Shown here piece after piece: positions 1 through 64,000 of a DNA stretch of 64,000 nucleotides. Both the position numbers and the translations under genes were made by a program. The first letter of the stretch is position 1. Each line of letters opens with the position of its first letter. Origin of the DNA: Parvimonas micra (GTDB lineage: Bacteria; Bacillota; Clostridia; Tissierellales; Peptoniphilaceae); NCBI RefSeq assembly GCF_021300775.1, contig NZ_JAJTJP010000001.1, positions 1 through 64,000 of the forward strand. Direction: 5' to 3'. The notes below the pieces were generated by a model. It had not been told where the DNA came from. It saw only the letters and a program-made list of their open reading frames with translations, and made no database searches.

Positions 1-8
1 GCCAATGT

Positions 9-97
9 GCCGGGGTGGCGGAACTGGCAGACGCACAGGACTTAAAATCCTGCGATGTTAACTCATCGTACCGGTTCGATTCCGGTCCTCGGCACCA
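9..97 (+). tRNA. tRNA-Leu (anticodon UAA)
   Basis: Class II tRNA. The acceptor GCCGGGG pairs with CCTCGGC before an encoded ACCA end. The anticodon stem CAGGA/TCCTG holds a seven-base loop CTTAAAA with anticodon TAA. A long variable arm (CGATG/CATCG) and a TTCGATTCC T loop are present. It is the first of three tRNA genes around queH. Confidence 0.97.
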
Positions 98-113
98 GTC
101 TTTTTTTTTATAT

Positions 114-190
<77 letters not shown>

Positions 191-191
191 T

Positions 192-220
192 AAGAATAAT
201 CGAAAGATTATTCTTTTTTT
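192..220 (+). terminator. Rho-independent terminator after the tRNA pair
   Basis: A perfect 10-bp stem (AAGAATAATC/GATTATTCTT) closes a GAAA tetraloop and is followed by a T run. It should end the tRNA-Leu/tRNA-fMet transcript before queH. Confidence 0.9.
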
Positions 221-312
221 ATTGTATAAATTAGTAAATAACTATATTTATGGAGTTTATAATTTGATTTTAGAGATTATTTATGATAAAATTAAACAGT
301 AAGGAGGCAGAT

Positions 313-954
313 ATGAAAGAGAATTATCAGTTATTATTGGACAATATAATAAAAGAAAATGAAAAAAATAATTATGCACCAACTCTTCTACTACATTCTT
401 GTTGTGGACCTTGTAGTAGCTATTGTCTTGAGTATTTGTCAAATTATTTTAGAATTACAATTTTTTACTACAATCCAAATATTTATCCAAAGGAAGAATA
501 TTTTTTCAGAGTTGAAGAACAAAGAAAACTAATAGAAAAAATTAACGGAAAGTATCCAATAGATATGGTTGTTGGTAAATATGATGTAGATAGATTTTAT
601 AAAACTGTTAAGGGAATGGAAAAGATGAAAGAGGGATCTGTTCGTTGCCATAATTGTTATGAACTCAGACTTAGAGAGGCTGCAATTTTAGCAAAAACAG
701 AAAATTTTGATTATTTCACAACTACTTTAACTATAAGTCCTCATAAAAATTCACAAATTTTAAATGAAATTGGACAAAGAGTTGCTGATGAAGTTGGAGT
801 GAAACATCTTCCATCTGATTTTAAGAAAAAGAATGGATATAAGAGAAGTGTTGAACTTTCATTAATGTTTGGAATGTATAGGCAAGATTATTGTGGTTGT
901 ATTTTCTCTAAGATGGAAAGAGAAGAATTTAAAAAGTTAAAAGAAAGCTCATAG
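313..954 (+). CDS. queH: Epoxyqueuosine reductase QueH (DUF208 family)
   Basis: QueH reduces epoxyqueuosine to queuosine in tRNA and is the non-orthologous replacement of QueG. The 213-residue protein has the family's cysteine pattern: HSCCGPC near residue 30, CHNCYELR near residue 115, and YCGC near the C-terminus, expected to bind Fe-S and metal. The segment TTTLTISPHKN is also typical. I chose ATG 313 over the upstream ATG at 283 because a perfect AAGGAGG sits 5 bases before it, and the extra ten residues are not family-like. It lies between tRNA genes, which fits a tRNA-modification role. Confidence 0.93.
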   Translation: MKENYQLLLDNIIKENEKNNYAPTLLLHSCCGPCSSYCLEYLSNYFRITIFYYNPNIYPKEEYFFRVEEQRKLIEKINGKYPIDMVVGKYDVDRFYKTVKGMEKMKEGSVRCHNCYELRLREAAILAKTENFDYFTTTLTISPHKNSQILNEIGQRVADEVGVKHLPSDFKKKNGYKRSVELSLMFGMYRQDYCGCIFSKMEREEFKKLKESS

Positions 955-968
955 CATTCTTTTCTTAT

Positions 969-1043
969 GTTCTTGTAGTTAAATGGATATAACAGTCCCC
1001 TCCTAAGGGACCGTTGTGGGTTCGATTCCCGCCAGGAACGCCA
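969..1043 (+). tRNA. tRNA-Arg (anticodon CCU)
   Basis: Acceptor GTTCTTG pairs with CAGGAAC, followed by discriminator G and an encoded CCA. The anticodon stem GTCCC/GGGAC surrounds loop CTCCTAA with anticodon CCT. The T loop is TTCGATTCC. It starts 14 bases after the queH stop. Confidence 0.95.
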
Positions 1044-1044
1044 A

Positions 1045-1072
1045 AAAAGTACATTTAAGAATGTACTTTTTA
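1045..1072 (+). terminator. Terminator after tRNA-Arg
   Basis: An 11-bp stem AAAAGTACATT/AATGTACTTTT ends in a T-rich tract and separates tRNA-Arg from the cardiolipin synthase gene. Confidence 0.85.
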
Positions 1073-1102
1073 TTTACAAATTTATTTTACATAGGAGATA
1101 TA

Positions 1103-2647
1103 ATGAAAAAATTTTTTAATTTTATTTTTAGTAGGATTTTTTTCATATTTTGTATGGTATTACTCCAGCTGGCTTTCTTAGCAGTATTTTTAATGTATTT
1201 TAGTAGATATTTTATTTACTTGTACAGTTTGAATTTAATAGTTGGAATGATTTTTACTTTTATTATAGTAAATGATAATATAAATCCTGCTTTTAAAATA
1301 ACCTGGATATTAATTGTAATTGTAATACCATTTTTAGGTGGATTTATATATTTAACTTTTGGTGAGAAAAGACTTTTGAAATCTATTAAGAAGAGACTTT
1401 ACGGATTTTCAATTAAGTTTAAAGATTCTATGGATCTTTCAAAAGACTATGACATTGAGAATTTAACTGATTCGGATATGAATGTGTATAGACAAGTAAA
1501 ATATATAAATTCTGTAGCTGGTAGTCCTATATTTTTTAATACAGATACTAAGTACTATGGTTCTGGTGAAGAAAGTTTTGAAGATTATTTGAATGATTTA
1601 AGAACTGCTGAAAAGTTTATTTTTATGGAATATTTTATAATATCAGAAGGTTTTTTCTTAGATTCAATTTTAGAAATTTTTAAAGAAAAAGTTGAAAAAG
1701 GTGTAGATGTAAGAATTATTTTAGATGATGTTGGGAGCATTCTAACTCTATCTAATAAAAAAATTGAAGAAATTAGAAGTTTTGGTATAAAAGTTGTAGA
1801 ATTTAATCCTATAAAAGGAATTATTCTACCAAAACATAATAATAGAACTCATAGAAAAATGACAATAATTGATGGAAGAGTTGGATATACTGGAGGAATT
1901 AATATTGCTGATGAGTATATTAATTTAATTGAAAAATATGGTTATTGGAAAGACTCAGTATTAAGAATTGAAGGTCATGCGGTTTGGCAATTTATAAATA
2001 TGTTTATATCTCTTTGGGATTATTCAACTGGTGAGAATACAGATATTGCAACTTTGTATGATAAGAATAAAAGCGAAGAAACAGCTACTATAAAGAAAGA
2101 ATTGGGAGTTGTTATTCCATTTACTGAAACCCCTATACAAGAATCTATAGGTGAAAATATGTATATAAATATGATTAGACGTGCTAATAGATATATTTAT
2201 ATTACATCCCCATATTTAATCATAACTTGGGAAATGGAAAAAGCTTTAATAAGTGCTGCAAAATCTGGTGTTGATGTAAGAATCATAACTCCTCATATTC
2301 CTGATAAAAAATATGTTCATTTACTTACAAGGTCTTTTTATAAAAATCTTGTTGAAAATGGAGTTAAAATTTATGAATTCGAAAAAGGATTTATTCATGC
2401 GAAAAACTGTATTTGTGATGATGAATTTGTAGTAATTGGTAGTATCAATCTTGATTATAGAAGTTTGTATCTTCACTTTGAATGTGCTGTTTGGACTTAT
2501 GGAGCACCAATAATTACTGATGTAAAAGAAGATTTTGAAAATACATTAAAACAGTCATTAAAGATAACACCTGAGTGGGTTAAATCTAGAAATTTAATAA
2601 CAAGAATCTTACAATCACTATTGAGGTTATTTGCACCACTTATGTAA
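1103..2647 (+). CDS. cls: Cardiolipin synthase (PLD superfamily)
   Basis: This 514-residue membrane enzyme is predicted to condense phosphatidylglycerol to cardiolipin. Two hydrophobic segments fill the first ~80 residues (PLDc_N). Two HKD motifs follow: HRKMTIID near residue 250 and HAKNCICD near residue 430, each followed by the usual Gly/Ser-rich stretch (GYTGGINI; GSINLDYRS). The start is ATG 1103, behind AGGAGATATA; the upstream in-frame ATG lies inside tRNA-Arg and is rejected. A terminator follows directly, so it is probably monocistronic. Confidence 0.94.
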   Translation: MKKFFNFIFSRIFFIFCMVLLQLAFLAVFLMYFSRYFIYLYSLNLIVGMIFTFIIVNDNINPAFKITWILIVIVIPFLGGFIYLTFGEKRLLKSIKKRLYGFSIKFKDSMDLSKDYDIENLTDSDMNVYRQVKYINSVAGSPIFFNTDTKYYGSGEESFEDYLNDLRTAEKFIFMEYFIISEGFFLDSILEIFKEKVEKGVDVRIILDDVGSILTLSNKKIEEIRSFGIKVVEFNPIKGIILPKHNNRTHRKMTIIDGRVGYTGGINIADEYINLIEKYGYWKDSVLRIEGHAVWQFINMFISLWDYSTGENTDIATLYDKNKSEETATIKKELGVVIPFTETPIQESIGENMYINMIRRANRYIYITSPYLIITWEMEKALISAAKSGVDVRIITPHIPDKKYVHLLTRSFYKNLVENGVKIYEFEKGFIHAKNCICDDEFVVIGSINLDYRSLYLHFECAVWTYGAPIITDVKEDFENTLKQSLKITPEWVKSRNLITRILQSLLRLFAPLM

Positions 2648-2651
2648 ATTT

Positions 2652-2684
2652 AGACTTTTACTTTTTAGTAAAAGTCTTTTTTTA
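2652..2684 (+). terminator. Terminator after cls
   Basis: Stem AGACTTTTAC/GTAAAAGTCT with a six-base loop, then seven T residues. Confidence 0.9.
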
Positions 2685-2763
2685 TTACAACTAAATAATT
2701 GTACTTATCAATAATATTATGATAAAATAATATTCTAGAAGAATATAGTAATGGAGTTGAATT

Positions 2764-3507
2764 ATGAGAAATATAATGCTCACAGTTAGTTATGATGGAA
2801 GTTTGTTTTTCGGCTTTCAAAAGCAAGAAGATGTTGTAACTGTTCAAGGAGAGATTGAGAATGCCTTGAAAAAAATAACAGGCGATGATATAAATATTAT
2901 TTCAGCAGGACGAACTGATAGAGGAGTTCATTCTCTAAGACATATTATTAATTTTTATACTGATAGCAATGTTGGAGTTTTGAATTTTAAAACTGCATTA
3001 AATCACTTTTTACCAATTGGAGTAAGAGTACTGGATTCAAAAGAGGTTTCTGAAGAATTTCATTCAAGATTTGATGCAAAGATGAAGACATATAAATATA
3101 TTTTAAATTTGGATGAAGTTATGGATCCAATATACTATAATTATAAAGCTAATTTTCCATATCCTTTAGATATTGAAAAAATGAAAAGAGCTAAAGAATA
3201 TTTTATTGGTAAAAAGAGTTTTAAAGCATTTATGGGACCAAGAACTGGTAATACTAATCCTGTTAGGGAGATTAAGTCTTTTGAAATTTATAAAGAAAAT
3301 AATGATTTAATATTTTTAATTAAAGGACAAAGCTTCATTAGAAATCAAGTTAGAATAATGGTAGGAACTTTGGTTGATATTGGTAGAGGATTGATTAGAG
3401 AAGATGAACTTGAAAGAATTTTAGATAGCGAAGATAGGACTAAAGCAGGAGTAACGTTAAGTCCAAATGGTCTATATTTAATGGAGATTTTATATGATGA
3501 ATTTTAA
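2764..3507 (+). CDS. truA: tRNA pseudouridine(38-40) synthase TruA
   Basis: Isomerises uridines 38-40 in the anticodon arm of tRNAs. The 247-residue length is normal. The catalytic motif AGRTDRGVHS (Asp near residue 52) and the later FIRNQVRIMVGTL motif are clear. It is separated here from ecfA1-A2-T (21.5 kb), although in many Firmicutes truA follows that operon. It overlaps the next gene by 14 bases and heads a short operon with tadA, both tRNA-modifying enzymes. Confidence 0.95.
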   Translation: MRNIMLTVSYDGSLFFGFQKQEDVVTVQGEIENALKKITGDDINIISAGRTDRGVHSLRHIINFYTDSNVGVLNFKTALNHFLPIGVRVLDSKEVSEEFHSRFDAKMKTYKYILNLDEVMDPIYYNYKANFPYPLDIEKMKRAKEYFIGKKSFKAFMGPRTGNTNPVREIKSFEIYKENNDLIFLIKGQSFIRNQVRIMVGTLVDIGRGLIREDELERILDSEDRTKAGVTLSPNGLYLMEILYDEF

Positions 3508-4003
3508 AGATTTAGATTTTCTTGTCGAAAAATTGAGAGAACTAGATAACGGAAAAAATCACATTTTAATAACAGGAAATATAAAGGTAGGTAAAAGTAC
3601 TCTTTTAGATGCTTTTATCAAAAAATACTATAAAAATTCGAAAATAGATGGTATTATGACCGAGCTTGTCATCACAGATAAATTTAGAATTGAACTTTTT
3701 AGATATGGAACTGATAAGAGATTTATTATTGGAGAAAGAGTAAGTGATATGAAATTTTATGATGATGTTTTCTTAAAAAAAAGTTATGAGTTCATGGAAG
3801 ATTTCAAAAATAATGATATTTTAGTATTTGATGAAATAGGAAACAAGGAAGGACATTTAATTGATTATTGCAAAAAATTAATTTCTCTTTTTGAAGAGAA
3901 TAGAATTTTTGCTGTATTAAAAAAAGCAGGTAATCCAATAGTTGATAATTTGGATAAACTTGAAAATTATGTAATTTTTGATTTGGATAAGTTTTATGAA
4001 TAG
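3494..4003 (+). CDS. THEP1-like nucleoside-triphosphatase
   Basis: A 169-residue P-loop protein. The Walker A motif is ITGNIKVGKST near residue 27 and a Walker B-like DILVFDEIG lies near residue 115. Size and motifs fit the NTPase_1/THEP1 family, whose cellular role is poorly known. Tandem ATG codons occur at 3494 and 3497, and GGAG lies 7 bases before the first. It overlaps truA and tadA, suggesting translational coupling. The assignment rests on the P-loop pattern and length only. Confidence 0.68.
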   Translation: MMNFKDLDFLVEKLRELDNGKNHILITGNIKVGKSTLLDAFIKKYYKNSKIDGIMTELVITDKFRIELFRYGTDKRFIIGERVSDMKFYDDVFLKKSYEFMEDFKNNDILVFDEIGNKEGHLIDYCKKLISLFEENRIFAVLKKAGNPIVDNLDKLENYVIFDLDKFYE

Positions 4004-4463
4004 AGATGAATATTTTATGGATTTTGCTTTGAAAGAGGCAAAAAAAGCTTATAAAAAAGGGGAAGTTCCTGTAGGTTGTGTTATTGTAAAGAATGATAAG
4101 ATAATTTCAAGAGGACACAATCAAGTTTTAAGCAAAAAAAGTGGAGTATATCACGCAGAAATTATTGCAATTAATAAAGCGGGAAAAAAACTCGGTGATT
4201 TTAGACTTGAAGATACTGAAATTTTTGTAACTCTTGAACCATGCTGTATGTGTGCAGGGGCAATTGTAAACAGTAGGATTAAGAGAGTGGTTATAGGTAC
4301 AATGGATCCAAAAAGAGGTTTTTGTGGTTCTATAGAAAATGTACTTGATAGACAAGAAATGAATCATAAGTCAATTATAGAAACCAAAGTTTTAGAAAAA
4401 GAGTGTTTAGAAATACTGCAAGAATTTTTCAAGATTTTAAGGAGTGAGAAGAAAAATAAATGA
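3996..4463 (+). CDS. tadA: tRNA-specific adenosine deaminase TadA
   Basis: Converts wobble adenosine 34 to inosine in tRNA-Arg(ACG). The zinc-site motifs are visible: HAEIIAI (His ligand and catalytic Glu) and PCCMCAGA (two Cys ligands). N-terminal FALKEAKKAY and GEVPVGCVIV are typical. The start is placed at ATG 3996, giving 155 residues; an upstream in-frame ATG at 3978 adds only six residues inside the preceding gene. It overlaps neighbours on both sides by 8 and 4 bases. Confidence 0.94.
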   Translation: MNRDEYFMDFALKEAKKAYKKGEVPVGCVIVKNDKIISRGHNQVLSKKSGVYHAEIIAINKAGKKLGDFRLEDTEIFVTLEPCCMCAGAIVNSRIKRVVIGTMDPKRGFCGSIENVLDRQEMNHKSIIETKVLEKECLEILQEFFKILRSEKKNK

Positions 4464-4870
4464 AATTAGTAGTTTGTTTAGATAAAAATAACGGAATTAG
4501 TTTTTTTGGTAAAAGGCAAAGCCAAGACGAATTACAAAGAAAAAATCTTTTTGAACTAATAGAAGATAAAAAACTTTATGTATCTGAAAACAGCTATGAT
4601 TTATATAAAGATTATGCATTTAATTTTGAAATAATAAATGAAAATACTGAAATAAATAATGATGCAGTATTTTTATATGAAGGCGATTATTTAGATAAAT
4701 TTTTACCATATACTGACGAAATAATCTGTTATTTTTGGAATAGAGATTATCCTTTTGATAAAATTTTTGAAGAGCATTTAAAAAATATTTGGAAAGAAAA
4801 TGAAAAGGTTGAATTTAAAGGAAAAAGTCATGATGAAATTACAAGAATAAGATATGTAAAGGAAGATTGA
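4460..4870 (+). CDS. Conserved hypothetical protein
   Basis: A 136-residue soluble protein beginning MKLVVCLDKNNGISFFGKR. The N-terminal VCLDKNNG...RRQSQD pattern recalls a short, uncharacterised Clostridia family often found beside tadA-type genes, but I cannot assign a function. No signal peptide or membrane segment is seen. It overlaps tadA by 4 bases and ends 1 base before the nuclease gene, so it sits in the middle of one operon. Confidence 0.6.
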   Translation: MKLVVCLDKNNGISFFGKRQSQDELQRKNLFELIEDKKLYVSENSYDLYKDYAFNFEIINENTEINNDAVFLYEGDYLDKFLPYTDEIICYFWNRDYPFDKIFEEHLKNIWKENEKVEFKGKSHDEITRIRYVKED

Positions 4871-4871
4871 T

Positions 4872-5600
4872 ATGAATTATACTATTAAAATTAATAATAA
4901 AAATTTAAAGATAATTCTAACTATACTATTAGCAATTATTACTGTTGTGGCTGGATATCTTTATTATAAAGAGATATCAAATAAGAATAAAACTACAAAT
5001 AATATAGTTGGACTAGATGTAAATAATTTACCAGAATATTCTGGTAAGCCTTATGTAGTTATAAATAATAATGAACCTAATTTTGACAAAAGTGAGTTAG
5101 TACCAAAATCTTTTGAAAAATATGCGGAATTAGATAACTTAAAAAGATGTGGAACTGCTGATTCTATAATTGGTCAAGATATTATGCCAACTTTAAAAAG
5201 AGAAAATATTTCTTCAGTAAAGCCGACTGGATGGAAGTCTGTAAAGTATAATGGAATAGAAGGTGGAAATTTATATAATCGTTGCCATCTTATTGGATTT
5301 CAACTTGCAGGTGAAAATGCAAATAAAAGAAATTTAATAACTGGAACTAGATATTTGAATACAAAAGGCATGCTACCTTTTGAAAATATGGTTGCTGACT
5401 ATGTAAAAGAAACAAATAATCATGTTAGATATAGAGTAACCCCAATCTTCGTTGGTAATGAATTAGTTGCTAGAGGTGTTCAGATTGAAGCAATGTCAAT
5501 TGAAGATAACGGAAAAGCTATTAAGTTTAATGTTTATTGTTTCAATGTCCAACCTAATATAGAAATAAATTACAAAACTGGAGATTCAAGGAGTAAGTAG
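4872..5600 (+). CDS. Membrane-anchored or secreted DNA/RNA non-specific endonuclease
   Basis: The 242-residue protein has an N-terminal membrane anchor or uncleaved signal (IILTILLAIITVVAGYLYY). The ββα-metal nuclease core follows, with NRCHLIGFQLAGENANKRN containing the catalytic His and the metal-binding Asn region, and NLITGTRYLN. This is the EndA/streptodornase-type family. The canonical DRGH is NRCH here; the His is kept. Likely roles are extracellular DNA degradation or uptake. It is in an operon with the downstream lipoprotein. Confidence 0.85.
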   Translation: MNYTIKINNKNLKIILTILLAIITVVAGYLYYKEISNKNKTTNNIVGLDVNNLPEYSGKPYVVINNNEPNFDKSELVPKSFEKYAELDNLKRCGTADSIIGQDIMPTLKRENISSVKPTGWKSVKYNGIEGGNLYNRCHLIGFQLAGENANKRNLITGTRYLNTKGMLPFENMVADYVKETNNHVRYRVTPIFVGNELVARGVQIEAMSIEDNGKAIKFNVYCFNVQPNIEINYKTGDSRSK

Positions 5601-5603
5601 TAT

Positions 5604-6038
5604 ATGAAAAAATTAAAAAAATATTCAATATTTATTTTACTTTTGATAGGATTAACTGCTTGTAGTAAGAAAAAAATTGAATTGCCAAAATCAAAAGATT
5701 TAGAAAATATTAAAGTAACCGAAGTATTAAAAGAAAAAAAAGAAGAACGAGATATTGTTAATATAGACAAAGAAGAAGATATAAATAATTTTATAGATTC
5801 AGTATCATCTGCAACAAAGACTAAGCAATCATCTATATCAGATGAGCCTACTAATGTAGATAAATATTTTATAATAAGTTTAAATCATAAAGACTCTAAA
5901 AATAACAATTCAAAATTTTATATTTATAAATCAAAAAAATATTCAGATGATAAATATGTATATTTGGAACAGCCATATAGAGGAATTTTTAGAATAAAGA
6001 AAGATAAATTAAAAGATATTAATTGGTTAAATGATTAA
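5604..6038 (+). CDS. Small putative lipoprotein
   Basis: A 144-residue protein with a lipobox LLIGLTACS (Cys near residue 20), so probably anchored outside the membrane. A Lys/Glu-rich linker precedes a compact C-terminal part. It starts 3 bases after the nuclease stop, behind GGAG. No family is recognised; co-expression with the nuclease is inferred from spacing only. Confidence 0.6.
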   Translation: MKKLKKYSIFILLLIGLTACSKKKIELPKSKDLENIKVTEVLKEKKEERDIVNIDKEEDINNFIDSVSSATKTKQSSISDEPTNVDKYFIISLNHKDSKNNNSKFYIYKSKKYSDDKYVYLEQPYRGIFRIKKDKLKDINWLND

Positions 6039-6133
6039 ATTTGATTTTTTATTAAATAATATGATAGAATTATAACAGATAGTTTTTATTAAATAATGTA
6101 AAAAGTATTGAAATATAGAAGGAGGAAATTTAA

Positions 6134-6859
6134 ATGATTGAGTTTAAAAACGTTACAAAAGTTTATTCTAAAGGTGTTAAAGCTGTTGATAATATTAGCT
6201 TTAAAATTGAAGAGGGAGAAATTTTTGGCTTTTTAGGACCTAATGGTGCTGGTAAGAGTACTAGTTTAAAAATGCTAGTTGGTATTTTAGAACAATCTGA
6301 AGGAAAAATTACAGTTAATGGAGTTGATACTTTAGAAGATTCTATAAAAGTTAAAGAAATGATAAGCTATGTTCCTGATAATCCAGATATCTATACAAAA
6401 ATGACAGGCATAAAGTATTTGAATTTCATAGCAGATATTTATGGAATAGATGAAAAAGTAAGAAAAGAAAAAATTGAAGAATACAACAGAAAATTAGAGT
6501 TAGGAGATGCAATTTACAGTACAATTGAAAGTTATTCACATGGTATGCGTCAAAAATTAGTTTTGATTGGAGCGTTAATTACTTCTCCTAAGGTATTAAT
6601 TCTTGATGAACCAATGGTTGGTTTGGATGTTAAAACTTCTTTCAATTTAAAGACAATTTTAAGGGAATTTGCAGATTCGGGAAATACAGTAATCTTTTCA
6701 ACACATGTAATGGAAGTTGCTGAAAAAATCTGTGATAAATTAGTAATCATTAATAAAGGAAAAATTGCATTTTGTGGAAAATTATCTGAATTAAAAACTA
6801 AAGATAATTCAAATGAAGATTTAGAAAAAATATTCTTGGAGTTGACAGAAAATGAATAA
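6134..6859 (+). CDS. ABC transporter ATP-binding protein (ABC-2 exporter type)
   Basis: A 241-residue ATPase with Walker A GPNGAGKST, Q-loop region, degenerate signature YSHGMRQKL and Walker B VLILDEPMVGLD. The family is the CcmA/EcsA-like exporters. A strong AGGAGG lies before the ATG and the stop overlaps the permease gene by 8 bases. The substrate is unknown. Confidence 0.9.
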   Translation: MIEFKNVTKVYSKGVKAVDNISFKIEEGEIFGFLGPNGAGKSTSLKMLVGILEQSEGKITVNGVDTLEDSIKVKEMISYVPDNPDIYTKMTGIKYLNFIADIYGIDEKVRKEKIEEYNRKLELGDAIYSTIESYSHGMRQKLVLIGALITSPKVLILDEPMVGLDVKTSFNLKTILREFADSGNTVIFSTHVMEVAEKICDKLVIINKGKIAFCGKLSELKTKDNSNEDLEKIFLELTENE

Positions 6860-8552
6860 ATCTAAATTATTAACTTTAATAAAATATTTTGTTTCAATTG
6901 ATTTTTTTGCAATTTTATCTATAAAACAAAATTTAAAAACAAAAGGCAAAAAAGCTGCAAGTTTTCAAGGAATCGCAGGTATACTAGTATTTCTAGTATT
7001 ATTTATTTATGGAGCTCCTAAAGTGGGAGAATTTATAGCTAGGAATTTTCAAAGTCCACTTGGAAGAGCTAGTATTACAAGTATATCAGTAGGTGTTTTT
7101 ATATTTACATTATTTTTATCATTGGCAACAGCATTTGTGTTTATTGAAAAAAATAATGAAACAGAAATATTACTATCATTACCTATTTCAGGTAGTGACA
7201 TCTTTTTAGCTAGAATATACTCATTAGCAATAACATTTTATGTATCATTTTTTATAATGTTTTCAATAGCTATTGGAGTAACAGGATATACTGTTGGAAA
7301 GGGATTAGACTTCTATATTTTTAGTTTCATAGGTTTAATGATTTTAGATTTAGAAACAATTTTAATAACAGGAGTTATAATAATATTTTTTGGTAAACTA
7401 TTAAAAACAAGTAAATTATTTAATAGATTTTTAAAACTAATCTATGGTATATTTATGGTTGGTCTATTTGTAATCTATATGATATTTACACAAGCTGCAT
7501 CAAATCCAGCTTTAGGAATAAATATTAGTAAGTTTGTTGTAGATTTTGAAAATAAACTTTCATCAATTTTCTTCTTTGTAATCTGGATAAAGAAAATTAT
7601 ACTTTCAAATGATTTAATAACATCAATTACAAATTTATCAATAGGATTAGCTATTTGTATTGTATTAGCACTATTATTAAAATTCTTAGCTGAAAGAAAT
7701 TATTTATCTATTTTAAGAAGTGTAAATGTTGTTTCAAAAGAAAGTAAATCAGTTATTGAAAAGAGAAAAAAACAAGGTGTTGCACAATCTAGACAATATA
7801 AATGGTTTGTGTTATTTAAAAAGGAGTTAAAAGAAATTATAACTACTCCAACATTTTTTATGCAAATATTTTTAATTGATTTAATGTTAGTGATTTTTGG
7901 AGGAGTTGGAATTTATTATGGAATTCAATATAAATCACAATTAGTTTTAGCTATAAATATATTTGTTTCAAATAATACATTAACTAACTTATTAGCCATT
8001 TCACTTGCTGCTGGTGCTGTTTTAGGATTGTTCTTTGGACTATCTTCACTTACAACAAGCTCAGTTTCAAGAGAAGGAAAAGCGTTCTGGGTATTAGCAT
8101 CTGCGCCAATAAGTGTGGATACACATTTAATATCAAGAATATTTGCTTGCCAAGTATTACATTTTGCAACAGCAACTATTGTAATATTACTTTCAATGAT
8201 TATTTATGTTTTTAATCCTCTTGTTTATGTAGCGATTATTTTAGGAATGATGTTAACTTTCTTTGTAAGTGGTAGTTTAAATATGATTTTAGGATTAGTG
8301 AATCCATATTTTGATTGGAAAACACCTAAGGAAGCATTAAATGGTGGTTCAGGTCAAATTAACGTATTTGTTTCAATTTTAATAAATTATGGATTATATG
8401 GAATACTGATATTTTTAACTGTAAAAATGGTAAAGATGAACCAAAAATTGATTCCAATAGTTTTAGCTAATTTAGGTTTGATTATACTTACAGGAATAAT
8501 TTCATATATAATAGATAGAATATTATTTAAGAAACTATTAAAAAGATTATAA
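6852..8552 (+). CDS. ABC-2 type permease
   Basis: A 566-residue polytopic protein with roughly a dozen hydrophobic segments in two halves separated by a charged loop (RKKQGVAQSRQYKW, near residue 310). It partners the preceding ATPase. The arrangement resembles large bacitracin- or Ecs-like exporters in Clostridia, but no specific substrate can be read from the sequence. Confidence 0.85.
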   Translation: MNKSKLLTLIKYFVSIDFFAILSIKQNLKTKGKKAASFQGIAGILVFLVLFIYGAPKVGEFIARNFQSPLGRASITSISVGVFIFTLFLSLATAFVFIEKNNETEILLSLPISGSDIFLARIYSLAITFYVSFFIMFSIAIGVTGYTVGKGLDFYIFSFIGLMILDLETILITGVIIIFFGKLLKTSKLFNRFLKLIYGIFMVGLFVIYMIFTQAASNPALGINISKFVVDFENKLSSIFFFVIWIKKIILSNDLITSITNLSIGLAICIVLALLLKFLAERNYLSILRSVNVVSKESKSVIEKRKKQGVAQSRQYKWFVLFKKELKEIITTPTFFMQIFLIDLMLVIFGGVGIYYGIQYKSQLVLAINIFVSNNTLTNLLAISLAAGAVLGLFFGLSSLTTSSVSREGKAFWVLASAPISVDTHLISRIFACQVLHFATATIVILLSMIIYVFNPLVYVAIILGMMLTFFVSGSLNMILGLVNPYFDWKTPKEALNGGSGQINVFVSILINYGLYGILIFLTVKMVKMNQKLIPIVLANLGLIILTGIISYIIDRILFKKLLKRL

Positions 8553-8588
8553 AAAAAATAGAGTGAATAAATCACTCTATTTTTTTTT
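8553..8588. terminator. Bidirectional terminator between the exporter and pncB
   Basis: A 10-bp stem AATAGAGTGA/TCACTCTATT with an ATAAA loop is flanked by A and T runs on both sides. It serves the plus-strand exporter and the minus-strand pncB, whose last codons overlap it. Confidence 0.9.
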
Positions 8589-10043
8589 AGATATTTTTAC
8601 AGTTTCATTTAATAAATTATTTTTTAATTCCCAAAGATTTTTAGAAAGGTCAACTTTGTAAATGTGAGGGTTATCAAATCTTTTAAACTCATCCCAAAGA
8701 CTTTCAACTTCACTTTTACAATATCCTCTAATTTCTTCTATATCAGGTAATTCATAAACTAATTCTCCAGACTTGAAGATTTGTTTTAACATAGGTCTTA
8801 AAATATAGTCTTCATAAGTCGTTGTCTTCCAAGTATAAATAGGGTGGAAGATTGAAATAGGTTTAGTTTCATCAATTTTTTCGTCGAATAATGTAATTAA
8901 ATCAGCTTCAGCTTTCATTGTTTTTTTATCATATATTCTATATAATTTTTTAACTCCAGGAGTTGTTATTTTATCAACATTTTCTGAAACTTTAATTTTT
9001 GGAATTATTTTTCCGTTTTCTTCAACTGCAACTAATTTATAAACACCACCAAAAACTGGATTAGTTTTTGATGTTATAAGTCTTTCTCCAATACCAAATG
9101 AATCAATCATTGCACCTTGATGTAATAAATCTCTAATAGTATATTCATCAAGTGAATTTGAAACTACAATTTGGACATCTTCATATCCAGCTTCATCTAG
9201 CATAATTCTAGCTTGTTTTGAAAGATATGCTAAATCACCACTATCAAGTCTAATACCTTTTGGTCTAATTCCCATAGGTTTTAAAACTTCATCAAAAGTT
9301 TTTATTGCGTTTGGAACACCGGATTGTAAAGTGTTATAAGTATCAACAAGTAAAACACAGTTATTAGGGAATGATTTTGAAAATGCTTTAAATGCATCTA
9401 ATTCGGTATCAAACATTTGAACCCATGAATGAGCCATTGTTCCAAGCACTGGAATATTAAATAATTTTCCTGTTAGAACATTTGAAGTTCCATCAACACC
9501 TGCAATATATGCAGCTTTTGCTCCATATACAGATGCATCAACTCCTTGTGCACGTCTTGCACCAAATTCCATAACTGCTCTGCCTTTAGCAGCTCTTTTA
9601 ATTCTATTTGATTTTGTAGCTATCAAACTTTCATGATTGATAACTAATAGAGCAATAGTTTCAATTAATTGAGCTTGAACAGAAGTTCCTCTAACTGTCA
9701 TAATTGGTTCGTAAGGGAAGATAACACTCCCTTCAGGAACAGACCAAATATCACAATCAAATTTAAAATTCTTTAAAAAATCTATAAATTTATCATCAAA
9801 TGTATTTAATGATTTGAAATATTCTATATCTTCTTCATTGAATTCCATTGATTTAAGAATTTTTACTAAATGCTCTAGTCCAGAAAAAATTGCATAACTT
9901 GCACTATCAGGATTATTTCTATAAAAAATATCAAAATATGTAATTTTATTTTCCATATTTTCATTGAAATAACCTTGAGCCATTGTGTATTCGTAAAAAT
10001 CTGCTAATATTGAAATATTGTATTCCTTAAAATTTCTATTCAT
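8577..10043 (-). CDS. pncB: Nicotinate phosphoribosyltransferase
   Basis: Makes nicotinate mononucleotide from nicotinate and PRPP in NAD salvage. The 488-residue length suits the Gram-positive long form. Recognisable segments are ILADFYEYTMAQGYF at the N-terminus, MEFGARRAQG, GTMAHSWVQ (containing the phosphohistidine-type His), LLVDTYNTLQSGVPNAI and GIRLDSGDLA. It starts 17 bases after the next upstream gene on the minus strand, with GGAGG before ATG, so the two form an operon. Confidence 0.95.
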   Translation of the reverse strand: MNRNFKEYNISILADFYEYTMAQGYFNENMENKITYFDIFYRNNPDSASYAIFSGLEHLVKILKSMEFNEEDIEYFKSLNTFDDKFIDFLKNFKFDCDIWSVPEGSVIFPYEPIMTVRGTSVQAQLIETIALLVINHESLIATKSNRIKRAAKGRAVMEFGARRAQGVDASVYGAKAAYIAGVDGTSNVLTGKLFNIPVLGTMAHSWVQMFDTELDAFKAFSKSFPNNCVLLVDTYNTLQSGVPNAIKTFDEVLKPMGIRPKGIRLDSGDLAYLSKQARIMLDEAGYEDVQIVVSNSLDEYTIRDLLHQGAMIDSFGIGERLITSKTNPVFGGVYKLVAVEENGKIIPKIKVSENVDKITTPGVKKLYRIYDKKTMKAEADLITLFDEKIDETKPISIFHPIYTWKTTTYEDYILRPMLKQIFKSGELVYELPDIEEIRGYCKSEVESLWDEFKRFDNPHIYKVDLSKNLWELKNNLLNETVKISKKK

Positions 10044-10060
10044 AAAATTCCTCCAAAAAA

Positions 10061-10840
10061 TTATATATTTGATATATCTTTTAAATCATGATTATAAAAC
10101 ATAATTCTACCACGTGCTAGTTTTTGCCATTCATTGTCTACAGTTCCATCTTCATTAACAAAAAAGTCAGAATCCATATATCGAATTGCAATAAATCCGG
10201 AATTTGATTGGTCAAAACCGTTACCACGAGAAAAATCAATTCCATTTCCAGTGTTTCTAGTAACAATCGCTTCAATTAAAGGCAAAGTAATTTCATTACA
10301 AGGAATTCTCATATCAGGAATATTCCAAAAAGTCTTTTTTTCACTTTTATAAATACCAAGATTTGAAATTGTTCCATTAGATACACATTGAACCCTACGA
10401 ATGTCATTAATATTTATGCTATGCTTTGCACCGGAGATAACTCCATTAGAGAGGCGAATAGCTTTTTCTTTCAAACTACGAGCTAAATCAATGTCTAAAG
10501 TGTCAAGATTATTTGGGAAATCTTTTGTAAGTTTATATGCTGCGTGAGCTATAAGTATTGATTTGGTTTCTAAAATATTATGACAACCATTAATTATTGT
10601 AGTATCTGATGTAAATTCAACTGGAGTTGATTTATCTTTCTTTTCAAATCTTAAAATATAATTTGAATTAGAGTTACAATAGCTAATAGGTATTATATAT
10701 GAAATTTCATCGAATGAAATATCAAAATTTTTGTTACTATTTTTTGCATCTTCATAAGATACACCATCTTTTTTTACTATTAAGATACTTCCGTTTTTTC
10801 GTGTAAACTTCATATGCTGTTTATCAAATATACTTTTCAT
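10061..10840 (-). CDS. Hypothetical protein upstream of pncB
   Basis: A 259-residue soluble protein without a signal peptide. The only notable pattern is a Gly/Asn-rich stretch (TRNTGNGIDFSRGNGFDQ) near residue 195. The start ATG 10840 has GGAG at normal spacing. I do not recognise a family. Co-transcription with pncB is the sole functional hint. Confidence 0.55.
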   Translation of the reverse strand: MKSIFDKQHMKFTRKNGSILIVKKDGVSYEDAKNSNKNFDISFDEISYIIPISYCNSNSNYILRFEKKDKSTPVEFTSDTTIINGCHNILETKSILIAHAAYKLTKDFPNNLDTLDIDLARSLKEKAIRLSNGVISGAKHSININDIRRVQCVSNGTISNLGIYKSEKKTFWNIPDMRIPCNEITLPLIEAIVTRNTGNGIDFSRGNGFDQSNSGFIAIRYMDSDFFVNEDGTVDNEWQKLARGRIMFYNHDLKDISNI

Positions 10841-11043
10841 AATTTTTCTCCTTATAAAATTTTTACTTTAATAGTTATTATATCACTTTTAATATTTTTT
10901 TGCTATTAGCATAAGAAATTATTAAAACTGTAAAATCATCAAGCTTACTATTTATATGCATTATAACAAAAAATATAAATGGAAATAAAAATTATTCTTA
11001 TTTAGCTAGTTTTTTTTTATTTTTTGTGATACAATATAAAATA

Positions 11044-11060
11044 ATTAGAGAAATTCTAAT
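11044..11060. promoter_or_regulatory. Candidate operator of the zinc operon
   Basis: A perfect inverted repeat, ATTAGA-GAAAT-TCTAAT, lies just downstream of an AT-rich ACAATATAAA promoter-like stretch and 37 bases before znuA. Position suits repression by a metalloregulator (AdcR or Zur type), although the sequence is not the classic consensus of either. Confidence 0.4.
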
Positions 11061-11097
11061 TTTTAAGGATATAAATTTTTCAAATAGGGGGTAAAAT

Positions 11098-12213
11098 ATG
11101 AAAAATATTTCAAAAAAAGTCTTTGGTTTAGTTTTAGCAGGAGCGGTATTTTTCACAGGCTGTAGTGCTAAAACTGAAAAAACAGATAAAGTAGAAAATA
11201 ATAAAAATAAATTAAAAGTTGTTACGACAATTTTTCCAGAATATGATATAACAAGAGCAATTGCAAAAGATAAAATAGACTTAGAATTATTGATTAAACC
11301 AGGGGTTGATGTGCACTCTTTTAGTCCTACTCCTCAAGATATAAAAACTGTTGAAAGTTCAAATGTTTTTATTTATGGTGGAACAGACCATGATACATGG
11401 GTTGAAACTTTAACAAAAAGTATAGATATGAAAGACAAAAAAGTTGTTAAATTAGTTGACGGAATTGAACAACTTGAGGAAGAAACAGTTGATGGCATGA
11501 AACATGAACATGACCATGATCATGACGATAAAGAAGAAAAAGACGACCACGATCACGACCATGATGAAAAAGATGAGAAACATGACCATGATCACGACCA
11601 TGATAAAAAAGATGAAAAACATGATCATGATCATGATGAAAAAAATGAAAAAGAAGAAAAACATAATCATGACCATGATGACGATGAATTAGATCCTCAT
11701 TATTGGACTTCACCTAAGAATGCTATAAAAATGGTTAATACTATAACTAATGCATTGGTAGAAAAAGACCCTGAAAATGCAGAATTCTATAAAGAAAATG
11801 CTAAAAATTATATAAAACAATTAGAAGAAGTAGATAAAGAACTTCATAATGTAGTTGATAATGCAAAGATAAAAAAAGTAGTAGTTGCTGATAGATTTCC
11901 ATTTAGATATTTATTCGCAGACTTAGGATTAGAATATCGTGCACTATTTTCTGCGTGCAGTGTTGAATCAACAGCTAGTGCAGGACAAATCAAAAAAATG
12001 GTAGATTATGTAAAAACAAATAAAATTCCTGTGGTATATCGTATAGAAATGGGTAAAGGAGAAATGGCGGAAACTGTTGCAAAAGATTCGGGAGCAAAAG
12101 TTAAACTTTTACATTCAATTCACACAGTAACAAAGGATGAATTTGATAAGGGTGTAACTTATATAGATCTTATGAAGCAAAATATTGAGGCGCTAAAAGA
12201 AGGACTTAATTAA
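11098..12213 (+). CDS. znuA: Zinc ABC transporter substrate-binding lipoprotein (ZnuA/AdcA)
   Basis: A 371-residue cluster A-I solute-binding protein. The lipobox is VFFTGCS (Cys near residue 22). Metal ligands are suggested by VDVHSFSPTP, DPHYW, the RFPFRYLF region and the C-terminal HSIHT. Between residues ~137 and 195 lies a long acidic His-rich loop of HDHDHDH-type repeats, typical of zinc-specific members and unusually long here. It is the first gene of the operon, behind GGGGG. Confidence 0.95.
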   Translation: MKNISKKVFGLVLAGAVFFTGCSAKTEKTDKVENNKNKLKVVTTIFPEYDITRAIAKDKIDLELLIKPGVDVHSFSPTPQDIKTVESSNVFIYGGTDHDTWVETLTKSIDMKDKKVVKLVDGIEQLEEETVDGMKHEHDHDHDDKEEKDDHDHDHDEKDEKHDHDHDHDKKDEKHDHDHDEKNEKEEKHNHDHDDDELDPHYWTSPKNAIKMVNTITNALVEKDPENAEFYKENAKNYIKQLEEVDKELHNVVDNAKIKKVVVADRFPFRYLFADLGLEYRALFSACSVESTASAGQIKKMVDYVKTNKIPVVYRIEMGKGEMAETVAKDSGAKVKLLHSIHTVTKDEFDKGVTYIDLMKQNIEALKEGLN

Positions 12214-12884
12214 TGAAAGACAAAATATTAGTTTGTGAAAATTTAGAAATTTTTTACAAAAATAATAGAATTATTGATAATCTTAGTTTTTCCGTAGATG
12301 AGGGAGATTTTTTCCTCATTTTAGGGAAAAACGGTGTTGGAAAGTCAACACTTTTAAAAGGAATTTTGGGTTTAAAAAATATTTCTACGGGAGAAATAAA
12401 AAAGAACTTTAAAATTTGTGGATATATGTCTCAAGAGGTTTTATTAAAAAAAGAATTCCCATCAACAATATGGGAATTTGTTTTATCTTCTAGAGCAGTA
12501 TATTCTAAATTTTTCTATAATTCAAAGGATAGAGAAATTGTTAAGGAAAATTTGAAAAAATTGGACCTTTGGGATATTAAAGACAAGAGTATAAGCTCAC
12601 TGTCAATTGGACAAAGACAGAGAGTTTTACTTTGTAGATGTCTTTGTGTATCAGATAAAATTATATTTTTAGATGAACCAACAAATTCTTTGGATATTAA
12701 AGTTAGAAAAATGTTGTATGAAATTTTAGAAAAATTAAATAGAGAAGGACTTACTATTGTGATGATAAGTCATGATGAAGAGGCTTTTAAATATTCTAAT
12801 AGAGCTTTAATTTTAGGAAAAGAAAATAAAGTTATTGAGAATGTTTTAGAAAACTTTGAAAAGGGGGAAATAAAATTTGATTAG
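12213..12884 (+). CDS. znuC: Zinc ABC transporter ATP-binding protein
   Basis: A 223-residue ATPase with Walker A GKNGVGKST, signature LSIGQRQRV and Walker B IIFLDEPTNSLD. It overlaps the znuA stop by one base and znuB by eight, as expected for a coupled metal importer. Substrate is inferred from ZnuA. Confidence 0.93.
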   Translation: MKDKILVCENLEIFYKNNRIIDNLSFSVDEGDFFLILGKNGVGKSTLLKGILGLKNISTGEIKKNFKICGYMSQEVLLKKEFPSTIWEFVLSSRAVYSKFFYNSKDREIVKENLKKLDLWDIKDKSISSLSIGQRQRVLLCRCLCVSDKIIFLDEPTNSLDIKVRKMLYEILEKLNREGLTIVMISHDEEAFKYSNRALILGKENKVIENVLENFEKGEIKFD

Positions 12885-13695
12885 TTTAATTTCAGAAATG
12901 TTAAGTTATCCCTTTATGGTAAAAGCCATCATAGTTGGACTTTTAATTTCAATAAGTTCTGCATTACTTGGAATAACTTTGGTTTTAAAGAGATACTCTA
13001 TGATTGGAGTAGGACTTTCAAATGTTTCATTTGCAGCACTTTCGATAGCACTTTCTTTTGATATTTCTCCAATGGAATTTACAATGCCAATAGTAATTTT
13101 TGCAGGGATTATACTATTAAAATATGGCGAAAAATATAATATAAGTAGTGATACATCTATTGCTATTTTAAGTTGCATTTCCGTTTCAATAGGAGTAACA
13201 TTTACGGCAGTTACAAAAGGACTAAATGTAGATGTTTGTAATTACTTATTTGGTAGCATATTGATAATGAAAAGAAGTGATATGTATATTAGTTTTGTAT
13301 TAGGAATAGTTGTATTAATTTCATATATTTTATTGTATAATAAAATATATACTATTACTATTGATGAAGACTTTGCAAAAGCAAGTGGAGTAAATGTAAG
13401 CCTTTACAATACTTTAGTTACAATTTTAATATCTGTAACAATAGTTATTGGAATGAAATTTATGGGAAGTATGCTAATTTCTTGCCTAATTATATTTCCA
13501 GCTTTGACTTCGATGAGAATTTTTAGAAGTTATAAAGTTGTTGTAATATCCTCAGTGATAGTTTCAGTAACAGCATTATTTATAGGTATAACACTATCAT
13601 ATATCTATTCAACACCAACAGGTGCTAGTGTTGTATTAGTTAATTTAGTATTTTTTATTTTATCTTGTATAGTAAGGAGGTTTATTAGTGAATAA
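12877..13695 (+). CDS. znuB: Zinc ABC transporter permease
   Basis: A 272-residue ABC-3 family permease with about eight hydrophobic segments; KRYSMIGVGLSNVSFAALS near residue 38 is the family's conserved region. It overlaps znuC and the following lipoprotein by eight bases each. The start codon is TTG at 12877, with AAGGGGG directly upstream. Confidence 0.93.
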   Translation: MISLISEMLSYPFMVKAIIVGLLISISSALLGITLVLKRYSMIGVGLSNVSFAALSIALSFDISPMEFTMPIVIFAGIILLKYGEKYNISSDTSIAILSCISVSIGVTFTAVTKGLNVDVCNYLFGSILIMKRSDMYISFVLGIVVLISYILLYNKIYTITIDEDFAKASGVNVSLYNTLVTILISVTIVIGMKFMGSMLISCLIIFPALTSMRIFRSYKVVVISSVIVSVTALFIGITLSYIYSTPTGASVVLVNLVFFILSCIVRRFISE

Positions 13696-14338
13696 AAAAT
13701 TATTGAGTTTAATTTTATCTTGTCTATTATTATGTTCTTGTGCGAAAACAGAAAATAATAATTTTGTAAAAAGCAAGGAAAATAAAAATGATTTAAAAAC
13801 TGCTTTAAAAGAAGATCCTAAAAATGCAGGAACGGACAAAAATCAAAATCCAGATGATTACAAGATAGAAAGACATCAAAATCAAAATGATACAAATAAT
13901 GAATATAAACAGCCTGAAAAAAAAGAAGAACTAACTAAGAAAGAATTAAATGAAAAAAGAGATTCAGAGTCAAAAGATGGTATAATTAATATCTCTGACG
14001 GAATATTTTTGGCTCTTGTAAATGATATATATGTAAATAAAGATGAGTATATCGGAAAAAAGGTTAGAATATCAGGCCAAAATGTTAGATTTGAAGATAA
14101 AGATACAGGAGAAGTTATATATGCTATATTAAGAGAAGGACCTGGATGCTGTTATAATGACAGTGTAATAGGTTTTGAATATATAACTGATGGAAAATAT
14201 CCAGAAAAGGATAAATGGTATGAAATGGTTGGAGAAGTAATAACTGACAATTATAAAAGTGGAAAAGTTGTAAAACTAAAACTTATAGAGATAAAAGAAA
14301 TAGAAGCAAAAGGAAAGTTAATTCACATACCAAATTAA
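13688..14338 (+). CDS. Lipoprotein with YcgQ/DUF1980-like C-terminal domain
   Basis: A 216-residue protein. Lipobox LLLCSCAK near residue 17 is followed by a charged linker to ~100. The C-terminal ~110 residues have the pattern YIGKKVRISG...GPGCCYNDSVIGFE...WYEMVGEV, which resembles the YGK-V...CCAAD...G...W-V-G pattern of the extracytoplasmic end of TIGR03943/DUF1980 (YcgQ) proteins. Those are linked to zinc-regulated operons in bacilli. Being fourth gene of this zinc operon, it may help extracellular zinc handling; that is inference. GTG start at 13688 behind AAGGAGG. Confidence 0.7.
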   Translation: MNKKLLSLILSCLLLCSCAKTENNNFVKSKENKNDLKTALKEDPKNAGTDKNQNPDDYKIERHQNQNDTNNEYKQPEKKEELTKKELNEKRDSESKDGIINISDGIFLALVNDIYVNKDEYIGKKVRISGQNVRFEDKDTGEVIYAILREGPGCCYNDSVIGFEYITDGKYPEKDKWYEMVGEVITDNYKSGKVVKLKLIEIKEIEAKGKLIHIPN

Positions 14339-14369
14339 AAAATTGGAGATTAAAATCTCCAATTTTTTT
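14338..14369 (+). terminator. Terminator of the zinc operon
   Basis: Stem AATTGGAGAT/ATCTCCAATT with a TAAA loop followed by seven T residues. Confidence 0.9.
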
Positions 14370-14385
14370 AAATATATCAAAAATG

Positions 14386-14433
14386 TGGTATAATTAATAT
14401 AACTTTATGCCTTGTGATAAAGTTGTATTAATT
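14386..14433 (+). promoter_or_regulatory. folA upstream copy 1: extended -10 promoter and hairpin
   Basis: TGGTATAAT (14386-14394) is a perfect extended -10 box. It runs into an inverted repeat of about 17 bp per arm (14392-14408 and 14417-14433) with one G·T pair and an eight-base loop GCCTTGTG. Transcription would start near 14401, inside the 5' arm. A second copy lies 88 bases downstream. Confidence 0.6.
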
Positions 14434-14473
14434 TCACCATAACAACTATAAAAAGATTATCAAAATGCAGTTA

Positions 14474-14520
14474 TGGTATAATTATTGTAACTTTATGCCT
14501 TGTGATAAAAGTACAATAAT
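14474..14520 (+). promoter_or_regulatory. folA upstream copy 2: extended -10 promoter and hairpin
   Basis: TGGTATAAT (14474-14482) again abuts an inverted repeat (14481-14496 and 14505-14520; 14 of 16 positions paired) around the identical loop GCCTTGTG. Compared with copy 1, two stem positions have changed on both sides so that pairing is kept. It ends 25 bases before the folA start. Confidence 0.6.
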
Positions 14521-14545
14521 AATAAAAAATAAAAAGGATAAAAAT

Positions 14546-15046
14546 ATGGTTTTAGATAATTTATATTTAATAGTAGCAATTACTGAAAAGAGTAATGCGA
14601 TTGGTAAAAATAATGATTTGTTGTATTTTCTAAAAGAAGATATGAACTTTTTTAAAGAAAAAACTTGTGGAAATTCTGTTATTTGTGGAAGAAAAACTTT
14701 TGATGGTTTTAAAATTAAGCCTCTTCCAAAGAGAAACAATATAGTTTTAACAACAAGTGATTTTTCTTTTGAAGGAGTTAGAGTTTTTAATAACATAGAA
14801 GATTTAATTGAGTTTGTAAAAGAAAATCCAGATGAGAAGTTCTTTGTATGTGGTGGAATGAGTATTTACAAACAATTGATAGGTTATTGTTCTAAAATGT
14901 ATATTACAAAATATGAGGAAAAAGAAATAATAGAAGCTGATAGTCATTTCCCAGAAATTGACGAAAAGTTATGGAAGGTAGCTGAAAAAGTAGAAGGTAA
15001 AAATGAAAATCCTAAATTAACTTTCTATACTTATGAAAGGATTTAA
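14546..15046 (+). CDS. folA: Dihydrofolate reductase
   Basis: Reduces dihydrofolate to tetrahydrofolate with NADPH; the trimethoprim target. The 166-residue protein has IVAITEKSNAIGKNNDLLY, the KEDMNFFKE region with the substrate-binding acid, SVICGRKTFDGF, and FVCGGMSIYKQL. I start at ATG 14546 (AAGGA 8 bases upstream); the longer frame from 14465 runs through the regulatory hairpin and adds non-family residues. It lies 5 bases before the sortase gene. Confidence 0.94.
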   Translation: MVLDNLYLIVAITEKSNAIGKNNDLLYFLKEDMNFFKEKTCGNSVICGRKTFDGFKIKPLPKRNNIVLTTSDFSFEGVRVFNNIEDLIEFVKENPDEKFFVCGGMSIYKQLIGYCSKMYITKYEEKEIIEADSHFPEIDEKLWKVAEKVEGKNENPKLTFYTYERI

Positions 15047-15051
15047 TATAG

Positions 15052-15834
15052 ATGAAAAAAGAAGATATTGTAGTAAAGAAACGTAAGAAAAAACAAAGTA
15101 AAGCAAAAAATTGGTTTTGGAATATACTATTTGTAATATGTTTAGGAGTATTTATATATTCATCTGCCAATATAATTAAAGACTATTATGGTTCATATAA
15201 AGCAGGTAAAGATTTAAGCAATCTTAAAGAGTCAGTATTTAATGTGAGTGAAAAGAGTGCTGATGCTAAAAAAGAAGTTAATTTAGAGGAATTAAAAAAA
15301 TTAAATTCAGATTCAATAGGTTGGTTGGAAGTACCAGGGACTAATATTGACGAGCCAGTAGTTCAGGGAAAAGACAATGATTATTATCTATGGAGAGATT
15401 TTAAGAAAAATACTTATCCTGTAACTGGAACATTTTTCCTAGATATGTATAATAAAGCTGATTTTACTGATAGAATTAGTTATATATTTGGACATAATAT
15501 TTGGGATAAAACAAAATTCTATGACTTAAGAAAATTTGAAGATAAAACATTTCTAGAAAATAATAAGACAGTTTATGTTTATACAGAAAAAGGAAAATTG
15601 GAATATGAAATTTTAGGAGTTGACTTAGTTGATCCAGATACTTCACTGTATGAATTAACTTCTAAAAGAAACGAAGATGTTGAAGCAATGAAAAAAGAAT
15701 TGACAAAACATATTTCAAAATCTGAAGTTGATAAAATTGACAAAAATTCAAAAATTCTAATGCTTGTAACTTGTAAAACACCTGATGACAATACTGCAAG
15801 AAGAATTTTATTTGCAAAATTAAAAGAGAAGTAA
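15052..15834 (+). CDS. srtB: Class B sortase
   Basis: Membrane transpeptidase that links surface proteins to peptidoglycan or polymerises pilins. The 260-residue protein has a basic N-terminus (KKRKKKQSK) and one membrane segment near residues 22-42. The sortase core contains the catalytic His in YIFGHNIWD, the Cys in LMLVTCKTP and the Arg in TARRILFAKL. No sorting-signal substrate is seen within the window. Co-transcribed with folA. Confidence 0.9.
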   Translation: MKKEDIVVKKRKKKQSKAKNWFWNILFVICLGVFIYSSANIIKDYYGSYKAGKDLSNLKESVFNVSEKSADAKKEVNLEELKKLNSDSIGWLEVPGTNIDEPVVQGKDNDYYLWRDFKKNTYPVTGTFFLDMYNKADFTDRISYIFGHNIWDKTKFYDLRKFEDKTFLENNKTVYVYTEKGKLEYEILGVDLVDPDTSLYELTSKRNEDVEAMKKELTKHISKSEVDKIDKNSKILMLVTCKTPDDNTARRILFAKLKEK

Positions 15835-15840
15835 ATTAAC

Positions 15841-15870
15841 ATGGAGATTTTACATCTCCATTATTTTTTT
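15841..15870 (+). terminator. Terminator after srtB
   Basis: Stem ATGGAGAT/ATCTCCAT with a five-base loop, then a T run. Confidence 0.88.
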
Positions 15871-15948
15871 GAAAAATTGTAAATATTGTATATTTATAGT
15901 ATAATTTACATTAACATTGAAATATAATTTTAATATATAAGGAGAGTT

Positions 15949-16926
15949 ATGGACAAGATAAGTATTATAGTGCCCGTATACAATGTAGAAAAGTACGTAA
16001 AAAAATGTCTTGAATCTATTTCAAATCAGACATATAAAAATATAGAAATAATTATAGTAAATGACGGAGCTACAGATAGTAGTGAGAGTATATGTAAAGA
16101 ATTTGTTGAATCAGAAGATAGGGCAAAACTTTATACAAAAGAAAACGGTGGACTTTCAAGTGCAAGAAATCATGGAATTAAATTTGCAACTGGAAAATAT
16201 GTATTATTCATAGATTCAGATGATTATATTGATGAAGGCATGGTTGAAGAGCTTTATACGAATATAAAAAAAGAAGAAGCAGATGTTTCGGTTTGTGGTG
16301 TTATAAATGTTTATTCAGATAGACAAGCTCCACAATGTAGCGAAGAGCTTTATTTTTGCTGTGAAAAAGAAGAATTCTTAAAAGAATATTTTATTGGACA
16401 GAAAATTCCAGGAACAATTTGTAATAAGCTTATTTCTTATGAAATTGCAAAGAATATTTCATTTCCAGTTGGGAAGATTTACGAAGATGCATTTTATCAT
16501 TTTGAACTTATAAAATATGCTAAAAAATATGTAGTTACGACAAAATCATATTATCATTATTTCCATAGAGAAAATAGTATTACAACAAAACCATATACTA
16601 TTAAGAATATGGATTGTATTGAAATATATTCTAAATTCTATGAATATATAAAAGAAGAGACACCTTCTCTATTAAATTATGCATTTTTTAGAAAATCTTA
16701 TTCATATTTTGTAGTATTTGATAAGATGTTAATTAGTGAAAATTATAAAAGTATTTCTGAATATGGACAAGTTTTAAGTTTTCTTAAAAGAAATTTTTGG
16801 AGAATTTTTAAAAATACAAATTTTAGAAAAGGAAGAAGATTAGCAACATTAGCATTAAAAATAAATGTTAAATTGTATAGATTTTTGCTTATAAAAGATT
16901 TGAATAAAAAAGGAGCAAATAAATAA
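15949..16926 (+). CDS. Family 2 glycosyltransferase (surface glycan)
   Basis: A 325-residue GT-A enzyme. It opens with ISIIVPVYNVEKYVKKCLESI, then IIIVNDGATDSSESI, GGLSSARNHGI and the DXD metal site LFIDSDDYI. The acceptor cannot be predicted. It is the first gene of a glycan operon, behind AGGAG, and overlaps the first LicD gene by one base. Confidence 0.9.
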   Translation: MDKISIIVPVYNVEKYVKKCLESISNQTYKNIEIIIVNDGATDSSESICKEFVESEDRAKLYTKENGGLSSARNHGIKFATGKYVLFIDSDDYIDEGMVEELYTNIKKEEADVSVCGVINVYSDRQAPQCSEELYFCCEKEEFLKEYFIGQKIPGTICNKLISYEIAKNISFPVGKIYEDAFYHFELIKYAKKYVVTTKSYYHYFHRENSITTKPYTIKNMDCIEIYSKFYEYIKEETPSLLNYAFFRKSYSYFVVFDKMLISENYKSISEYGQVLSFLKRNFWRIFKNTNFRKGRRLATLALKINVKLYRFLLIKDLNKKGANK

Positions 16927-17735
16927 TGGAAATAAAATATCTTTCTATGGACGAAATAAAATCTGTAGAATTAGAAATTTTAAAATATGTACACGACTTT
17001 TGTGAAAAAAATGATATAAAATATTTTATAAATTATGGTACTTTAATTGGAGCAGTTAGACATAAAGGCTTCATTCCATGGGATGATGATATAGATATTT
17101 GTATGTTCAGAAAAGACTATGAAAAATTTATTGAGCTTTTTTCAAAAGATGATGGAAAATATAAGATATTGTCTTTAGAATCAAGCGATAAGTATTATAA
17201 TAATTTTATAAAAGTTATAGATTCAAAAACAAAAATAGAAGATGAAAGAAATTATAAAACTTATGATTCTGGAATTTTTATAGATATTTTTCCAATGGAC
17301 TTTTTTGATGATTTAAGTTTAGTTGAAAAAACATATAAATTGGAAAGTTTTAAGCTTTTATCTTTTTCAAAAAAAGAGAATATTCAGTATGGAGACAGCA
17401 AACTGAAAGATTTTATAAGATTGTTTTTCTGGGTAATGTTAAAACCTGTATCTCCAAGATTTTTTGCAAAAAAAATAAAAAAAGCTGTTGAAAGTTATTC
17501 CAAAGAAAATGGAAAGTATTTAGGACTTGTAGGCTGTTCAAAGTGGAAATATGATGATGTGTTTGACTATAATCCGTTTGAAGAATTAATAGAGCTTGAT
17601 TTTGAAGATTGCAAATTCTTTGCTCCAAAGAATTACGATGAAATTTTAAGAAAATATTATGGAGATTATATGGAATTTCCACCTGTTGAAAAGAGAGTAT
17701 ATCCTCATGAAATTAAAGCTTATTATGTAGATTAG
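16926..17735 (+). CDS. LicD family phosphotransferase 1
   Basis: A 269-residue nucleotidyltransferase-fold protein with the LicD signature YFINYGTLIGAVRHKGFIPW followed by DDDID. LicD proteins transfer phosphocholine, or related phospho-substituents, from CDP carriers to surface glycans. About half identical by eye to the next gene, so the pair is a tandem duplication. Confidence 0.9.
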   Translation: MEIKYLSMDEIKSVELEILKYVHDFCEKNDIKYFINYGTLIGAVRHKGFIPWDDDIDICMFRKDYEKFIELFSKDDGKYKILSLESSDKYYNNFIKVIDSKTKIEDERNYKTYDSGIFIDIFPMDFFDDLSLVEKTYKLESFKLLSFSKKENIQYGDSKLKDFIRLFFWVMLKPVSPRFFAKKIKKAVESYSKENGKYLGLVGCSKWKYDDVFDYNPFEELIELDFEDCKFFAPKNYDEILRKYYGDYMEFPPVEKRVYPHEIKAYYVD

Positions 17736-17744
17736 GAGATTAAG

Positions 17745-18557
17745 ATGAAAGAGAGACTAACAGTTGATGAACTAAAAAAATATGAATTAGATATTTTAAA
17801 GTTCATCGACTATGTTTGTAAAAAATATAATATAAAATATTTTGTAAGTTATGGAACATTGCTTGGTGCTGTAAGACATAAAGGCTTTATTCCTTGGGAT
17901 GATGATATTGATGTTGCAATGTATAGAGAGGATTATGAGAGATTTCAAAAGGCAGTAATTGAAGAAAATAATGACAGATATACAATTTTATCTAAAGACA
18001 ACAGTGATTGGTATTTTCAAAATTTTCTTGTAGTAATAGATAAGCACACTCTGTTGGAAGATAGTGTAAAGAGAAATAGAAAAGACAGCAATGTTTTTGT
18101 TGATGTTTTTCCGGTTGATAGATTTAATGACTTAAATTTTGTGAAAAAAGCGCATTTGATGGTAACTTTGAAACATATTTGCTTCATAAAGAAAAAATAT
18201 ATAATTCATAAAGATAGCAGAATAAAAGATTTTTGCAGAGTTGTCTTTTGGCATTTGTTGGCATTTGTAAATCCAAGATTTTTTACAAAGAAAATTCAAA
18301 AACTTGTAGAAAGATATTCTGATGAAAATGGGATTTATGAAGCTGCTGTAGGAGTTGATAAAACTGGAATGAAGGAAGTTTTTGAAACAGGAACTTATGA
18401 AGAGTTGATAGAATTACCTTTTGAGGATATGCTGGTACCAGCTCCTAAAAATTATGATAAGATTTTAACTCAATTTTATGGAGATTATATGCAAAAGCCT
18501 TCTGATGCAGAAATTGAATATAAATCACATCTATTAGATGCTTATAGAATAAAATAG
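17745..18557 (+). CDS. LicD family phosphotransferase 2
   Basis: A 270-residue paralogue of the preceding gene, with YFVSYGTLLGAVRHKGFIPW and DDDID. Divergence from its neighbour suggests a second acceptor position, as with LicD1/LicD2 of pneumococcus. AGGAG lies before ATG. The pair plus the LicC-like protein at 20.2 kb point to phosphocholine decoration of the glycan. Confidence 0.9.
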   Translation: MKERLTVDELKKYELDILKFIDYVCKKYNIKYFVSYGTLLGAVRHKGFIPWDDDIDVAMYREDYERFQKAVIEENNDRYTILSKDNSDWYFQNFLVVIDKHTLLEDSVKRNRKDSNVFVDVFPVDRFNDLNFVKKAHLMVTLKHICFIKKKYIIHKDSRIKDFCRVVFWHLLAFVNPRFFTKKIQKLVERYSDENGIYEAAVGVDKTGMKEVFETGTYEELIELPFEDMLVPAPKNYDKILTQFYGDYMQKPSDAEIEYKSHLLDAYRIK

Positions 18558-18574
18558 GGAGAATAATTTTAAAT

Positions 18575-20089
18575 ATGGCAAAAAATATAAAAGTAAATGC
18601 TTTAGCGAGTATTTTAGTTAGAGTTTTTAATATTCTGTTTCCTCTAATTACAGGGCCATACCTTGCTAGAATTTTAAGCAAGGAAGCTTATGGAGAATTC
18701 AACATTGCGAACTCTATATTAAATTTGTTTATTCCATTTGCTGCATTTGGAATTTATAGCTATGGAATTCGTTCGATAAGTAGAGTTAAAAATAATATGA
18801 AAGAAATAAGTAAAAATTTTACTGTTCTTTTTTCTATAAATGTTATAAGTTCTTTAGGTATTGGAATTTTGTATATTGGATATATGCTTTTAAATGTAAA
18901 TTCTAATATGTATATGTTGTATCTTGCACTTAGTATTCAAATTTTTACGCAATTTGTAACTATAGAATGGATGAATGAGGCTTTTGAAAATTACGGTTTT
19001 ATACTTTTTAAGACATTATTTATCCGTGTACTAATGCTTGTTTCGATTTTTGTATTTGTAAAAAAAGCTGATGATATTGTTAATTATGCTTTTATTTTAT
19101 CAATTACAAATCTTATAAATTATTTAATAAGTTTTTATTTTATAAAAAGAAAAGTAAATTTTGTAAAAATAGAATTAAAGGACATTCTAATTCATATAAA
19201 ACCATTATTAGGAATGTTATTATTAGCAAATTCATATATGTTCTATACGGCTTTGGATAGGGCTATGCTTTCATTATTAGATGCTAAAATTTCAGTTTCA
19301 TATTATACATTTTCATTGTCGATTGCACAGCTTATAACAAGTGTTGTTTATTCAATAATTATGGTAAGTATTCCAAGACTTTCATATTATTATGGAAGTG
19401 GAGATGAAAATAATTATAGTGATTTATTAAATCAAGTTGCTAGGACATTTTTATTCCTAGTAATTCCAATGGGAATAGGATTGTGTTGTGTTTCTGATGA
19501 AGTAATGTTAATATATGCAGGTGAAAAATATTTAGAAGCTGGTTTTATTTTAAAACTGTTTTCGCTTAGAATAGTTATGTGGGCTTTGGATCAACTTCTT
19601 GCAAATCAAGTTTTATTTGTAAGAGGATATGAAAAAAATATAACTGCATTCTATTTTATAGGTGGATTTATGAACTTAATTTTAAATATAGTTTTATTTA
19701 AATTGAAAATTATTCAACCTGAATATTATGTATATACTACATTGATTTCAGAATTTGTAGTATTGGTAATTCAAGTTTACTTTATTCTTAAAAAGAAGAT
19801 TATTCCTATTGATGAAATATTAAAATCATATATGAAATATATACTATGTGCATTACCATTCTTTGGAATAACTTATGGAATAAACCATTTGTTAAAATAT
19901 TCATTGGTTATAAATTTACAATTATTAATTAGACTATTTGCAATAATTGTATCTTGTGTACTATATTATTTTGTGATTATGTTAATTACAAAAGACAAGA
20001 TTTTATTTGATACACTTAATGCTATGAAGAGTAAATTAAGATCTATTAAATATAAATTAAAAGCAAAAAAATATAAAGAACAACAATAG
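18575..20089 (+). CDS. Wzx-type polysaccharide flippase
   Basis: A 504-residue MOP-superfamily membrane protein with 12-14 hydrophobic segments; the N-terminus VNALASILVRVFNILFPLIT followed by GPYLARILSKEAYGEFN is typical of O-antigen/teichoic repeat-unit flippases. It should move the lipid-linked unit built by the upstream transferases across the membrane. No matching polymerase is present in the window. Confidence 0.9.
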   Translation: MAKNIKVNALASILVRVFNILFPLITGPYLARILSKEAYGEFNIANSILNLFIPFAAFGIYSYGIRSISRVKNNMKEISKNFTVLFSINVISSLGIGILYIGYMLLNVNSNMYMLYLALSIQIFTQFVTIEWMNEAFENYGFILFKTLFIRVLMLVSIFVFVKKADDIVNYAFILSITNLINYLISFYFIKRKVNFVKIELKDILIHIKPLLGMLLLANSYMFYTALDRAMLSLLDAKISVSYYTFSLSIAQLITSVVYSIIMVSIPRLSYYYGSGDENNYSDLLNQVARTFLFLVIPMGIGLCCVSDEVMLIYAGEKYLEAGFILKLFSLRIVMWALDQLLANQVLFVRGYEKNITAFYFIGGFMNLILNIVLFKLKIIQPEYYVYTTLISEFVVLVIQVYFILKKKIIPIDEILKSYMKYILCALPFFGITYGINHLLKYSLVINLQLLIRLFAIIVSCVLYYFVIMLITKDKILFDTLNAMKSKLRSIKYKLKAKKYKEQQ

Positions 20090-20101
20090 CAAACTGTAAT
20101 A

Positions 20102-20133
20102 AAAAGTTCTAAATAATATTTAGAACTTTTTTC
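20102..20133 (+). terminator. Terminator after the flippase
   Basis: A 13-bp stem AAAAGTTCTAAAT/ATTTAGAACTTTT with an AAT loop and a T tail. Confidence 0.9.
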
Positions 20134-20189
20134 TTGTTCGTTTGAATATTGTATGTTATAATTGAAGTCGATGCATTAAGGAGGTATTT

Positions 20190-21344
20190 ATGTTATCATT
20201 ACAGGAATTTGATATTTTAAATTTTTTATTTAAAAATCAAGATAAAGAATATACTCAAGAGGAAATTTCAAATAATACAAAAATTTCTTTAGAAAAAGTT
20301 GAAGAAATTTTAGAAAAATTAAAAAATAATGAAATTATAGATAAAGATTTTAATATTACAGATAAAGGTTTTGTTGAATTAGAGCCATATAAGGTTGATA
20401 ATGCAATTATAATGGCTGCGGGAATGAGTTCAAGATTTGCTCCTCTTTGCTATGAGAGTCCAAAAGGTCTTTTAAATGTAAAAGGAGAAAGATTAATCGA
20501 AAGAGAAATTTTACAGCTAAAAGAAGCAGGAATTGAAGATATCACTTTAGTTGTAGGTTATATGAAAGAGAAGATGTTTTATTTGGCTGAAAAATTCGAT
20601 GTAGATATAGTGGTTAATGATGATTATTACAGATTTAATAATACTTCCTCTTTAATTTTAGTAACTGAAAAATTAAAGAACACATATATTTGTTCTTCAG
20701 ATAATTATTTTCCAAAAAATCCTTTTGAAAAATACGTTTTTAGAGCATATTATTCCGCCGTATATCAAGAGGGAGAAACTGATGAATACTGTATAGATTT
20801 AGATGAGAATGATAGAATTAAAGGTGTAACAATAGGAGGAAAAGATGCATGGATAATGTTAGGACATGTAATTTTCAATAGAGATTTTAGTTCTAAGTTT
20901 TCAAAATTACTAAAAGATGAATATCATGAACAAATAGTTCGTGATAATTTGTGGGAAACTTTTTACATTCGTCATTTAAAAGAATTAGATAATATGTATA
21001 TTAGAAGATATGATATAGAAGATATAAAAGAATTTGATTCTTTAGAAGAATTAAGAGCATTTGATGAAAGATATATTTCTAATTCAGGATCAGAAGTATT
21101 TAAAAATATATGTAATATTCTAAAATGTAATGAAGAAGAAATAAAAGATATAAAACCTATTAAAAATAAAATGACGAGTACTTCTTTTGAATTTAATTAT
21201 AATGGAGTTCATTATGTATATAGACATCATAATAGTAATTCTGAATTTGATTCAAAAAAATATATTGAAGAACTAGGTTTAGATGAAAATTATGTTCATA
21301 ATGATGAAGAAAGTGGTTGGACAATTTATAAGTATAAAAATTAA
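20190..21344 (+). CDS. LicC-like cytidylyltransferase with winged helix and partial choline-kinase lobe
   Basis: A 384-residue three-part protein. Residues ~1-65 form a winged-helix domain (EEISNNTKISLEKVEEILEK). Residues ~70-290 are a nucleotidyltransferase with AIIMAAGMSSRFAPL and SPKGLLNVKGERLIEREI, like CTP:phosphocholine cytidylyltransferase. The last ~80 residues resemble only the N-lobe of LicA-type choline kinases (STSFEFNYNGVHYVYRHH ... GWTIYKYKN) and stop before the catalytic lobe. It has its own promoter and terminator. AGGAGG precedes ATG. Confidence 0.8.
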   Translation: MLSLQEFDILNFLFKNQDKEYTQEEISNNTKISLEKVEEILEKLKNNEIIDKDFNITDKGFVELEPYKVDNAIIMAAGMSSRFAPLCYESPKGLLNVKGERLIEREILQLKEAGIEDITLVVGYMKEKMFYLAEKFDVDIVVNDDYYRFNNTSSLILVTEKLKNTYICSSDNYFPKNPFEKYVFRAYYSAVYQEGETDEYCIDLDENDRIKGVTIGGKDAWIMLGHVIFNRDFSSKFSKLLKDEYHEQIVRDNLWETFYIRHLKELDNMYIRRYDIEDIKEFDSLEELRAFDERYISNSGSEVFKNICNILKCNEEEIKDIKPIKNKMTSTSFEFNYNGVHYVYRHHNSNSEFDSKKYIEELGLDENYVHNDEESGWTIYKYKN

Positions 21345-21357
21345 TCTAGAAATATTT

Positions 21358-21385
21358 AAGACAGCTTTAATAAGTTGTCTTTTTT
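21358..21385 (+). terminator. Terminator after the LicC-like gene
   Basis: AAGACA pairs with TGTCTT, with an inner CTT/AAG helix, followed by a T run. Confidence 0.8.
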
Positions 21386-21470
21386 GTTTGATTTTTGGGT
21401 ATTCAATACTTGTTATTATTGAAAAAAAGTATTGTTTATGTTATCATAAGTTGTTAGTGGGTGATAAATT

Positions 21471-22316
21471 TTGAGTGAAAAAATAATAGATATAAAAGAT
21501 TTAAGATATGAATATTCTGGAGAAGACGATAAGAAAAGTATCGCATTAGACGGAATAAGTTTTTCTGTGAATAAAGGTGAATTAATTTCTATTTTAGGAC
21601 ATAATGGAAGCGGAAAATCAACATTAGCAAAATTATTAAATGCACAGATTATTCCTACCGATGGAGAAATTGAAATATTTGGAATAAATACTAAGAATGA
21701 AGAAAGAGTATGGGATATAAGACAAAAATGTGCTATGGTTTTTCAAAATCCTGATAATCAACTCGTTGCGACAGTTGTTGAAGAGGATGTTGCCTTTGGC
21801 CCTGAAAATTTAGGAGTTCCTTCTGAGGAAATAAGACAAAGGGTAGATGAAGCTTTAAAAATTGTAGAGATGGAAGAATATAAAAAACATTCACCTCATA
21901 TGCTTTCAGGAGGGCAAAAGCAAAGAGTTGCAATTGCGGGTATCCTTTCAATGAAGCCTGAAGTAATCATTTTTGATGAATCAACTGCAATGCTTGATCC
22001 TATCGGAAGAAAAGACATTATGAATACTATTTTAAAATTAAATAGAGAAGAAAATAAAACTATAATGTATATAACTCATTATATGGAAGAAGCAGTTCTT
22101 GCCGACAGAGTTATTGTTTTAAACGAGGGAAAGATAGAGTTTGATAATTGTCCTAAAAAAGTTTTTTCAAATGTTGAAACTTTAAGAAAATTAGGACTTT
22201 CAGTACCACAGGTTACAGAACTTGCATATCTTTTAAAGAAAGATGGAATAGAAATTCCTTCTGACATTTTAACTAATGATGAAATGATAGAATTTTTGGA
22301 GAGAAATTTAAAATAA
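21471..22316 (+). CDS. ecfA1: ECF transporter ATPase EcfA1
   Basis: A 281-residue ATPase of the group II ECF vitamin/metal uptake module. Walker [10 protein letters not shown], signature [13 protein letters not shown] and Walker [14 protein letters not shown] are present. The start codon is TTG at 21471; no in-frame ATG lies nearby. It overlaps ecfA2 by one base. Confidence 0.93.
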
Positions 22317-23170
22317 TGGATATAAATTTTAAAAATGTAAGTTTTATCTATGGGGAGAAAACTCCATTTGAAAAACTTGCTTTGGATAATATAGATTTAA
22401 CTATAAAAAAGGGCGAATTTGTTGGGATTATAGGACATACTGGAAGTGGAAAATCAACATTGATTCAACATTTTAATGGTATATTAAAACCAACAAGTGG
22501 AGATGTTTTTATAGGAGATATGAATACAAAAGATAAGACACTGGCGAAAAGTGGTTTAAGATATAAGATTGGTCTTGTTTTTCAATATCCTGAATATCAA
22601 CTTTTTGAAGAGACAATTGAAAAGGATATTGCTTTTGGACCTAGAAATATGGGACTTAGTGAAGAAGAAGTTACTGAAAGAGTAAAAGAAGCGATGGAGC
22701 TTGTGGGACTTGATTACGAAACTAAAAAAGATAAATCTCCTTTTGAAATTTCTGGTGGTCAAAAAAGAAGAGTTGCAATAGCGGGAATATTAGCTATGAA
22801 ACCTGATATTTTAATCCTTGATGAGCCAACTGCTGGACTAGATCCAAAGGGTAGGGATGAGTTGTTCTTTCAAATCAAAAATCTTTATGAAAAAAATAAT
22901 ATTACAATAGTTTTGATTTCTCATAGTATGGAAGATGTTGCAAAACTTGTAAATAGAATAATAATAATGAAAGACGGACATATTCATTTAGATAAAAAAA
23001 CAAAAGAAGCTTTTAGTGATGTTGATGATTTAAAAAAGGTTGGACTTAATGTTCCACAAATTACAGAACTTATGGATGTTTTAAGAAAAAATGGACATAA
23101 TTTTAGTAAGAATATTTTAACAGTTGATGAAGCTTTTAGTGAAATCAAAAGAGAATTGAGGAATAATTAA
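22316..23170 (+). CDS. ecfA2: ECF transporter ATPase EcfA2
   Basis: A 284-residue ATPase with GHTGSGKSTLIQHFNG (the HFNG continuation is typical of EcfA2), ISGGQKRRVAIAG and ILILDEPTAGLDP. Overlaps ecfA1 and ecfT by one base each. It should form a heterodimer with EcfA1 on EcfT. Confidence 0.93.
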   Translation: MDINFKNVSFIYGEKTPFEKLALDNIDLTIKKGEFVGIIGHTGSGKSTLIQHFNGILKPTSGDVFIGDMNTKDKTLAKSGLRYKIGLVFQYPEYQLFEETIEKDIAFGPRNMGLSEEEVTERVKEAMELVGLDYETKKDKSPFEISGGQKRRVAIAGILAMKPDILILDEPTAGLDPKGRDELFFQIKNLYEKNNITIVLISHSMEDVAKLVNRIIIMKDGHIHLDKKTKEAFSDVDDLKKVGLNVPQITELMDVLRKNGHNFSKNILTVDEAFSEIKRELRNN

Positions 23171-23988
23171 TGGTAAAAAATATATCAATAGGTAGATTTT
23201 TTCCGGGAGATAGTTTAATTCACAAACTAGATCCTAGACTAAAACTATATTTTATTTTTATGTTTATACTTTCTATATTTTTTATAAAAAGTTTCCTTGT
23301 ATTTATACCACTTGCAATATTTTTATTTGCAATTATAAAAATAGCAAAATTGCCAATTATGATGGTCTTAAAAGGATTAAAAGGAATTTTTTATATCGTA
23401 TTATTTACAGTAATTTTAAATATAATATTAACACCTGGAGAGGTTTTATTTAGAATATGGATTATAAATATAACCAAAGAAGGTATAGAATTAAGTGCAT
23501 TTATGAGTGTTAGAATAATTCTTTTAGTTATAGGAACAAGTCTTTTAACTCTTACTACAAGTCCAATTGTACTTACTGACGCTTTAGAATATGTTATGAA
23601 ACCATTTGAAAAGATTAAGTTTCCAGCCCATTCTGTAGCAATGATGATGACAATTGCACTAAGATTTATTCCTACAATTTTAGATGAAATGGATAAAATT
23701 ACAAAGGCTCAAACTTCAAGAGGAGCAGATTTTGAAACGGGAAGTATAGTAACAAGAGCTAAGAGCTTAATTCCACTACTTGTACCACTATTTGTAAATG
23801 CTTTAAAACGTGCAGATGAACTTGCAGTAGCGATGGAAGCTAGATGTTATAGAGGTGGAGACGGAAGAACTAGAATGAATGTTCTAAAATATTCAAGAAC
23901 AGATTATATAGTTATGGCATTTATAACAGTAGTTTTTGCACTCGTAATAGCATCCAGATTTTTTGTTAATATTTGGATTTTTAATTAG
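23170..23988 (+). CDS. ecfT: ECF transporter transmembrane protein EcfT
   Basis: A 272-residue membrane scaffold. The N-terminal GDSLIHKLDPRLKL is the EcfT signature. The ATPase-coupling motifs are AQTSRGADFETG and AMEARCYRGG (Ala-Arg-Gly type). No S component is encoded here, so substrate-binding proteins must lie elsewhere. truA, which often follows ecfT, is at 2.8 kb instead. Confidence 0.93.
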   Translation: MVKNISIGRFFPGDSLIHKLDPRLKLYFIFMFILSIFFIKSFLVFIPLAIFLFAIIKIAKLPIMMVLKGLKGIFYIVLFTVILNIILTPGEVLFRIWIINITKEGIELSAFMSVRIILLVIGTSLLTLTTSPIVLTDALEYVMKPFEKIKFPAHSVAMMMTIALRFIPTILDEMDKITKAQTSRGADFETGSIVTRAKSLIPLLVPLFVNALKRADELAVAMEARCYRGGDGRTRMNVLKYSRTDYIVMAFITVVFALVIASRFFVNIWIFN

Positions 23989-24005
23989 ATAGAAAAGGAA
24001 TAAAA

Positions 24006-25739
24006 ATGAGTTTCGATGGAATTTTTACAAAAGCGGTTGTAGATGAAATATATCCGCTTTTATTAAATGGAAAAATAAATAAAATAAATCAACCAGATAA
24101 AAATGAAATAAATATACAGATATACAATAAAGAAAATTATAGATTATTAATGTCTTGTGCAAATAATCTTTCAAGAATTCATTTGAGTGAAAAAAACAAG
24201 AAAAATCCAATAACTGCATATAATTTTTGTATGTTACTTAGAAAACATTTAGTTGGGGGAACTATAAAAAAAATATACCAACATAAAATGGATAGGGTTG
24301 TTTGCTTTGAAATTGAGAACTTAAATGAGTTAAAAGAACTTAGTAAAAAACTTTTAATTATTGAAATTATGGGAAAACACTCAAATATAATTCTTGTTGA
24401 TAAAGAAAGCAATAAAATTATTGACTCTATAAAACATATAGACTCAAGACAAAGTAGTATAAGAGAAGTTTTTCCAAACAAAGATTATTTTTTTGTTAAA
24501 GATGAAAAAGAGAATATTTTAGAAGAAAACTATAAATTACCTTCTGAAATACTAGAAGTTTCTGAACCAATTTCAATGAAAAAGTTCTTTTATACTAATT
24601 ATTTAGGATTTTCACCAATTATTTCATATGAGTTATTACATAATTCAAATGTTGATTCAGATACTAATTATGCAAACTTAGATGCAGAGAGTATAAGAAG
24701 AATAGATGAAAATTTTGTAAAATTAGTAGATAATATAAAAAGTGAAAATTATTTTCCGATTTTTATAAAAGATGATGCGAATAACAATAAAGATTTCTAT
24801 TGTTTTGATTTGAGTTTATATGAAAATAAAGAAAAAGTAGAAAGTATTTCTAGCTTAGTAGAAAACTTTTATCATAATAATTCTTTAAGAGATAGAATAA
24901 ATCAAAAAGCATCAGGATTTAAAAAGATTTTAACTACAAAGTTAAACAGACTTACAAATAAGTATTTGGTAATGAATGATGAACTATTGAATAATCAAAG
25001 CAAAGAGGATTTAAAGATTTTTGCTGATTTACTATCTATAAATATCTATAAACTTCAAAAAGGAATGGAAAAAGTAACAGTTGAAAATATTTATGATAAT
25101 ATGAAAGAAATAGAAATTTCACTTGATGAAAAGAAATCTCCAAGAGAAAATATTGAAGCATATTATAAAAAATATAAAAAATTAAAAACTGCTGACGAAA
25201 TAATAAAGGCTGAATTACCAAAAATTGAAGAAGAAATGAAGTATATAAAACAAATTTTGGAAACAATAGAAATAATTACAGAATTAAATGAGCTTTCTGA
25301 AATTGAAGAAGAGCTTATTTCTTTGGGATATGTTAGAAAAAATAAAAAGAATAAGCAAAAACTTGAAAAGTCAAAACCTTATGTCTTTGAAACTGATTCA
25401 GGAGCATTGATTTATGTAGGAAAGAACAATCTACAAAATGAAAATCTAACATTAAAATTTGCAAATAAAAATGACATATTTTTCCATGCTCAAGATGTAC
25501 CTGGAAGTCATGTAATTTTAAGAGGATCAAATTTGACAGAAGATGACTATAAAATTGCAGGATTTTTAGCAGGATATTATAGTTATTTTAAAAATGAAGG
25601 ATATGCAAATGTAGATTACACAGAAAAAAAACATATCAGAAAAGCAAAGGGAACAGGACTTGGAATGGTTTATTATGATAATTTTAAGACCTTATTTATT
25701 GATTTTAAAGATGAATTATTTGATAAGTATAAAAAGTAA
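24006..25739 (+). CDS. rqcH: Ribosome quality-control factor RqcH (NFACT/FbpA family)
   Basis: The 577-residue protein has an NFACT-N domain (SFDGIFTKAVVDEIYPLL), a central coiled-coil region (~290-440) and the NFACT-R domain DIFFHAQDVPGSHVILRG near residue 495. In Firmicutes it recruits Ala-tRNA to stalled 50S subunits to add alanine tails. Older annotation as fibronectin-binding protein is less likely for the main role. ATG behind AAAGGAATAAAA. Confidence 0.92.
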   Translation: MSFDGIFTKAVVDEIYPLLLNGKINKINQPDKNEINIQIYNKENYRLLMSCANNLSRIHLSEKNKKNPITAYNFCMLLRKHLVGGTIKKIYQHKMDRVVCFEIENLNELKELSKKLLIIEIMGKHSNIILVDKESNKIIDSIKHIDSRQSSIREVFPNKDYFFVKDEKENILEENYKLPSEILEVSEPISMKKFFYTNYLGFSPIISYELLHNSNVDSDTNYANLDAESIRRIDENFVKLVDNIKSENYFPIFIKDDANNNKDFYCFDLSLYENKEKVESISSLVENFYHNNSLRDRINQKASGFKKILTTKLNRLTNKYLVMNDELLNNQSKEDLKIFADLLSINIYKLQKGMEKVTVENIYDNMKEIEISLDEKKSPRENIEAYYKKYKKLKTADEIIKAELPKIEEEMKYIKQILETIEIITELNELSEIEEELISLGYVRKNKKNKQKLEKSKPYVFETDSGALIYVGKNNLQNENLTLKFANKNDIFFHAQDVPGSHVILRGSNLTEDDYKIAGFLAGYYSYFKNEGYANVDYTEKKHIRKAKGTGLGMVYYDNFKTLFIDFKDELFDKYKK

Positions 25740-25803
25740 GTATTGAGGGTATAACATTAAAGTAAGTAGAATTATTTTGAAATTATAATAGTTAGGAGAA
25801 AAT

Positions 25804-26760
25804 ATGAAGGAATATCTAAACAAGGTTGGAGATGAGTGTATTCATTGTTCTGCCTGCACAAAAAAATGTCTCTTTTTAACTAAATATAAAATGGATTTAG
25901 GTGAGTTTGCAAAAAGACCTGAACTTGCAAAGAGTTGCTTCATGTGTGATAGCTGTTTAAGAGCTTGTCCAATTGATTTAGATGGTGCAAAAGTAGCAAT
26001 TAATCATAGAGAAGACTTAAGTGGATATGGTGCAGTAAAATTTATGAAATCACCATATAAGTTTAGAAATAACTCGAAGATTAAAACAAAAGATATTTTA
26101 ATGTTTGGTTGTGCTTTCCCTGGACATTATCCTGAAACAACAAAATATTTAATTGATATGTTTGAAGGAAAAATGGATTTTTCTATAGATTGTTGCGGTA
26201 AGCCTTTAGAAGATAGTGGGCTAATCTCTGATTTTGAAAAAAATTTAGATAGATTAAAAGAGATGTATAAAGAAAAAGGTGTAGAGAGAATTGTAACAAT
26301 GTGTCCAAATTGTTTTTACTTTTTTAAAGAAAAGTTGGATATGGAAGTTATTTCAATATACCAAAAATTAGAAGAAGAAAATTTACTAAATGTAATAGAA
26401 GATGAAGCTGAAATTTTCATGCCTTGTCCCGACAAAGAATCTAAAGAATTATTAAATCAAATAAAACCTTATGTTCCAAATGGTAAGGTAAAGTTTAAAA
26501 AAGTAATGTGTTGCGGAATGGGTGGAGGAGCAAAGTCCAAAGAGCCTGAATTAGCTAAAGAAATGATGAATACAGTAAAATCTGAGATTAATGAAAATAT
26601 TTATACATACTGTGCTAGTTGTTCTGCAAGTTTTGGAAAATCAGAAGTAAAAAATGTAAAGCATATTTTGAGTGAAATGCTTGGAGTTAAAGAAAAAGTA
26701 GATTTAGGATATTTTAAAAATTCTTTAAAACTTAAGTATTATAAGAGAAATAGAAAGTAA
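25804..26760 (+). CDS. Iron-sulfur protein with two CCG domains (HdrD/GlcF/LutA-like)
   Basis: The 318-residue protein opens with two 4Fe-4S motifs, CIHCSACTKKC and CFMCDSCLRACP, then two CCG cysteine-rich domains (CCGKPLEDSG near residue 130 and CCGMGGGAKSKEPELA near residue 238, plus YCASCSASFG). The family carries electrons to membrane or flavin oxidoreductases. No flavoprotein partner is adjacent, so the reaction is unknown. AGGAG precedes ATG. Confidence 0.82.
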   Translation: MKEYLNKVGDECIHCSACTKKCLFLTKYKMDLGEFAKRPELAKSCFMCDSCLRACPIDLDGAKVAINHREDLSGYGAVKFMKSPYKFRNNSKIKTKDILMFGCAFPGHYPETTKYLIDMFEGKMDFSIDCCGKPLEDSGLISDFEKNLDRLKEMYKEKGVERIVTMCPNCFYFFKEKLDMEVISIYQKLEEENLLNVIEDEAEIFMPCPDKESKELLNQIKPYVPNGKVKFKKVMCCGMGGGAKSKEPELAKEMMNTVKSEINENIYTYCASCSASFGKSEVKNVKHILSEMLGVKEKVDLGYFKNSLKLKYYKRNRK

Positions 26761-26768
26761 GGATTGAT

Positions 26769-27176
26769 ATGAAAAATTTTAAGAAAATATTTAAAATAAG
26801 TAATATATTGATTGTTTTATTAACTGTTGTATTATGGGTTTGGAATAATTTAAGTATCAGTAGAATGGGTGTTGCAAGACATATTCACTATAAAAATGCC
26901 TCATTATTTCCTAAAATCTTCAGTCATACAGGATTAATAATACTTACAATAATACTGTTTTTAATTTTAATAATAGAATATATTATGTTAAATGCAAAAA
27001 ATAATAAAAAATGTATAGTTTATATATTGTTTGTTTTTAATATATTATCTACAATATTTATGTTTACTTATGATATAAAGAAAATTTTTATTTTTTATTA
27101 TGTAGTAATATATATAATTCTAATTAATTTAATTTTATTTTTTGAAATTTTAATTAAATATTTAAAAAAGAAATAA
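26769..27176 (+). CDS. Small membrane protein of unknown function
   Basis: A 135-residue protein with about four hydrophobic segments (residues ~8-26, 48-68, 78-96, 101-128) and a basic C-terminus. It starts 8 bases after the iron-sulfur gene, so it is probably co-transcribed. No recognisable motif. Confidence 0.6.
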   Translation: MKNFKKIFKISNILIVLLTVVLWVWNNLSISRMGVARHIHYKNASLFPKIFSHTGLIILTIILFLILIIEYIMLNAKNNKKCIVYILFVFNILSTIFMFTYDIKKIFIFYYVVIYIILINLILFFEILIKYLKKK

Positions 27177-27182
27177 TGAATT

Positions 27183-27217
27183 AAAAAAGGTTCAGCTCAG
27201 AAAGCTCAACCTTTTTT
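27183..27217. terminator. Bidirectional terminator
   Basis: AGGTT-C-AGCT pairs with AGCT-C-AACCT, with A and T runs on either side. It ends the plus operon and the minus rhodanese gene. Confidence 0.85.
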
Positions 27218-27229
27218 ATATTTTTTAAA

Positions 27230-28633
27230 TTATTTAAAATCATTTTTTGCATCTGGTTTTTTATCTCTATTTTGAGGGTCACCTTTTTGTACAGGAAGAT
27301 TCTTATCCATATACCAAGAATTCCATCCACCATCATAAATTACAGTATCTTTCCATCCTGTCATTTGTGTCATAAACCAAGGAATACCTGCTCTCCAACC
27401 TGTTCCACAATAGAATGCGACTTTATCGTTTTGTTTAATTCCTTGAGTATCCCATAGTGCATATATTTCTTCTGGATTTCTTATAGTTCCATCCGGATCA
27501 TAATAATCATCCATATTTTGAGCATCTGTACCAGCAAACCCATAATATGATCCTTTTGGTTCACCAGCTTCAGGTATATAGTCATAACCACTTATTTTTC
27601 CTATATATTCATCCCAAGCACGAATACTAACCAATTTATAATTTTCTTTTTCGATTTTTTCAACCATATCTTTAGCTAAAGGAATTGAAACATTTGGGTT
27701 TTGTGGAATAGTAACACCGAATTTAGAATCAGCTGTTGGTTTATTTACAGTTGTTTCAACTTCAAAACCTGCATTTTTCCACGCTTTAAATCCACCGTTC
27801 ATGTATCTAATATCTTTAACTCCAGCCCATTTTAAAGCCCAGTAAACTCTAAAACCTGCAGATGCATCATCTGAATATATTATAACTGTTTTATCACTAG
27901 TAATTCCATTTTCTAGAAGAGCTTTTTCTATTTGTTCAGGACTTCTTAGATTCCATACAGGTTCTTCTTCAATCAAGTCTGTATTAAAGTGAATAGCTCC
28001 TTTGATGTGTTCTTTATAGTTCTTAGCTTTATCAACTTCTCCCCAAGAAACTTCTAAAATTGTAAATTTATCATTAGTATATGTTTCTGGTTTTTTATTA
28101 TCCATAACGTCTTTAACCCATTGTGGAGAAACTAGCATTTGATAATTTGGATATTTAACTAATTTTGCATTTGAATCCTCAGAATATTTTACTAAATCTG
28201 AAAATATCTTTGCTTTAAAACCATTTTTCACAAGTACATCAGCAACTTTTGTAGCTCTTTGGGCATCTGTATCATATACTATTTGTTCTTTATCTTTTGA
28301 AATACCTTTATCCTCGATATATTTTACTAATTTAGAACTATTTACCTTTTCAACATTTTCTGTAGAAAGTTGAATTGCTTTTTCTAAATGTCCAGAATTT
28401 TTCATTTTTCCATCAGAAAATCCATTAAATTCTTCATCTTTTCTTGAATCAATAAATTGGATGTTATCTTTTCCGATTGATTCTTTAAATTCTTCAACAG
28501 ATATGGATTTAATTTCTTCTGTCTTTGTATTTTCTGTGTTCTTAGTAGTATTATTATCTTTAGATTTGTTGCAACCAACAAATAAAGCAGAAACTATAAC
28601 TAAAGATAATACCACTGTCTTCTTAAATTTCAT
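27230..28633 (-). CDS. Rhodanese-repeat lipoprotein (thiosulfate sulfurtransferase-like)
   Basis: A 467-residue exported lipoprotein (lipobox ALFVGCNK) with three rhodanese-like repeats. The first (~45-150) and second (~170-290) lack an active-site Cys: IVYDTDAQRA and VIIYSDDASAGFR at the equivalent loops. The third (~320-450) keeps it, in VAFYCGTGWRAG. A sulfur-transfer role outside the cell is plausible. It has its own promoter and lies at the edge of the ArsS-type cluster, which has a second, cytoplasmic rhodanese protein. Confidence 0.85.
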   Translation of the reverse strand: MKFKKTVVLSLVIVSALFVGCNKSKDNNTTKNTENTKTEEIKSISVEEFKESIGKDNIQFIDSRKDEEFNGFSDGKMKNSGHLEKAIQLSTENVEKVNSSKLVKYIEDKGISKDKEQIVYDTDAQRATKVADVLVKNGFKAKIFSDLVKYSEDSNAKLVKYPNYQMLVSPQWVKDVMDNKKPETYTNDKFTILEVSWGEVDKAKNYKEHIKGAIHFNTDLIEEEPVWNLRSPEQIEKALLENGITSDKTVIIYSDDASAGFRVYWALKWAGVKDIRYMNGGFKAWKNAGFEVETTVNKPTADSKFGVTIPQNPNVSIPLAKDMVEKIEKENYKLVSIRAWDEYIGKISGYDYIPEAGEPKGSYYGFAGTDAQNMDDYYDPDGTIRNPEEIYALWDTQGIKQNDKVAFYCGTGWRAGIPWFMTQMTGWKDTVIYDGGWNSWYMDKNLPVQKGDPQNRDKKPDAKNDFK

Positions 28634-28665
28634 AAATCATTCTCCTTTTTATTTATTTATAAGAG

Positions 28666-28693
28666 ATTATAACATAAATACTAGCTTTGTCAA
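28666..28693 (-). promoter_or_regulatory. Promoter of the rhodanese lipoprotein gene
   Basis: On the minus strand TTGACA (28693-28688) and TATAAT (28671-28666) are 16 bases apart. Both boxes match the vegetative consensus exactly. AAGGAG follows before the ATG at 28633. Confidence 0.85.
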
Positions 28694-28754
28694 ATAAAGA
28701 AAATTTATTCAAATTATTTATATTATAGAAAAAGTTTATAATAATAAATATAAA

Positions 28755-28794
28755 AATAATAAAAGATAGCCATCTAGTAAAATAGATGGCTATC
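28755..28794 (-). terminator. Terminator of the minus-strand glycosyltransferase/VTT operon
   Basis: A perfect 11-bp stem (28765-28775 with 28784-28794) is followed on the minus strand by a T-rich tract. Its 5' arm includes the stop codon of the upstream gene. Confidence 0.85.
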
Positions 28795-29503
28795 TGTCTT
28801 TCATATTATTATAAATTTCATTTAACTTATCAGGACTTTCACCTTTAAAATACATAATTTTTAGTTTATGCATTTTAAATATTGTTCTTAAAGTACCATT
28901 TTGTTTAAATCTTCTTGATGAAGAAATAATTTTATTATTAAGTAATTTAAAGTATTTGGAATTACTTTCATGATTTTTTATGTCTATAAAAAATTGCAAA
29001 TCTTCCATTATTGGAATATCTCTAAAACCATTAATTTCATCAAAGAGTTTTTTTGTTACAAAGATGCTCTGATCACCAAAACATATTCTAAATATTTTAG
29101 CTCTAAGGTTAGATAAACAAGCTATTAAAGATAGTAATATCGAATTTGGATAAAATTTTATTTTCAATCCACCACATTTGATATTTTCTTTTTCTATTAA
29201 ATTTTTTATTTTTCCATCTACTGTATAATCTAAAAATTCAGAGTCTGAATGAATAAACCATAATATATCACAATCTGTATATTTAACAGCTGTATTCATT
29301 TGGATACTTCTACCTTTTTTAGATATTAGTAGCTTATAATTGATATTGTTAAAAGACTTTTCAAATATTTCATTTTTTTTGAAATTATCAACTGCCTTAG
29401 AAATAATAATTTCATCAATATTCTTAAATTTATTTAATTTTGTCAATAAGTTTTCTATCATTTTATCATCATTGTAGATTGGTATTATAACAGCTAGTTT
29501 CAT
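28790..29503 (-). CDS. Glycosyltransferase, rSAM/selenodomain-associated transferase 2 type (TIGR04283)
   Basis: A 237-residue GT-A protein: KLAVIIPIYNDDKMIENLL, KKGRSIQMNTA and the DXD-like site DILWFIHSDSEF. The KGRS-Q-N pattern is typical of TIGR04283 proteins found beside ArsS-type radical SAM genes, some in arsenosugar pathways. It starts 2 bases after the VTT gene and lies in an operon with the type 1 transferase. Confidence 0.82.
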   Translation of the reverse strand: MKLAVIIPIYNDDKMIENLLTKLNKFKNIDEIIISKAVDNFKKNEIFEKSFNNINYKLLISKKGRSIQMNTAVKYTDCDILWFIHSDSEFLDYTVDGKIKNLIEKENIKCGGLKIKFYPNSILLSLIACLSNLRAKIFRICFGDQSIFVTKKLFDEINGFRDIPIMEDLQFFIDIKNHESNSKYFKLLNNKIISSSRRFKQNGTLRTIFKMHKLKIMYFKGESPDKLNEIYNNMKDR

Positions 29504-29505
29504 AT

Positions 29506-30150
29506 TTATTCCTTATCATACTTTTTAATTAAAACAAATGAGATTACAGTAAGTACTACAAAGCCTATAATTGCAATTGTAAATTCTTTACTATATACAT
29601 TAATTGCTTTATCTCCAACATTCAAAAATACAAATGTTCCAGGAATTATTCCCAAAAAAGTAGCCATTGAATATTTTAGAAAAGAAATTTCTGTAAGACC
29701 TGATAAGTAATTTATTACATTATAAGGAGCGATAGGTAATAGCCTCATTAAAAAAATAATAAAAACTCCATTGCTTTTTTCTGCATTAATAATCTTGTTA
29801 TACCATTTTTCACTTATTTTTTTTCTGAATATTTCTAAAACTTTATCTTTTGCAAACTTTTTAGCCATTAAAAACATTATTGAACTATTTATCATAGCAC
29901 CAATCATCGTATATAAGACTCCTTCAAAAAGTCCAAAAGAAATTCCTGCAGCTAAAGCAAGAATCGGAACTGGGAAGAAAAAAATAGGTAGTATTGAAAA
30001 TAACAATATATAAATTAAAGCAGCATTTTTTCCGTATCCTTGAATTATACTTCTTATTTTTTCTGGAGTAAATATTTTAAAGATAAAATACGTAATCACG
30101 ACAAGAAGTATAAGAGAAGTAATAGTAATAATTTTCTTCTTATTTTTCAT
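29506..30150 (-). CDS. TVP38/TMEM64 (VTT) family membrane protein
   Basis: A 214-residue protein with about five hydrophobic segments and the VTT core (FPVPILALAAGISFGLFEG; FLMRLLPIAPYNVINYLSGL). The family is a DedA relative; some members act as lipid scramblases or transporters. A second VTT gene sits at 32.4 kb on the other strand. It overlaps the type 1 transferase gene by 11 bases. Confidence 0.85.
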   Translation of the reverse strand: MKNKKKIITITSLILLVVITYFIFKIFTPEKIRSIIQGYGKNAALIYILLFSILPIFFFPVPILALAAGISFGLFEGVLYTMIGAMINSSIMFLMAKKFAKDKVLEIFRKKISEKWYNKIINAEKSNGVFIIFLMRLLPIAPYNVINYLSGLTEISFLKYSMATFLGIIPGTFVFLNVGDKAINVYSKEFTIAIIGFVVLTVISFVLIKKYDKE

Positions 30151-30805
30151 TGTAAAACTCCCTTAATAATTTATTTAAATTTGAATATTCTGAATATTGC
30201 ATTTCATTTTTTACATAAAATTCTAAATCACTTTTTTCATCAATATCCATCAATATTCTTCCTGTAGAATAAGATAAATTTTGTTTTTTAAAAATTTCTA
30301 CAGTATTTTCAAAAACATTTTCTCCTTTAAAAATATTTTCATCAAAAACTTCATCAACTATATTTTTTAAACCTATTAAGTAATATCCTTTATCAAATGT
30401 TTTGTGAATACAAACATCAAAGTTATCTAAACTCTTTAAAGCAAAACTAATATCCTCTTTTTTCAAAGTAGGAATATCAGTGCCAATTAAAATCACTTTT
30501 TTGTATCCCATTTCAAAAGTTTTCTTAAAGGCATTTTTCATTTTTTCTCCAAAAGAAAAATCACCTTGGGGATATATTTTATTTTCAAAATTAAAAAATT
30601 CTCTAGTATTATCATTTAGTTTTTCATATTCTGTTATAAATAAAATAACATCAGCAAAGTCATTTTTACAAACATTAATAGTATCTTTAATCATTGCTTT
30701 ATGTATTTCTAGAACTAAATTTGAATCTAAGTTTTTACTTAATCTCGTTTTTACCTTGTTTATTGAAGGAAATCTAGTAAAAATTATTATTGCATTATCT
30801 TTCAT
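30140..30805 (-). CDS. rSAM/selenodomain-associated transferase 1 (TIGR04282, DUF2064)
   Basis: A 221-residue nucleotidyltransferase-like protein: IIIFTRFPSINKVKTRLSK, KVILIGTDIPTLKKEDI and DKGYYLIGLK. TIGR04282 members co-occur with ArsS-type radical SAM proteins. I choose ATG 30805, with GGTGAT six bases upstream, over a GTG four codons earlier. First gene of the minus operon, divergent from the arsS operon. Confidence 0.85.
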   Translation of the reverse strand: MKDNAIIIFTRFPSINKVKTRLSKNLDSNLVLEIHKAMIKDTINVCKNDFADVILFITEYEKLNDNTREFFNFENKIYPQGDFSFGEKMKNAFKKTFEMGYKKVILIGTDIPTLKKEDISFALKSLDNFDVCIHKTFDKGYYLIGLKNIVDEVFDENIFKGENVFENTVEIFKKQNLSYSTGRILMDIDEKSDLEFYVKNEMQYSEYSNLNKLLREFYNEK

Positions 30806-30911
30806 ATAAATCACCACAATAACTTTAACATAAAATTAAGAATATTAAAAGCCATTTATCGACTTATTAGAAAATTCTATTAATAGGTGTTGATTTATTA
30901 GTTAATCTTAT

Positions 30912-30940
30912 TTGATATAGACTGATTAATATTGTATAAT
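30912..30940 (+). promoter_or_regulatory. Promoter of the arsS operon
   Basis: TTGATA (30912-30917) and TATAAT (30935-30940) with exact 17-base spacing, 37 bases before the CMD gene. Confidence 0.8.
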
Positions 30941-30976
30941 TTATTTGTTAAAAAATATAAAAAAAGGAGAAAAATT

Positions 30977-31318
30977 ATGAGTAATAATTATTTTGAAAAG
31001 AAAGATTTAGGATGTTTTGCTAATGGAGAATTAGGAGAAGAAGCAAAAAAATTATGGGATGAATTTTTAACATATTATGGAGATAGCACTTCTGAAGGAG
31101 CTTTAACTAAAAAAGAAAAAGCACTTTGTGCATTAGCTGTAGCATTTGCTACTCGTTGTCCATACTGTGTAGATGCTTATACTCAAACATTAGTTTCTAT
31201 GGGTGTAACTGAAGAACAACTTACAGAAGTATTACATGTTGCATCTTCAATGCAAGCGGGTATAACACTTGTAAATGGATTTACAATGAAAAATACTGTA
31301 AAAGAAATTAAATTATAA
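30977..31318 (+). CDS. CMD/AhpD-like protein associated with arsenosugar-type clusters
   Basis: A 113-residue carboxymuconolactone-decarboxylase-fold protein. The redox CxxC is in AFATRCPYCVDAYTQ near residue 55, after KEKALCALAVA. AhpD has a His four residues after the second Cys; here it is Tyr. Members next to arsS are called arsenosugar biosynthesis-associated peroxidase-like proteins. Start ATG 30977 behind AGGAG; an earlier ATG at 30932 overlaps the -10 box and is rejected. Confidence 0.85.
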   Translation: MSNNYFEKKDLGCFANGELGEEAKKLWDEFLTYYGDSTSEGALTKKEKALCALAVAFATRCPYCVDAYTQTLVSMGVTEEQLTEVLHVASSMQAGITLVNGFTMKNTVKEIKL

Positions 31319-31365
31319 AAAGTTTTCTTTAACTATTAAATTAAAGAAGCTTTTAAATTTTTTTG
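31319..31365 (+). terminator. Intergenic terminator or attenuator before arsS
   Basis: Directly after the CMD stop, TTCTTTAA pairs with TTAAAGAA, extended by AAAA/TTTT across a small internal loop, and is followed by AAATTTTTTT. It may reduce read-through into arsS. Confidence 0.65.
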
Positions 31366-31475
31366 AAGAGGGTGATTTTATCTTTAATTTAATAAAAAGA
31401 AATTTTGAAGAAGAAAAAGAAGAAAAGGAAGAGAAGATTTCCTTTTCTAACGGAATAGAATTTTCTAGAAAAGTT

Positions 31476-32432
31476 TTGGAATATATAAATTATATTCCAA
31501 AATTTTTTGAGAGAGTAGAAAATAAAAATAATCTATATACCACAAATATGGATATCATGCAACTTAATATCGGTAAAATTTGCAATTTAGCTTGTAAGCA
31601 TTGTCATGTTGAAGCTGGTCCTCATAGAAAAGAGTATATGAGTAAAGAAATTATGGATGATTGTTTATATGTTTTTAAGAAACATGGATTTAAAATTATG
31701 GATATAACAGGAGGAGCTCCTGAGATGATGCCTAATTTTGAGTATCTTGTTGAAGAGTCAAGTAAGATAGCTAAAGAGGTTATAGTAAGAACTAATCTAT
31801 GTATTTTATTAGATGAAAAATATAAACATTTAATAGATTTTTATGCAAAAAATAAAGTAACTATATTTTGTTCATTACCTTTTTATACCAAAGAAATTAC
31901 TGATGGTGTTAGAGGTGAAGGAGTATATGAAAGTTCTATTGAAGTTTTAAAAAAATTAAATGATGTTGGATATGGAAAAACTTTAACTTTGAATTTAGTT
32001 TATAATCCGGATGGAGCTTTTTTACCTGATTCACAAGAATGTTTAGAAAAAGAATATAGAACAAAACTTCTTGAAGAATACGGTATTGTTTTTACAAATT
32101 TATTTGCAATTACTAATAATCCGATAGGCAGATTTGGTATGAGATTATACAAAAAAGATAAATTAAAGACATATATGACAAAGCTCTATAATGCCTATAA
32201 TGAAGATACTGTTGAATTTTTGATGTGTAGAAATGAAATTAATGTATCTTATGATGGATATATTTATGACTGCGATTTTAATCAAGCACTTGATTTAAAG
32301 ATTAATTCAAGTAGAGTTCATATTTCAGATTATAAAGAAAATAACTTTGAAAAAAGAAAAATTGCACTAGGAAACCATTGCTATGGATGCACAGCTGGAG
32401 CTGGAAGTTCCTGAGGTGGTGAAATCGGTTAG
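31476..32432 (+). CDS. arsS: ArsS-type radical SAM selenoprotein (UGA read as selenocysteine)
   Basis: The radical SAM motif CNLACKHCHVEAGP carries CxxxCxxC near residue 37. A C-terminal CxxC region (HCYGCTAGAGSS) is followed by TGA at 32412 and then GGEIG-TAG. This matches the rSAM/selenodomain family ending ...GCTAGAGSSUGG, so the TGA is read as Sec and the true stop is TAG 32430-32432 (318 residues). The start is uncertain: TTG 31476 gives a usual N-terminus but a weak Shine-Dalgarno site, and the frame stays open upstream with GAGGGTGAT at 31368 and only non-standard starts. Family members make arsenosugars or related metabolites. Confidence 0.9.
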
Positions 32433-32443
32433 ACGTGTTCTAA
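32412..32443 (+). promoter_or_regulatory. Bacterial SECIS-like hairpin of arsS
   Basis: The UGA at 32412-32414 is followed 14 bases later by TTAGA-CGTGT-TCTAA (32429-32443). The apical loop contains GU about 21 bases after the UGA, as expected of a bSECIS recognised by SelB. The 3' arm runs straight into AAGGAGG, the ribosome-binding site of the next gene. Confidence 0.75.
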
Positions 32444-32452
32444 GGAGGAAAA

Positions 32453-33157
32453 ATGAAATTAAAAAAATCTACGATTATTAAAATAGTAGCAGTTTTAGCT
32501 GTTGTTTTAATTTGTATTTTTGTAAAACCTGTAAATGATAAACTTAAAGAGTTTGTTGCTTTGTTTAAAGGATCCAGTACTGATGAGGTATTAGAAAATG
32601 TAAAGAAATATATTTTATCTTATGGAAAGTGGGCTATTGTTATTTCGTTTTTATTAATGGTATTTCAATCAATTGCTGCACCTATTCCAGCATTTTTTAT
32701 TACTTTTGCAAATGCAGCTATTTTTGGATGGCAATTTGGAGCATTTTTATCTTGGTCAAGTGCAATGGCAGGAGCAATTCTATGTTTCTATATTGCTAGA
32801 TTATTAGGAAGAGATGTTGCTGAAAAATTTGCAACTAAATTTGCTCTTAATGAAGTTGAAGTATTTTTTGATAGATATGGTAAATATACAATTTTGATAG
32901 CGAGACTTTTACCTTTTGTTCCTTTTGATCCAATAAGTTATGCAGCAGGACTTACATCTATGAGTGCTTGGAGTTTTATTTGGGCAACAGGATTGGGACA
33001 ATTACCTGCAACTATAATTTACTCATATATTGGTGGAGCATTAACAGGAAGTTCAAAAACTTTTGTTACAGGATTATTTATTTTATTTGCAGTTTCAATT
33101 CTTGTATTTTTAATTAAAAAAGTTTATACAGAAAAACATAAGAATAGTGCTAAATAG
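32453..33157 (+). CDS. TVP38/TMEM64 (VTT) family membrane protein, second copy
   Basis: A 234-residue protein with an N-terminal membrane segment and the VTT core (PIPAFFITFANAAIFGWQFG; IARLLPFVPFDPISYAAGLT). About five to six hydrophobic segments. Its TAAGGAGG ribosome-binding site overlaps the arsS SECIS hairpin. It is distinct from the VTT gene on the minus strand at 29.5 kb. Confidence 0.87.
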   Translation: MKLKKSTIIKIVAVLAVVLICIFVKPVNDKLKEFVALFKGSSTDEVLENVKKYILSYGKWAIVISFLLMVFQSIAAPIPAFFITFANAAIFGWQFGAFLSWSSAMAGAILCFYIARLLGRDVAEKFATKFALNEVEVFFDRYGKYTILIARLLPFVPFDPISYAAGLTSMSAWSFIWATGLGQLPATIIYSYIGGALTGSSKTFVTGLFILFAVSILVFLIKKVYTEKHKNSAK

Positions 33158-33165
33158 GAGTTGTT

Positions 33166-34131
33166 TTGAAAGATATTTTAACATATATTGATAAAAATAA
33201 AGATATTTTGGGGATAGATGAATATAAGATTGATTTTTTACAACAAGGTGAATACAATATAAATTATTTAATTACAACTAAAGATAAAAAGTTTGTCTTG
33301 AGATTAAACTCTAAAAGTCAGATGAATTTACCTAATCAAATTAGATATGAATATGATACATTAAAATTTTTAGAAATATCAGGTGTAACACCAAAAGTTT
33401 ATTATGTTGATGACTCAGATAGTAAATTACTTAATGGCGTAATATTAATGGAATATCTAGATGGTAGATCATTAATCTATGAAGAAGATAGAGAAAAAGC
33501 GGCATATATTTTTTCAAAGATTCATTCAATAGATGCTTCAAAAGCTAATAATTTTATAGTTGAAAAGAATTTATTTCAAGACAGAATATCTGAAGCTAAT
33601 TTTTGGTTAAAAGAGGTTTTTGAGAGTAAAAAGGTAAGCAAAGAGCATAAAGAGTTTTTTGAAAAATTTTTAAATTATCTTGAGAATAACAAGTATAAAG
33701 AAAAATATTTTGAAGAAAATAGGATATTATGCTTAAATAATACAGAAGTTAACTCAGGAAATTTCATTATTGGCGAAAAACCGTATTTAATCGACTGGGA
33801 AAAAGCTGTAATCTCCGATCCTTGCCAAGATATAACACATTTTTTAGTTATTACAACTACAAAATGGAAAACAGATTTTATAGCAAGTAAAGAATATGAA
33901 GATAAATTTTTTGAAGAATATGAAAAGTTTTTAAATAAAAAAATAAATATTAAAGAAAGAGTGCATTTATATAAACCATATATGTATTCAAGAGCTTTAA
34001 GTTGGTGTATGAATGCTTATTTAGAATATCTTAAAGAAGATAAACTAATAAAGAATGAAGATACATTTAGAAAAATTAAAGAATTTACTGATTTAGATTT
34101 TATGAAAAATCTAATTAGAGATTATTTTTAA
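33166..34131 (+). CDS. Aminoglycoside-phosphotransferase-fold protein with altered catalytic loop
   Basis: A 321-residue APH/choline-kinase-fold protein: N-lobe (GEYNINYLITTKDKKFVLRL), hinge ILMEYLDG, and metal-binding LIDWEKA. At the usual HxDxxxxN catalytic loop it has NTEVNSGN, so the His and the catalytic Asp are replaced by Asn and Glu. It may be a divergent kinase or a binding protein. TTG start at 33166 behind AGGAG; part of the arsS operon. Confidence 0.75.
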   Translation: MKDILTYIDKNKDILGIDEYKIDFLQQGEYNINYLITTKDKKFVLRLNSKSQMNLPNQIRYEYDTLKFLEISGVTPKVYYVDDSDSKLLNGVILMEYLDGRSLIYEEDREKAAYIFSKIHSIDASKANNFIVEKNLFQDRISEANFWLKEVFESKKVSKEHKEFFEKFLNYLENNKYKEKYFEENRILCLNNTEVNSGNFIIGEKPYLIDWEKAVISDPCQDITHFLVITTTKWKTDFIASKEYEDKFFEEYEKFLNKKINIKERVHLYKPYMYSRALSWCMNAYLEYLKEDKLIKNEDTFRKIKEFTDLDFMKNLIRDYF

Positions 34132-34162
34132 AATAGGTGTTATTTTTAGGAGGAATATGTAA

Positions 34163-34999
34163 ATGTTTGAAAATAAATTTATTGTAAGAAAAGAATTTAT
34201 TCTTGAAAACAGAGATAATGAAAATTTTGTAGTTATTGATGCAAGGGGAGATATGCTAAAGGCTGGAGACTTTGTTTACGATAGAGCTATTGTTTTGGAT
34301 TGGAAAGAATTTACTTTTTTAACTGGAAAAGATAATGAATATGTTGGATTACCATTTGATAGAGAAATTTTACTTGAAAAATTTTCAAAATATGGAATTA
34401 CTCCTAATAAAAAGGTTCTAATATATATTAATACTTGCCCTGGATTTGGAATGGGAGAAGACGGAAGATTTAAGTTTTTATTAAATTTCTGTGGCATTGA
34501 AGCATATATTTTAGATGGTGGAATAAGCGAAATATTAAAAACAGACTTTTATAAAAAAGTAGAAGATGATGAAGAGCTTAATAAAGCAAGTATAGATATT
34601 GATAATAAACCATTTTTATCTTATGAAAAATCAATCTTAACTGATGAATTAAAAAGCATATGTAAAGATGAATTTGTAAAGATTTTAGATGTAAGATATG
34701 AAGAAGAATACAATGGTAAAATTATTTTTGGAGAAAAATTTGGTGGACATATAAAGAGATCAAAAAGTTATCCTTATACAAAACTATATGACGAAAATGG
34801 TTATTTACTAAACAATTCTGATATAGAAAAAGATATATTAAATCTTGGTATTTCAAAATCTGATTTGATAATTGTTTATTGTACAACAGGAATTAGAGCT
34901 TCAATAGTTTATGAAATACTTAGTATGTTAGGATTTAATGTAAGAGTTTATGATGAATCATTTGGAAGATGGTGTATTACTGAAGAATTTGAAGTATAA
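34163..34999 (+). CDS. Cytoplasmic tandem rhodanese (sulfurtransferase)
   Basis: A 278-residue protein without signal peptide, made of two rhodanese domains. The catalytic loop of the second is IVYCTTGIRAS near residue 240. The first domain has a Cys in the equivalent region (NTCPGFGMGEDG) but not a classical loop. It ends the arsS operon and could supply persulfide sulfur or selenium to it; that is inference. AGGAGG precedes ATG 34163. Confidence 0.83.
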   Translation: MFENKFIVRKEFILENRDNENFVVIDARGDMLKAGDFVYDRAIVLDWKEFTFLTGKDNEYVGLPFDREILLEKFSKYGITPNKKVLIYINTCPGFGMGEDGRFKFLLNFCGIEAYILDGGISEILKTDFYKKVEDDEELNKASIDIDNKPFLSYEKSILTDELKSICKDEFVKILDVRYEEEYNGKIIFGEKFGGHIKRSKSYPYTKLYDENGYLLNNSDIEKDILNLGISKSDLIIVYCTTGIRASIVYEILSMLGFNVRVYDESFGRWCITEEFEV

Positions 35000-35007
35000 T
35001 ATATAAT

Positions 35008-35036
35008 AAAAAAAGAACAGGTTTCTGTTCTTTTTT
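35008..35036. terminator. Bidirectional terminator after the arsS operon
   Basis: AAAAGAACAG pairs with CTGTTCTTTT around a GTTT loop, with A and T runs on the two sides. Confidence 0.9.
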
Positions 35037-35074
35037 GTTTGCTATTTTAAAACTAAATTATAAAGTATTAATTA

Positions 35075-35584
35075 TTATTTTAATTCGTTTTTAACTACTT
35101 CTCCACCTTTTACTTCAAGTATAATTTTATCATCAACTGGAGATTTTACTATTACTGTAATATCACTACTAACATTTTTTGAAACTTTTACAGCAGGATC
35201 AAGAACGTATTTTTTCCAATTTTCACGGTCTTTATCAGTAACTTTGCCATCTTTTAAATTGCTAAGAGCTCCATTAATATCAGTTGCAGCAGGATTGTCA
35301 AGTTTAAATCTAATTCTTTTTTCATTTTTTTCATAAACAGCTTTACCAAAATCTTTTATTGTATTATTGAAACTTTCAAGGTATTTTTCGATTTTTTGTC
35401 CTGATTCATTACTAATAAGTTCCTTTTGATATTGACTAAGTTTTTCCTTTAATTCTTTATTTTCTTTTTCTAATTCTGCAATTCTTTCTTGTGCACCATT
35501 TTCAACATTTTTAGCTGTATCATTTTTTCCTGAACAACTAACTAGTGTAAATACAACTAGTAACAAAGCAATAATTTTTTTCAT
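35075..35584 (-). CDS. Coiled-coil lipoprotein, paralogue A
   Basis: A 169-residue lipoprotein (VFTLVSCSG) with a Glu/Lys coiled coil (~30-60) and a C-terminal domain ending VEVKGGEVVK. It is a clear paralogue of the next gene (shared ITVIVKSP...ILEVKGGEV and the ESF/EFNN region). Function unknown. AAGGAG precedes ATG. Confidence 0.7.
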   Translation of the reverse strand: MKKIIALLLVVFTLVSCSGKNDTAKNVENGAQERIAELEKENKELKEKLSQYQKELISNESGQKIEKYLESFNNTIKDFGKAVYEKNEKRIRFKLDNPAATDINGALSNLKDGKVTDKDRENWKKYVLDPAVKVSKNVSSDITVIVKSPVDDKIILEVKGGEVVKNELK

Positions 35585-35681
35585 AAAAATTCTCCTTAAA
35601 TAAAAAATTTGTAAATGTTTAATTTACTTATTAGTATTATAAAACATAAATATATAATAATCAATAATTAAAGGTAAAATA

Positions 35682-36245
35682 TTATTTATTATTAACAACA
35701 TCTTTAATAACTTCTCCACCTTTTACTTCAACTATGGTTTTGCTTTTATCTAATGGTTGTAAAATTTTTACTGTTATATCATTATTAATATTTTTTGAAA
35801 TAGTTAAAGCAGTTCCGGTAACTTCTCTTTTCCATAAATCTCGAATATTCTCGTTAGCTCTGCCTTCATTTTTAGCATCAATCATTCCTGACACATCAGA
35901 TGCAGCTTGTTCAACTAATTCAATATTAACTATTTTATTTTTTTCATCTAAAGTAGCCTTGGCAAAATGCTTATTAGAATTATTAAATTCTTGTAAATAT
36001 TTATTAATTTTTGCAATAGATTCACTTGAAAGAGTTTCATTTCCTAAACTTCCTTGTTTTTCTTTTAATTCTTTATTTTCTTTTTCCAAAGAATTAATTT
36101 TTTCTTGTAATTCATTATTTTTATTTTCTAAAGAGTCTTTTTGTTCTTGTAACTCTTTGATAGCTTTATTCTCTTCGTTATTATCTTTACCAGAACAACT
36201 AACTAACATAATACTTATTAATAGCATAATAACAACTTTTTTCAT
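35682..36245 (-). CDS. Coiled-coil lipoprotein, paralogue B
   Basis: A 187-residue lipoprotein (IMLVSCSG) with a longer coiled coil (~28-75; repeated LQEKINSLEKENKEL heptads) and the same C-terminal domain as paralogue A. The 97-base gap between the two genes has its own A/T-rich leader, so each may have a promoter. Function unknown. Confidence 0.7.
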   Translation of the reverse strand: MKKVVIMLLISIMLVSCSGKDNNEENKAIKELQEQKDSLENKNNELQEKINSLEKENKELKEKQGSLGNETLSSESIAKINKYLQEFNNSNKHFAKATLDEKNKIVNIELVEQAASDVSGMIDAKNEGRANENIRDLWKREVTGTALTISKNINNDITVKILQPLDKSKTIVEVKGGEVIKDVVNNK

Positions 36246-36426
36246 ATAAATTCTCCTTTAACAAATAAAAGTTTTCCTTTTCTTTATTATAAACTTAAAT
36301 ATATATAAAGGCAATTATTTTTTATTTAAATATAAGAACTTTCATATTTTTTTAAAAATGGTATAATATAGATGTTAATATATTCTACATTAAATAAAAT
36401 GATTATATCAAAGAAAGAGAGTATTT

Positions 36427-36594
36427 ATGAATAACATTGAAGAGTTAAGAGAATTATATAGAGAAAAATTCAATGATAATTTACCAAATATGACTATTTC
36501 AGAAGATTATGAGATAGAAATTATAAAAAGATGTCTGAAAGAAGAAAAAGATGCATATGAATTGGGATATTTTGATTTAAATTATATATACTAG
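36427..36594 (+). CDS. Small immunity-like protein (55 residues)
   Basis: Starts MNNIEELRELYREKF and is rich in acidic residues. AAGAAAGAGAG lies upstream. Its shape (EELRELYREKFNDNLP) recalls small proteins encoded in toxin-immunity clusters, but I cannot name a family. It is the first gene of the accessory run that ends at ssrA. Confidence 0.55.
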   Translation: MNNIEELRELYREKFNDNLPNMTISEDYEIEIIKRCLKEEKDAYELGYFDLNYIY

Positions 36595-36643
36595 TAAATA
36601 TTATTCGTAATTAAGTATAATCATAAGGAGAAAATTAAAAAGA

Positions 36644-36970
36644 ATGTTAAAATTTAAAAAAATATTAGGATATTATCCTACAGGCTCAGTTGTTTTTTTG
36701 CTTGAAGATGGAAGATATGCAATGACAAATGTTCACCAGTATTCTAATAGTTTAGGTGGAGGAGTAGAAATATCATCTACTAGTATATGTTTTCTTAGAG
36801 GAAAGGAAATTACAAATAATATTCCAGAAAATTATGAAGATAAAATAAAAAAAATTTTAAATAATCCTAACACAAAACTTAGGTTTGAATATGTGGGTGG
36901 ACCAATTACAGGTCCTATCACAGTAAAAGAATATTTAAATGATTTAAATACCAAAGAAAAGGAATTATAA
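36644..36970 (+). CDS. Hypothetical protein in immunity-gene run
   Basis: A 108-residue soluble protein (GYYPTGSVVFLLEDGRYAMT; FEYVGGPITGPITVKEYL). No family recognised. AAGGAG precedes ATG; its stop lies 2 bases before the next gene, so it is in the same operon as the repeated acidic proteins. Confidence 0.55.
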   Translation: MLKFKKILGYYPTGSVVFLLEDGRYAMTNVHQYSNSLGGGVEISSTSICFLRGKEITNNIPENYEDKIKKILNNPNTKLRFEYVGGPITGPITVKEYLNDLNTKEKEL

Positions 36971-36972
36971 AA

Positions 36973-37248
36973 ATGTTAATAGAAAAATTATTTAATGATG
37001 TAGATTTATTTTTTCAAGGTAAACACGAAGAAAAAGAAACTGATTATTTTGCTTTTTATGTTCAAGATTATTTATGCGATAATTATGATGAAATGCACAA
37101 AGAAAATGCAGAGATAACTGAATTTTTAAACGAAGATTTACCAGAAATAACAGATATAGCAGAGTATGGAGATGATAAACGTAATGAAGAATTTAAAAGA
37201 CGTTTAAGAATTGAAATAGACAAAGCTAAAGAGTTGTTTTATAAATAA
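36973..37248 (+). CDS. Acidic immunity-like protein, copy 1
   Basis: A 91-residue very acidic protein (FAFYVQDYLCDNYDEM; EFLNEDLPEITDIAEYGDD; C-term KAKELFYK). Nearly identical to the next gene at DNA level, so a recent tandem duplication. Small size, acidity and amplification suggest an orphan immunity protein; direct evidence is lacking. Confidence 0.6.
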   Translation: MLIEKLFNDVDLFFQGKHEEKETDYFAFYVQDYLCDNYDEMHKENAEITEFLNEDLPEITDIAEYGDDKRNEEFKRRLRIEIDKAKELFYK

Positions 37249-37263
37249 AGATTGGAGAAAAAT

Positions 37264-37536
37264 ATGATAGAAAAATTATTTAATGATGTAGATTTATTTT
37301 TTCAAGGTAAACACGAAGAAAAAGAAACTCATTACTTTGCTTTTTATGTTCAAGATTATTTATGCGATAATTATGATGAAATGTACAAAGAAAATGCAGA
37401 GGTTACTGAATTTTTAAACGAAGATTTACCAGAAATAACAGATATAGCAGAGTATGGAGATGATAAACGTAATGAAGAATTTAAAAGACGTTTAAGAATT
37501 GAAATATACAAAGCTAAAGAGTTATTTTATAAATAA
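37264..37536 (+). CDS. Acidic immunity-like protein, copy 2
   Basis: Tandem copy of the preceding gene, with only a handful of changes (DYF/HYF, MHK/MYK, AEI/AEV, IDK/IYK). I place the start at ATG 37264, which has TTGGAG 7 bases upstream, giving 90 residues. Same unknown function. Confidence 0.6.
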   Translation: MIEKLFNDVDLFFQGKHEEKETHYFAFYVQDYLCDNYDEMYKENAEVTEFLNEDLPEITDIAEYGDDKRNEEFKRRLRIEIYKAKELFYK

Positions 37537-37551
37537 AGATTGAAGAAAAAT

Positions 37552-37818
37552 TTGATAGAAAAATTATTTAAAGAAATAGAATTAGCTATAAATAAAAAAC
37601 ATAAATATAATTCATTAGATTTTTCACTATATTTGGAAGATTTTTTATGTGATAATTATGATGAAATGTATAAAGAAAATGCAGAAGTTACAGAATTTCT
37701 AAACGAAGATTTACCAGATATTTGTGCTGAAATGGATTTAGGAATAGATGATAAACCATTTTTGGATAAATTATCCCAATAATTAAAACTAGCTAAAGAA
37801 TTATTTTACAAATGGTAA
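37552..37818 (+). pseudogene. Acidic immunity-like protein, copy 3 (nonsense codon)
   Basis: A diverged third copy sharing LCDNYDEMYKENAEVTEFLN and EDLP. It starts at TTG 37552 and stops at TAA 37780-37782 after DKLSQ. The same frame continues beyond that stop as LKLAKELFYKW to TAA 37816-37818, matching the C-terminus KAKELFYK of copies 1 and 2. The gene is therefore cut by a premature stop, or makes a product about 11 residues shorter. Confidence 0.65.
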
Positions 37819-37850
37819 TGTAAAAAATTAGTCTTAAATTTAAGGGTTAG

Positions 37851-37925
37851 AAAGAATTTAATACTTTTAGATATGGTGATGAAAACTTCATAAGGGTTGT
37901 TTCAAATAAAGGTAATAGTATTTAA
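37851..37925 (+). pseudogene. Short protein remnant in the immunity run
   Basis: A 24-codon open fragment between stops reads KEFNTFRYGDENFIRVVSN and ends at TAA 37923. Without a start codon or ribosome site it looks like the tail of a broken gene. The pattern is reminiscent of C-terminal strands of RNase-type toxin domains, but is too short to assign. Confidence 0.35.
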
Positions 37926-37990
37926 ATTACTTTTATCATAGACAAAAAATCAAGTTAAAAATAAGTTAAAAAAGGGAGTATAGACAGAAT

Positions 37991-38245
37991 ATGACAATGG
38001 ATAATTTTATAAAAGATATAAAAAAATATTTATCTAATGAAAAAACAAACTGGCAGTATTGTTTTGATTTTTATGTAAATTTAGAAAAAAATGCACCTTA
38101 TCAAAATTTAACAAATGAAGAAGACGACTTTGTAGACTATATTCTTGAGGAGATATGTGAACCTATTGAACCAGATATAGATTTGAAATATTATAAAATA
38201 TATGACGAACTTTTAGTACAAGCATTAAAAAAATATAATTATTAA
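37991..38245 (+). CDS. Acidic immunity-like protein, copy 4 (diverged)
   Basis: An 84-residue acidic protein with the same overall pattern as copies 1-3 (FDFYVNLEKN...YILEEICEPIEPDIDL against FAFYVQDYL...FLNEDLPEITD). AAGGGAG lies upstream. It ends 20 bases before the terminator that opens repeat A. Probably a distant paralogue with a different partner. Confidence 0.55.
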   Translation: MTMDNFIKDIKKYLSNEKTNWQYCFDFYVNLEKNAPYQNLTNEEDDFVDYILEEICEPIEPDIDLKYYKIYDELLVQALKKYNY

Positions 38246-38260
38246 AAACTAAATAGCTTA

Positions 38261-38290
38261 AAAAAAGACACTTTAAAAGGTGTCTTTTTT
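38261..38290 (+). terminator. Terminator at the left edge of repeat A
   Basis: AGACAC pairs with GTGTCT (extended by A and T runs) around TTTAAAAG. The same hairpin with one loop change begins repeat B. Confidence 0.85.
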
Positions 38291-38346
38291 GTCAATGAGT
38301 AATTTTACAAATTCTAGCAAATCTTAGATTTTTTATGTATTTATAA

Positions 38347-38516
38347 TTATTTTTTGAAGTTCTTACAATTTTTCTTTTTAGCTAAATTTCTTATAAATCC
38401 TCTAGCATTAGAACGTCTATTTAAGTAGTTTTTGTGTTCCTTATTTTTTCAATCTAACTTTTGTCAGCCTCTTTTTGTTGCTTAACTGTTTTATAGCCTT
38501 TTCTTATTTCTTTCAT
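38347..38516 (-). pseudogene. Frameshifted small phage-type gene in repeat A
   Basis: From ATG 38516 the frame reads MKEKRKGYKTAKQQKEADK, then meets TAG. One frame over it continues as KEHKNYLNRRSNARGFIRN and ends LAKKKNCKNFKK-TAA. Read together this resembles a short lysine-rich phage protein (pattern GYKTKKQ...ADKRY...RS-ARGFIRNLA). Both copies share the stop and the one-base shift. Confidence 0.55.
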
Positions 38517-38646
38517 TCTTACCTACTAACGAAATATATAATTGTTATTAATACTATAACAGAGAATATAAATTATATTTTTTCTTTTAATGTAGTTTTT
38601 TTGATTTTAAACTTGATTTTCATAACTATTTTTGCTATAATGAAGT

Positions 38647-38766
38647 CGTAAGGGGGTTATTTTCCCCTTACGATTATAATTTCAAAACTAACAAAGAAAA
38701 GATTACTAACAAGGAAAAGATTTATTTTGAAGGTGAATTCTTTAATTGTTAGTTTTTTTCTTTTTT
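38647..38766 (+). ncRNA. Predicted small RNA in repeat A
   Basis: TTGATT (38613-38618) and TATAAT (38636-38641) are 17 bases apart. The predicted transcript begins with the perfect hairpin CGTAAGGGG/CCCCTTACG (38647-38672) and ends in a terminator made of AACTAACAA (38686-38694) and TTGTTAGTT (38746-38754) plus a T tract. No good open frame lies inside. Also present in repeat B. Confidence 0.55.
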
Positions 38767-38831
38767 CAATTCCTCTCAAGTTATTATTCAAATTATTTTC
38801 TTAATAAATTACAAAACAAAACAATACAATA

Positions 38832-39388
38832 CATTATAAAGGCAAAGAATTCAGCTATTATGAAGCAACACAAATTCAAAGACAAATGGAAAGAGATATA
38901 AGAAATATCAAAAAAAGTATTTTGATGTATAATGAAATTGACGACTAAGCGGAAAGAGTGTTATTGCTAATAAAGAATTTATTGATTTAGCTAATAAAAA
39001 GTATAATCTATCGAATAGTGGTCTTAATATAAAAATGTATGAATTAGATGAAAAATTAAGAAGAAAAATCAAAAATAATTATAATTTAATTATACATGAA
39101 GGTAAACAAGGTAAACATATAAGAAATCACAATAACTATTCTGGAAAAAGTTATATACTTGATACAACAAATCCTCAAGACTTAGTAGATAAATTTGCTG
39201 GGACTGGAGACATAAAAAGAATTCAAACTACTGGAAAATGGATCAATAAGCAATTTTTCATGAATGATGTTCCTATTGGATATGTTATTGATGAAGAAAC
39301 TAAAAAAGAAATTTTAACTAGAAGATTTGCAATACATTATAGTAAAGATAAAGGGACTCATATTGTTCCTATACTAGAAAAGAGGTAA
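38832..39388 (+). pseudogene. Frameshifted phage minor-capsid/toxin fusion remnant
   Basis: The frame at 38832-38948 reads HYKGKEFSYYEATQIQRQME and on to NEIDD-stop, like the C-terminal core of phage minor capsid proteins (SPP1 gp7/Mu F type; KEYxYYEATQxQRxLER). From 38945 a second frame (LSGKSVIANKEFIDLANKKYN) runs into the Ntox50 domain. A one-base change therefore separates core and toxin, and the 5' part of the capsid gene is absent. Such fusions are known as MuF-type polymorphic toxins. Confidence 0.7.
39035..39388 (+). CDS. Ntox50 (polymorphic toxin type 50) domain, orphan toxin tip
   Basis: The 117-residue frame from ATG 39035 covers a BECR-fold RNase-type toxin domain: GKQGKHIRNHNNYSGKSYIL, DLVDKFAGTG, and C-terminal FAIHYSKDKGTHIVP. 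These match Ntox50, with His residues in the two expected places. No Shine-Dalgarno site precedes ATG 39035, so the domain may not be translated alone; it is the 3' part of the frameshifted fusion. The partner gene follows after 3 bases. Confidence 0.75.
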   Translation: MYELDEKLRRKIKNNYNLIIHEGKQGKHIRNHNNYSGKSYILDTTNPQDLVDKFAGTGDIKRIQTTGKWINKQFFMNDVPIGYVIDEETKKEILTRRFAIHYSKDKGTHIVPILEKR

Positions 39389-39391
39389 AGT

Positions 39392-39583
39392 ATGGTTACA
39401 ACACAAGAAATGAAAAGCTGTGTAGGCAAAAAAGTGAAAATTTATTTAATAAATGGTAAAAACTTAAATGTTATTTGTGATTGTTATATTCAAGCAGAAG
39501 ATGAAGAAGACGAACCATTATTAGAGTTTGGAAATGAAATAGTTGTACAGTCAGAAATAGAAAAAATAGAAATTTTAAATTAA
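39392..39583 (+). CDS. Small Sm/SH3-like protein, probable Ntox50 immunity partner
   Basis: A 63-residue protein: GKKVKIYLINGKNLNVICD, acidic turn EDEEDEPLLEFG, then SEIEKIEIL. The alternating strand pattern suggests a small barrel of Sm/SH3 type. AAGAGG precedes ATG and it directly follows the toxin domain, so it is the likely cognate immunity gene. This role is inferred from position only. Confidence 0.6.
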   Translation: MVTTQEMKSCVGKKVKIYLINGKNLNVICDCYIQAEDEEDEPLLEFGNEIVVQSEIEKIEILN

Positions 39584-39608
39584 GACACTGTAAAAGGTGT
39601 CTTTTTTT
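39583..39608 (+). terminator. Terminator at the left edge of repeat B
   Basis: AGACAC/GTGTCT stem around TGTAAAAG with a T tail; it shares its first base with the end of the preceding stop codon. Confidence 0.85.
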
Positions 39609-39665
39609 GTCAATGAGCAATTTTATAAATTCTAGCAAATCTTAGATTTTTTTATGTTTTTATAA

Positions 39666-39835
39666 TTATTTTTTGAAGTTCTTACAATTTTTCTTTTTAG
39701 CTAAATTTCTTATAAATCCTCTAGCATTCGAACGTCTATTTAAGTAGTTTTTGTGTTCCTTATTTTTTCAATCTACCTTTTGTCAGCCTCTTTTTGTTGC
39801 TTAGCTGTTTTATAGCCTTTTCTTTTTTCTTTCAT
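39666..39835 (-). pseudogene. Frameshifted small phage-type gene in repeat B
   Basis: Same structure as the copy at 38347-38516: MKEKRKGYKTAKQQKEADKR then TAG, with the next frame giving the RRSNARGFIRN continuation. Same length (170 bases) and same lesions, so inactivation predates the duplication. Confidence 0.55.
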
Positions 39836-39965
39836 TCTTACCTACAAACAAAATATATAATTATTATTAATACTATAACAGAAAATATAAACTGTATTTT
39901 TTCTTTTAATGTAGTTTTTTTGATTTTAAACTTGATTTTCAAAACTATTTTTGCTATAATGAAGT

Positions 39966-40067
39966 CGTAAAGGGGTTATTTTTCCCTTACGATTGTAAAT
40001 TCTAAACTAACAAAGAAAAGATTGATTTTGAACTTGAATTCTTTAATTGTTAGTTTTTTTCTTTTTT
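39966..40067 (+). ncRNA. Predicted small RNA in repeat B
   Basis: TTGATT (39932-39937) and TATAAT (39955-39960), 17 bases apart, lead into CGTAA-A-GGG/CCCTTACG and then the AACTAACAA/TTGTTAGTT terminator. Promoter, hairpin and terminator are all kept although the region between them has lost the 18-bp duplication of copy A. Confidence 0.55.
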
Positions 40068-40297
40068 CCGATGTTTCGTCGGCTTCATTATATCTTTCCT
40101 CCTTTTTTATATATTATTTCATATTATTATCATGATATCAATACTTTTTAAAAAAATTTTAAAAAATATTTATACATAAAACTTGAATATCTATTCAACA
40201 AAAAAATATGGCAAAAGTTTTATTGTTTAGGTTGCCATTGGTGTGCCATTTTATATAATTTTATATAAAGTTATATAATATTATATAAAAACTCAAT

Positions 40298-40350
40298 AAA
40301 AAAGTTCTTGAAAATAAGCCATTTTATAAACTTATATAACAAGAACTTTT
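40298..40350 (-). terminator. Terminator of tmRNA
   Basis: On the minus strand AAAGTTCTTG (40349-40340) pairs with CAAGAACTTT (40310-40301) over a 29-base loop, followed by TTTATT. It begins a few bases after the tmRNA CCA end. Confidence 0.7.
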
Positions 40351-40353
40351 GAT

Positions 40354-40702
40354 TGGTGGAGATGGTGGGTGTCGAACCCACGTCCGAAAAGGCATTCATA
40401 TCACTTTCTCCGAATACAGTCAATTTTAAAATTCCCAATAACCTATAAATTAACAAAATCAGTTAAAGGTATCTTATAAATACAATTACAAATCTAAGAA
40501 CTTTTGTAAAGGTTGCCCACGTAATTAATGATAGAGTTTAGTCTTTTGTGGGAAAAGAATAGACTCCAAATAGCTGTCTTAAGCAGCTAATGCAAAATTA
40601 TTATTTTCTGCGTTTATATTTAATTTACCACTTTTTATGTTGATTGGATACAACAATTCGCTTATGATACTGCAACCTCCCCGTCGAAGCCAGTTCATCC
40701 CC
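40354..40702 (-). ncRNA. ssrA: Transfer-messenger RNA (tmRNA)
   Basis: Rescues stalled ribosomes. The 5' end GGGGATGAACTGGCTTCGAC and the 3' T arm GGGTTCGACACCC with CATCTCC-ACCA form the tRNA-like domain (GGGGATG pairs with CATCTCC). The tag reading frame encodes GKLNINAENNNFALAA before TAA. Length 349 bases is normal. Its 3' end is a common phage attachment site and here faces the degraded phage region. Confidence 0.96.
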
Positions 40703-40716
40703 ATATTACTAGGTAT

Positions 40717-40745
40717 AGTATACCCATATTTTTATATCATGTCAA
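40717..40745 (-). promoter_or_regulatory. tmRNA promoter
   Basis: TTGACA (40745-40740) and TATACT (40722-40717) on the minus strand, with exact 17-base spacing, 14 bases before the tmRNA 5' end. Confidence 0.88.
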
Positions 40746-40761
40746 ATTAAAAAAAGAAAAA

Positions 40762-41148
40762 TCAATTAGACTTTTTTAAAATTTTTGAAATTGATATAAA
40801 AATTGTAGCTATTGAAACAATAGCAAGGAAAAATAAAATCATAGTTATTCCATCGTGAAATAATCTTTTATAAAATCTATAAAAGTTATAAATTCTTAAT
40901 ATAAAAAATAAAATTATTCCTACATTTATTGTTAAAAGATATTTTGTCTTTTTAGTTACCAATAATAAAACAAAAACGAATATAAAAATTAGAGAAATAC
41001 TCAATGGAATATTTTTAAATATTGTTAAACTATGCATATATGGTTCATCAGAAGGATAAGCTCCGGCTGATAATTCTAAGGTTATTAGATAAAATAAAAA
41101 TATTAAAAAACTAAATATTGAGTAAATTTTTTCTTTTAGTATTGTCAT
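40762..41148 (-). CDS. Small membrane protein upstream of ssrA
   Basis: A 128-residue protein with four hydrophobic segments (~8-28, 50-66, 73-88, 101-119). GAGGAG lies upstream of ATG 41148. No motif or family recognised; its nearness to ssrA need not be functional. Confidence 0.6.
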   Translation of the reverse strand: MTILKEKIYSIFSFLIFLFYLITLELSAGAYPSDEPYMHSLTIFKNIPLSISLIFIFVFVLLLVTKKTKYLLTINVGIILFFILRIYNFYRFYKRLFHDGITMILFFLAIVSIATIFISISKILKKSN

Positions 41149-41335
41149 AGACTCCTCCTATATCCTATCAATTTATAACTTTATTATAATGCATTATAGT
41201 GTTTTTGTAAAGTTTTTTAAAAAAATATTCAAAAAAGAAAATTATTAAATTTTCGTAACAAAGTATTGTAAAAATTTTTTAATACAAATATAATAGTTAA
41301 ATATAAAAATAATATAAATTTTTAAGGAGAAAAAT

Positions 41336-42220
41336 ATGTTAAAATCAATGACTGGTTATGGTAGAAGTGAGTTCGTTGATGAAAATTATGATTTGTCTTT
41401 TGAGATGAAAGCTGTAAATCATAAATTTTTGGATATTCAAGTTAAGCTACCATATTTTTTAAATTTTTGTGAAGAAGATATTAAAAAAGTTGTAAGAAAA
41501 AAATTATCAAGAGGACGGGTTGATATTTTTATAAGAGGAAAACAAAAGTTTTCCGAAAATAACTCAGCTTTAGATGTTAATTACGAATTGGCTTCTGCAT
41601 ATTTTGAAGCATATAAAAGTATTTCAACTAAACTTGGAATAGATGCTTCTGTTGGTATTGGACATATTGTTAGAAATGACTATGTAGTTGAAGTTAAGAC
41701 TTCTGAAATAGATGAAGAGTATTTAAAAAATAATGTTCTTGAGTCAGTTGAAAAAGCTGTAGATGAACTTGTATCAATGAGACTAGTGGAAGGTGAAAAT
41801 CTGAACAAAGATTTACTAGATAATCTTTCTGCTTTTGAAAATAATTTAGAGAATATTATTGAAAGAAAAGAAGATGTTTTAAATAATCAAATTGATAGAT
41901 TAAAATTAAAACTTAATGAGTTTTGTGGTGAATTGTCTGAAAGTGAAGTTAATAGATTAAATCTTGAAGTGATTTTTTATACTGATAAGCTTGATATAAG
42001 TGAAGAAATAACAAGACTTAATTCACATATTCAAAACTTTAAAAAGTTTTTAAATCTTGAAAGTCAAGTTGGTAAAAAAATTGAATTCTTATTACAAGAA
42101 ATGAATAGAGAAATCAATACAATTGCAAGTAAATCAAATAATTATGCGATTTCAACTTATGTTATTGAAATGAAGGTCATTATAGAAAAGCTTAGAGAAC
42201 AAATTCAAAACGTTGAGTAA
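41336..42220 (+). CDS. yicC: YicC-family endoribonuclease
   Basis: A 294-residue protein starting MLKSMTGYGRSEF, the family hallmark, with the C-terminal DUF1732 part (EEITRLNSHIQNFKKFL; GKKIEFLLQEMNREINTIAS). YicC proteins cleave structured RNAs. First gene of the conserved yicC-gmk-rpoZ-coaBC-priA-def-fmt-rsmB operon. AAGGAG precedes ATG. Confidence 0.93.
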   Translation: MLKSMTGYGRSEFVDENYDLSFEMKAVNHKFLDIQVKLPYFLNFCEEDIKKVVRKKLSRGRVDIFIRGKQKFSENNSALDVNYELASAYFEAYKSISTKLGIDASVGIGHIVRNDYVVEVKTSEIDEEYLKNNVLESVEKAVDELVSMRLVEGENLNKDLLDNLSAFENNLENIIERKEDVLNNQIDRLKLKLNEFCGELSESEVNRLNLEVIFYTDKLDISEEITRLNSHIQNFKKFLNLESQVGKKIEFLLQEMNREINTIASKSNNYAISTYVIEMKVIIEKLREQIQNVE

Positions 42221-42233
42221 TTTTGGAGGCAAT

Positions 42234-42806
42234 ATGAAAAAGGGATTTTTGATGGTTGTTTCAGGCCCGTCAGGAGTTGGCAAAGGTACTATTTGTGATA
42301 TTTTATTAAGAGATAATACAGATATTAAATACTCAATTTCTGCAACAAGCAGAAACAAGAGACCTAATGAAGAACATGGTAAAAATTATTTTTTCGTATC
42401 AAATGATGAGTTTGAAAAAATGATTGAAGATGGAAAACTTTTAGAGTATGCAAGAGTTCATGGAAATTACTATGGAACACCTAAGGATTTTGTTTTAAAT
42501 TCTATTGAAAACGGAGATGTAGTAATTTTAGAAATTGACGTTCAAGGTGCATTACAAGTAAAGAAAAATTACCCAGATGCAGTTTTAGTTTTTGTTTTAC
42601 CACCGGATTTTGAAGAGTTAAAAAGAAGACTTGTAGAACGTGGAACAGAAGATGAAGAAACTATAAATTTAAGAATGAACAATGCTAAAAAAGAAGTTGA
42701 GTTTTTAAATGAATATAATTATTCCATAGTGAATGATTTTATAGATGAAAGTGTTGATAAAATGAAGGCTATTATTGAAGCCGAAAGATTAAAGATTAAA
42801 AAATAG
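42234..42806 (+). CDS. gmk: Guanylate kinase
   Basis: Phosphorylates GMP to GDP. The 190-residue protein has P-loop VVSGPSGVGKGT, the GMP-binding SATSRNKRPNEEHGKNYFF and LVERGTEDEETINLRM. Start ATG 42234 is behind GGAGG; a TTG at 42213 that would overlap yicC is rejected. Confidence 0.95.
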   Translation: MKKGFLMVVSGPSGVGKGTICDILLRDNTDIKYSISATSRNKRPNEEHGKNYFFVSNDEFEKMIEDGKLLEYARVHGNYYGTPKDFVLNSIENGDVVILEIDVQGALQVKKNYPDAVLVFVLPPDFEELKRRLVERGTEDEETINLRMNNAKKEVEFLNEYNYSIVNDFIDESVDKMKAIIEAERLKIKK

Positions 42807-42818
42807 GAGGAATAAAAG

Positions 42819-43016
42819 ATGATAAATCCATCATTTAAAGAATTAGAAAAAATTGATAAGAGTAGATATGCACTAGTTGTAATGACAAGTAAAAGAGCTA
42901 GAAGAATTGTAAACGGATCTAAAAATTTAATGGAAACAGATGCTCAAAAACCAATTACTCAAGCACTTCAAGAAATTGTAGCTGAAAAGGTAACTAAAAA
43001 AGAAAAGGAAGATTAA
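42819..43016 (+). CDS. rpoZ: RNA polymerase omega subunit
   Basis: A 65-residue protein with the omega core SRYALVVMTSKRARRI and PITQALQEIVAEKV. AGGAGG precedes ATG and it lies between gmk and coaBC as in most Firmicutes. Confidence 0.93.
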   Translation: MINPSFKELEKIDKSRYALVVMTSKRARRIVNGSKNLMETDAQKPITQALQEIVAEKVTKKEKED

Positions 43017-43017
43017 G

Positions 43018-44199
43018 ATGAAAAAAAATATTTTAGTTGGGGTAACTTCTGGGATTGCGATTTACAAGTCTTTAGACTTAGTAAGTATGTTAGTTAAGGC
43101 TGGATATGAAGTTAATGTTGTTATGACTGAAAACGCAACTAAACTAATTAATCCTTTGATTTTTGAAACTATTAGTCAAAATAAGGTGTATAGTGATGTG
43201 TTTGAAAGAGATATGGACAGTGAAGTTAAGCATATAAAACTTGCAAAAGAAGCAGACTGTATAGTTCTTGCGCCACTTACAGCTAATACTATGGCTAAAA
43301 TTGCTTACGGAATTGCAGATAATTTAATCACAAATATAGTACTTGCTCATACTAAAAAAATGATTTTAGTACCAACTATGAATGTTAATATGTATGAAAA
43401 TCCAGCAACTCAAAAAAATATTGAGAGTTTAAAAGAAAGACATATTGTTTTAAGTCCTGATTATGGTCGTCTTGCTTGTGGAGATTATGGTAAGGGAAAA
43501 TTCCCAAAAGTTGAAAGAATTTTTGAGGAAATAGAAAGTTATTTTGTGAAAAAAGATTTGCAAGGAAAAAAGATTTTAATTGGAAATGGTGCCACAATTG
43601 AAGATATTGATCCTGTTAGATATATCTCAAATTACAGTAGTGGAAAAATGGGAAATGAGTTAGCTCTTTGTGCAAAAAGACGTGGAGCTGATGTAAAAGT
43701 AGTATGTGGAAAGGTTAATAGTGATTATAGAAACTTTGGTATTGAATACATTGATGTAAAAACAAATGAAGATATGTATAATTCACTAAAAGAAAATTTT
43801 GATGATTCAGATATTTTAATTATGCCTGCTGCACCAGTTGATTTTAAGGTTAAAAACAAAAAAGATTTTAAAATCAAAAAGACAGAAAATTTTGAAAATA
43901 TTGATCTTGAAAACAATCTTGATATTTTAAAAAGTATTTCAGAGTATAAAAAATCACAATTTGTTGTAGGCTTTGCGGCTGAAACAAACTCAGTTAAAGA
44001 TTATGCAATTTCAAAGATGAATAATAAAAAATTAGATATGATAGTTGCAAATGATGTTTCATTAAAAGATAGGGGCTTTGGCTCTGATTTTAATAAGGTT
44101 ACCATTATTACAAAAGACAGTGAGCTTGAAACAGAAGTGTTAACTAAAAGAGAAATTGCAGATAAAATTTTAGATGCTATTTTGGAGAAAATATGTTAG
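43018..44199 (+). CDS. coaBC: Phosphopantothenoylcysteine decarboxylase/synthetase
   Basis: A bifunctional CoA-biosynthesis enzyme of 393 residues. The N-terminal flavoprotein CoaC half has GVTSGIAIYKS, APLTANTMAKIAYGIADNL, PTMNVNMYENP and the Cys of RLACGDYGKGKFP. The CoaB half has IDPVRYISNYSSGKMG and VVGFAAET. It overlaps priA by 7 bases. Confidence 0.95.
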   Translation: MKKNILVGVTSGIAIYKSLDLVSMLVKAGYEVNVVMTENATKLINPLIFETISQNKVYSDVFERDMDSEVKHIKLAKEADCIVLAPLTANTMAKIAYGIADNLITNIVLAHTKKMILVPTMNVNMYENPATQKNIESLKERHIVLSPDYGRLACGDYGKGKFPKVERIFEEIESYFVKKDLQGKKILIGNGATIEDIDPVRYISNYSSGKMGNELALCAKRRGADVKVVCGKVNSDYRNFGIEYIDVKTNEDMYNSLKENFDDSDILIMPAAPVDFKVKNKKDFKIKKTENFENIDLENNLDILKSISEYKKSQFVVGFAAETNSVKDYAISKMNNKKLDMIVANDVSLKDRGFGSDFNKVTIITKDSELETEVLTKREIADKILDAILEKIC

Positions 44200-46589
44200 C
44201 AGAAGTTGTTGTTAAGTCTTTTTTACTATCAAGGGCTGAAAATATATTTACCTATAAAGTTCCACAAATTATTGAAGAAGAAATACAAATAGGTAAGAGG
44301 GTAATTGTTCCTTTTGGTAAAGGAAATAAGGGAACTGTTGGTCTTGTTATAAATATTTTAGATGAAAAAGAAATTCAGTCAGATATAAAATTCAAAGAAA
44401 TTAATATGGTTTTAGATGAGAAGGAAATTGTAAGTAAAACACAGATTAAGCTAGCAAAGTTTATGAGTGAAAAGTACATTACAAATCTTTCCTATTGTCT
44501 AAATTGTGTTTTGCCTCCTGGAGATTGGAGTAAAATTGAAGAATTTTTTGTTCTAAATAAAGAAAAAACTACTGAACTTTCAACTGTTGAAACTGAATTT
44601 TTTTCAAAAAGGAAAAATATTTTAGAAATTAGGGAATTTTATAATGATGATAAAAAGGTAAATTATCTAATTGAAAATGAAATTTTAGTAAAAAAGTATA
44701 AATATAATAACTCGGAAAATAAATTTTTAGAAAAATTTGTTAAACTAAATGAAGATTTTGATTTTTCAAAAATTCGTAAAAACGCTGTAAAACAATTAGA
44801 ACTTATAAATTTTTTAAAGGGAAAAGATTTTGTAAATGTTAAAGATTTAAGAGAAAATAACTTTTCTAAATCTGTTGTAGATTTATTGCTTTTAGTAAAT
44901 GCACTTATTCAAACTGAAGATAAAGTTTATAAAAATTCTGTTGAAGATACAAATAGCTATATAAAATTAAAGTTAAATAAAGAACAACAAGATGTTTTGG
45001 ATAATGTTTTGAGTTCTAAAAATGATAAGTTTTTAATTCATGGAATAACAGGAAGTGGAAAGACTGAGATTTATCTTCAACTTGTTGAAAATATGCTCGA
45101 ACAGGGAAAAAGTAGTATTATTTTAGTTCCTGAAATTAGTCTTACACCACAGACTATTGAACGTTTTTCAGGACGTTTTGGAAATGATATTGCAATTATT
45201 CATTCCAGACTTACAACGATTGAAAAACTAAATCAATGGAAACAAATTCAAGATAAGGATATAAAGATCGTAGTTGGAGCTAGATCTGCAATTTTTTCTC
45301 CTGTAAAAAATTTGGGACTTGTTATTATTGATGAGGAACATGAGTCAAGTTATATAAGTGATCAAAATCCTAAATATTATACTCATGAAGTTGCAGAATA
45401 TTTAGTTGGATTGACTGATGCAAAACTTGTTTTAGGTTCTGCAACTCCTTCCGTAAATATTTATGCAAGAACAAATAGTGATGATATTAAACTTTTGGAG
45501 CTAAAAAATAGAGCTACAAAAAATTCTTTGCCTAAAGTTGAAATAGTAGATATGAGGGAAGAATTATTACTTGGGAATAAAAGTATTTTAAGTAATAGTC
45601 TATTTGAAGAAATACAAAAAACTTTGGAAAGAAAAGAACAGGTAATTCTATTTTTAAATAAAAGAGGAAGAAGCTCTTTTGTTTTTTGTAGAAGTTGTGG
45701 TTACGTTCAAAAATGCGATTACTGCGATATTTCTATGACTTATCATAAGGATAATAGAAAAGATATTTGTATTTGTCATATGTGTGGAAGAACTAAACCC
45801 AAGCCTAAAATATGTCCAAATTGTTTTAAACAGTCCATAAAAGAATTTGGTTTTGGAACGGAAGCATTGGAAGACTATATTAAAAATGCTTTTAAAGATG
45901 CGAAAGTTTGTAGAGTAGATGCAGATACCTCTAAGGAAAAAGGAGTTTATGAAGAAGTTTATCGAAAGATGAAAAATAAAGAAATTGACATTTTAATCGG
46001 TACTCAGATGATATCAAAAGGACTTGATTTTCCTAATGTAACTTTGGTAGGAGTTGTACTAGCTGATATAAGTTTGAATATTCCGTCTTTTAAATCTGCT
46101 GAAAAGACTTTTCAACTTTTAACACAGGTTGCAGGTCGTTCAGGTCGTGGAGATAAAGAGGGAAAAGTAATAATTCAAACATATAAGCCAAGTCATTACA
46201 GCATTGTTAATTCTTCTGATCATAATTATGAAGAGTTTTTCAAAGAAGAAATTAATTTTAGAAAAAGTTTTCTCTATCCGCCAAAGGCACATATTGTAAA
46301 TTTTCAATTTAAGAGTAAAAGTGTTGAAAATTGTATGGAAGAATTGAAAAAAATAAGAGATTTAATTTTTGATAAATTTAAAAAAGAAATAAATTTAAAA
46401 GATATAATTATTCTAGGACCTAATCCGGATGCAATAAAATGGGTAAATATGGTGTATAGATATAATTTAACAATAAAAGTTCTAAAAGACTATGATGTCT
46501 TTAGACAATTTTTAATGGAATTAATTTTTAATAAAAAGTATTCTTTCAATACTGAAAAAAATGGAAAATTAATTTTGACGATAGATTAA
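44193..46589 (+). CDS. priA: Primosomal replication helicase PriA
   Basis: Restarts replication at stalled forks. The 798-residue protein has the N-terminal DNA-binding part, Walker A HGITGSGKTEIYLQL near residue 287, IIDEEHESSY, a zinc-binding insert with eight Cys (CRSCGYVQKCDYC; CHMCGRTKPKPKICPNC) and helicase motifs IGTQMISKGLDF and QVAGRSGRGD. Confidence 0.95.
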   Translation: MLAEVVVKSFLLSRAENIFTYKVPQIIEEEIQIGKRVIVPFGKGNKGTVGLVINILDEKEIQSDIKFKEINMVLDEKEIVSKTQIKLAKFMSEKYITNLSYCLNCVLPPGDWSKIEEFFVLNKEKTTELSTVETEFFSKRKNILEIREFYNDDKKVNYLIENEILVKKYKYNNSENKFLEKFVKLNEDFDFSKIRKNAVKQLELINFLKGKDFVNVKDLRENNFSKSVVDLLLLVNALIQTEDKVYKNSVEDTNSYIKLKLNKEQQDVLDNVLSSKNDKFLIHGITGSGKTEIYLQLVENMLEQGKSSIILVPEISLTPQTIERFSGRFGNDIAIIHSRLTTIEKLNQWKQIQDKDIKIVVGARSAIFSPVKNLGLVIIDEEHESSYISDQNPKYYTHEVAEYLVGLTDAKLVLGSATPSVNIYARTNSDDIKLLELKNRATKNSLPKVEIVDMREELLLGNKSILSNSLFEEIQKTLERKEQVILFLNKRGRSSFVFCRSCGYVQKCDYCDISMTYHKDNRKDICICHMCGRTKPKPKICPNCFKQSIKEFGFGTEALEDYIKNAFKDAKVCRVDADTSKEKGVYEEVYRKMKNKEIDILIGTQMISKGLDFPNVTLVGVVLADISLNIPSFKSAEKTFQLLTQVAGRSGRGDKEGKVIIQTYKPSHYSIVNSSDHNYEEFFKEEINFRKSFLYPPKAHIVNFQFKSKSVENCMEELKKIRDLIFDKFKKEINLKDIIILGPNPDAIKWVNMVYRYNLTIKVLKDYDVFRQFLMELIFNKKYSFNTEKNGKLILTID

Positions 46590-46598
46590 GGAGGAAAA

Positions 46599-47093
46599 AT
46601 GGCATTAAGAAATGTTAGAATTGATGGCGATCCTGTTCTTAGAAAAAAGGCAAGGAAAGTCGAAGTTATAGATGATAAAATAAAAGATTTACTAGAAGAC
46701 ATGGTAGAAACAATGTATGATTCAGAAGGTGTTGGACTTGCATGTCCTCAAATTGGAATTTTAAAAAGACTTGTAACAATAGATGTTGGAGATGAGCATG
46801 GTTTACTTAAAATGGTAAATCCAGAAATATTAGAAATTTCTGGTGAACAAGTTGGACCAGAGGGCTGTCTTTCAATTCCAGATGTTAGAGGTTTTGTTAG
46901 AAGACCTGAAAAAGTAAAATTCAAATATACAGATATTGATGGAAATGAACAAATAATTGATGCAACTGGTCTTTTGGCTGTTTGTGTCTGTCATGAAATA
47001 GATCACTTAAATGGAATTTTATTTACAGATTTAGCTTTAGAAGGAGAAGAAGCTGAAATGTATGAAAAATTGTATTACGGTGAGGAAGAATAA
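46599..47093 (+). CDS. def: Peptide deformylase
   Basis: Removes the formyl group from nascent proteins. The 164-residue protein has the three motifs GVGLACPQIG, EGCLSIP and HEIDHLNG supplying the Cys and two His metal ligands. Motif 1 has Cys in place of the usual second Ala. Stop overlaps fmt by one base. Confidence 0.95.
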   Translation: MALRNVRIDGDPVLRKKARKVEVIDDKIKDLLEDMVETMYDSEGVGLACPQIGILKRLVTIDVGDEHGLLKMVNPEILEISGEQVGPEGCLSIPDVRGFVRRPEKVKFKYTDIDGNEQIIDATGLLAVCVCHEIDHLNGILFTDLALEGEEAEMYEKLYYGEEE

Positions 47094-48016
47094 TGAAAAA
47101 AATAATTTTTATGGGAACTCCTGATTTTGCAGTTCCACCTTTAGAAACTTTAAATGAAAATTTTGAAGTTTCTTTAGTTGTTTCTCAAAAAGACAAACTT
47201 AGAAATAGAAAAAAATTATTACCAACTCCCGTAAAGCAAAGAGCATTGGAACTTGGTCTTGAAGTAATAACTCCCGACAGTGTAAAGAGTGATGAATTTT
47301 TTGAAATTGTAAAAAAAATAAATCCTGATTTTATTGTCGTGGTTGCATTTGGACAGATAATTGATAAAAGATTAATCGACTTTATGCATGGAAAAATTTT
47401 AAATATTCACGCTTCAATTTTACCAGAACTTAGAGGGTCTGCACCGATAAATTGGGCTATTGTAAATGGCCTAGAAAAGACAGGTGTTAGTATTATGTCA
47501 ATAGATGTTGGGCTTGATACTGGTGATGTTTTAGATATTGAAGAAACAGAAATTTCTGATTTAGATAATGCTGAAACACTTTATGAAAGACTTTCAAAAA
47601 TGGGTTCAAAATTGATTGTTAAAACTATTAATGACTTTGAAAACAAATACGAAAACAGAGTTAAACAAGGAGATAAATTTTCCTATGCTCCTATGATTAA
47701 AAAGGAAATGGGAAAACTTGATTTTAATGATACTTCAAGAAATATTTTTAACAAAATTAGAGGTTTTTATAATTGGCCTAGTACATTTTGTGAATATTTG
47801 GAAGAGAATATAAAAGTTCATAGAGCTGAAATTTCAAAAGAAAATCCAGATGAAAATGTTGGAACAATCTTTAAAGTTTCAGATGATGCAATTTTTGTTA
47901 AAACTATGGATGGAAGTATAAAACTTTTGGAAATACAATTTTCTGGTAAAAAGAGAGTTTTAGTTAAAGATTATCTTCGTGGTAACTCTATAAAAGTTGG
48001 AGAAATTTTAAAATAA
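47093..48016 (+). CDS. fmt: Methionyl-tRNA formyltransferase
   Basis: Formylates initiator Met-tRNA. The 307-residue protein has IIFMGTPDFAVPPLETL, the HASILPELRGSAPINWAI catalytic region and DVGLDTGDVL. It is coupled to def and rsmB by one-base overlaps, the usual order. Confidence 0.95.
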   Translation: MKKIIFMGTPDFAVPPLETLNENFEVSLVVSQKDKLRNRKKLLPTPVKQRALELGLEVITPDSVKSDEFFEIVKKINPDFIVVVAFGQIIDKRLIDFMHGKILNIHASILPELRGSAPINWAIVNGLEKTGVSIMSIDVGLDTGDVLDIEETEISDLDNAETLYERLSKMGSKLIVKTINDFENKYENRVKQGDKFSYAPMIKKEMGKLDFNDTSRNIFNKIRGFYNWPSTFCEYLEENIKVHRAEISKENPDENVGTIFKVSDDAIFVKTMDGSIKLLEIQFSGKKRVLVKDYLRGNSIKVGEILK

Positions 48017-49314
48017 TGAGAAAACTTGCAGTTGAAATTCTTTGTGAAATCAAAGATGAAAATTCAAATTCAACAAATTTATTAAATAAAAACACAAAAA
48101 ATATTTCTGATTTAGATAGCAAATTTTTAAGAGAACTAGTATATGGGACTTTGGAAAACAGAATTTATCTTGACTATATAATCAAAAAACTCTGTAAATT
48201 AAGAATTAAAAAGTTCAATCCATATATATTAAATATTCTAAGAATTTCTATTTATCAGATTATTTTTATGGATAAAATTCCTGAGTTTGCAATAATTAAT
48301 GAGGCTGTTAATCTTACAAAAGTTTTTAAACTAAAAAAATTTTCCTCTTTTGTTAATGGATCTTTAAGAAATTTTTTAAGAAATAAAGAAGACTTTGTAA
48401 AGATTGAAGCTGACAATGTAGAGGAAGCTATCTCTATAAAATACTCTGCAAATATGGATATTGTAAAGATATTGCTTTTTGATTATGGTAGGGAAGAAAC
48501 TATAAAAATTCTTGAAAATTCTATGTCCAAACCTCATTTTGCAATAAGAATTTCATCTTTTGAAAAGACGGAAGAAAAAGTTGTTAAGGACCTGGAAAAA
48601 GACGGATACAAGCTTAAAAAATCTGAAATTTCAAAACTAACTTATTTTGTAGAAAATCCTACTAATATACTGGAAACTGAAAGTTTTAAAAGAGGAGATT
48701 TTACGGTTCAAGATGTTGGAAGTATTCTAACGGGAGAAGTTTTAGCTCCAAGTAAAAATTCAAAAGTTTTAGATATCTGTTCTGCACCGGGTGGAAAAAC
48801 TTGTCATCTAGCTTTTCAGATGAAAAATACAGGGGAAATTTTTGCAAATGATATTGTAAAGAGTAAATTAAAAAAGATAGAAGAAAATTGTAATAGACTT
48901 AATGTAAAAAATGTAAAATTACTAAATTTTGACGCTTCAATTTACAAAGAGGAATATAAAGAACAATTCGACTATATACTCTGTGATGTAATTTGTTCAG
49001 GAATTGGAGTTATGGACAGAAAGCCTGAAATAAAATTATTTAGAAGCAAAGAAACTATTGATGAAATAATTGAATTACAGAGAAAAATTTTTGATAATGC
49101 AGTAGAATATCTAAAAGATAAAGGAGAGATAGTTTACAGTACTTGCTCTGTTTTGAAATGTGAAAATGAAGAAAATGTCATATATTTTTTAGAAAAACAT
49201 AAAAATTTAAAAATAAAAGATTTTGAATTTTTGGGTAAGTCAGAAAAATTTATAAAATTATTACCTGAAAAACAAAAACATAATGGATTTTTTATAATAA
49301 AATTTGTTAAATAG
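48016..49314 (+). CDS. rsmB: 16S rRNA m5C967 methyltransferase RsmB
   Basis: The 432-residue protein has an N-terminal NusB-like domain (ELVYGTLENRIYLDYI) and a C-terminal SAM-dependent domain with ICSAPGGKTCHLA, the DVICSGIG motif containing one catalytic Cys (usual PCSG is ICSG), and STCSV with the second. Last gene of the operon. Confidence 0.93.
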   Translation: MRKLAVEILCEIKDENSNSTNLLNKNTKNISDLDSKFLRELVYGTLENRIYLDYIIKKLCKLRIKKFNPYILNILRISIYQIIFMDKIPEFAIINEAVNLTKVFKLKKFSSFVNGSLRNFLRNKEDFVKIEADNVEEAISIKYSANMDIVKILLFDYGREETIKILENSMSKPHFAIRISSFEKTEEKVVKDLEKDGYKLKKSEISKLTYFVENPTNILETESFKRGDFTVQDVGSILTGEVLAPSKNSKVLDICSAPGGKTCHLAFQMKNTGEIFANDIVKSKLKKIEENCNRLNVKNVKLLNFDASIYKEEYKEQFDYILCDVICSGIGVMDRKPEIKLFRSKETIDEIIELQRKIFDNAVEYLKDKGEIVYSTCSVLKCENEENVIYFLEKHKNLKIKDFEFLGKSEKFIKLLPEKQKHNGFFIIKFVK

Positions 49315-49322
49315 AATTAAGG

Positions 49323-49351
49323 GATTGAAGAGTAGTCTTCAATCTTTTTTT
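49323..49351 (+). terminator. Terminator of the housekeeping operon
   Basis: GATTGAAGA pairs with TCTTCAATC around GTAG, then seven T residues. The following 240 gene-free bases contain only a 19-codon frame (MSQDDELFKDKIRQKKKT) without a clear ribosome site, possibly a gene remnant. Confidence 0.92.
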
Positions 49352-49593
49352 ATAAGAAAATCGACTTGAACAAAAATTAGTAAATCGGAAGGAAATGAGT
49401 CAAGATGATGAACTATTTAAGGATAAAATAAGGCAAAAGAAAAAAACTTAAAAATCTTGTACTATTTTATATTGGATTAAAAAATATAGTTAGAAAAATG
49501 AATATTCAGCTTGATTGAATGACAATATGTGGGGAAAATGGTATAATAAAATGAATGAAAAATTGGCAAATTAGAATTTTATGAGGAGTTTAT

Positions 49594-49983
49594 ATGGAGT
49601 TTAATAGTTTGATTCCTGAATTATCAGTTTTTGATATTGTTCAGACTAGAAATTTTTATGAAGAATTAGGATTTAAAATAGAGTACGAACGACCGGAAGA
49701 GAAATTTGTTTTTATGTCTTTTCAAGATAGTCAGTTTATGTTTGAACAAATTCATGATGATGGCTGGAATACAGGGGAACTAATCTATCCTTTAGGAAGA
49801 GGAATAAATTTTTCAATATCAGTTGATGATATTGAGAAACTATATGAATTAGTGAAAAGCAAACAATTAGAGATTTACAGAGAACTGATTAGAAGTGTAT
49901 ATAGGGTTAACGGAATTGAAGAAATACAAATGGAGTTTCTGATTCAAGATCCTAATGGATATTTATTGAGGTTTACAAACTGA
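49594..49983 (+). CDS. VOC-superfamily protein (glyoxalase/bleomycin-resistance fold)
   Basis: A 129-residue protein with the βαβββ repeats of the VOC fold: IPELSVFDIVQTRNFYEELG, FEQIHDDGWNTGE, and C-terminal FLIQDPNGYLLRF. It resembles bleomycin-binding or dioxygenase-like proteins; metal-ligand positions are not all clear. GAGGAG precedes ATG. It opens a run of small, possibly acquired genes. Confidence 0.8.
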   Translation: MEFNSLIPELSVFDIVQTRNFYEELGFKIEYERPEEKFVFMSFQDSQFMFEQIHDDGWNTGELIYPLGRGINFSISVDDIEKLYELVKSKQLEIYRELIRSVYRVNGIEEIQMEFLIQDPNGYLLRFTN

Positions 49984-50111
49984 TGACTCTTGATTTGAAG
50001 GGTAGGTAAACTCAGACTTGTCGCTCTAAAACAATTAAATAAAATGACAAAAAGAAAGTGTGGGTATTCAACTTAAATCGAAATAATATAAAATTATGAG
50101 GAGATTATAAG

Positions 50112-50876
50112 ATGAACAATTATATAAAATTAAATGAAGATAGATGGAATAATGTAAAAAATGACTATACTGAGCCATTGACACACGAAGAATTAGAAGA
50201 ACTTAGAAAAAATCCTATTTCTGTTGCATTAACTGTTGGAAAAAAAGTTCCAAAAGAATGGTTTGAAAAAGCAAACGGAAAAAAGATATTAGGTTTAGCT
50301 TGTGGTGGTGGACAGCAGGGACCAGTTTTTGCTATAAAAGGTTATGATGTAACCATAATGGATTTTTCTAAATCACAATTACAAAGAGATGATATGGTTG
50401 CTAAAAGAGAAGGCTTAAAAATCAACACAGTTCAAGGCGATATGACAAAACCATTTCCATTTGAAAATGAAACTTTTGATATTATTTTTAATCCGGTTTC
50501 AAATGTATATATAGAAGATTTAGAAAACATGTATAAAGAAGCCTCTCGAGTATTGAAAAAGGGTGGACTGTTAATGGTCGGATTTATGAATCCCTGGATA
50601 TACATGTATGATGCTGACATTGTATGGGACAAACCCGATGAGGAATTACTTTTAAAGTTTTCAATACCTTTTAATTCAAAAGAGCTTGAAGAGGAAGGCA
50701 AGATAACCATAAATCCAGAATATGGATATGAATTTAGCCATACCTTAGAAACTCAGATTAGAGGACAACTTAAAAATGGTCTCGCTATGATAGATTTTTA
50801 TGAATCATGTGACAAAAGAAATAGATTATCACATTATGGAAATGACTATATAGCTACACTCTGCATTAAACTATAA
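50112..50876 (+). CDS. Class I SAM-dependent methyltransferase
   Basis: A 254-residue protein with SAM motif I ILGLACGGGQQGP, motif II VTIMDFSKSQL and the QGDMTKPFPFENETFDIIF region of UbiE/Methyltransf_11 proteins. Substrate unknown. AGGAG precedes ATG. It is not an arsenite methyltransferase: the Cys set of ArsM is missing. Confidence 0.85.
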   Translation: MNNYIKLNEDRWNNVKNDYTEPLTHEELEELRKNPISVALTVGKKVPKEWFEKANGKKILGLACGGGQQGPVFAIKGYDVTIMDFSKSQLQRDDMVAKREGLKINTVQGDMTKPFPFENETFDIIFNPVSNVYIEDLENMYKEASRVLKKGGLLMVGFMNPWIYMYDADIVWDKPDEELLLKFSIPFNSKELEEEGKITINPEYGYEFSHTLETQIRGQLKNGLAMIDFYESCDKRNRLSHYGNDYIATLCIKL

Positions 50877-50926
50877 TATTATAGAACATACTTCAGGAGA
50901 ATAGCCCGTTTTATTTTCTGTAAGGA

Positions 50927-51037
50927 TTGAAATCTAAATCTCAGTTTGTTGAAGTAAAACAATTAGTAAATTATTTAAGAGTAATTTTATCAGGAAAAGA
51001 AAACTTGCTTTTAGATGAGTTTTTTTTCTACGATTGA
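50927..51037 (+). pseudogene. Short protein remnant
   Basis: A 36-codon frame (SQFVEVKQLVNYLRVILSGK then ENLLLDEFFFYD-stop) with protein-like composition but no ribosome-binding site. It probably is the tail of a decayed gene between the methyltransferase and the DUF2087 gene. Confidence 0.35.
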
Positions 51038-51069
51038 CAAAAACTATATCAAATATTTGGAGAAAATTT

Positions 51070-51333
51070 ATGGAATTTAATAAAGATAAATGGATAAAAG
51101 ATGGTAAGATTTTAAATATGCCAAAAAAACAAAAAGATAAATATGAACTTTTTGTTTATTTAGCTTCTATTAGTTTTGATGAAAGAAAATATAAAGAAAA
51201 AGAAATTAATGAAATTTTAAAGAAATACTATGCAGATTTTTGCTATTTGAGAAGATCTATGGTTGATTTTAAACTTTTAAAAAGGACTGATGATGGAAGT
51301 GAGTATTTCTTTGATAAGTCGGTATTAGATTGA
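51070..51333 (+). CDS. DUF2087 domain protein
   Basis: An 87-residue protein. The pattern KYELFVYLASISFDERKYKE then KEINEILKKYYADFCYLRRS and VDFKLLKRTDDGSEYFF matches DUF2087, a winged-helix-like domain often fused to regulators or acetyltransferases. Start ATG 51070 is behind TTGGAG; an earlier ATG at 51034 overlaps the fragment and is rejected. The GNAT gene follows closely. Confidence 0.83.
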   Translation: MEFNKDKWIKDGKILNMPKKQKDKYELFVYLASISFDERKYKEKEINEILKKYYADFCYLRRSMVDFKLLKRTDDGSEYFFDKSVLD

Positions 51334-51349
51334 ATTTAGTAGGAGAGAT

Positions 51350-51829
51350 ATGATAGATATTAGAGAAATTTCAGTTAATGAAACAAATGTGTTTTGGGAT
51401 AAACATATAAAGTATTTAGTTGAAGATGAAATTGTTACAGATAAGGAAGATATAGAATATTTTTCAAGTAGCGAGTATAGAGATTTTTTAGAAAATAGTA
51501 TGAATAATGATAAGGATAGACATTATATTGCATATTTTTTTGAAAATGATATAGAAATTGGGGCTGTTCAATTTACGATTTATACCAATGAAGATGGAAA
51601 ATATTTTGGAGAATGTTTTATACTTGATTTTTGGATATATCCTGAGTTTAGAAATAAATTAAAAGGTTTGGAATGTTTTAAGAAGATAGAAAAATATACA
51701 AAGCCACTTGGAGCAACGCATTATGTTTTAAATTCAATGAAAGAAAATTCAATTCGATTTTGGAGAAAACTAGGTTTTAGAGAAAACGGAGTCGATGAAT
51801 GGGGTATGAAATTGTTTAAATTGTATTAA
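51350..51829 (+). CDS. GNAT family acetyltransferase
   Basis: A 159-residue protein with a GNAT-like core: YFGECFILDFWIYPEFRNKL and HYVLNSMKENSIRFWRKLGF. The C-terminal NSIRFWRKLGF motif is typical. It starts 16 bases after the DUF2087 gene, a pairing seen in fused or adjacent form elsewhere. Substrate unknown. Confidence 0.8.
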   Translation: MIDIREISVNETNVFWDKHIKYLVEDEIVTDKEDIEYFSSSEYRDFLENSMNNDKDRHYIAYFFENDIEIGAVQFTIYTNEDGKYFGECFILDFWIYPEFRNKLKGLECFKKIEKYTKPLGATHYVLNSMKENSIRFWRKLGFRENGVDEWGMKLFKLY

Positions 51830-51889
51830 AGTTTACAATATAATTTATATTTAATATATGATATAATACTTATAATAAATAAAAAGGGG

Positions 51890-51902
51890 AGATAGAATGT
51901 AG
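51890..51902 (+). promoter_or_regulatory. Start-stop mini-ORF in the MFS leader
   Basis: AAGGGGAG (ending at 51891) is placed 5 bases before ATG-TAG (51897-51902), a complete ribosome site with a one-codon frame, 49 bases before the MFS start. A promoter-like ATATAATAC lies about 30 bases further upstream. The layout suggests a leader that can hold a ribosome. Confidence 0.4.
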
Positions 51903-51950
51903 AGATTATTAAATTTTTAAGATTAAAATTTAATATATGTGAGGTAAAGG

Positions 51951-53090
51951 ATGAAAAATTTTAGAGATAAACTATTATGCTTAAAAGGTTATTACTTTTT
52001 TTCAGCTTTAGTTTTTTATGCTCCTGTAGCTCTTTTTATTAGAACTTCAAGAGGAGTAAGTATATCAGAATTTTTTATTTTACAAGCAATTTTATCCTTT
52101 TTTATTTTCATTTTTGAAATACCTTTTGGAATGATTACGGATAAAATAGGTTATAAAAATTCTATCATTATTTCACATTTCTCTATGTTGTTGGCAAGAA
52201 TTATACTTTTGTTTTCTTTTTGCTTTGAGTTTTTTGTACTTGAATCGATACTTGAGGCAGTTAGTATGGCGTTTGAGTCCGGAACCATGTCAGGTTATGA
52301 GTATGAAATCATAGGAGAAGAAAATTTTGCAGAAAAAACTTCTGTGCTTGGAAATTATTCAACTATCGGTTTTATAATTTCTACAATTAGTTTTTATTTT
52401 ATTAATAACTATTTTGGGCAGAATTTTTTAATAATTTTTACAATTATTTCTACTTTTATTTCTTTTTTATTTACTTTGTTTTTTGAAAAGGAAAATAATG
52501 TTGAAAAAGATGAAAATAAATTTAGTTTTAAAAGTATTTTAAATATAAATCTGATTGTATTTATGATATTTAATGGAATAATAAGTATAACTTTTATTTT
52601 AATAAATTTCTTTTATGTCGTTATTTTGCAGAATATAAAATTAAGTGAAAATTATATGACTTTTATTATTTTGATGTATTCTGCAGTTGGACTTTCGAGT
52701 CCAAGGATTATAAAGATTTTTGGAGAAATTAAACTAAAGAGGAATTTGTTTATATTTTTAAGTGCAAGTTCTATTTTATTTATATCGTTGATTTCAATTA
52801 AAAACATTTTTGTAATAATACCAATGTGTTGTTTGCCAATGTTAATAGGTGTTATTGAAACGTATTTTTTAAAAGTGGAAAATCAATATGTTGATAATTT
52901 AAACGAGAAAAATCGTGCTACGATTTTGTCTACATTCAGTATGGGGGCAAATTTTGTAGATGTAGGGTTTTTGTTAGTATCTTCAAAATTATCTGAAACA
53001 AGTTTAGATTACAGTTTTATTTTTATAAGTATATTACTTTTAATATTTAGTCTATTTTTTATTACGACTAAATTTATAAAAGAAAGTTAA
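51951..53090 (+). CDS. MFS transporter
   Basis: A 379-residue protein with 11-12 hydrophobic segments. The loop EIPFGMITDKIGYKNSIII matches the MFS motif A position (G-x3-D-x2-G-x-K). Likely drug or metabolite exporter. GAGG lies 6 bases before ATG. It is the last of the run of VOC, methyltransferase, GNAT and MFS genes, a set often connected with resistance. Confidence 0.85.
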   Translation: MKNFRDKLLCLKGYYFFSALVFYAPVALFIRTSRGVSISEFFILQAILSFFIFIFEIPFGMITDKIGYKNSIIISHFSMLLARIILLFSFCFEFFVLESILEAVSMAFESGTMSGYEYEIIGEENFAEKTSVLGNYSTIGFIISTISFYFINNYFGQNFLIIFTIISTFISFLFTLFFEKENNVEKDENKFSFKSILNINLIVFMIFNGIISITFILINFFYVVILQNIKLSENYMTFIILMYSAVGLSSPRIIKIFGEIKLKRNLFIFLSASSILFISLISIKNIFVIIPMCCLPMLIGVIETYFLKVENQYVDNLNEKNRATILSTFSMGANFVDVGFLLVSSKLSETSLDYSFIFISILLLIFSLFFITTKFIKES

Positions 53091-53101
53091 TAGAGAAATG
53101 T

Positions 53102-53135
53102 TAAAGGAGCTTTTTATAAAGCTCCTTTATTTTTG
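53102..53135. terminator. Bidirectional terminator after the MFS gene
   Basis: TAAAGGAGCTTT pairs with AAAGCTCCTTTA, with a T tract on the plus strand. The minus-strand gene that ends at 53114 overlaps it. Confidence 0.88.
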
Positions 53136-54028
53136 TAGTTTATTCCTTGATATGAATTTCTTTGTTTTAGAATTTTACTAATTTCTCCAATTGTTTTAAT
53201 TTTATCTTTTGACCAAAGGGGAGCAACAAGTTTTTCTTTGTCGCCATCTCCCGTGAGTCTATGAATTATTATATCTTTGTCTAAATTTTCTATTGCCATA
53301 ATTAAAGCATCTATATATTCATCCCAAGTTATTGCTTTGAAACTGTTTTTTAGATATTCCTCATATAGTTCACAATCGTTCTGAATATAAAGGCTGTGAA
53401 TTTTAATGCCCCAAGGTTTTTTTGTATTTACATAATCAATAGTATTTTTATAATCTTTTTTCGTTTCATTTGGAAGACCGAAGATTATGTGGAAAATAGT
53501 TTTTATATTTAATTTCTTTAATCTTTTCACACAATTTTCAAAAGTTTCCGTACTGTAACCTATATTCATATTATTTCTTGTTTTTTCATTTGAGCTTTGT
53601 AGTCCAAGTTCAATCCAGACTTCAATTTTTTCATTCAGTTCTTCAAGTAAATTATAAATTTCTTCATTAAAACAATCAGCTCTTGTAGCTATGGATATCA
53701 CTTTTACATTTGGAAAATTTATTGCCTCATAGTACATTTTTCTAAGTTCTTCCACTGGTAAAAATGTATTTGTATAACTTTGAAAATAAGCTATATATCC
53801 ATTGTATTTATCTTTATCTTTTAAAAATTTGATTTGAGCGTTTAACTGTTCGGTAATTGATTTTCTTCTAGTTGTAAATTCTCCACTTCCGCTTTCTGAA
53901 CAGAATTTACAGCCTTTTTTTCCATTTTTTCTATTTGGACAAGAAAACCCTCCATCAATGGAGAGTTTTAAAAGCCTTGAGCCGAATTTTTCTTTTAGAT
54001 AAGAACTTAAATCATTATATCTTTGCAT
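53114..54028 (-). CDS. TIGR01212 (YhcC-like) radical SAM protein
   Basis: A 304-residue protein starting QRYNDLSSYLKEKFGSRLLK, with the cluster motif CPNRKNGKKGCKFC (long CxnCxxC typical of this family) and HIIFGLPNETKKDY. The reaction is not established. It starts one base after the mreB homologue, so the two are co-transcribed. Confidence 0.88.
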   Translation of the reverse strand: MQRYNDLSSYLKEKFGSRLLKLSIDGGFSCPNRKNGKKGCKFCSESGSGEFTTRRKSITEQLNAQIKFLKDKDKYNGYIAYFQSYTNTFLPVEELRKMYYEAINFPNVKVISIATRADCFNEEIYNLLEELNEKIEVWIELGLQSSNEKTRNNMNIGYSTETFENCVKRLKKLNIKTIFHIIFGLPNETKKDYKNTIDYVNTKKPWGIKIHSLYIQNDCELYEEYLKNSFKAITWDEYIDALIMAIENLDKDIIIHRLTGDGDKEKLVAPLWSKDKIKTIGEISKILKQRNSYQGINYKNKGAL

Positions 54029-54029
54029 A

Positions 54030-55088
54030 TTATCTCTTTCTTAATTGTTCTTTTTGTTCTAATACATGTCGTTTTAATTCGTCTAAATATTCTATTTCAT
54101 CATTTGAGAAATCAACATTCTTCAAGAATCTTCCTGCACCTTTAATTACCATTAATTCAGGAGTTTCAGGGTTGATTACTTCTAGATTTGTTCTATCTGT
54201 TATTAAATCAACTAGACCAGGTATTTGAGATGTACCACCAGTTAAAATTAATCCCTTTTCAGAAATATCTGCAATTAGTTCAGGTGGAGTTTTTTCCAAT
54301 GTTTCAGTAATTGCATTTAAAATTTTATTTAATGTCATTCCAATTGCATGAGAAATATCTGAATCATTTACAAAAATATGCATTGGAAGACCATTCATAA
54401 CATTTCTTCCTTTAATTTCATACATTGAGCCATCGTTTGTTGGATATGCTCTTGCAGCTGATAATTTAATAAGTTCAGCAGTATTTTCTCCGATTAACAT
54501 ATTGTATCTTGTACGAATAAAATCTGCAATTGCTTGGTCAATAGAATTTCCACCAATATTTAAACTTTTTGCAATTATGATTTCTCCGTTAGAAATTACT
54601 GAAATATCTGTTTTACCTGCTCCTATATCAACTACTAAAGTTCCTGATGGATCATTTACATTTATTCCACAACCTATAGCAGCTGTAATTGTTTGTTCTA
54701 AAAGAACAACATTGTTTGCACCTGCAAGTTTAACTGCTTGAGTTATTGCTCTTTTTTGTACTTGGGTCAATTCACTTGCAATACAAACTAATACATTAGG
54801 TCTAAAGAAATTTTTTCCTACAGATTTTTTAATAGCTCTTTTAATAATAGCTTCAGTTACGTTAAAATCTACTATATTTCCTGCAACTACTGGTCTTTTA
54901 GCAACTACATTTCCAGGAATTCGTCCTAATAATTTTTTTGCAGTTTCTCCATAAGATAATATTTTATTTTTATAAGTATCCATTGTAACAACTGATGGTT
55001 CATTTACAACGATACCTTTATTTTCTACGAAAGTTACAACCTTTGATGTACCAAAATCAATGGCTAGAGTTTTTCTAAAATACTTCAT
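54030..55088 (-). CDS. mreB: MreB/Mbl family actin-like protein
   Basis: A 352-residue actin-fold ATPase: phosphate 1 LAIDFGTSKVVTFVENKGIV, VVDIGAGKTDISVIS, and GLILTGGTSQIPGLVDLI. It organises cell-wall synthesis. No mreC/mreD lies next to it, more like stand-alone mbl/mreBH loci. AGGAG precedes ATG 55088. Confidence 0.92.
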   Translation of the reverse strand: MKYFRKTLAIDFGTSKVVTFVENKGIVVNEPSVVTMDTYKNKILSYGETAKKLLGRIPGNVVAKRPVVAGNIVDFNVTEAIIKRAIKKSVGKNFFRPNVLVCIASELTQVQKRAITQAVKLAGANNVVLLEQTITAAIGCGINVNDPSGTLVVDIGAGKTDISVISNGEIIIAKSLNIGGNSIDQAIADFIRTRYNMLIGENTAELIKLSAARAYPTNDGSMYEIKGRNVMNGLPMHIFVNDSDISHAIGMTLNKILNAITETLEKTPPELIADISEKGLILTGGTSQIPGLVDLITDRTNLEVINPETPELMVIKGAGRFLKNVDFSNDEIEYLDELKRHVLEQKEQLRKR

Positions 55089-55121
55089 AAAATCTCCTAA
55101 AAATCTTCTATATATTTTTTT

Positions 55122-55155
55122 GAAAAAATTACCTTTTAATTTAGTTAAAGGTAAT
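55122..55155 (-). promoter_or_regulatory. Terminator-like hairpin in the mreB leader
   Basis: On the minus strand ATTACCTTTAA pairs with TTAAAAGGTAAT (one bulged base), followed immediately by TTTTTT. No minus-strand gene lies upstream, so it is in the mreB 5' leader and may attenuate transcription. Confidence 0.5.
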
Positions 55156-55340
55156 CTTATTGTTTTTAAAATTTAAGTTAAAATTTAGTTTAATTATCAT
55201 AAACCAAACCATACTACTATAATTTTACACTAAAAATTACATATAGTAAAGGGAAAATTGAATATTAAAAAAATTTGATAAAATTTATGTAGTGTAGTAA
55301 AATAAGAATGATAAAATTAATATTAATATGGAGGCCTTTT

Positions 55341-56633
55341 ATGTTTAGAATGAAAAATAAACTTAATAATTTATATAATGCAAATAAAGAAGTTAAGTTT
55401 GCTCTTGTTGGAGCCGGGAAAATGGGAAAAGGACTTGTTAATCAGCTTTCAAGAATTAAAGGTCTTACAAGTTCTGTTGTAATAGATGAAAAACCTGAAA
55501 AGGCTATGGAAGCTCTTATTTCATCTGGCGTTAGAAAGTCAGATATAACTACAAGTGATAATATAAAAATAATTGAAAATTCTATAAAAAATGGAATGTA
55601 TGTTGTTTCAGATGATTATTCAATTGCATGTAAATTACCTGATATAAAAGGAGTTGTTGATGCTACAGGAAATCCTCCTTTTGGGGCAATTTTAGCTATG
55701 GAAGCTATTGAAAATAGAAAGCATACAATTATGTTAAATGTTGAATGTGATGCCGTAATTGGACCATATTTATACAATTTAGCTAAAAAGAAAAATGTAA
55801 TATATACAGGTTCTGCAGGAGATGAACCCGGTGCGATTATGGAACTTGCAGATTTCGCATTAGGAGCAGGTTTTAAACTTCTAGCAGTTGGTAAGGGGAA
55901 AAATAATCCACTTAATTATTATATAACTGAAGACGATGTTAGAGAAGAGGCACTTTCAAAAGGACTTTATCCAAAAATGCTTGCTGGTTTCATTGATGGA
56001 ACAAATACTATGATTGAACTTACAAGTGCAGCAAATGCTTTAGGTTTTGTTCCTGATGTAATTGGATGTCATGGTCCAACAACAACAGCAAATGAACTTG
56101 GAAAGCTATTTTCATTAAAAGAACAAGGTGGAATTTTAAATAATTATAAGACAGTTGATTTTGCTTTTGGAGTAGCTCCAGGAGTTTATGCAATTGTAAC
56201 AAGTGATTCTGATGAAGTTCATGATTTAATGAAGTATCTAAAAATGGGAGATGGTCCAAACTATGCGATTTACAGACCTTATCATCTAACAAGTTTAGAA
56301 ACTCCAATTACAATATATAATGCGATTGTAGAAAAAGAATCAACAATTGTTCCAGCTTGTGGACAAGTTTCAGATACAGTTACAGTTGCTAAAAGAGATT
56401 TAAAAGCTGGAGAAATCTTAGAAGGAATTGGTGGAAAGTCAGTTTTTGGAACAATAACAAGTCATGCTGATCAAAAGAATAGAAATCTTTTACCAATTGC
56501 TATGATTACTAAAAAAACTAAGTTGAAGGTCGATGTTAAAAAAGATGAGCTTATAACTTTAGATATGGTAGAATTAGATGAAGATCATATAATAACTAAA
56601 CTTAGAAGAAAACAAGATAAATTAGGCTTATAG
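55341..56633 (+). CDS. COG4091-type dehydrogenase with C-terminal SAF domain
   Basis: A 430-residue protein with a Rossmann motif (FALVGAGKMGKGL), homoserine-dehydrogenase-like body (GVVDATGNPPFGA; GDEPGAIMELADFALGAGFK) and a SAF domain near the end (VAKRDLKAGEIL; TKLKVDVKKDELITLDMVEL). Relatives act in sugar-acid or sugar-phosphate catabolism rather than homoserine synthesis; the substrate here is unknown. ATG 55341 is behind GGAGG. Confidence 0.83.
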   Translation: MFRMKNKLNNLYNANKEVKFALVGAGKMGKGLVNQLSRIKGLTSSVVIDEKPEKAMEALISSGVRKSDITTSDNIKIIENSIKNGMYVVSDDYSIACKLPDIKGVVDATGNPPFGAILAMEAIENRKHTIMLNVECDAVIGPYLYNLAKKKNVIYTGSAGDEPGAIMELADFALGAGFKLLAVGKGKNNPLNYYITEDDVREEALSKGLYPKMLAGFIDGTNTMIELTSAANALGFVPDVIGCHGPTTTANELGKLFSLKEQGGILNNYKTVDFAFGVAPGVYAIVTSDSDEVHDLMKYLKMGDGPNYAIYRPYHLTSLETPITIYNAIVEKESTIVPACGQVSDTVTVAKRDLKAGEILEGIGGKSVFGTITSHADQKNRNLLPIAMITKKTKLKVDVKKDELITLDMVELDEDHIITKLRRKQDKLGL

Positions 56634-56641
56634 GAGAAAAA

Positions 56642-57658
56642 ATGGAGATAATTTCAAAATATAAAAATAAAATAGTAATGGGAATTTCGGCTCTATTAGT
56701 ATTCTTATTTATTGTTTTTATGAGTATAAAATTTACTGGTAATTCTAATAAAGAAGTATCATTTGATTTTTCAAAACCTTATAACAAAATTGCATTCATT
56801 AAGGATGAAATGTATACTTTTGAAAAAGATAAATTTTCTAGATACAATAAGAATGGGAAATTAAAAGTTGAAAAAGAAATTGCTAATAATGGTAAAATCG
56901 CAGTATCAAATGATGTTATATATTCTTTAATGAATAATGAAGTAATTATGTATTCTAAAGATTTTGACGAAGTAAAAAAAGTTTCATTAGAAAAAGAAAG
57001 TAAGGATATATTTATTGAAAATAATAAATTAATTCTTGTAAATAATGCTAGTTTTAGAATTTTAGATGAAAATTTAACTGAAATTTATGCTAATGATGAT
57101 GTTCAAAATCCAGGATATGTAAAGTTTTCAAAGAGCAATAACAACTTTGTTTATACTGACTATATTAAAGCTGATAATTCAATAAAATCAAGATTTCATA
57201 TTTTAAATTCTAAAGATAAGACAACAGTTTGTGACTTTACATTTTTTAATGAATTTATAATAGACTTAGGTTTTATAAACGATTCAGATGATAAACTTTA
57301 TGTAGTAACAAATGAAAAATTATATATATTTGAAAAAAATATTATTAAAAATCAATACTATATAAATAATTTAAAAAATATAATTTACGACTCAGGAAAA
57401 ATCTATTTATTCACAAATGATTTAAAAGTTTTTAATTCTAAGGATTTAAAACTTGAAAAAAGTGCTGAAATAGGTGAAGATTATTTGAATTCTTATATAT
57501 TAGATGGAAATATTTTGTTAGTTAAAAAAACAGGGTATGTATTAATTGGCAAAAGTAACTTAAAAGCTAAAGAATTCCCTGCTGAAGTAACGGATTCAAT
57601 TAAAGGTGATGATTCAGTTTATTTGATACTTAAAAATGGATATAAAAAAATAAAATAG
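56642..57658 (+). CDS. Membrane-anchored β-propeller-like protein
   Basis: A 338-residue protein with one N-terminal membrane segment (~10-30) and an extracellular part of repeated short β-strand patterns (IAFIKDEMYTF; IYSLMNNEVIMYS; KLYVVTNEKLYIFEK), as in propeller-like DUF5711 proteins. Function unknown. It sits 8 bases after the dehydrogenase gene behind AGGAG. Confidence 0.65.
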   Translation: MEIISKYKNKIVMGISALLVFLFIVFMSIKFTGNSNKEVSFDFSKPYNKIAFIKDEMYTFEKDKFSRYNKNGKLKVEKEIANNGKIAVSNDVIYSLMNNEVIMYSKDFDEVKKVSLEKESKDIFIENNKLILVNNASFRILDENLTEIYANDDVQNPGYVKFSKSNNNFVYTDYIKADNSIKSRFHILNSKDKTTVCDFTFFNEFIIDLGFINDSDDKLYVVTNEKLYIFEKNIIKNQYYINNLKNIIYDSGKIYLFTNDLKVFNSKDLKLEKSAEIGEDYLNSYILDGNILLVKKTGYVLIGKSNLKAKEFPAEVTDSIKGDDSVYLILKNGYKKIK

Positions 57659-57670
57659 GAGGAATTTTCT

Positions 57671-57943
57671 TTGAACGAGAAATATTTATTACTGACTTTT
57701 AATTCAGTTAATCATACAATGCAATTAGAAAAAGAACTTAAAAATTTAGAAAAGAAATTTAAAACAATTCCAACACCAAGAGAAGTAAGTCGTTCTTGTG
57801 GACTTGCAATCTTACTTGATCCAAGCGAGCTGGAAACTGTTAAATCTTTAAAAGAAGAAGGAAAAAATGTTGACTATCTTTGGTATTTTGAAAAGACACA
57901 AGATAGAGGGAATGTTGTAACGGAGATAAATATTAATGAATAA
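57671..57943 (+). CDS. DUF3343 protein (putative Se/S carrier-like)
   Basis: A 90-residue protein. YLLLTFNSVNHTMQLEKELK and TPREVSRSCGLAILL match DUF3343, including the Cys of the SCG motif. The family is described as a putative selenium or sulfur carrier and co-occurs with selenium-related genes. TTG start at 57671 behind AGGAGG. It overlaps mscS by 8 bases. Confidence 0.82.
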   Translation: MNEKYLLLTFNSVNHTMQLEKELKNLEKKFKTIPTPREVSRSCGLAILLDPSELETVKSLKEEGKNVDYLWYFEKTQDRGNVVTEININE

Positions 57944-58766
57944 TTTTTTTGAAAACTTAATTTACTCTGAATCAATCAGAAGTATTGTTTTAAAATTATT
58001 ATTATCTTTTGTGGTTTTTATTTTTGCAAAAGTTTTAATCTACTTTTTTGCAAAAGTTTTAAAAAAAGTAGTTAAGACTTATAAGAAAAATGACCACAGC
58101 AATATAAAAAAAGTAAATTCAATTGTTTCAATATTGTCAAGTGTATTTAAGTATATAGTTTATTTTTTTGTAATAGTTATAATTTTAGGTATTTTTGGTG
58201 TAAATACTTATTCTTTAATAGCTACTGCTGGAGTTGGTGGAATCATAATAGCATTTGGTGTTCAAAGCATTGTAAAAGATTTGTTTAGTGGAGTTTTCAT
58301 TCTTTTAGATGATCAATATAATGTTGGAGATGATGTTATTATTAATAGTGTTTCTGGTAGTGTTTTAGCTATTAATATGAGAAATACACAGATTCAAGGA
58401 TATGATGGAAGTGTTAATACAATTTCAAATGGAAGTATTACAACTGTTACTAATTTTAGTAAAGGAAATCAAAGATCTGTTGTTACTTTTTGTTTCCCAG
58501 TTGATGTAGATGTTGAAAAGATTAAAAAAATAATTAGTACTTATTCAATAGAGTTTACTGAAAAGAATGATTCTGTTATAAAAGCTCCTGAATTTTTTGG
58601 TGTTACAGAGATTCAAAGCTATTATATAAAAATTGCTGTTTCTCTTTGGAGTAAACAGTCAACACAATGGAATAATGAAAAGAATTTAAGAGAAGAATTA
58701 TATAAAAAATTTAAAGAAGAAAATATTGAATTTTTGAAACTTGAAAAGGGTGATATAATTGTATAA
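57936..58766 (+). CDS. MscS-type mechanosensitive channel
   Basis: A 276-residue protein with three membrane segments, then the pore-lining TM3 ATAGVGGIIIAFGVQSIVKD and the β-domain FSGVFILLDDQYNVGDDVII. It releases solutes on hypo-osmotic shock. Overlaps its neighbours on both sides. Confidence 0.92.
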   Translation: MNNFFENLIYSESIRSIVLKLLLSFVVFIFAKVLIYFFAKVLKKVVKTYKKNDHSNIKKVNSIVSILSSVFKYIVYFFVIVIILGIFGVNTYSLIATAGVGGIIIAFGVQSIVKDLFSGVFILLDDQYNVGDDVIINSVSGSVLAINMRNTQIQGYDGSVNTISNGSITTVTNFSKGNQRSVVTFCFPVDVDVEKIKKIISTYSIEFTEKNDSVIKAPEFFGVTEIQSYYIKIAVSLWSKQSTQWNNEKNLREELYKKFKEENIEFLKLEKGDIIV

Positions 58767-58968
58767 ATATCAAATATCGGATATTGTTGTACTAAAAAAA
58801 GAGCATCCCTGTGGAACTAACAAATGGCAAATTCTAAGAACAGGAATAGATATAAAATTGAAATGTTTAGGCTGCGACAGGGAAGTTTGGGTTAAAAGAA
58901 TAGATTTTGAAAAAAGACTTAGAAAAGTTGAAATAGATGGTAAACTTTATAAAGTTGCAAATCTTTAA
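58759..58968 (+). CDS. DUF951 protein
   Basis: A 69-residue protein with the DUF951 signature KKEHPCGTNKWQILRTGIDI and LKCLGCDREVW; three Cys could bind a metal. It commonly lies next to mscS in Firmicutes. The start is TTG 58759 with AAGGGTGAT upstream. Function unknown. Confidence 0.88.
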   Translation: MYKYQISDIVVLKKEHPCGTNKWQILRTGIDIKLKCLGCDREVWVKRIDFEKRLRKVEIDGKLYKVANL

Positions 58969-58980
58969 TTGGAGGTAGTT

Positions 58981-59502
58981 ATGGACTTTTTAGAATTAGC
59001 AAAAAATAGATATTCTGTAAGGGAGTTTTCAAGCAAGAAAGTTGAGAAAGAAAAAATTTTAAAGATTTTAGAATCAGCTAAAGTTGCTCCTACTGCCAAA
59101 AATAAACAACCAATAAAAATTTATTATTGTACTGATGATGAAAAGTTAAAATTATTAAATGAGTCTTCACCATGTGAATATAACTCACAACTTATGTTTG
59201 TTATAACATATAATTTAGATGAATGTTGGTATAATAGTCATACTGGAATTCCTAGTGGAATTGTTGTTGCTACAATTGCATCTACACATATGGTGCTAGA
59301 AGCAGAAGATTTAGGGCTTGGTTCAGTTTATATTGGGGCATTTAATCCTGAAATTGTTAAGGAAAAATTTGATATTCCTAAGCAAAATCAAATAGCAATG
59401 CTTTTATTTATGGGCTATAAGGCTGAAAGTTCAGAACCTTCTGATATGCATGAAACTTTTAAATCAGATGAAGAATTGTTTGAGGAACTAAAAATAAAAT
59501 AA
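58981..59502 (+). CDS. Nitroreductase family FMN oxidoreductase
   Basis: A 173-residue protein: LAKNRYSVREFSSKKVEKEK, SAKVAPTAKNKQP and GLGSVYIGAFNP, all typical. The true start is ATG 58981 with GGAGG before it; a TTG at 58969 is rejected. Electron acceptor unknown. Confidence 0.9.
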   Translation: MDFLELAKNRYSVREFSSKKVEKEKILKILESAKVAPTAKNKQPIKIYYCTDDEKLKLLNESSPCEYNSQLMFVITYNLDECWYNSHTGIPSGIVVATIASTHMVLEAEDLGLGSVYIGAFNPEIVKEKFDIPKQNQIAMLLFMGYKAESSEPSDMHETFKSDEELFEELKIK

Positions 59503-59518
59503 ATTTAAAGGAAAATAT

Positions 59519-60205
59519 ATGGATAAAATATTAAAAGATTTATTTTCTTTTCAAGATATCGAATATAAAGACTTTACATCAAAACTTATTCCAACAGTAG
59601 ATAAAGACTTAATAATTGGAGTTAGAACTCCAATTTTAAGAAATTATGCAAAAAAATTATTTAAAGAGAATGAAAAACAAACTTTTAAATTTTTAAATAA
59701 TCTACCTCATAAATATTATGAAGAAAATAATTTACATGGCTGTTTGATAGAGCAAATTAAAGATTTTGATTTGGCAATGGAATATACAGAAAAATTTATT
59801 TCATTTATCGATAATTGGGCAACTTGTGACTTATTTTCTCCAAAAGTTTTTAAAAAATATCCAAATGAAACATATAGTTATATTTTAGATTGGATAAAAG
59901 ATGAAAAAACTTATGTTATAAGATATGGGATAGGTCTTTTACTTTCAAATTATTTGGATGAAAATTTTAAAGAAGAACATTTGGAAATTGTTTCAAATAT
60001 AAGGTCTAAAGAATATTATGTAAATATGATGATTGCTTGGTATTTTGCAACTGCTCTTGCAAAACAACAAAAATATGCTATAAAGTATATTGAAAATAAA
60101 AAACTTGATGATTGGACTAATAATAAAGCCATTCAAAAGGCAATTGAGAGTAGAAGAATTACTGATGAACAAAAGGTGTATTTAAGAAGTTTAAAAGTTA
60201 AATAG
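59519..60205 (+). CDS. DNA alkylation repair protein (AlkD-like HEAT repeat)
   Basis: A 228-residue helical-repeat protein: GVRTPILRNYAKKLFKE, FIDNWATCDLFSPKVFK (the NWAxCD motif of AlkD-like glycosylases) and YVNMMIAWYFATALAK. Predicted to remove alkylated bases. AAAGGAAA lies before ATG. Confidence 0.88.
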   Translation: MDKILKDLFSFQDIEYKDFTSKLIPTVDKDLIIGVRTPILRNYAKKLFKENEKQTFKFLNNLPHKYYEENNLHGCLIEQIKDFDLAMEYTEKFISFIDNWATCDLFSPKVFKKYPNETYSYILDWIKDEKTYVIRYGIGLLLSNYLDENFKEEHLEIVSNIRSKEYYVNMMIAWYFATALAKQQKYAIKYIENKKLDDWTNNKAIQKAIESRRITDEQKVYLRSLKVK

Positions 60206-60216
60206 AGAAGTAGAAT

Positions 60217-60240
60217 GAAAAGAGCGAACAGCTCTTTTTC
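60217..60240 (+). terminator. Terminator after the AlkD-like gene
   Basis: AAAGAGC pairs with GCTCTTT around GAACA; the T tract is short. Confidence 0.75.
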
Positions 60241-60334
60241 ATTTAAATAAAAAATATCCTTTAAAATTTGTACCTACATTATAGGGTAGTACAATCTAAA
60301 AAATGTTAAACTATATCTAGAAAGGGGAAATCAA

Positions 60335-61177
60335 ATGAGTATAATAAAATCTTTTAATAGTACGATAGATTATATAGAAACTGTTTTAGAAGATGAAATT
60401 GATGAAAAGAAAATAACTCATTTATCTGGATATTCATATGCGATGTTTAGTCGATTGTTTTCTATTTTAACTGAAACAACACTTTCAGAATATTTGAGAG
60501 GAAGAAAATTAACAGAGGCTGCGATTGCTTTAAGAGATACGGATGAAAAAGTAATTGACATTGCATTTAGATTTGGATATGAGTCATCAGACTCTTTTGG
60601 AACAGCTTTCAAGAATTTTCATGGATTTACTCCTTCTGAAGTAAGAAATGGAAAACCATTCAAATTGGTTTCCAGAATTCAATTAGCTTTAACAGTTAAA
60701 GGAGGAAGAAGTATGAATGTTACAATTCAAAAGAAAGGTTCATTTACAGTTGCAGGTTTCAATGAAGAAAATATTAATTCATCATTATGTCCAAAAGTTT
60801 GGAATAAATTATATGAAAAATATAGCCAAGCAGAACTTGCAAGTCTAGGAGATGGAGAAAGTGTAGGCATTTGTCATGACGTGGAAAGTCCAAATGTAAT
60901 AAATTACATGGCAGGATATATTGTTACGGATGTAGATAAAGCAAAAAGTATGGGACTTGATATCATAGAAGTAAAAGAGGCTGAATATGCTATTGTTGAA
61001 CTAAAAGGAGTAGTTCCTGAATGTATTCACAATGGTTGGAAGTATGTAATGGAAGTGTTTTTCCCGGAACATGGATATGTTCATTCTGGAAGTCCTGACT
61101 TTGAATATTACTATGAAGGAGATATGGATAGTAAAGATTATAAAATGGAATTATGGATCCCAATTGTAAAAGCATAA
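60335..61177 (+). CDS. AraC-family regulator with GyrI-like effector domain
   Basis: A 280-residue protein. Two AraC helix-turn-helix units occupy ~1-110 (LSEYLRGRKLTEAAIALRDT; IDIAFRFGYESSDSFGTAFK; FHGFTPSEVR). The C-terminal ~155 residues form a GyrI/Rob-like ligand domain (FTVAGFNEENI; AIVELKGVVPECIHNGWKYV). Usually a multidrug- or effector-responsive activator. Flanked by terminators, so monocistronic. Confidence 0.9.
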   Translation: MSIIKSFNSTIDYIETVLEDEIDEKKITHLSGYSYAMFSRLFSILTETTLSEYLRGRKLTEAAIALRDTDEKVIDIAFRFGYESSDSFGTAFKNFHGFTPSEVRNGKPFKLVSRIQLALTVKGGRSMNVTIQKKGSFTVAGFNEENINSSLCPKVWNKLYEKYSQAELASLGDGESVGICHDVESPNVINYMAGYIVTDVDKAKSMGLDIIEVKEAEYAIVELKGVVPECIHNGWKYVMEVFFPEHGYVHSGSPDFEYYYEGDMDSKDYKMELWIPIVKA

Positions 61178-61188
61178 TATATTAAAAA

Positions 61189-61213
61189 TAAAAGAGCCAA
61201 TGGCTCTTTTTTT
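61189..61213 (+). terminator. Terminator after the AraC-type gene
   Basis: AGAGCC pairs with GGCTCT around AAT, then seven T residues. A candidate promoter for prfB (TTGACG at 61217, TAAAAT at 61240) follows at once. Confidence 0.88.
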
Positions 61214-61275
61214 GACTTGACGAAAATATTTTAATATTATAAAATAAAGTATTATATATTGTTGTTGGGGGAGAG

Positions 61276-62389
61276 ATGGAAAATTTAAGTACAGTAATCG
61301 AAAGATTAAAAAAACTGCAACAAAATTTATCAGAAATTGGTGATTCACTTTGACATTTCAAAGTTGAAAAAAAGATATAAAGAGTTAGAAGCTAAAAGTT
61401 TTAAAGAAGATTTTTGGAATGATTCAAAAAATGCAAAATCAATTTTAGATGATATGAAGCATTTAAAGTTTAAGATAGAAACATTTAGCTGTCTAAGTCA
61501 AAAAATTTTAGACTCAATAGAATTTTTAGAAATTTTATCTGACGAAGAATTTATGGAATATGAAAAAGAAGCGTTAAAAAATATTCAAAACATTGAAAAA
61601 GAGTATTTTTCATTGAAGTTGAATACTTTAATGGTTGGAGAATATGACTCAAATAATGCGATTTTAGAAATTCATGCTGGAGCTGGTGGAACAGATGCTC
61701 AAGATTGGACAGAAATGTTACAACGTCTTTATACTAGATGGATAAGTAGTAAGGGATTTTCGTTTTCGATTTTGGACTACAATTCTGATACTGAAGGTGG
61801 TATAAAGTCTGTTACTTTAAAGGTTGAGGGTGAAAATGCCTATGGATTTTTAAAAGGCGAAAAAGGGGTTCATAGACTTGTTAGAATTTCTCCTTACGAT
61901 TCTTCAAATAAAAGACATACAAGTTTTGCAAGTGTTGATGTTTTTCCGGAAATAGAAGAAATTACTGATATTGAAATAAATCCTAAAGATTTAAGAATTG
62001 ATACTTATAGATCTGGAGGAGCTGGAGGACAACATGTTAATAAAACAGACTCTGCTGTAAGAATAACTCATATTCCTACTGGAGTTACAGTTTCTTGTCA
62101 ATCTGAGAGAAGTCAAATGTTCAATAGAGATACGGCTATGAGACAACTTATAGCAAAACTTTTAATTATAAAACAAGAAGAAAATAGGGAAAAAATTGAG
62201 GATATTCAGGGTAAATATTCTCAAATAGCATGGGGCTCACAGATAAGATCTTATGTTTTCCAACCTTATACTCTTGTTAAGGATCATCGTACAGGATATG
62301 AAACAGGAAATGTTGAGTCTGTTATTAATGGAAATATTGATGAATTTATAAATCAATATCTATGTGAGTTAGTAAAAAAAAGCAGGTGA
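61276..62389 (+). CDS. prfB: Peptide chain release factor 2 (programmed +1 frameshift)
   Basis: Terminates at UAA and UGA. ATG 61276 opens 25 codons ending CTT-TGA at 61348-61353; a +1 shift into GAC at 61352 continues to 62389, giving 370 residues. The GGQ loop is intact (SGGAGGQHVNKTDSAVR). The peptide anticodon, SPF in most RF2, reads SPY (LVRISPYDSSNKRHTSF). GGGGGAGAG lies before ATG. Confidence 0.95.
61342..61354 (+). other. prfB frameshift site
   Basis: CTT-TGA-C is the canonical slippery stop of prfB. Upstream, in place of the usual AGGGGG, GGTGAT (61339-61344) sits three bases before CTT and could pair with AUCACC of the 16S 3' end. In-frame UGA reading autoregulates RF2 levels. Confidence 0.9.
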
Positions 62390-62393
62390 TTTA

Positions 62394-62489
62394 ATGAAAA
62401 GAGAAACGGCTATTAGAATTGTTGCACTTGTATTAGCTTTCATGATGGTAGTTGGAATATTACCAACAATTATAGGATTTTTTAGATAA
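62394..62489 (+). CDS. 31-residue single-span membrane peptide
   Basis: MKRETAIRIVALVLAF then a hydrophobic run to GFFR: a basic start plus one membrane helix. AGGTGATTTA precedes ATG 62394, and its TAA overlaps the recX ATG. Size and topology recall the Prli42-type or DUF4044 mini-proteins of Firmicutes, but identity is not certain. Confidence 0.6.
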   Translation: MKRETAIRIVALVLAFMMVVGILPTIIGFFR

Positions 62490-63106
62490 TGCAAGTTACA
62501 AATATTAGTTATAGTAAATCTAAAGAAGTTTTTGAAGTAGTTTTTGAAGATGAAACAAAACTTCTTTTGAATTACAATATTTTTGAAAAATACAAAGTTT
62601 CAGTTGACATGGATTTTTCAGAAAATGAAATTCAAGAAATGAAGTATTTTTCAGATATTGAAAGAGCAAAGTCAAGAGCTATTAATTATATTTCAGGAAA
62701 GTTAAAAACAAAATATGAAGTAAGATTAAAGCTTAAAGAGAAAGATTTTACAGAAGATATTATTGATGAAGTTATAGATATTTTAGAAAAAGAAGAATAT
62801 CTTAACGATAGACTTTATTGTGAAGTTTTTATTGAAGATAAAAAACAATTAAATGGTTATGGAAAAAATAAAATAAAATCTTTATTGATACAAAAAGGTG
62901 TTTCAAAAAGCGTGTTTGAAGACTTTTTAGATGAGTTTGAATATGAAGAAGAATTTGACAATGCACTAAAAATGGGTATAAAAAAACTGAACCTATTGTC
63001 TAATGAAGAAGATGTTTTTAAGAAAAAACAGAAGTTAATAAACTATTTAGCTTATAGAGGTTTTAGTTTTGATGTTATAAATGATGTTTTAAGGGAAATT
63101 TTATGA
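62489..63106 (+). CDS. recX: Regulatory protein RecX
   Basis: A 205-residue helical-repeat protein: RAKSRAINYISGKLKTKYEV, KEEYLNDRLYCEVFIEDKK, GKNKIKSLLIQKGVSK and LINYLAYRGFSFDVI. RecX modulates RecA filaments. ATG overlaps the preceding stop; the stop overlaps the GIY-YIG gene by 4 bases. Confidence 0.88.
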   Translation: MQVTNISYSKSKEVFEVVFEDETKLLLNYNIFEKYKVSVDMDFSENEIQEMKYFSDIERAKSRAINYISGKLKTKYEVRLKLKEKDFTEDIIDEVIDILEKEEYLNDRLYCEVFIEDKKQLNGYGKNKIKSLLIQKGVSKSVFEDFLDEFEYEEEFDNALKMGIKKLNLLSNEEDVFKKKQKLINYLAYRGFSFDVINDVLREIL

Positions 63107-63387
63107 TGACTTTTGTATATATGTTAGAGTGTAATGATGGAACTTTTTATACTGGTTATACAACTGATTTAAAAGCTAGAATTGAAAAGCATAACTCAGG
63201 TTGTGGAGCAAAGTATACAAGAGGAAGAACTCCCGTAAAATTACTTTATTTTGAAGTTTATGAAACAAAGTCTGAGGCGCTTAAAAGAGAAATAAAGATT
63301 AAGAAGATGACTAGGTTAAAAAAGGAAAAATTGGTATTAAATTTTGATAAAAGCAAATTTTCTACTTATATGGAAGGTGATGTCTAA
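63103..63387 (+). CDS. GIY-YIG nuclease superfamily protein
   Basis: A 94-residue UPF0213-type protein: FVYMLECNDGTFYTGYTTDL is the GIY-YIG core (VYMLE...YTGYT) and RGRTPVKLLYFEVYETKSEA with ALKREIKIKK follows. Stand-alone domain; physiological substrate unknown. Tandem ATGs at 63103 and 63106. Confidence 0.9.
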   Translation: MMTFVYMLECNDGTFYTGYTTDLKARIEKHNSGCGAKYTRGRTPVKLLYFEVYETKSEALKREIKIKKMTRLKKEKLVLNFDKSKFSTYMEGDV

Positions 63388-64000
63388 TGATTAATAAAAA
63401 CTTATATGAAAAATATAATGATTTAAGAGAAAATTTAGCGGAATTATTACTTTTAAAAGAAGACATTATTTCAATTAGAAATGACTTAGTTTTAGAAGAT
63501 GAGGAAAAGTTTAAGCTTTTATATAAAAAGAATATGGAAAGCCTTGTAAAAATTCAAAAATCTCTTGAAAGAGATGTAATGAATCTTTTTAGGGCAGGAG
63601 AGATATTAAAAACTCTTGAATTTTCAGATAATTTCGTAGATGTAAGTCAAGTCTACACAATTATCGATTCAGAAAATAGAAATAGTAAAAAATTTAACTC
63701 AAATGAAGTTAAAAATTTTGTTGGACTATTTGATGAACTAGATTATGAGGAAAACAAGGGTTGTGATGATGTATTCAAGGCAATTGCAAAGGAAATTTCT
63801 CCTCAAGCAAATAATAAAAATTGGAATAAAGAACTTTGGAAAAAGACGCTAAAAGCAAAAGCTGATGATAGCAAAAGAACAATGAATAAAATATTTAAAA
63901 CAATTGAGGAAGAAAAATTGACTACAAATCCTTTGGATTTTGATATTGATGAGTACTCAGAAAATATTCGTACTTTGGAAAAAAATTTGGAATTCCTTCA
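63387..64000 (+). CDS. Hypothetical coiled-coil protein (cut by the window end)
   Basis: An open frame from ATG 63387, which overlaps the GIY-YIG stop, to the window edge (over 200 residues). It is Lys/Glu-rich and helical, starting MINKNLYEKYNDLREN, with no recognised domain in the visible part. AAGGTGATGTCTA precedes ATG. Confidence 0.6.
   Translation, partial: MINKNLYEKYNDLRENLAELLLLKEDIISIRNDLVLEDEEKFKLLYKKNMESLVKIQKSLERDVMNLFRAGEILKTLEFSDNFVDVSQVYTIIDSENRNSKKFNSNEVKNFVGLFDELDYEENKGCDDVFKAIAKEISPQANNKNWNKELWKKTLKAKADDSKRTMNKIFKTIEEEKLTTNPLDFDIDEYSENIRTLEKNLEFL

Follow-up and report, generated by a model that had tools for sequence, protein, structure and literature searches.

Two published reviews (PMC9312934; PMC13188914) already include ArsS, the radical SAM protein of TIGR04167 (rSAM_SeCys), among the predicted selenoprotein families, with AAR34688.1 as an example member. 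The activity of ArsS is the adenosylation of dimethylarsenic, as credited to Cheng 2021 in a passage of PMC12159101. The locus that we describe here, from Parvimonas micra, resembles the rest of the family in its CxxxCxxC motif, in a C-terminal end of the form CTAGxGSS-U-GG, and in its neighbours TIGR04169, TIGR04282 and TIGR04283; it differs from the other TIGR04167 relatives that we examined in an N-terminus that is about 30-40 residues longer across the genus and that would begin at AUC or AUU, and no other distinctive trait was found against these relatives. A bacterial SECIS element, as modelled in bSECISearch, is a short hairpin that lies soon after the UGA and carries a G/U atop its loop. 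The arsS hairpin is alike in its length, its position and its G/U at the loop top, but its stem is a weak one of five pairs that contains the natural stop codon, and it gives no match to the Rfam SECIS_1 model. As for the other end of the gene, conserved non-canonical starts with an extended Shine-Dalgarno are reported for S. aureus infC (AUA), cvfC1 (AUU) and ccpN (AUA), with an output of about 10% of that of AUG in poor medium (PMC13009471). Likewise, arsS appears to keep a start other than AUG, GUG or UUG in related species, each time behind a strong extended Shine-Dalgarno; unlike in the S. aureus genes, two species would use AUC and the third AUU, the gene is that of a selenoprotein, and the case is built on sequence.

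The window, i.e. the whole stretch of 64,000 nucleotides that was analysed, contains the following features in and around arsS:

27230..28633, minus strand: rhodanese-domain protein
28790..29503, minus strand: TIGR04283 arsenosugar-cluster glycosyltransferase
29506..30150, minus strand: VTT-domain membrane protein
30140..30817, minus strand: TIGR04282 arsenosugar-cluster glycosyltransferase
30932..31318, plus strand: arsenosugar-associated peroxidase-like ORF (TIGR04169) of the Cys type (CPYC), matched from residue 18
31367..31376, plus strand: extended Shine-Dalgarno of arsS, AGAGGGTGAT, duplex -13.1 kcal/mol
31380..31382, plus strand: probable start codon, ATC (the two sister species have ATC and ATT here)
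31380..32432, plus strand: arsS (TIGR04167), full coding sequence as we read it, 350 residues with Sec345, TAG included
31476..31478, plus strand: TTG taken as the start by the ORF lister and in the preliminary description; TTA in KA00581, weak Shine-Dalgarno (-2.4)
32412..32414, plus strand: in-frame UGA, read as selenocysteine 345
32429..32443, plus strand: SECIS-like hairpin TTAGA-CGTGT-TCTAA, weak taken alone, backed by comparison
32453..33157, plus strand: VTT-domain membrane protein, directly 3' of arsS
33166..34131, plus strand: APH-type kinase
34163..34999, plus strand: rhodanese-domain protein

We hold with high confidence that this locus is arsS, predicted to encode a TIGR04167 radical SAM enzyme in which selenocysteine replaces the last conserved cysteine, and it is very probably a true selenocysteine-coding gene of this known radical SAM family. 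The preliminary description had the open frame run to TGA 32412 and continue through GGEIG to a TAG, and the sequence bears this out: TGA 32412-32414 is followed by GGT GGT GAA ATC GGT and then TAG 32430-32432, so that the read-through product ends in NHCYGCTAGAGSS-U-GGEIG*. In an NCBIfam profile search this protein matches TIGR04167, titled 'arsenosugar biosynthesis radical SAM (seleno)protein ArsS', with 426.1 bits over profile positions 3-303 of 303 (curated cut-off 300 bits), and it contains both the radical SAM CxxxCxxC and the C-terminal CTAGxGSS(U/C). Residues C68, C72, C75, C334, C337, T338-G340 and G342-C345 are invariant in a 29-row alignment in which U is shown as C.

The 29 rows come from a sample of 130 genomes of the family, in which ArsS was over the cut-off in 29 and selB in 48. 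At the column of Sec345, 15 of the 29 genes have UGA and 14 have a Cys codon; CTAG-x-GSS precedes this site in all 29, and GG follows it in 27, with AG in the remaining two. The UGA is retained in P. micra, G101 and G104, the three species of the genus that bear ArsS, and GGEIG, GGEIS or AGEIS is encoded downstream. selB is over its cut-off in 15/15 genomes with UGA-type and 12/14 with Cys-type ArsS, and therefore hardly separates the two forms among ArsS genomes; its presence in 27/29 ArsS genomes versus 21/101 others is a count without correction for kinship. Placed on the tree, the UGA/Cys label requires at least two changes, a minimum too small for testing causes. A class-wide scan of 391 genomes at E 1e-70 or better found ArsS in nine, four of them outside the family, and the five ArsS ORFs of these four genomes are all of the Cys type. 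Two ArsS matches, both of the Cys type (L057 and L058, in G472), come from ORFs 693 and 680 residues long, lengths that perhaps point to a fusion to another domain. A pattern scan of genome contigs, with patterns drawn from one protein, returned KA00581 as the sole relative.

The hairpin that the preliminary description placed after the UGA, with GU in its loop, is there to the letter (TTAGA 32429-32433, CGTGT 32434-32438, TCTAA 32439-32443): the stem begins after 14 nt, 20 nt separate the UGA from the loop G, and the natural TAG sits within the 5' arm. From its own sequence alone this hairpin is unconvincing, and it is the comparison of 29 genes that decides. RNAfold gives z = 0.21 here, with a different weak structure as the minimum-energy fold; 419 of 20000 mononucleotide shuffles of the P. 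micra sequence (2.1%) yield a stem that scores at least 5, carries GU in its loop and lies within the permitted distance; and two of the three species in the genus leave the top C-U apposition unpaired. Rfam returned only sub-threshold matches to unrelated families for the arsS 3' end, and the lack of a SECIS_1 match, which held for the whole P. micra genome, is uninformative because all 14 control genomes were silent too. For the comparison, we searched the bases 3' of the site codon for stems closing a loop in which GU begins at the first or second base, scoring each G-C or A-U pair as 1 and each G-U pair as 0.5. A score of at least 5 was reached in 14 of the 15 UGA genes and in none of the 14 Cys genes, whose best score was 3; the fifteenth UGA gene (L026) carries GGAGTA-GGC-TACTCC instead. 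The mean best score of the 15 UGA genes, P. micra included, was 5.57 against 1.80 when shuffled, a mean reached by 0 of 2000 mononucleotide shuffle sets, and that of the 14 Cys genes was 0.25 against 1.14. In the 14 UGA genes that reach this score, the loop G lies 17-20 nt after the UGA (20-23 bases from its U). In the UGA genes as a set, the natural stop falls, by eye, in or beside the 5' arm, and the stem sequences vary yet still pair (GAGTA/TACTC, GATGGATA/TATCCATC, AGCTAA/TTAGCT, TTAGAA/TTCTAA). Sec and Cys variants of a single enzyme (15 and 14, respectively), with the hairpin found with UGA only, make the family useful as a natural control in the study of SECIS rules.

The organism also possesses what decoding would require. 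In the genome (1.48 Mb, 5 contigs), selD (389 bits) and selA (605 bits) stand consecutively, immediately upstream of selB, and a tRNA-Sec with anticodon tca was found by both Rfam and ARAGORN; SelA, SelB, SelD and tRNA-Sec each exceed their curated cut-offs. The preliminary description had foreseen selA, selB, selC and selD here, and had named the absence of selB and selC as the outcome that would speak against it; when the genome was searched, this absence did not occur. Its central proposal, an ArsS selenoprotein with a Sec-type C-terminus, is likewise upheld by the TIGR04167 match, the UGA at the Cys/Sec column of the family, the Sec machinery and the hairpin comparison. One more predicted selenoprotein gene is thus supported together with its machinery. 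selD (L017, 1474-2529, on C1 of the same genome) itself has one in-frame UGA (SG-U-AAKVG), and the hairpin after it closes on a UAU loop that lacks GU, so a GU loop is not universal among the UGA genes of this genome.

The start of the gene is the less expected part and deserves specialist attention, the selenoprotein family itself being already known. The ATC at 31380 lies 96 nt, or 32 codons, upstream of TTG 31476, and we infer, with good support from sequence comparison, that arsS translation starts at this AUC. Its Shine-Dalgarno duplex was calculated with an assumed anti-Shine-Dalgarno tail; a shorter tail gives -9.5 kcal/mol. On the same scale, the values are -10.8 for the ATT of G101 and -10.6 for the ATC of KA00581, to which G104 is identical across the 123 nt compared. 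The frame above the TTG is kept as protein in all three species (IFNLIKRNF...SFSN-x-IEFSRKVLE), in none of which does it hold an ATG, GTG or TTG upstream of that codon. When we screened the ORFs of at least 150 codons in the window, with canonical starts taken up to 30 codons from the first, arsS alone among 57 had a non-canonical codon that beat the canonical starts by more than 1 kcal/mol. A frameshift into the arsS frame from a GTG (31372 in P. micra) or TTG was considered and set aside, this codon lying inside the Shine-Dalgarno, and no slippery site common to the three species was seen by eye. In the literature that we searched, we found no report of an AUC or AUU start for arsS.

Could both ends be read more simply? 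It is very improbable that the UGA is a true stop that arose from a Cys codon by mutation and shortened the C-terminus, followed by a hairpin that formed by chance. The weak fold of the P. micra hairpin and the frequency with which shuffled sequences match its stem would suit such a reading, as would the lost tail, which is short and poorly ordered in an AlphaFold2 model. Against this stand the conservation of the UGA and of its downstream codons in every ArsS-bearing species of the genus, the UGA at the same site in about half of the relatives, a hairpin that tracks UGA and not Cys, and the presence of Sec machinery. Selenocysteine at 345 is thus our preferred reading of the 3' end. At the 5' end, the preliminary description had the gene begin at TTG 31476, and it is quite unlikely that translation starts there, or at an ATG that shortly precedes the radical SAM motif, with 31380-31475 untranslated. 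TTG is a canonical codon and is present in two of the three species, but KA00581 has TTA in its place, and the Shine-Dalgarno is far weaker than that at the ATC (-2.4 versus -13.1). Moreover, codons 2-34 are conserved as protein: the differences at codon positions 1, 2 and 3 number 4, 1 and 9 between P. micra and G101, and 4, 3 and 8 between P. micra and KA00581, mostly at the third position, and a gap of 3 nt there keeps the frame. In G101 the frame opens just 6 codons above the ATT. The TTG is thus very probably wrong as the start of arsS, and the AUC is favoured. If the AUC start is true, arsS would be mis-annotated at both ends, as routine gene calling would err at the in-frame UGA and at the apparent AUC alike.

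A separate doubt concerns the substrate, as this TIGR04167 member could act on something other than arsenic, the name ArsS being carried over from the studied members; we consider this unlikely. The scan of nine cluster genes, from 27 to 35 kb, found no ArsM, the other proteins of the cluster are predicted only, and three ArsS genomes (G007, G016 and G069) are without a strong ArsM match. Elsewhere in the P. micra genome, an ArsM-like gene with a UGA (L052, 1516-2277, minus strand, on C3; FHAT-U-VAGSI) is followed by the hairpin TAACTTC-GGT-GAAGTTA and is probably a second arsenic-pathway selenoprotein gene. Its product falls under the curated ArsM cut-offs, with 226 to 233 bits against 263 for NF008823 and 84 bits against 400 for the arsenosugar-specific NF038099, which leaves some room for a non-arsenic substrate. 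Set against that substrate, a strong ArsM-like match occurs in 26/29 ArsS genomes versus 10/101 others (a count uncorrected for kinship), and an ArsM-like gene directly adjoins arsS in some of them (G020, G021 and G032). An arsenic substrate thus remains the reading that we follow below. UGA-type ArsM also occurs in G100, G102 and G103, genomes of the genus in which no ArsS exceeds the cut-off.

In the proposed mechanism, translation would start at AUC 31380, aided by the extended Shine-Dalgarno, and this codon would probably hold arsS translation low. SelB would bind the hairpin and deliver Sec-tRNA-Sec at the UGA; after selenocysteine, five further codons would be read, and translation would end at the TAG within the hairpin. 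The selenocysteine may then sit on a mobile C-terminal tail, after the CxxC pair (C334, C337) of a twitch/SPASM-like domain, where it could serve in redox chemistry or bind a metalloid, while the enzyme would attach adenosyl from SAM to the dimethylarsenic that ArsM provides. C283, C298, C334 and C337 are candidate ligands of an auxiliary cluster. The AlphaFold2 model, made from 29 sequences, has a mean pLDDT of 86.5; for residues 343-350, among them Sec345, the value drops below 50. Its nearest solved fold is that of SkfB (Z 20.5, rmsd 3.1, 238 aligned), followed by SuiB, BlsE and other radical SAM proteins, and a sequence search of solved structures gave radical SAM matches that were weak only. 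We take SkfB and the other nearest folds to be twitch/SPASM radical SAM enzymes.

An AUC or AUU start is of a rare kind, and infC is a known case in which a rare start depends on initiation factor 3; if the arsS start is true, arsS output would probably depend on this factor too. The infC of P. micra itself (L053, around 2010-1490, minus strand, on C3) seems by eye to be without an ATG, GTG or TTG at its N-terminus, its apparent start being an ATT or ATA after GGAGGTG. Across the sampled family, non-AUG starts (AUC, AUU, GUG or UUG) were found in 10 of 14 Sec-type arsS genes and in none of the 14 Cys-type genes; the fifteenth Sec-type gene, cut by a contig end, was left out of this count. Outside the genus, starts were taken as the first ATG, GTG or TTG after an in-frame stop, or as a later ATG in three Cys forms. 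Perhaps arsS is non-canonical at both ends for one reason, with a weak AUC/AUU start throttling ribosome entry so that no queue builds up behind the slow Sec codon; we regard this idea as unlikely. Since the Sec-type genes of the sample fall in only three clades, the link between Sec and non-AUG starts may reflect shared descent.

The flanks of arsS bear further features. Between the peroxidase-like gene and arsS, the window holds an AT-rich inverted repeat, TTCTTTAA / TTAAAGAA, within 31319-31379; by eye, KA00581 seems to have a different inverted repeat before arsS, and G101 has almost no gap there. On the other side, the 3' arm of the hairpin shares two bases with the AAGGAGG of the next gene (32439-32452), an overlap through which SelB binding might affect the translation of that gene.
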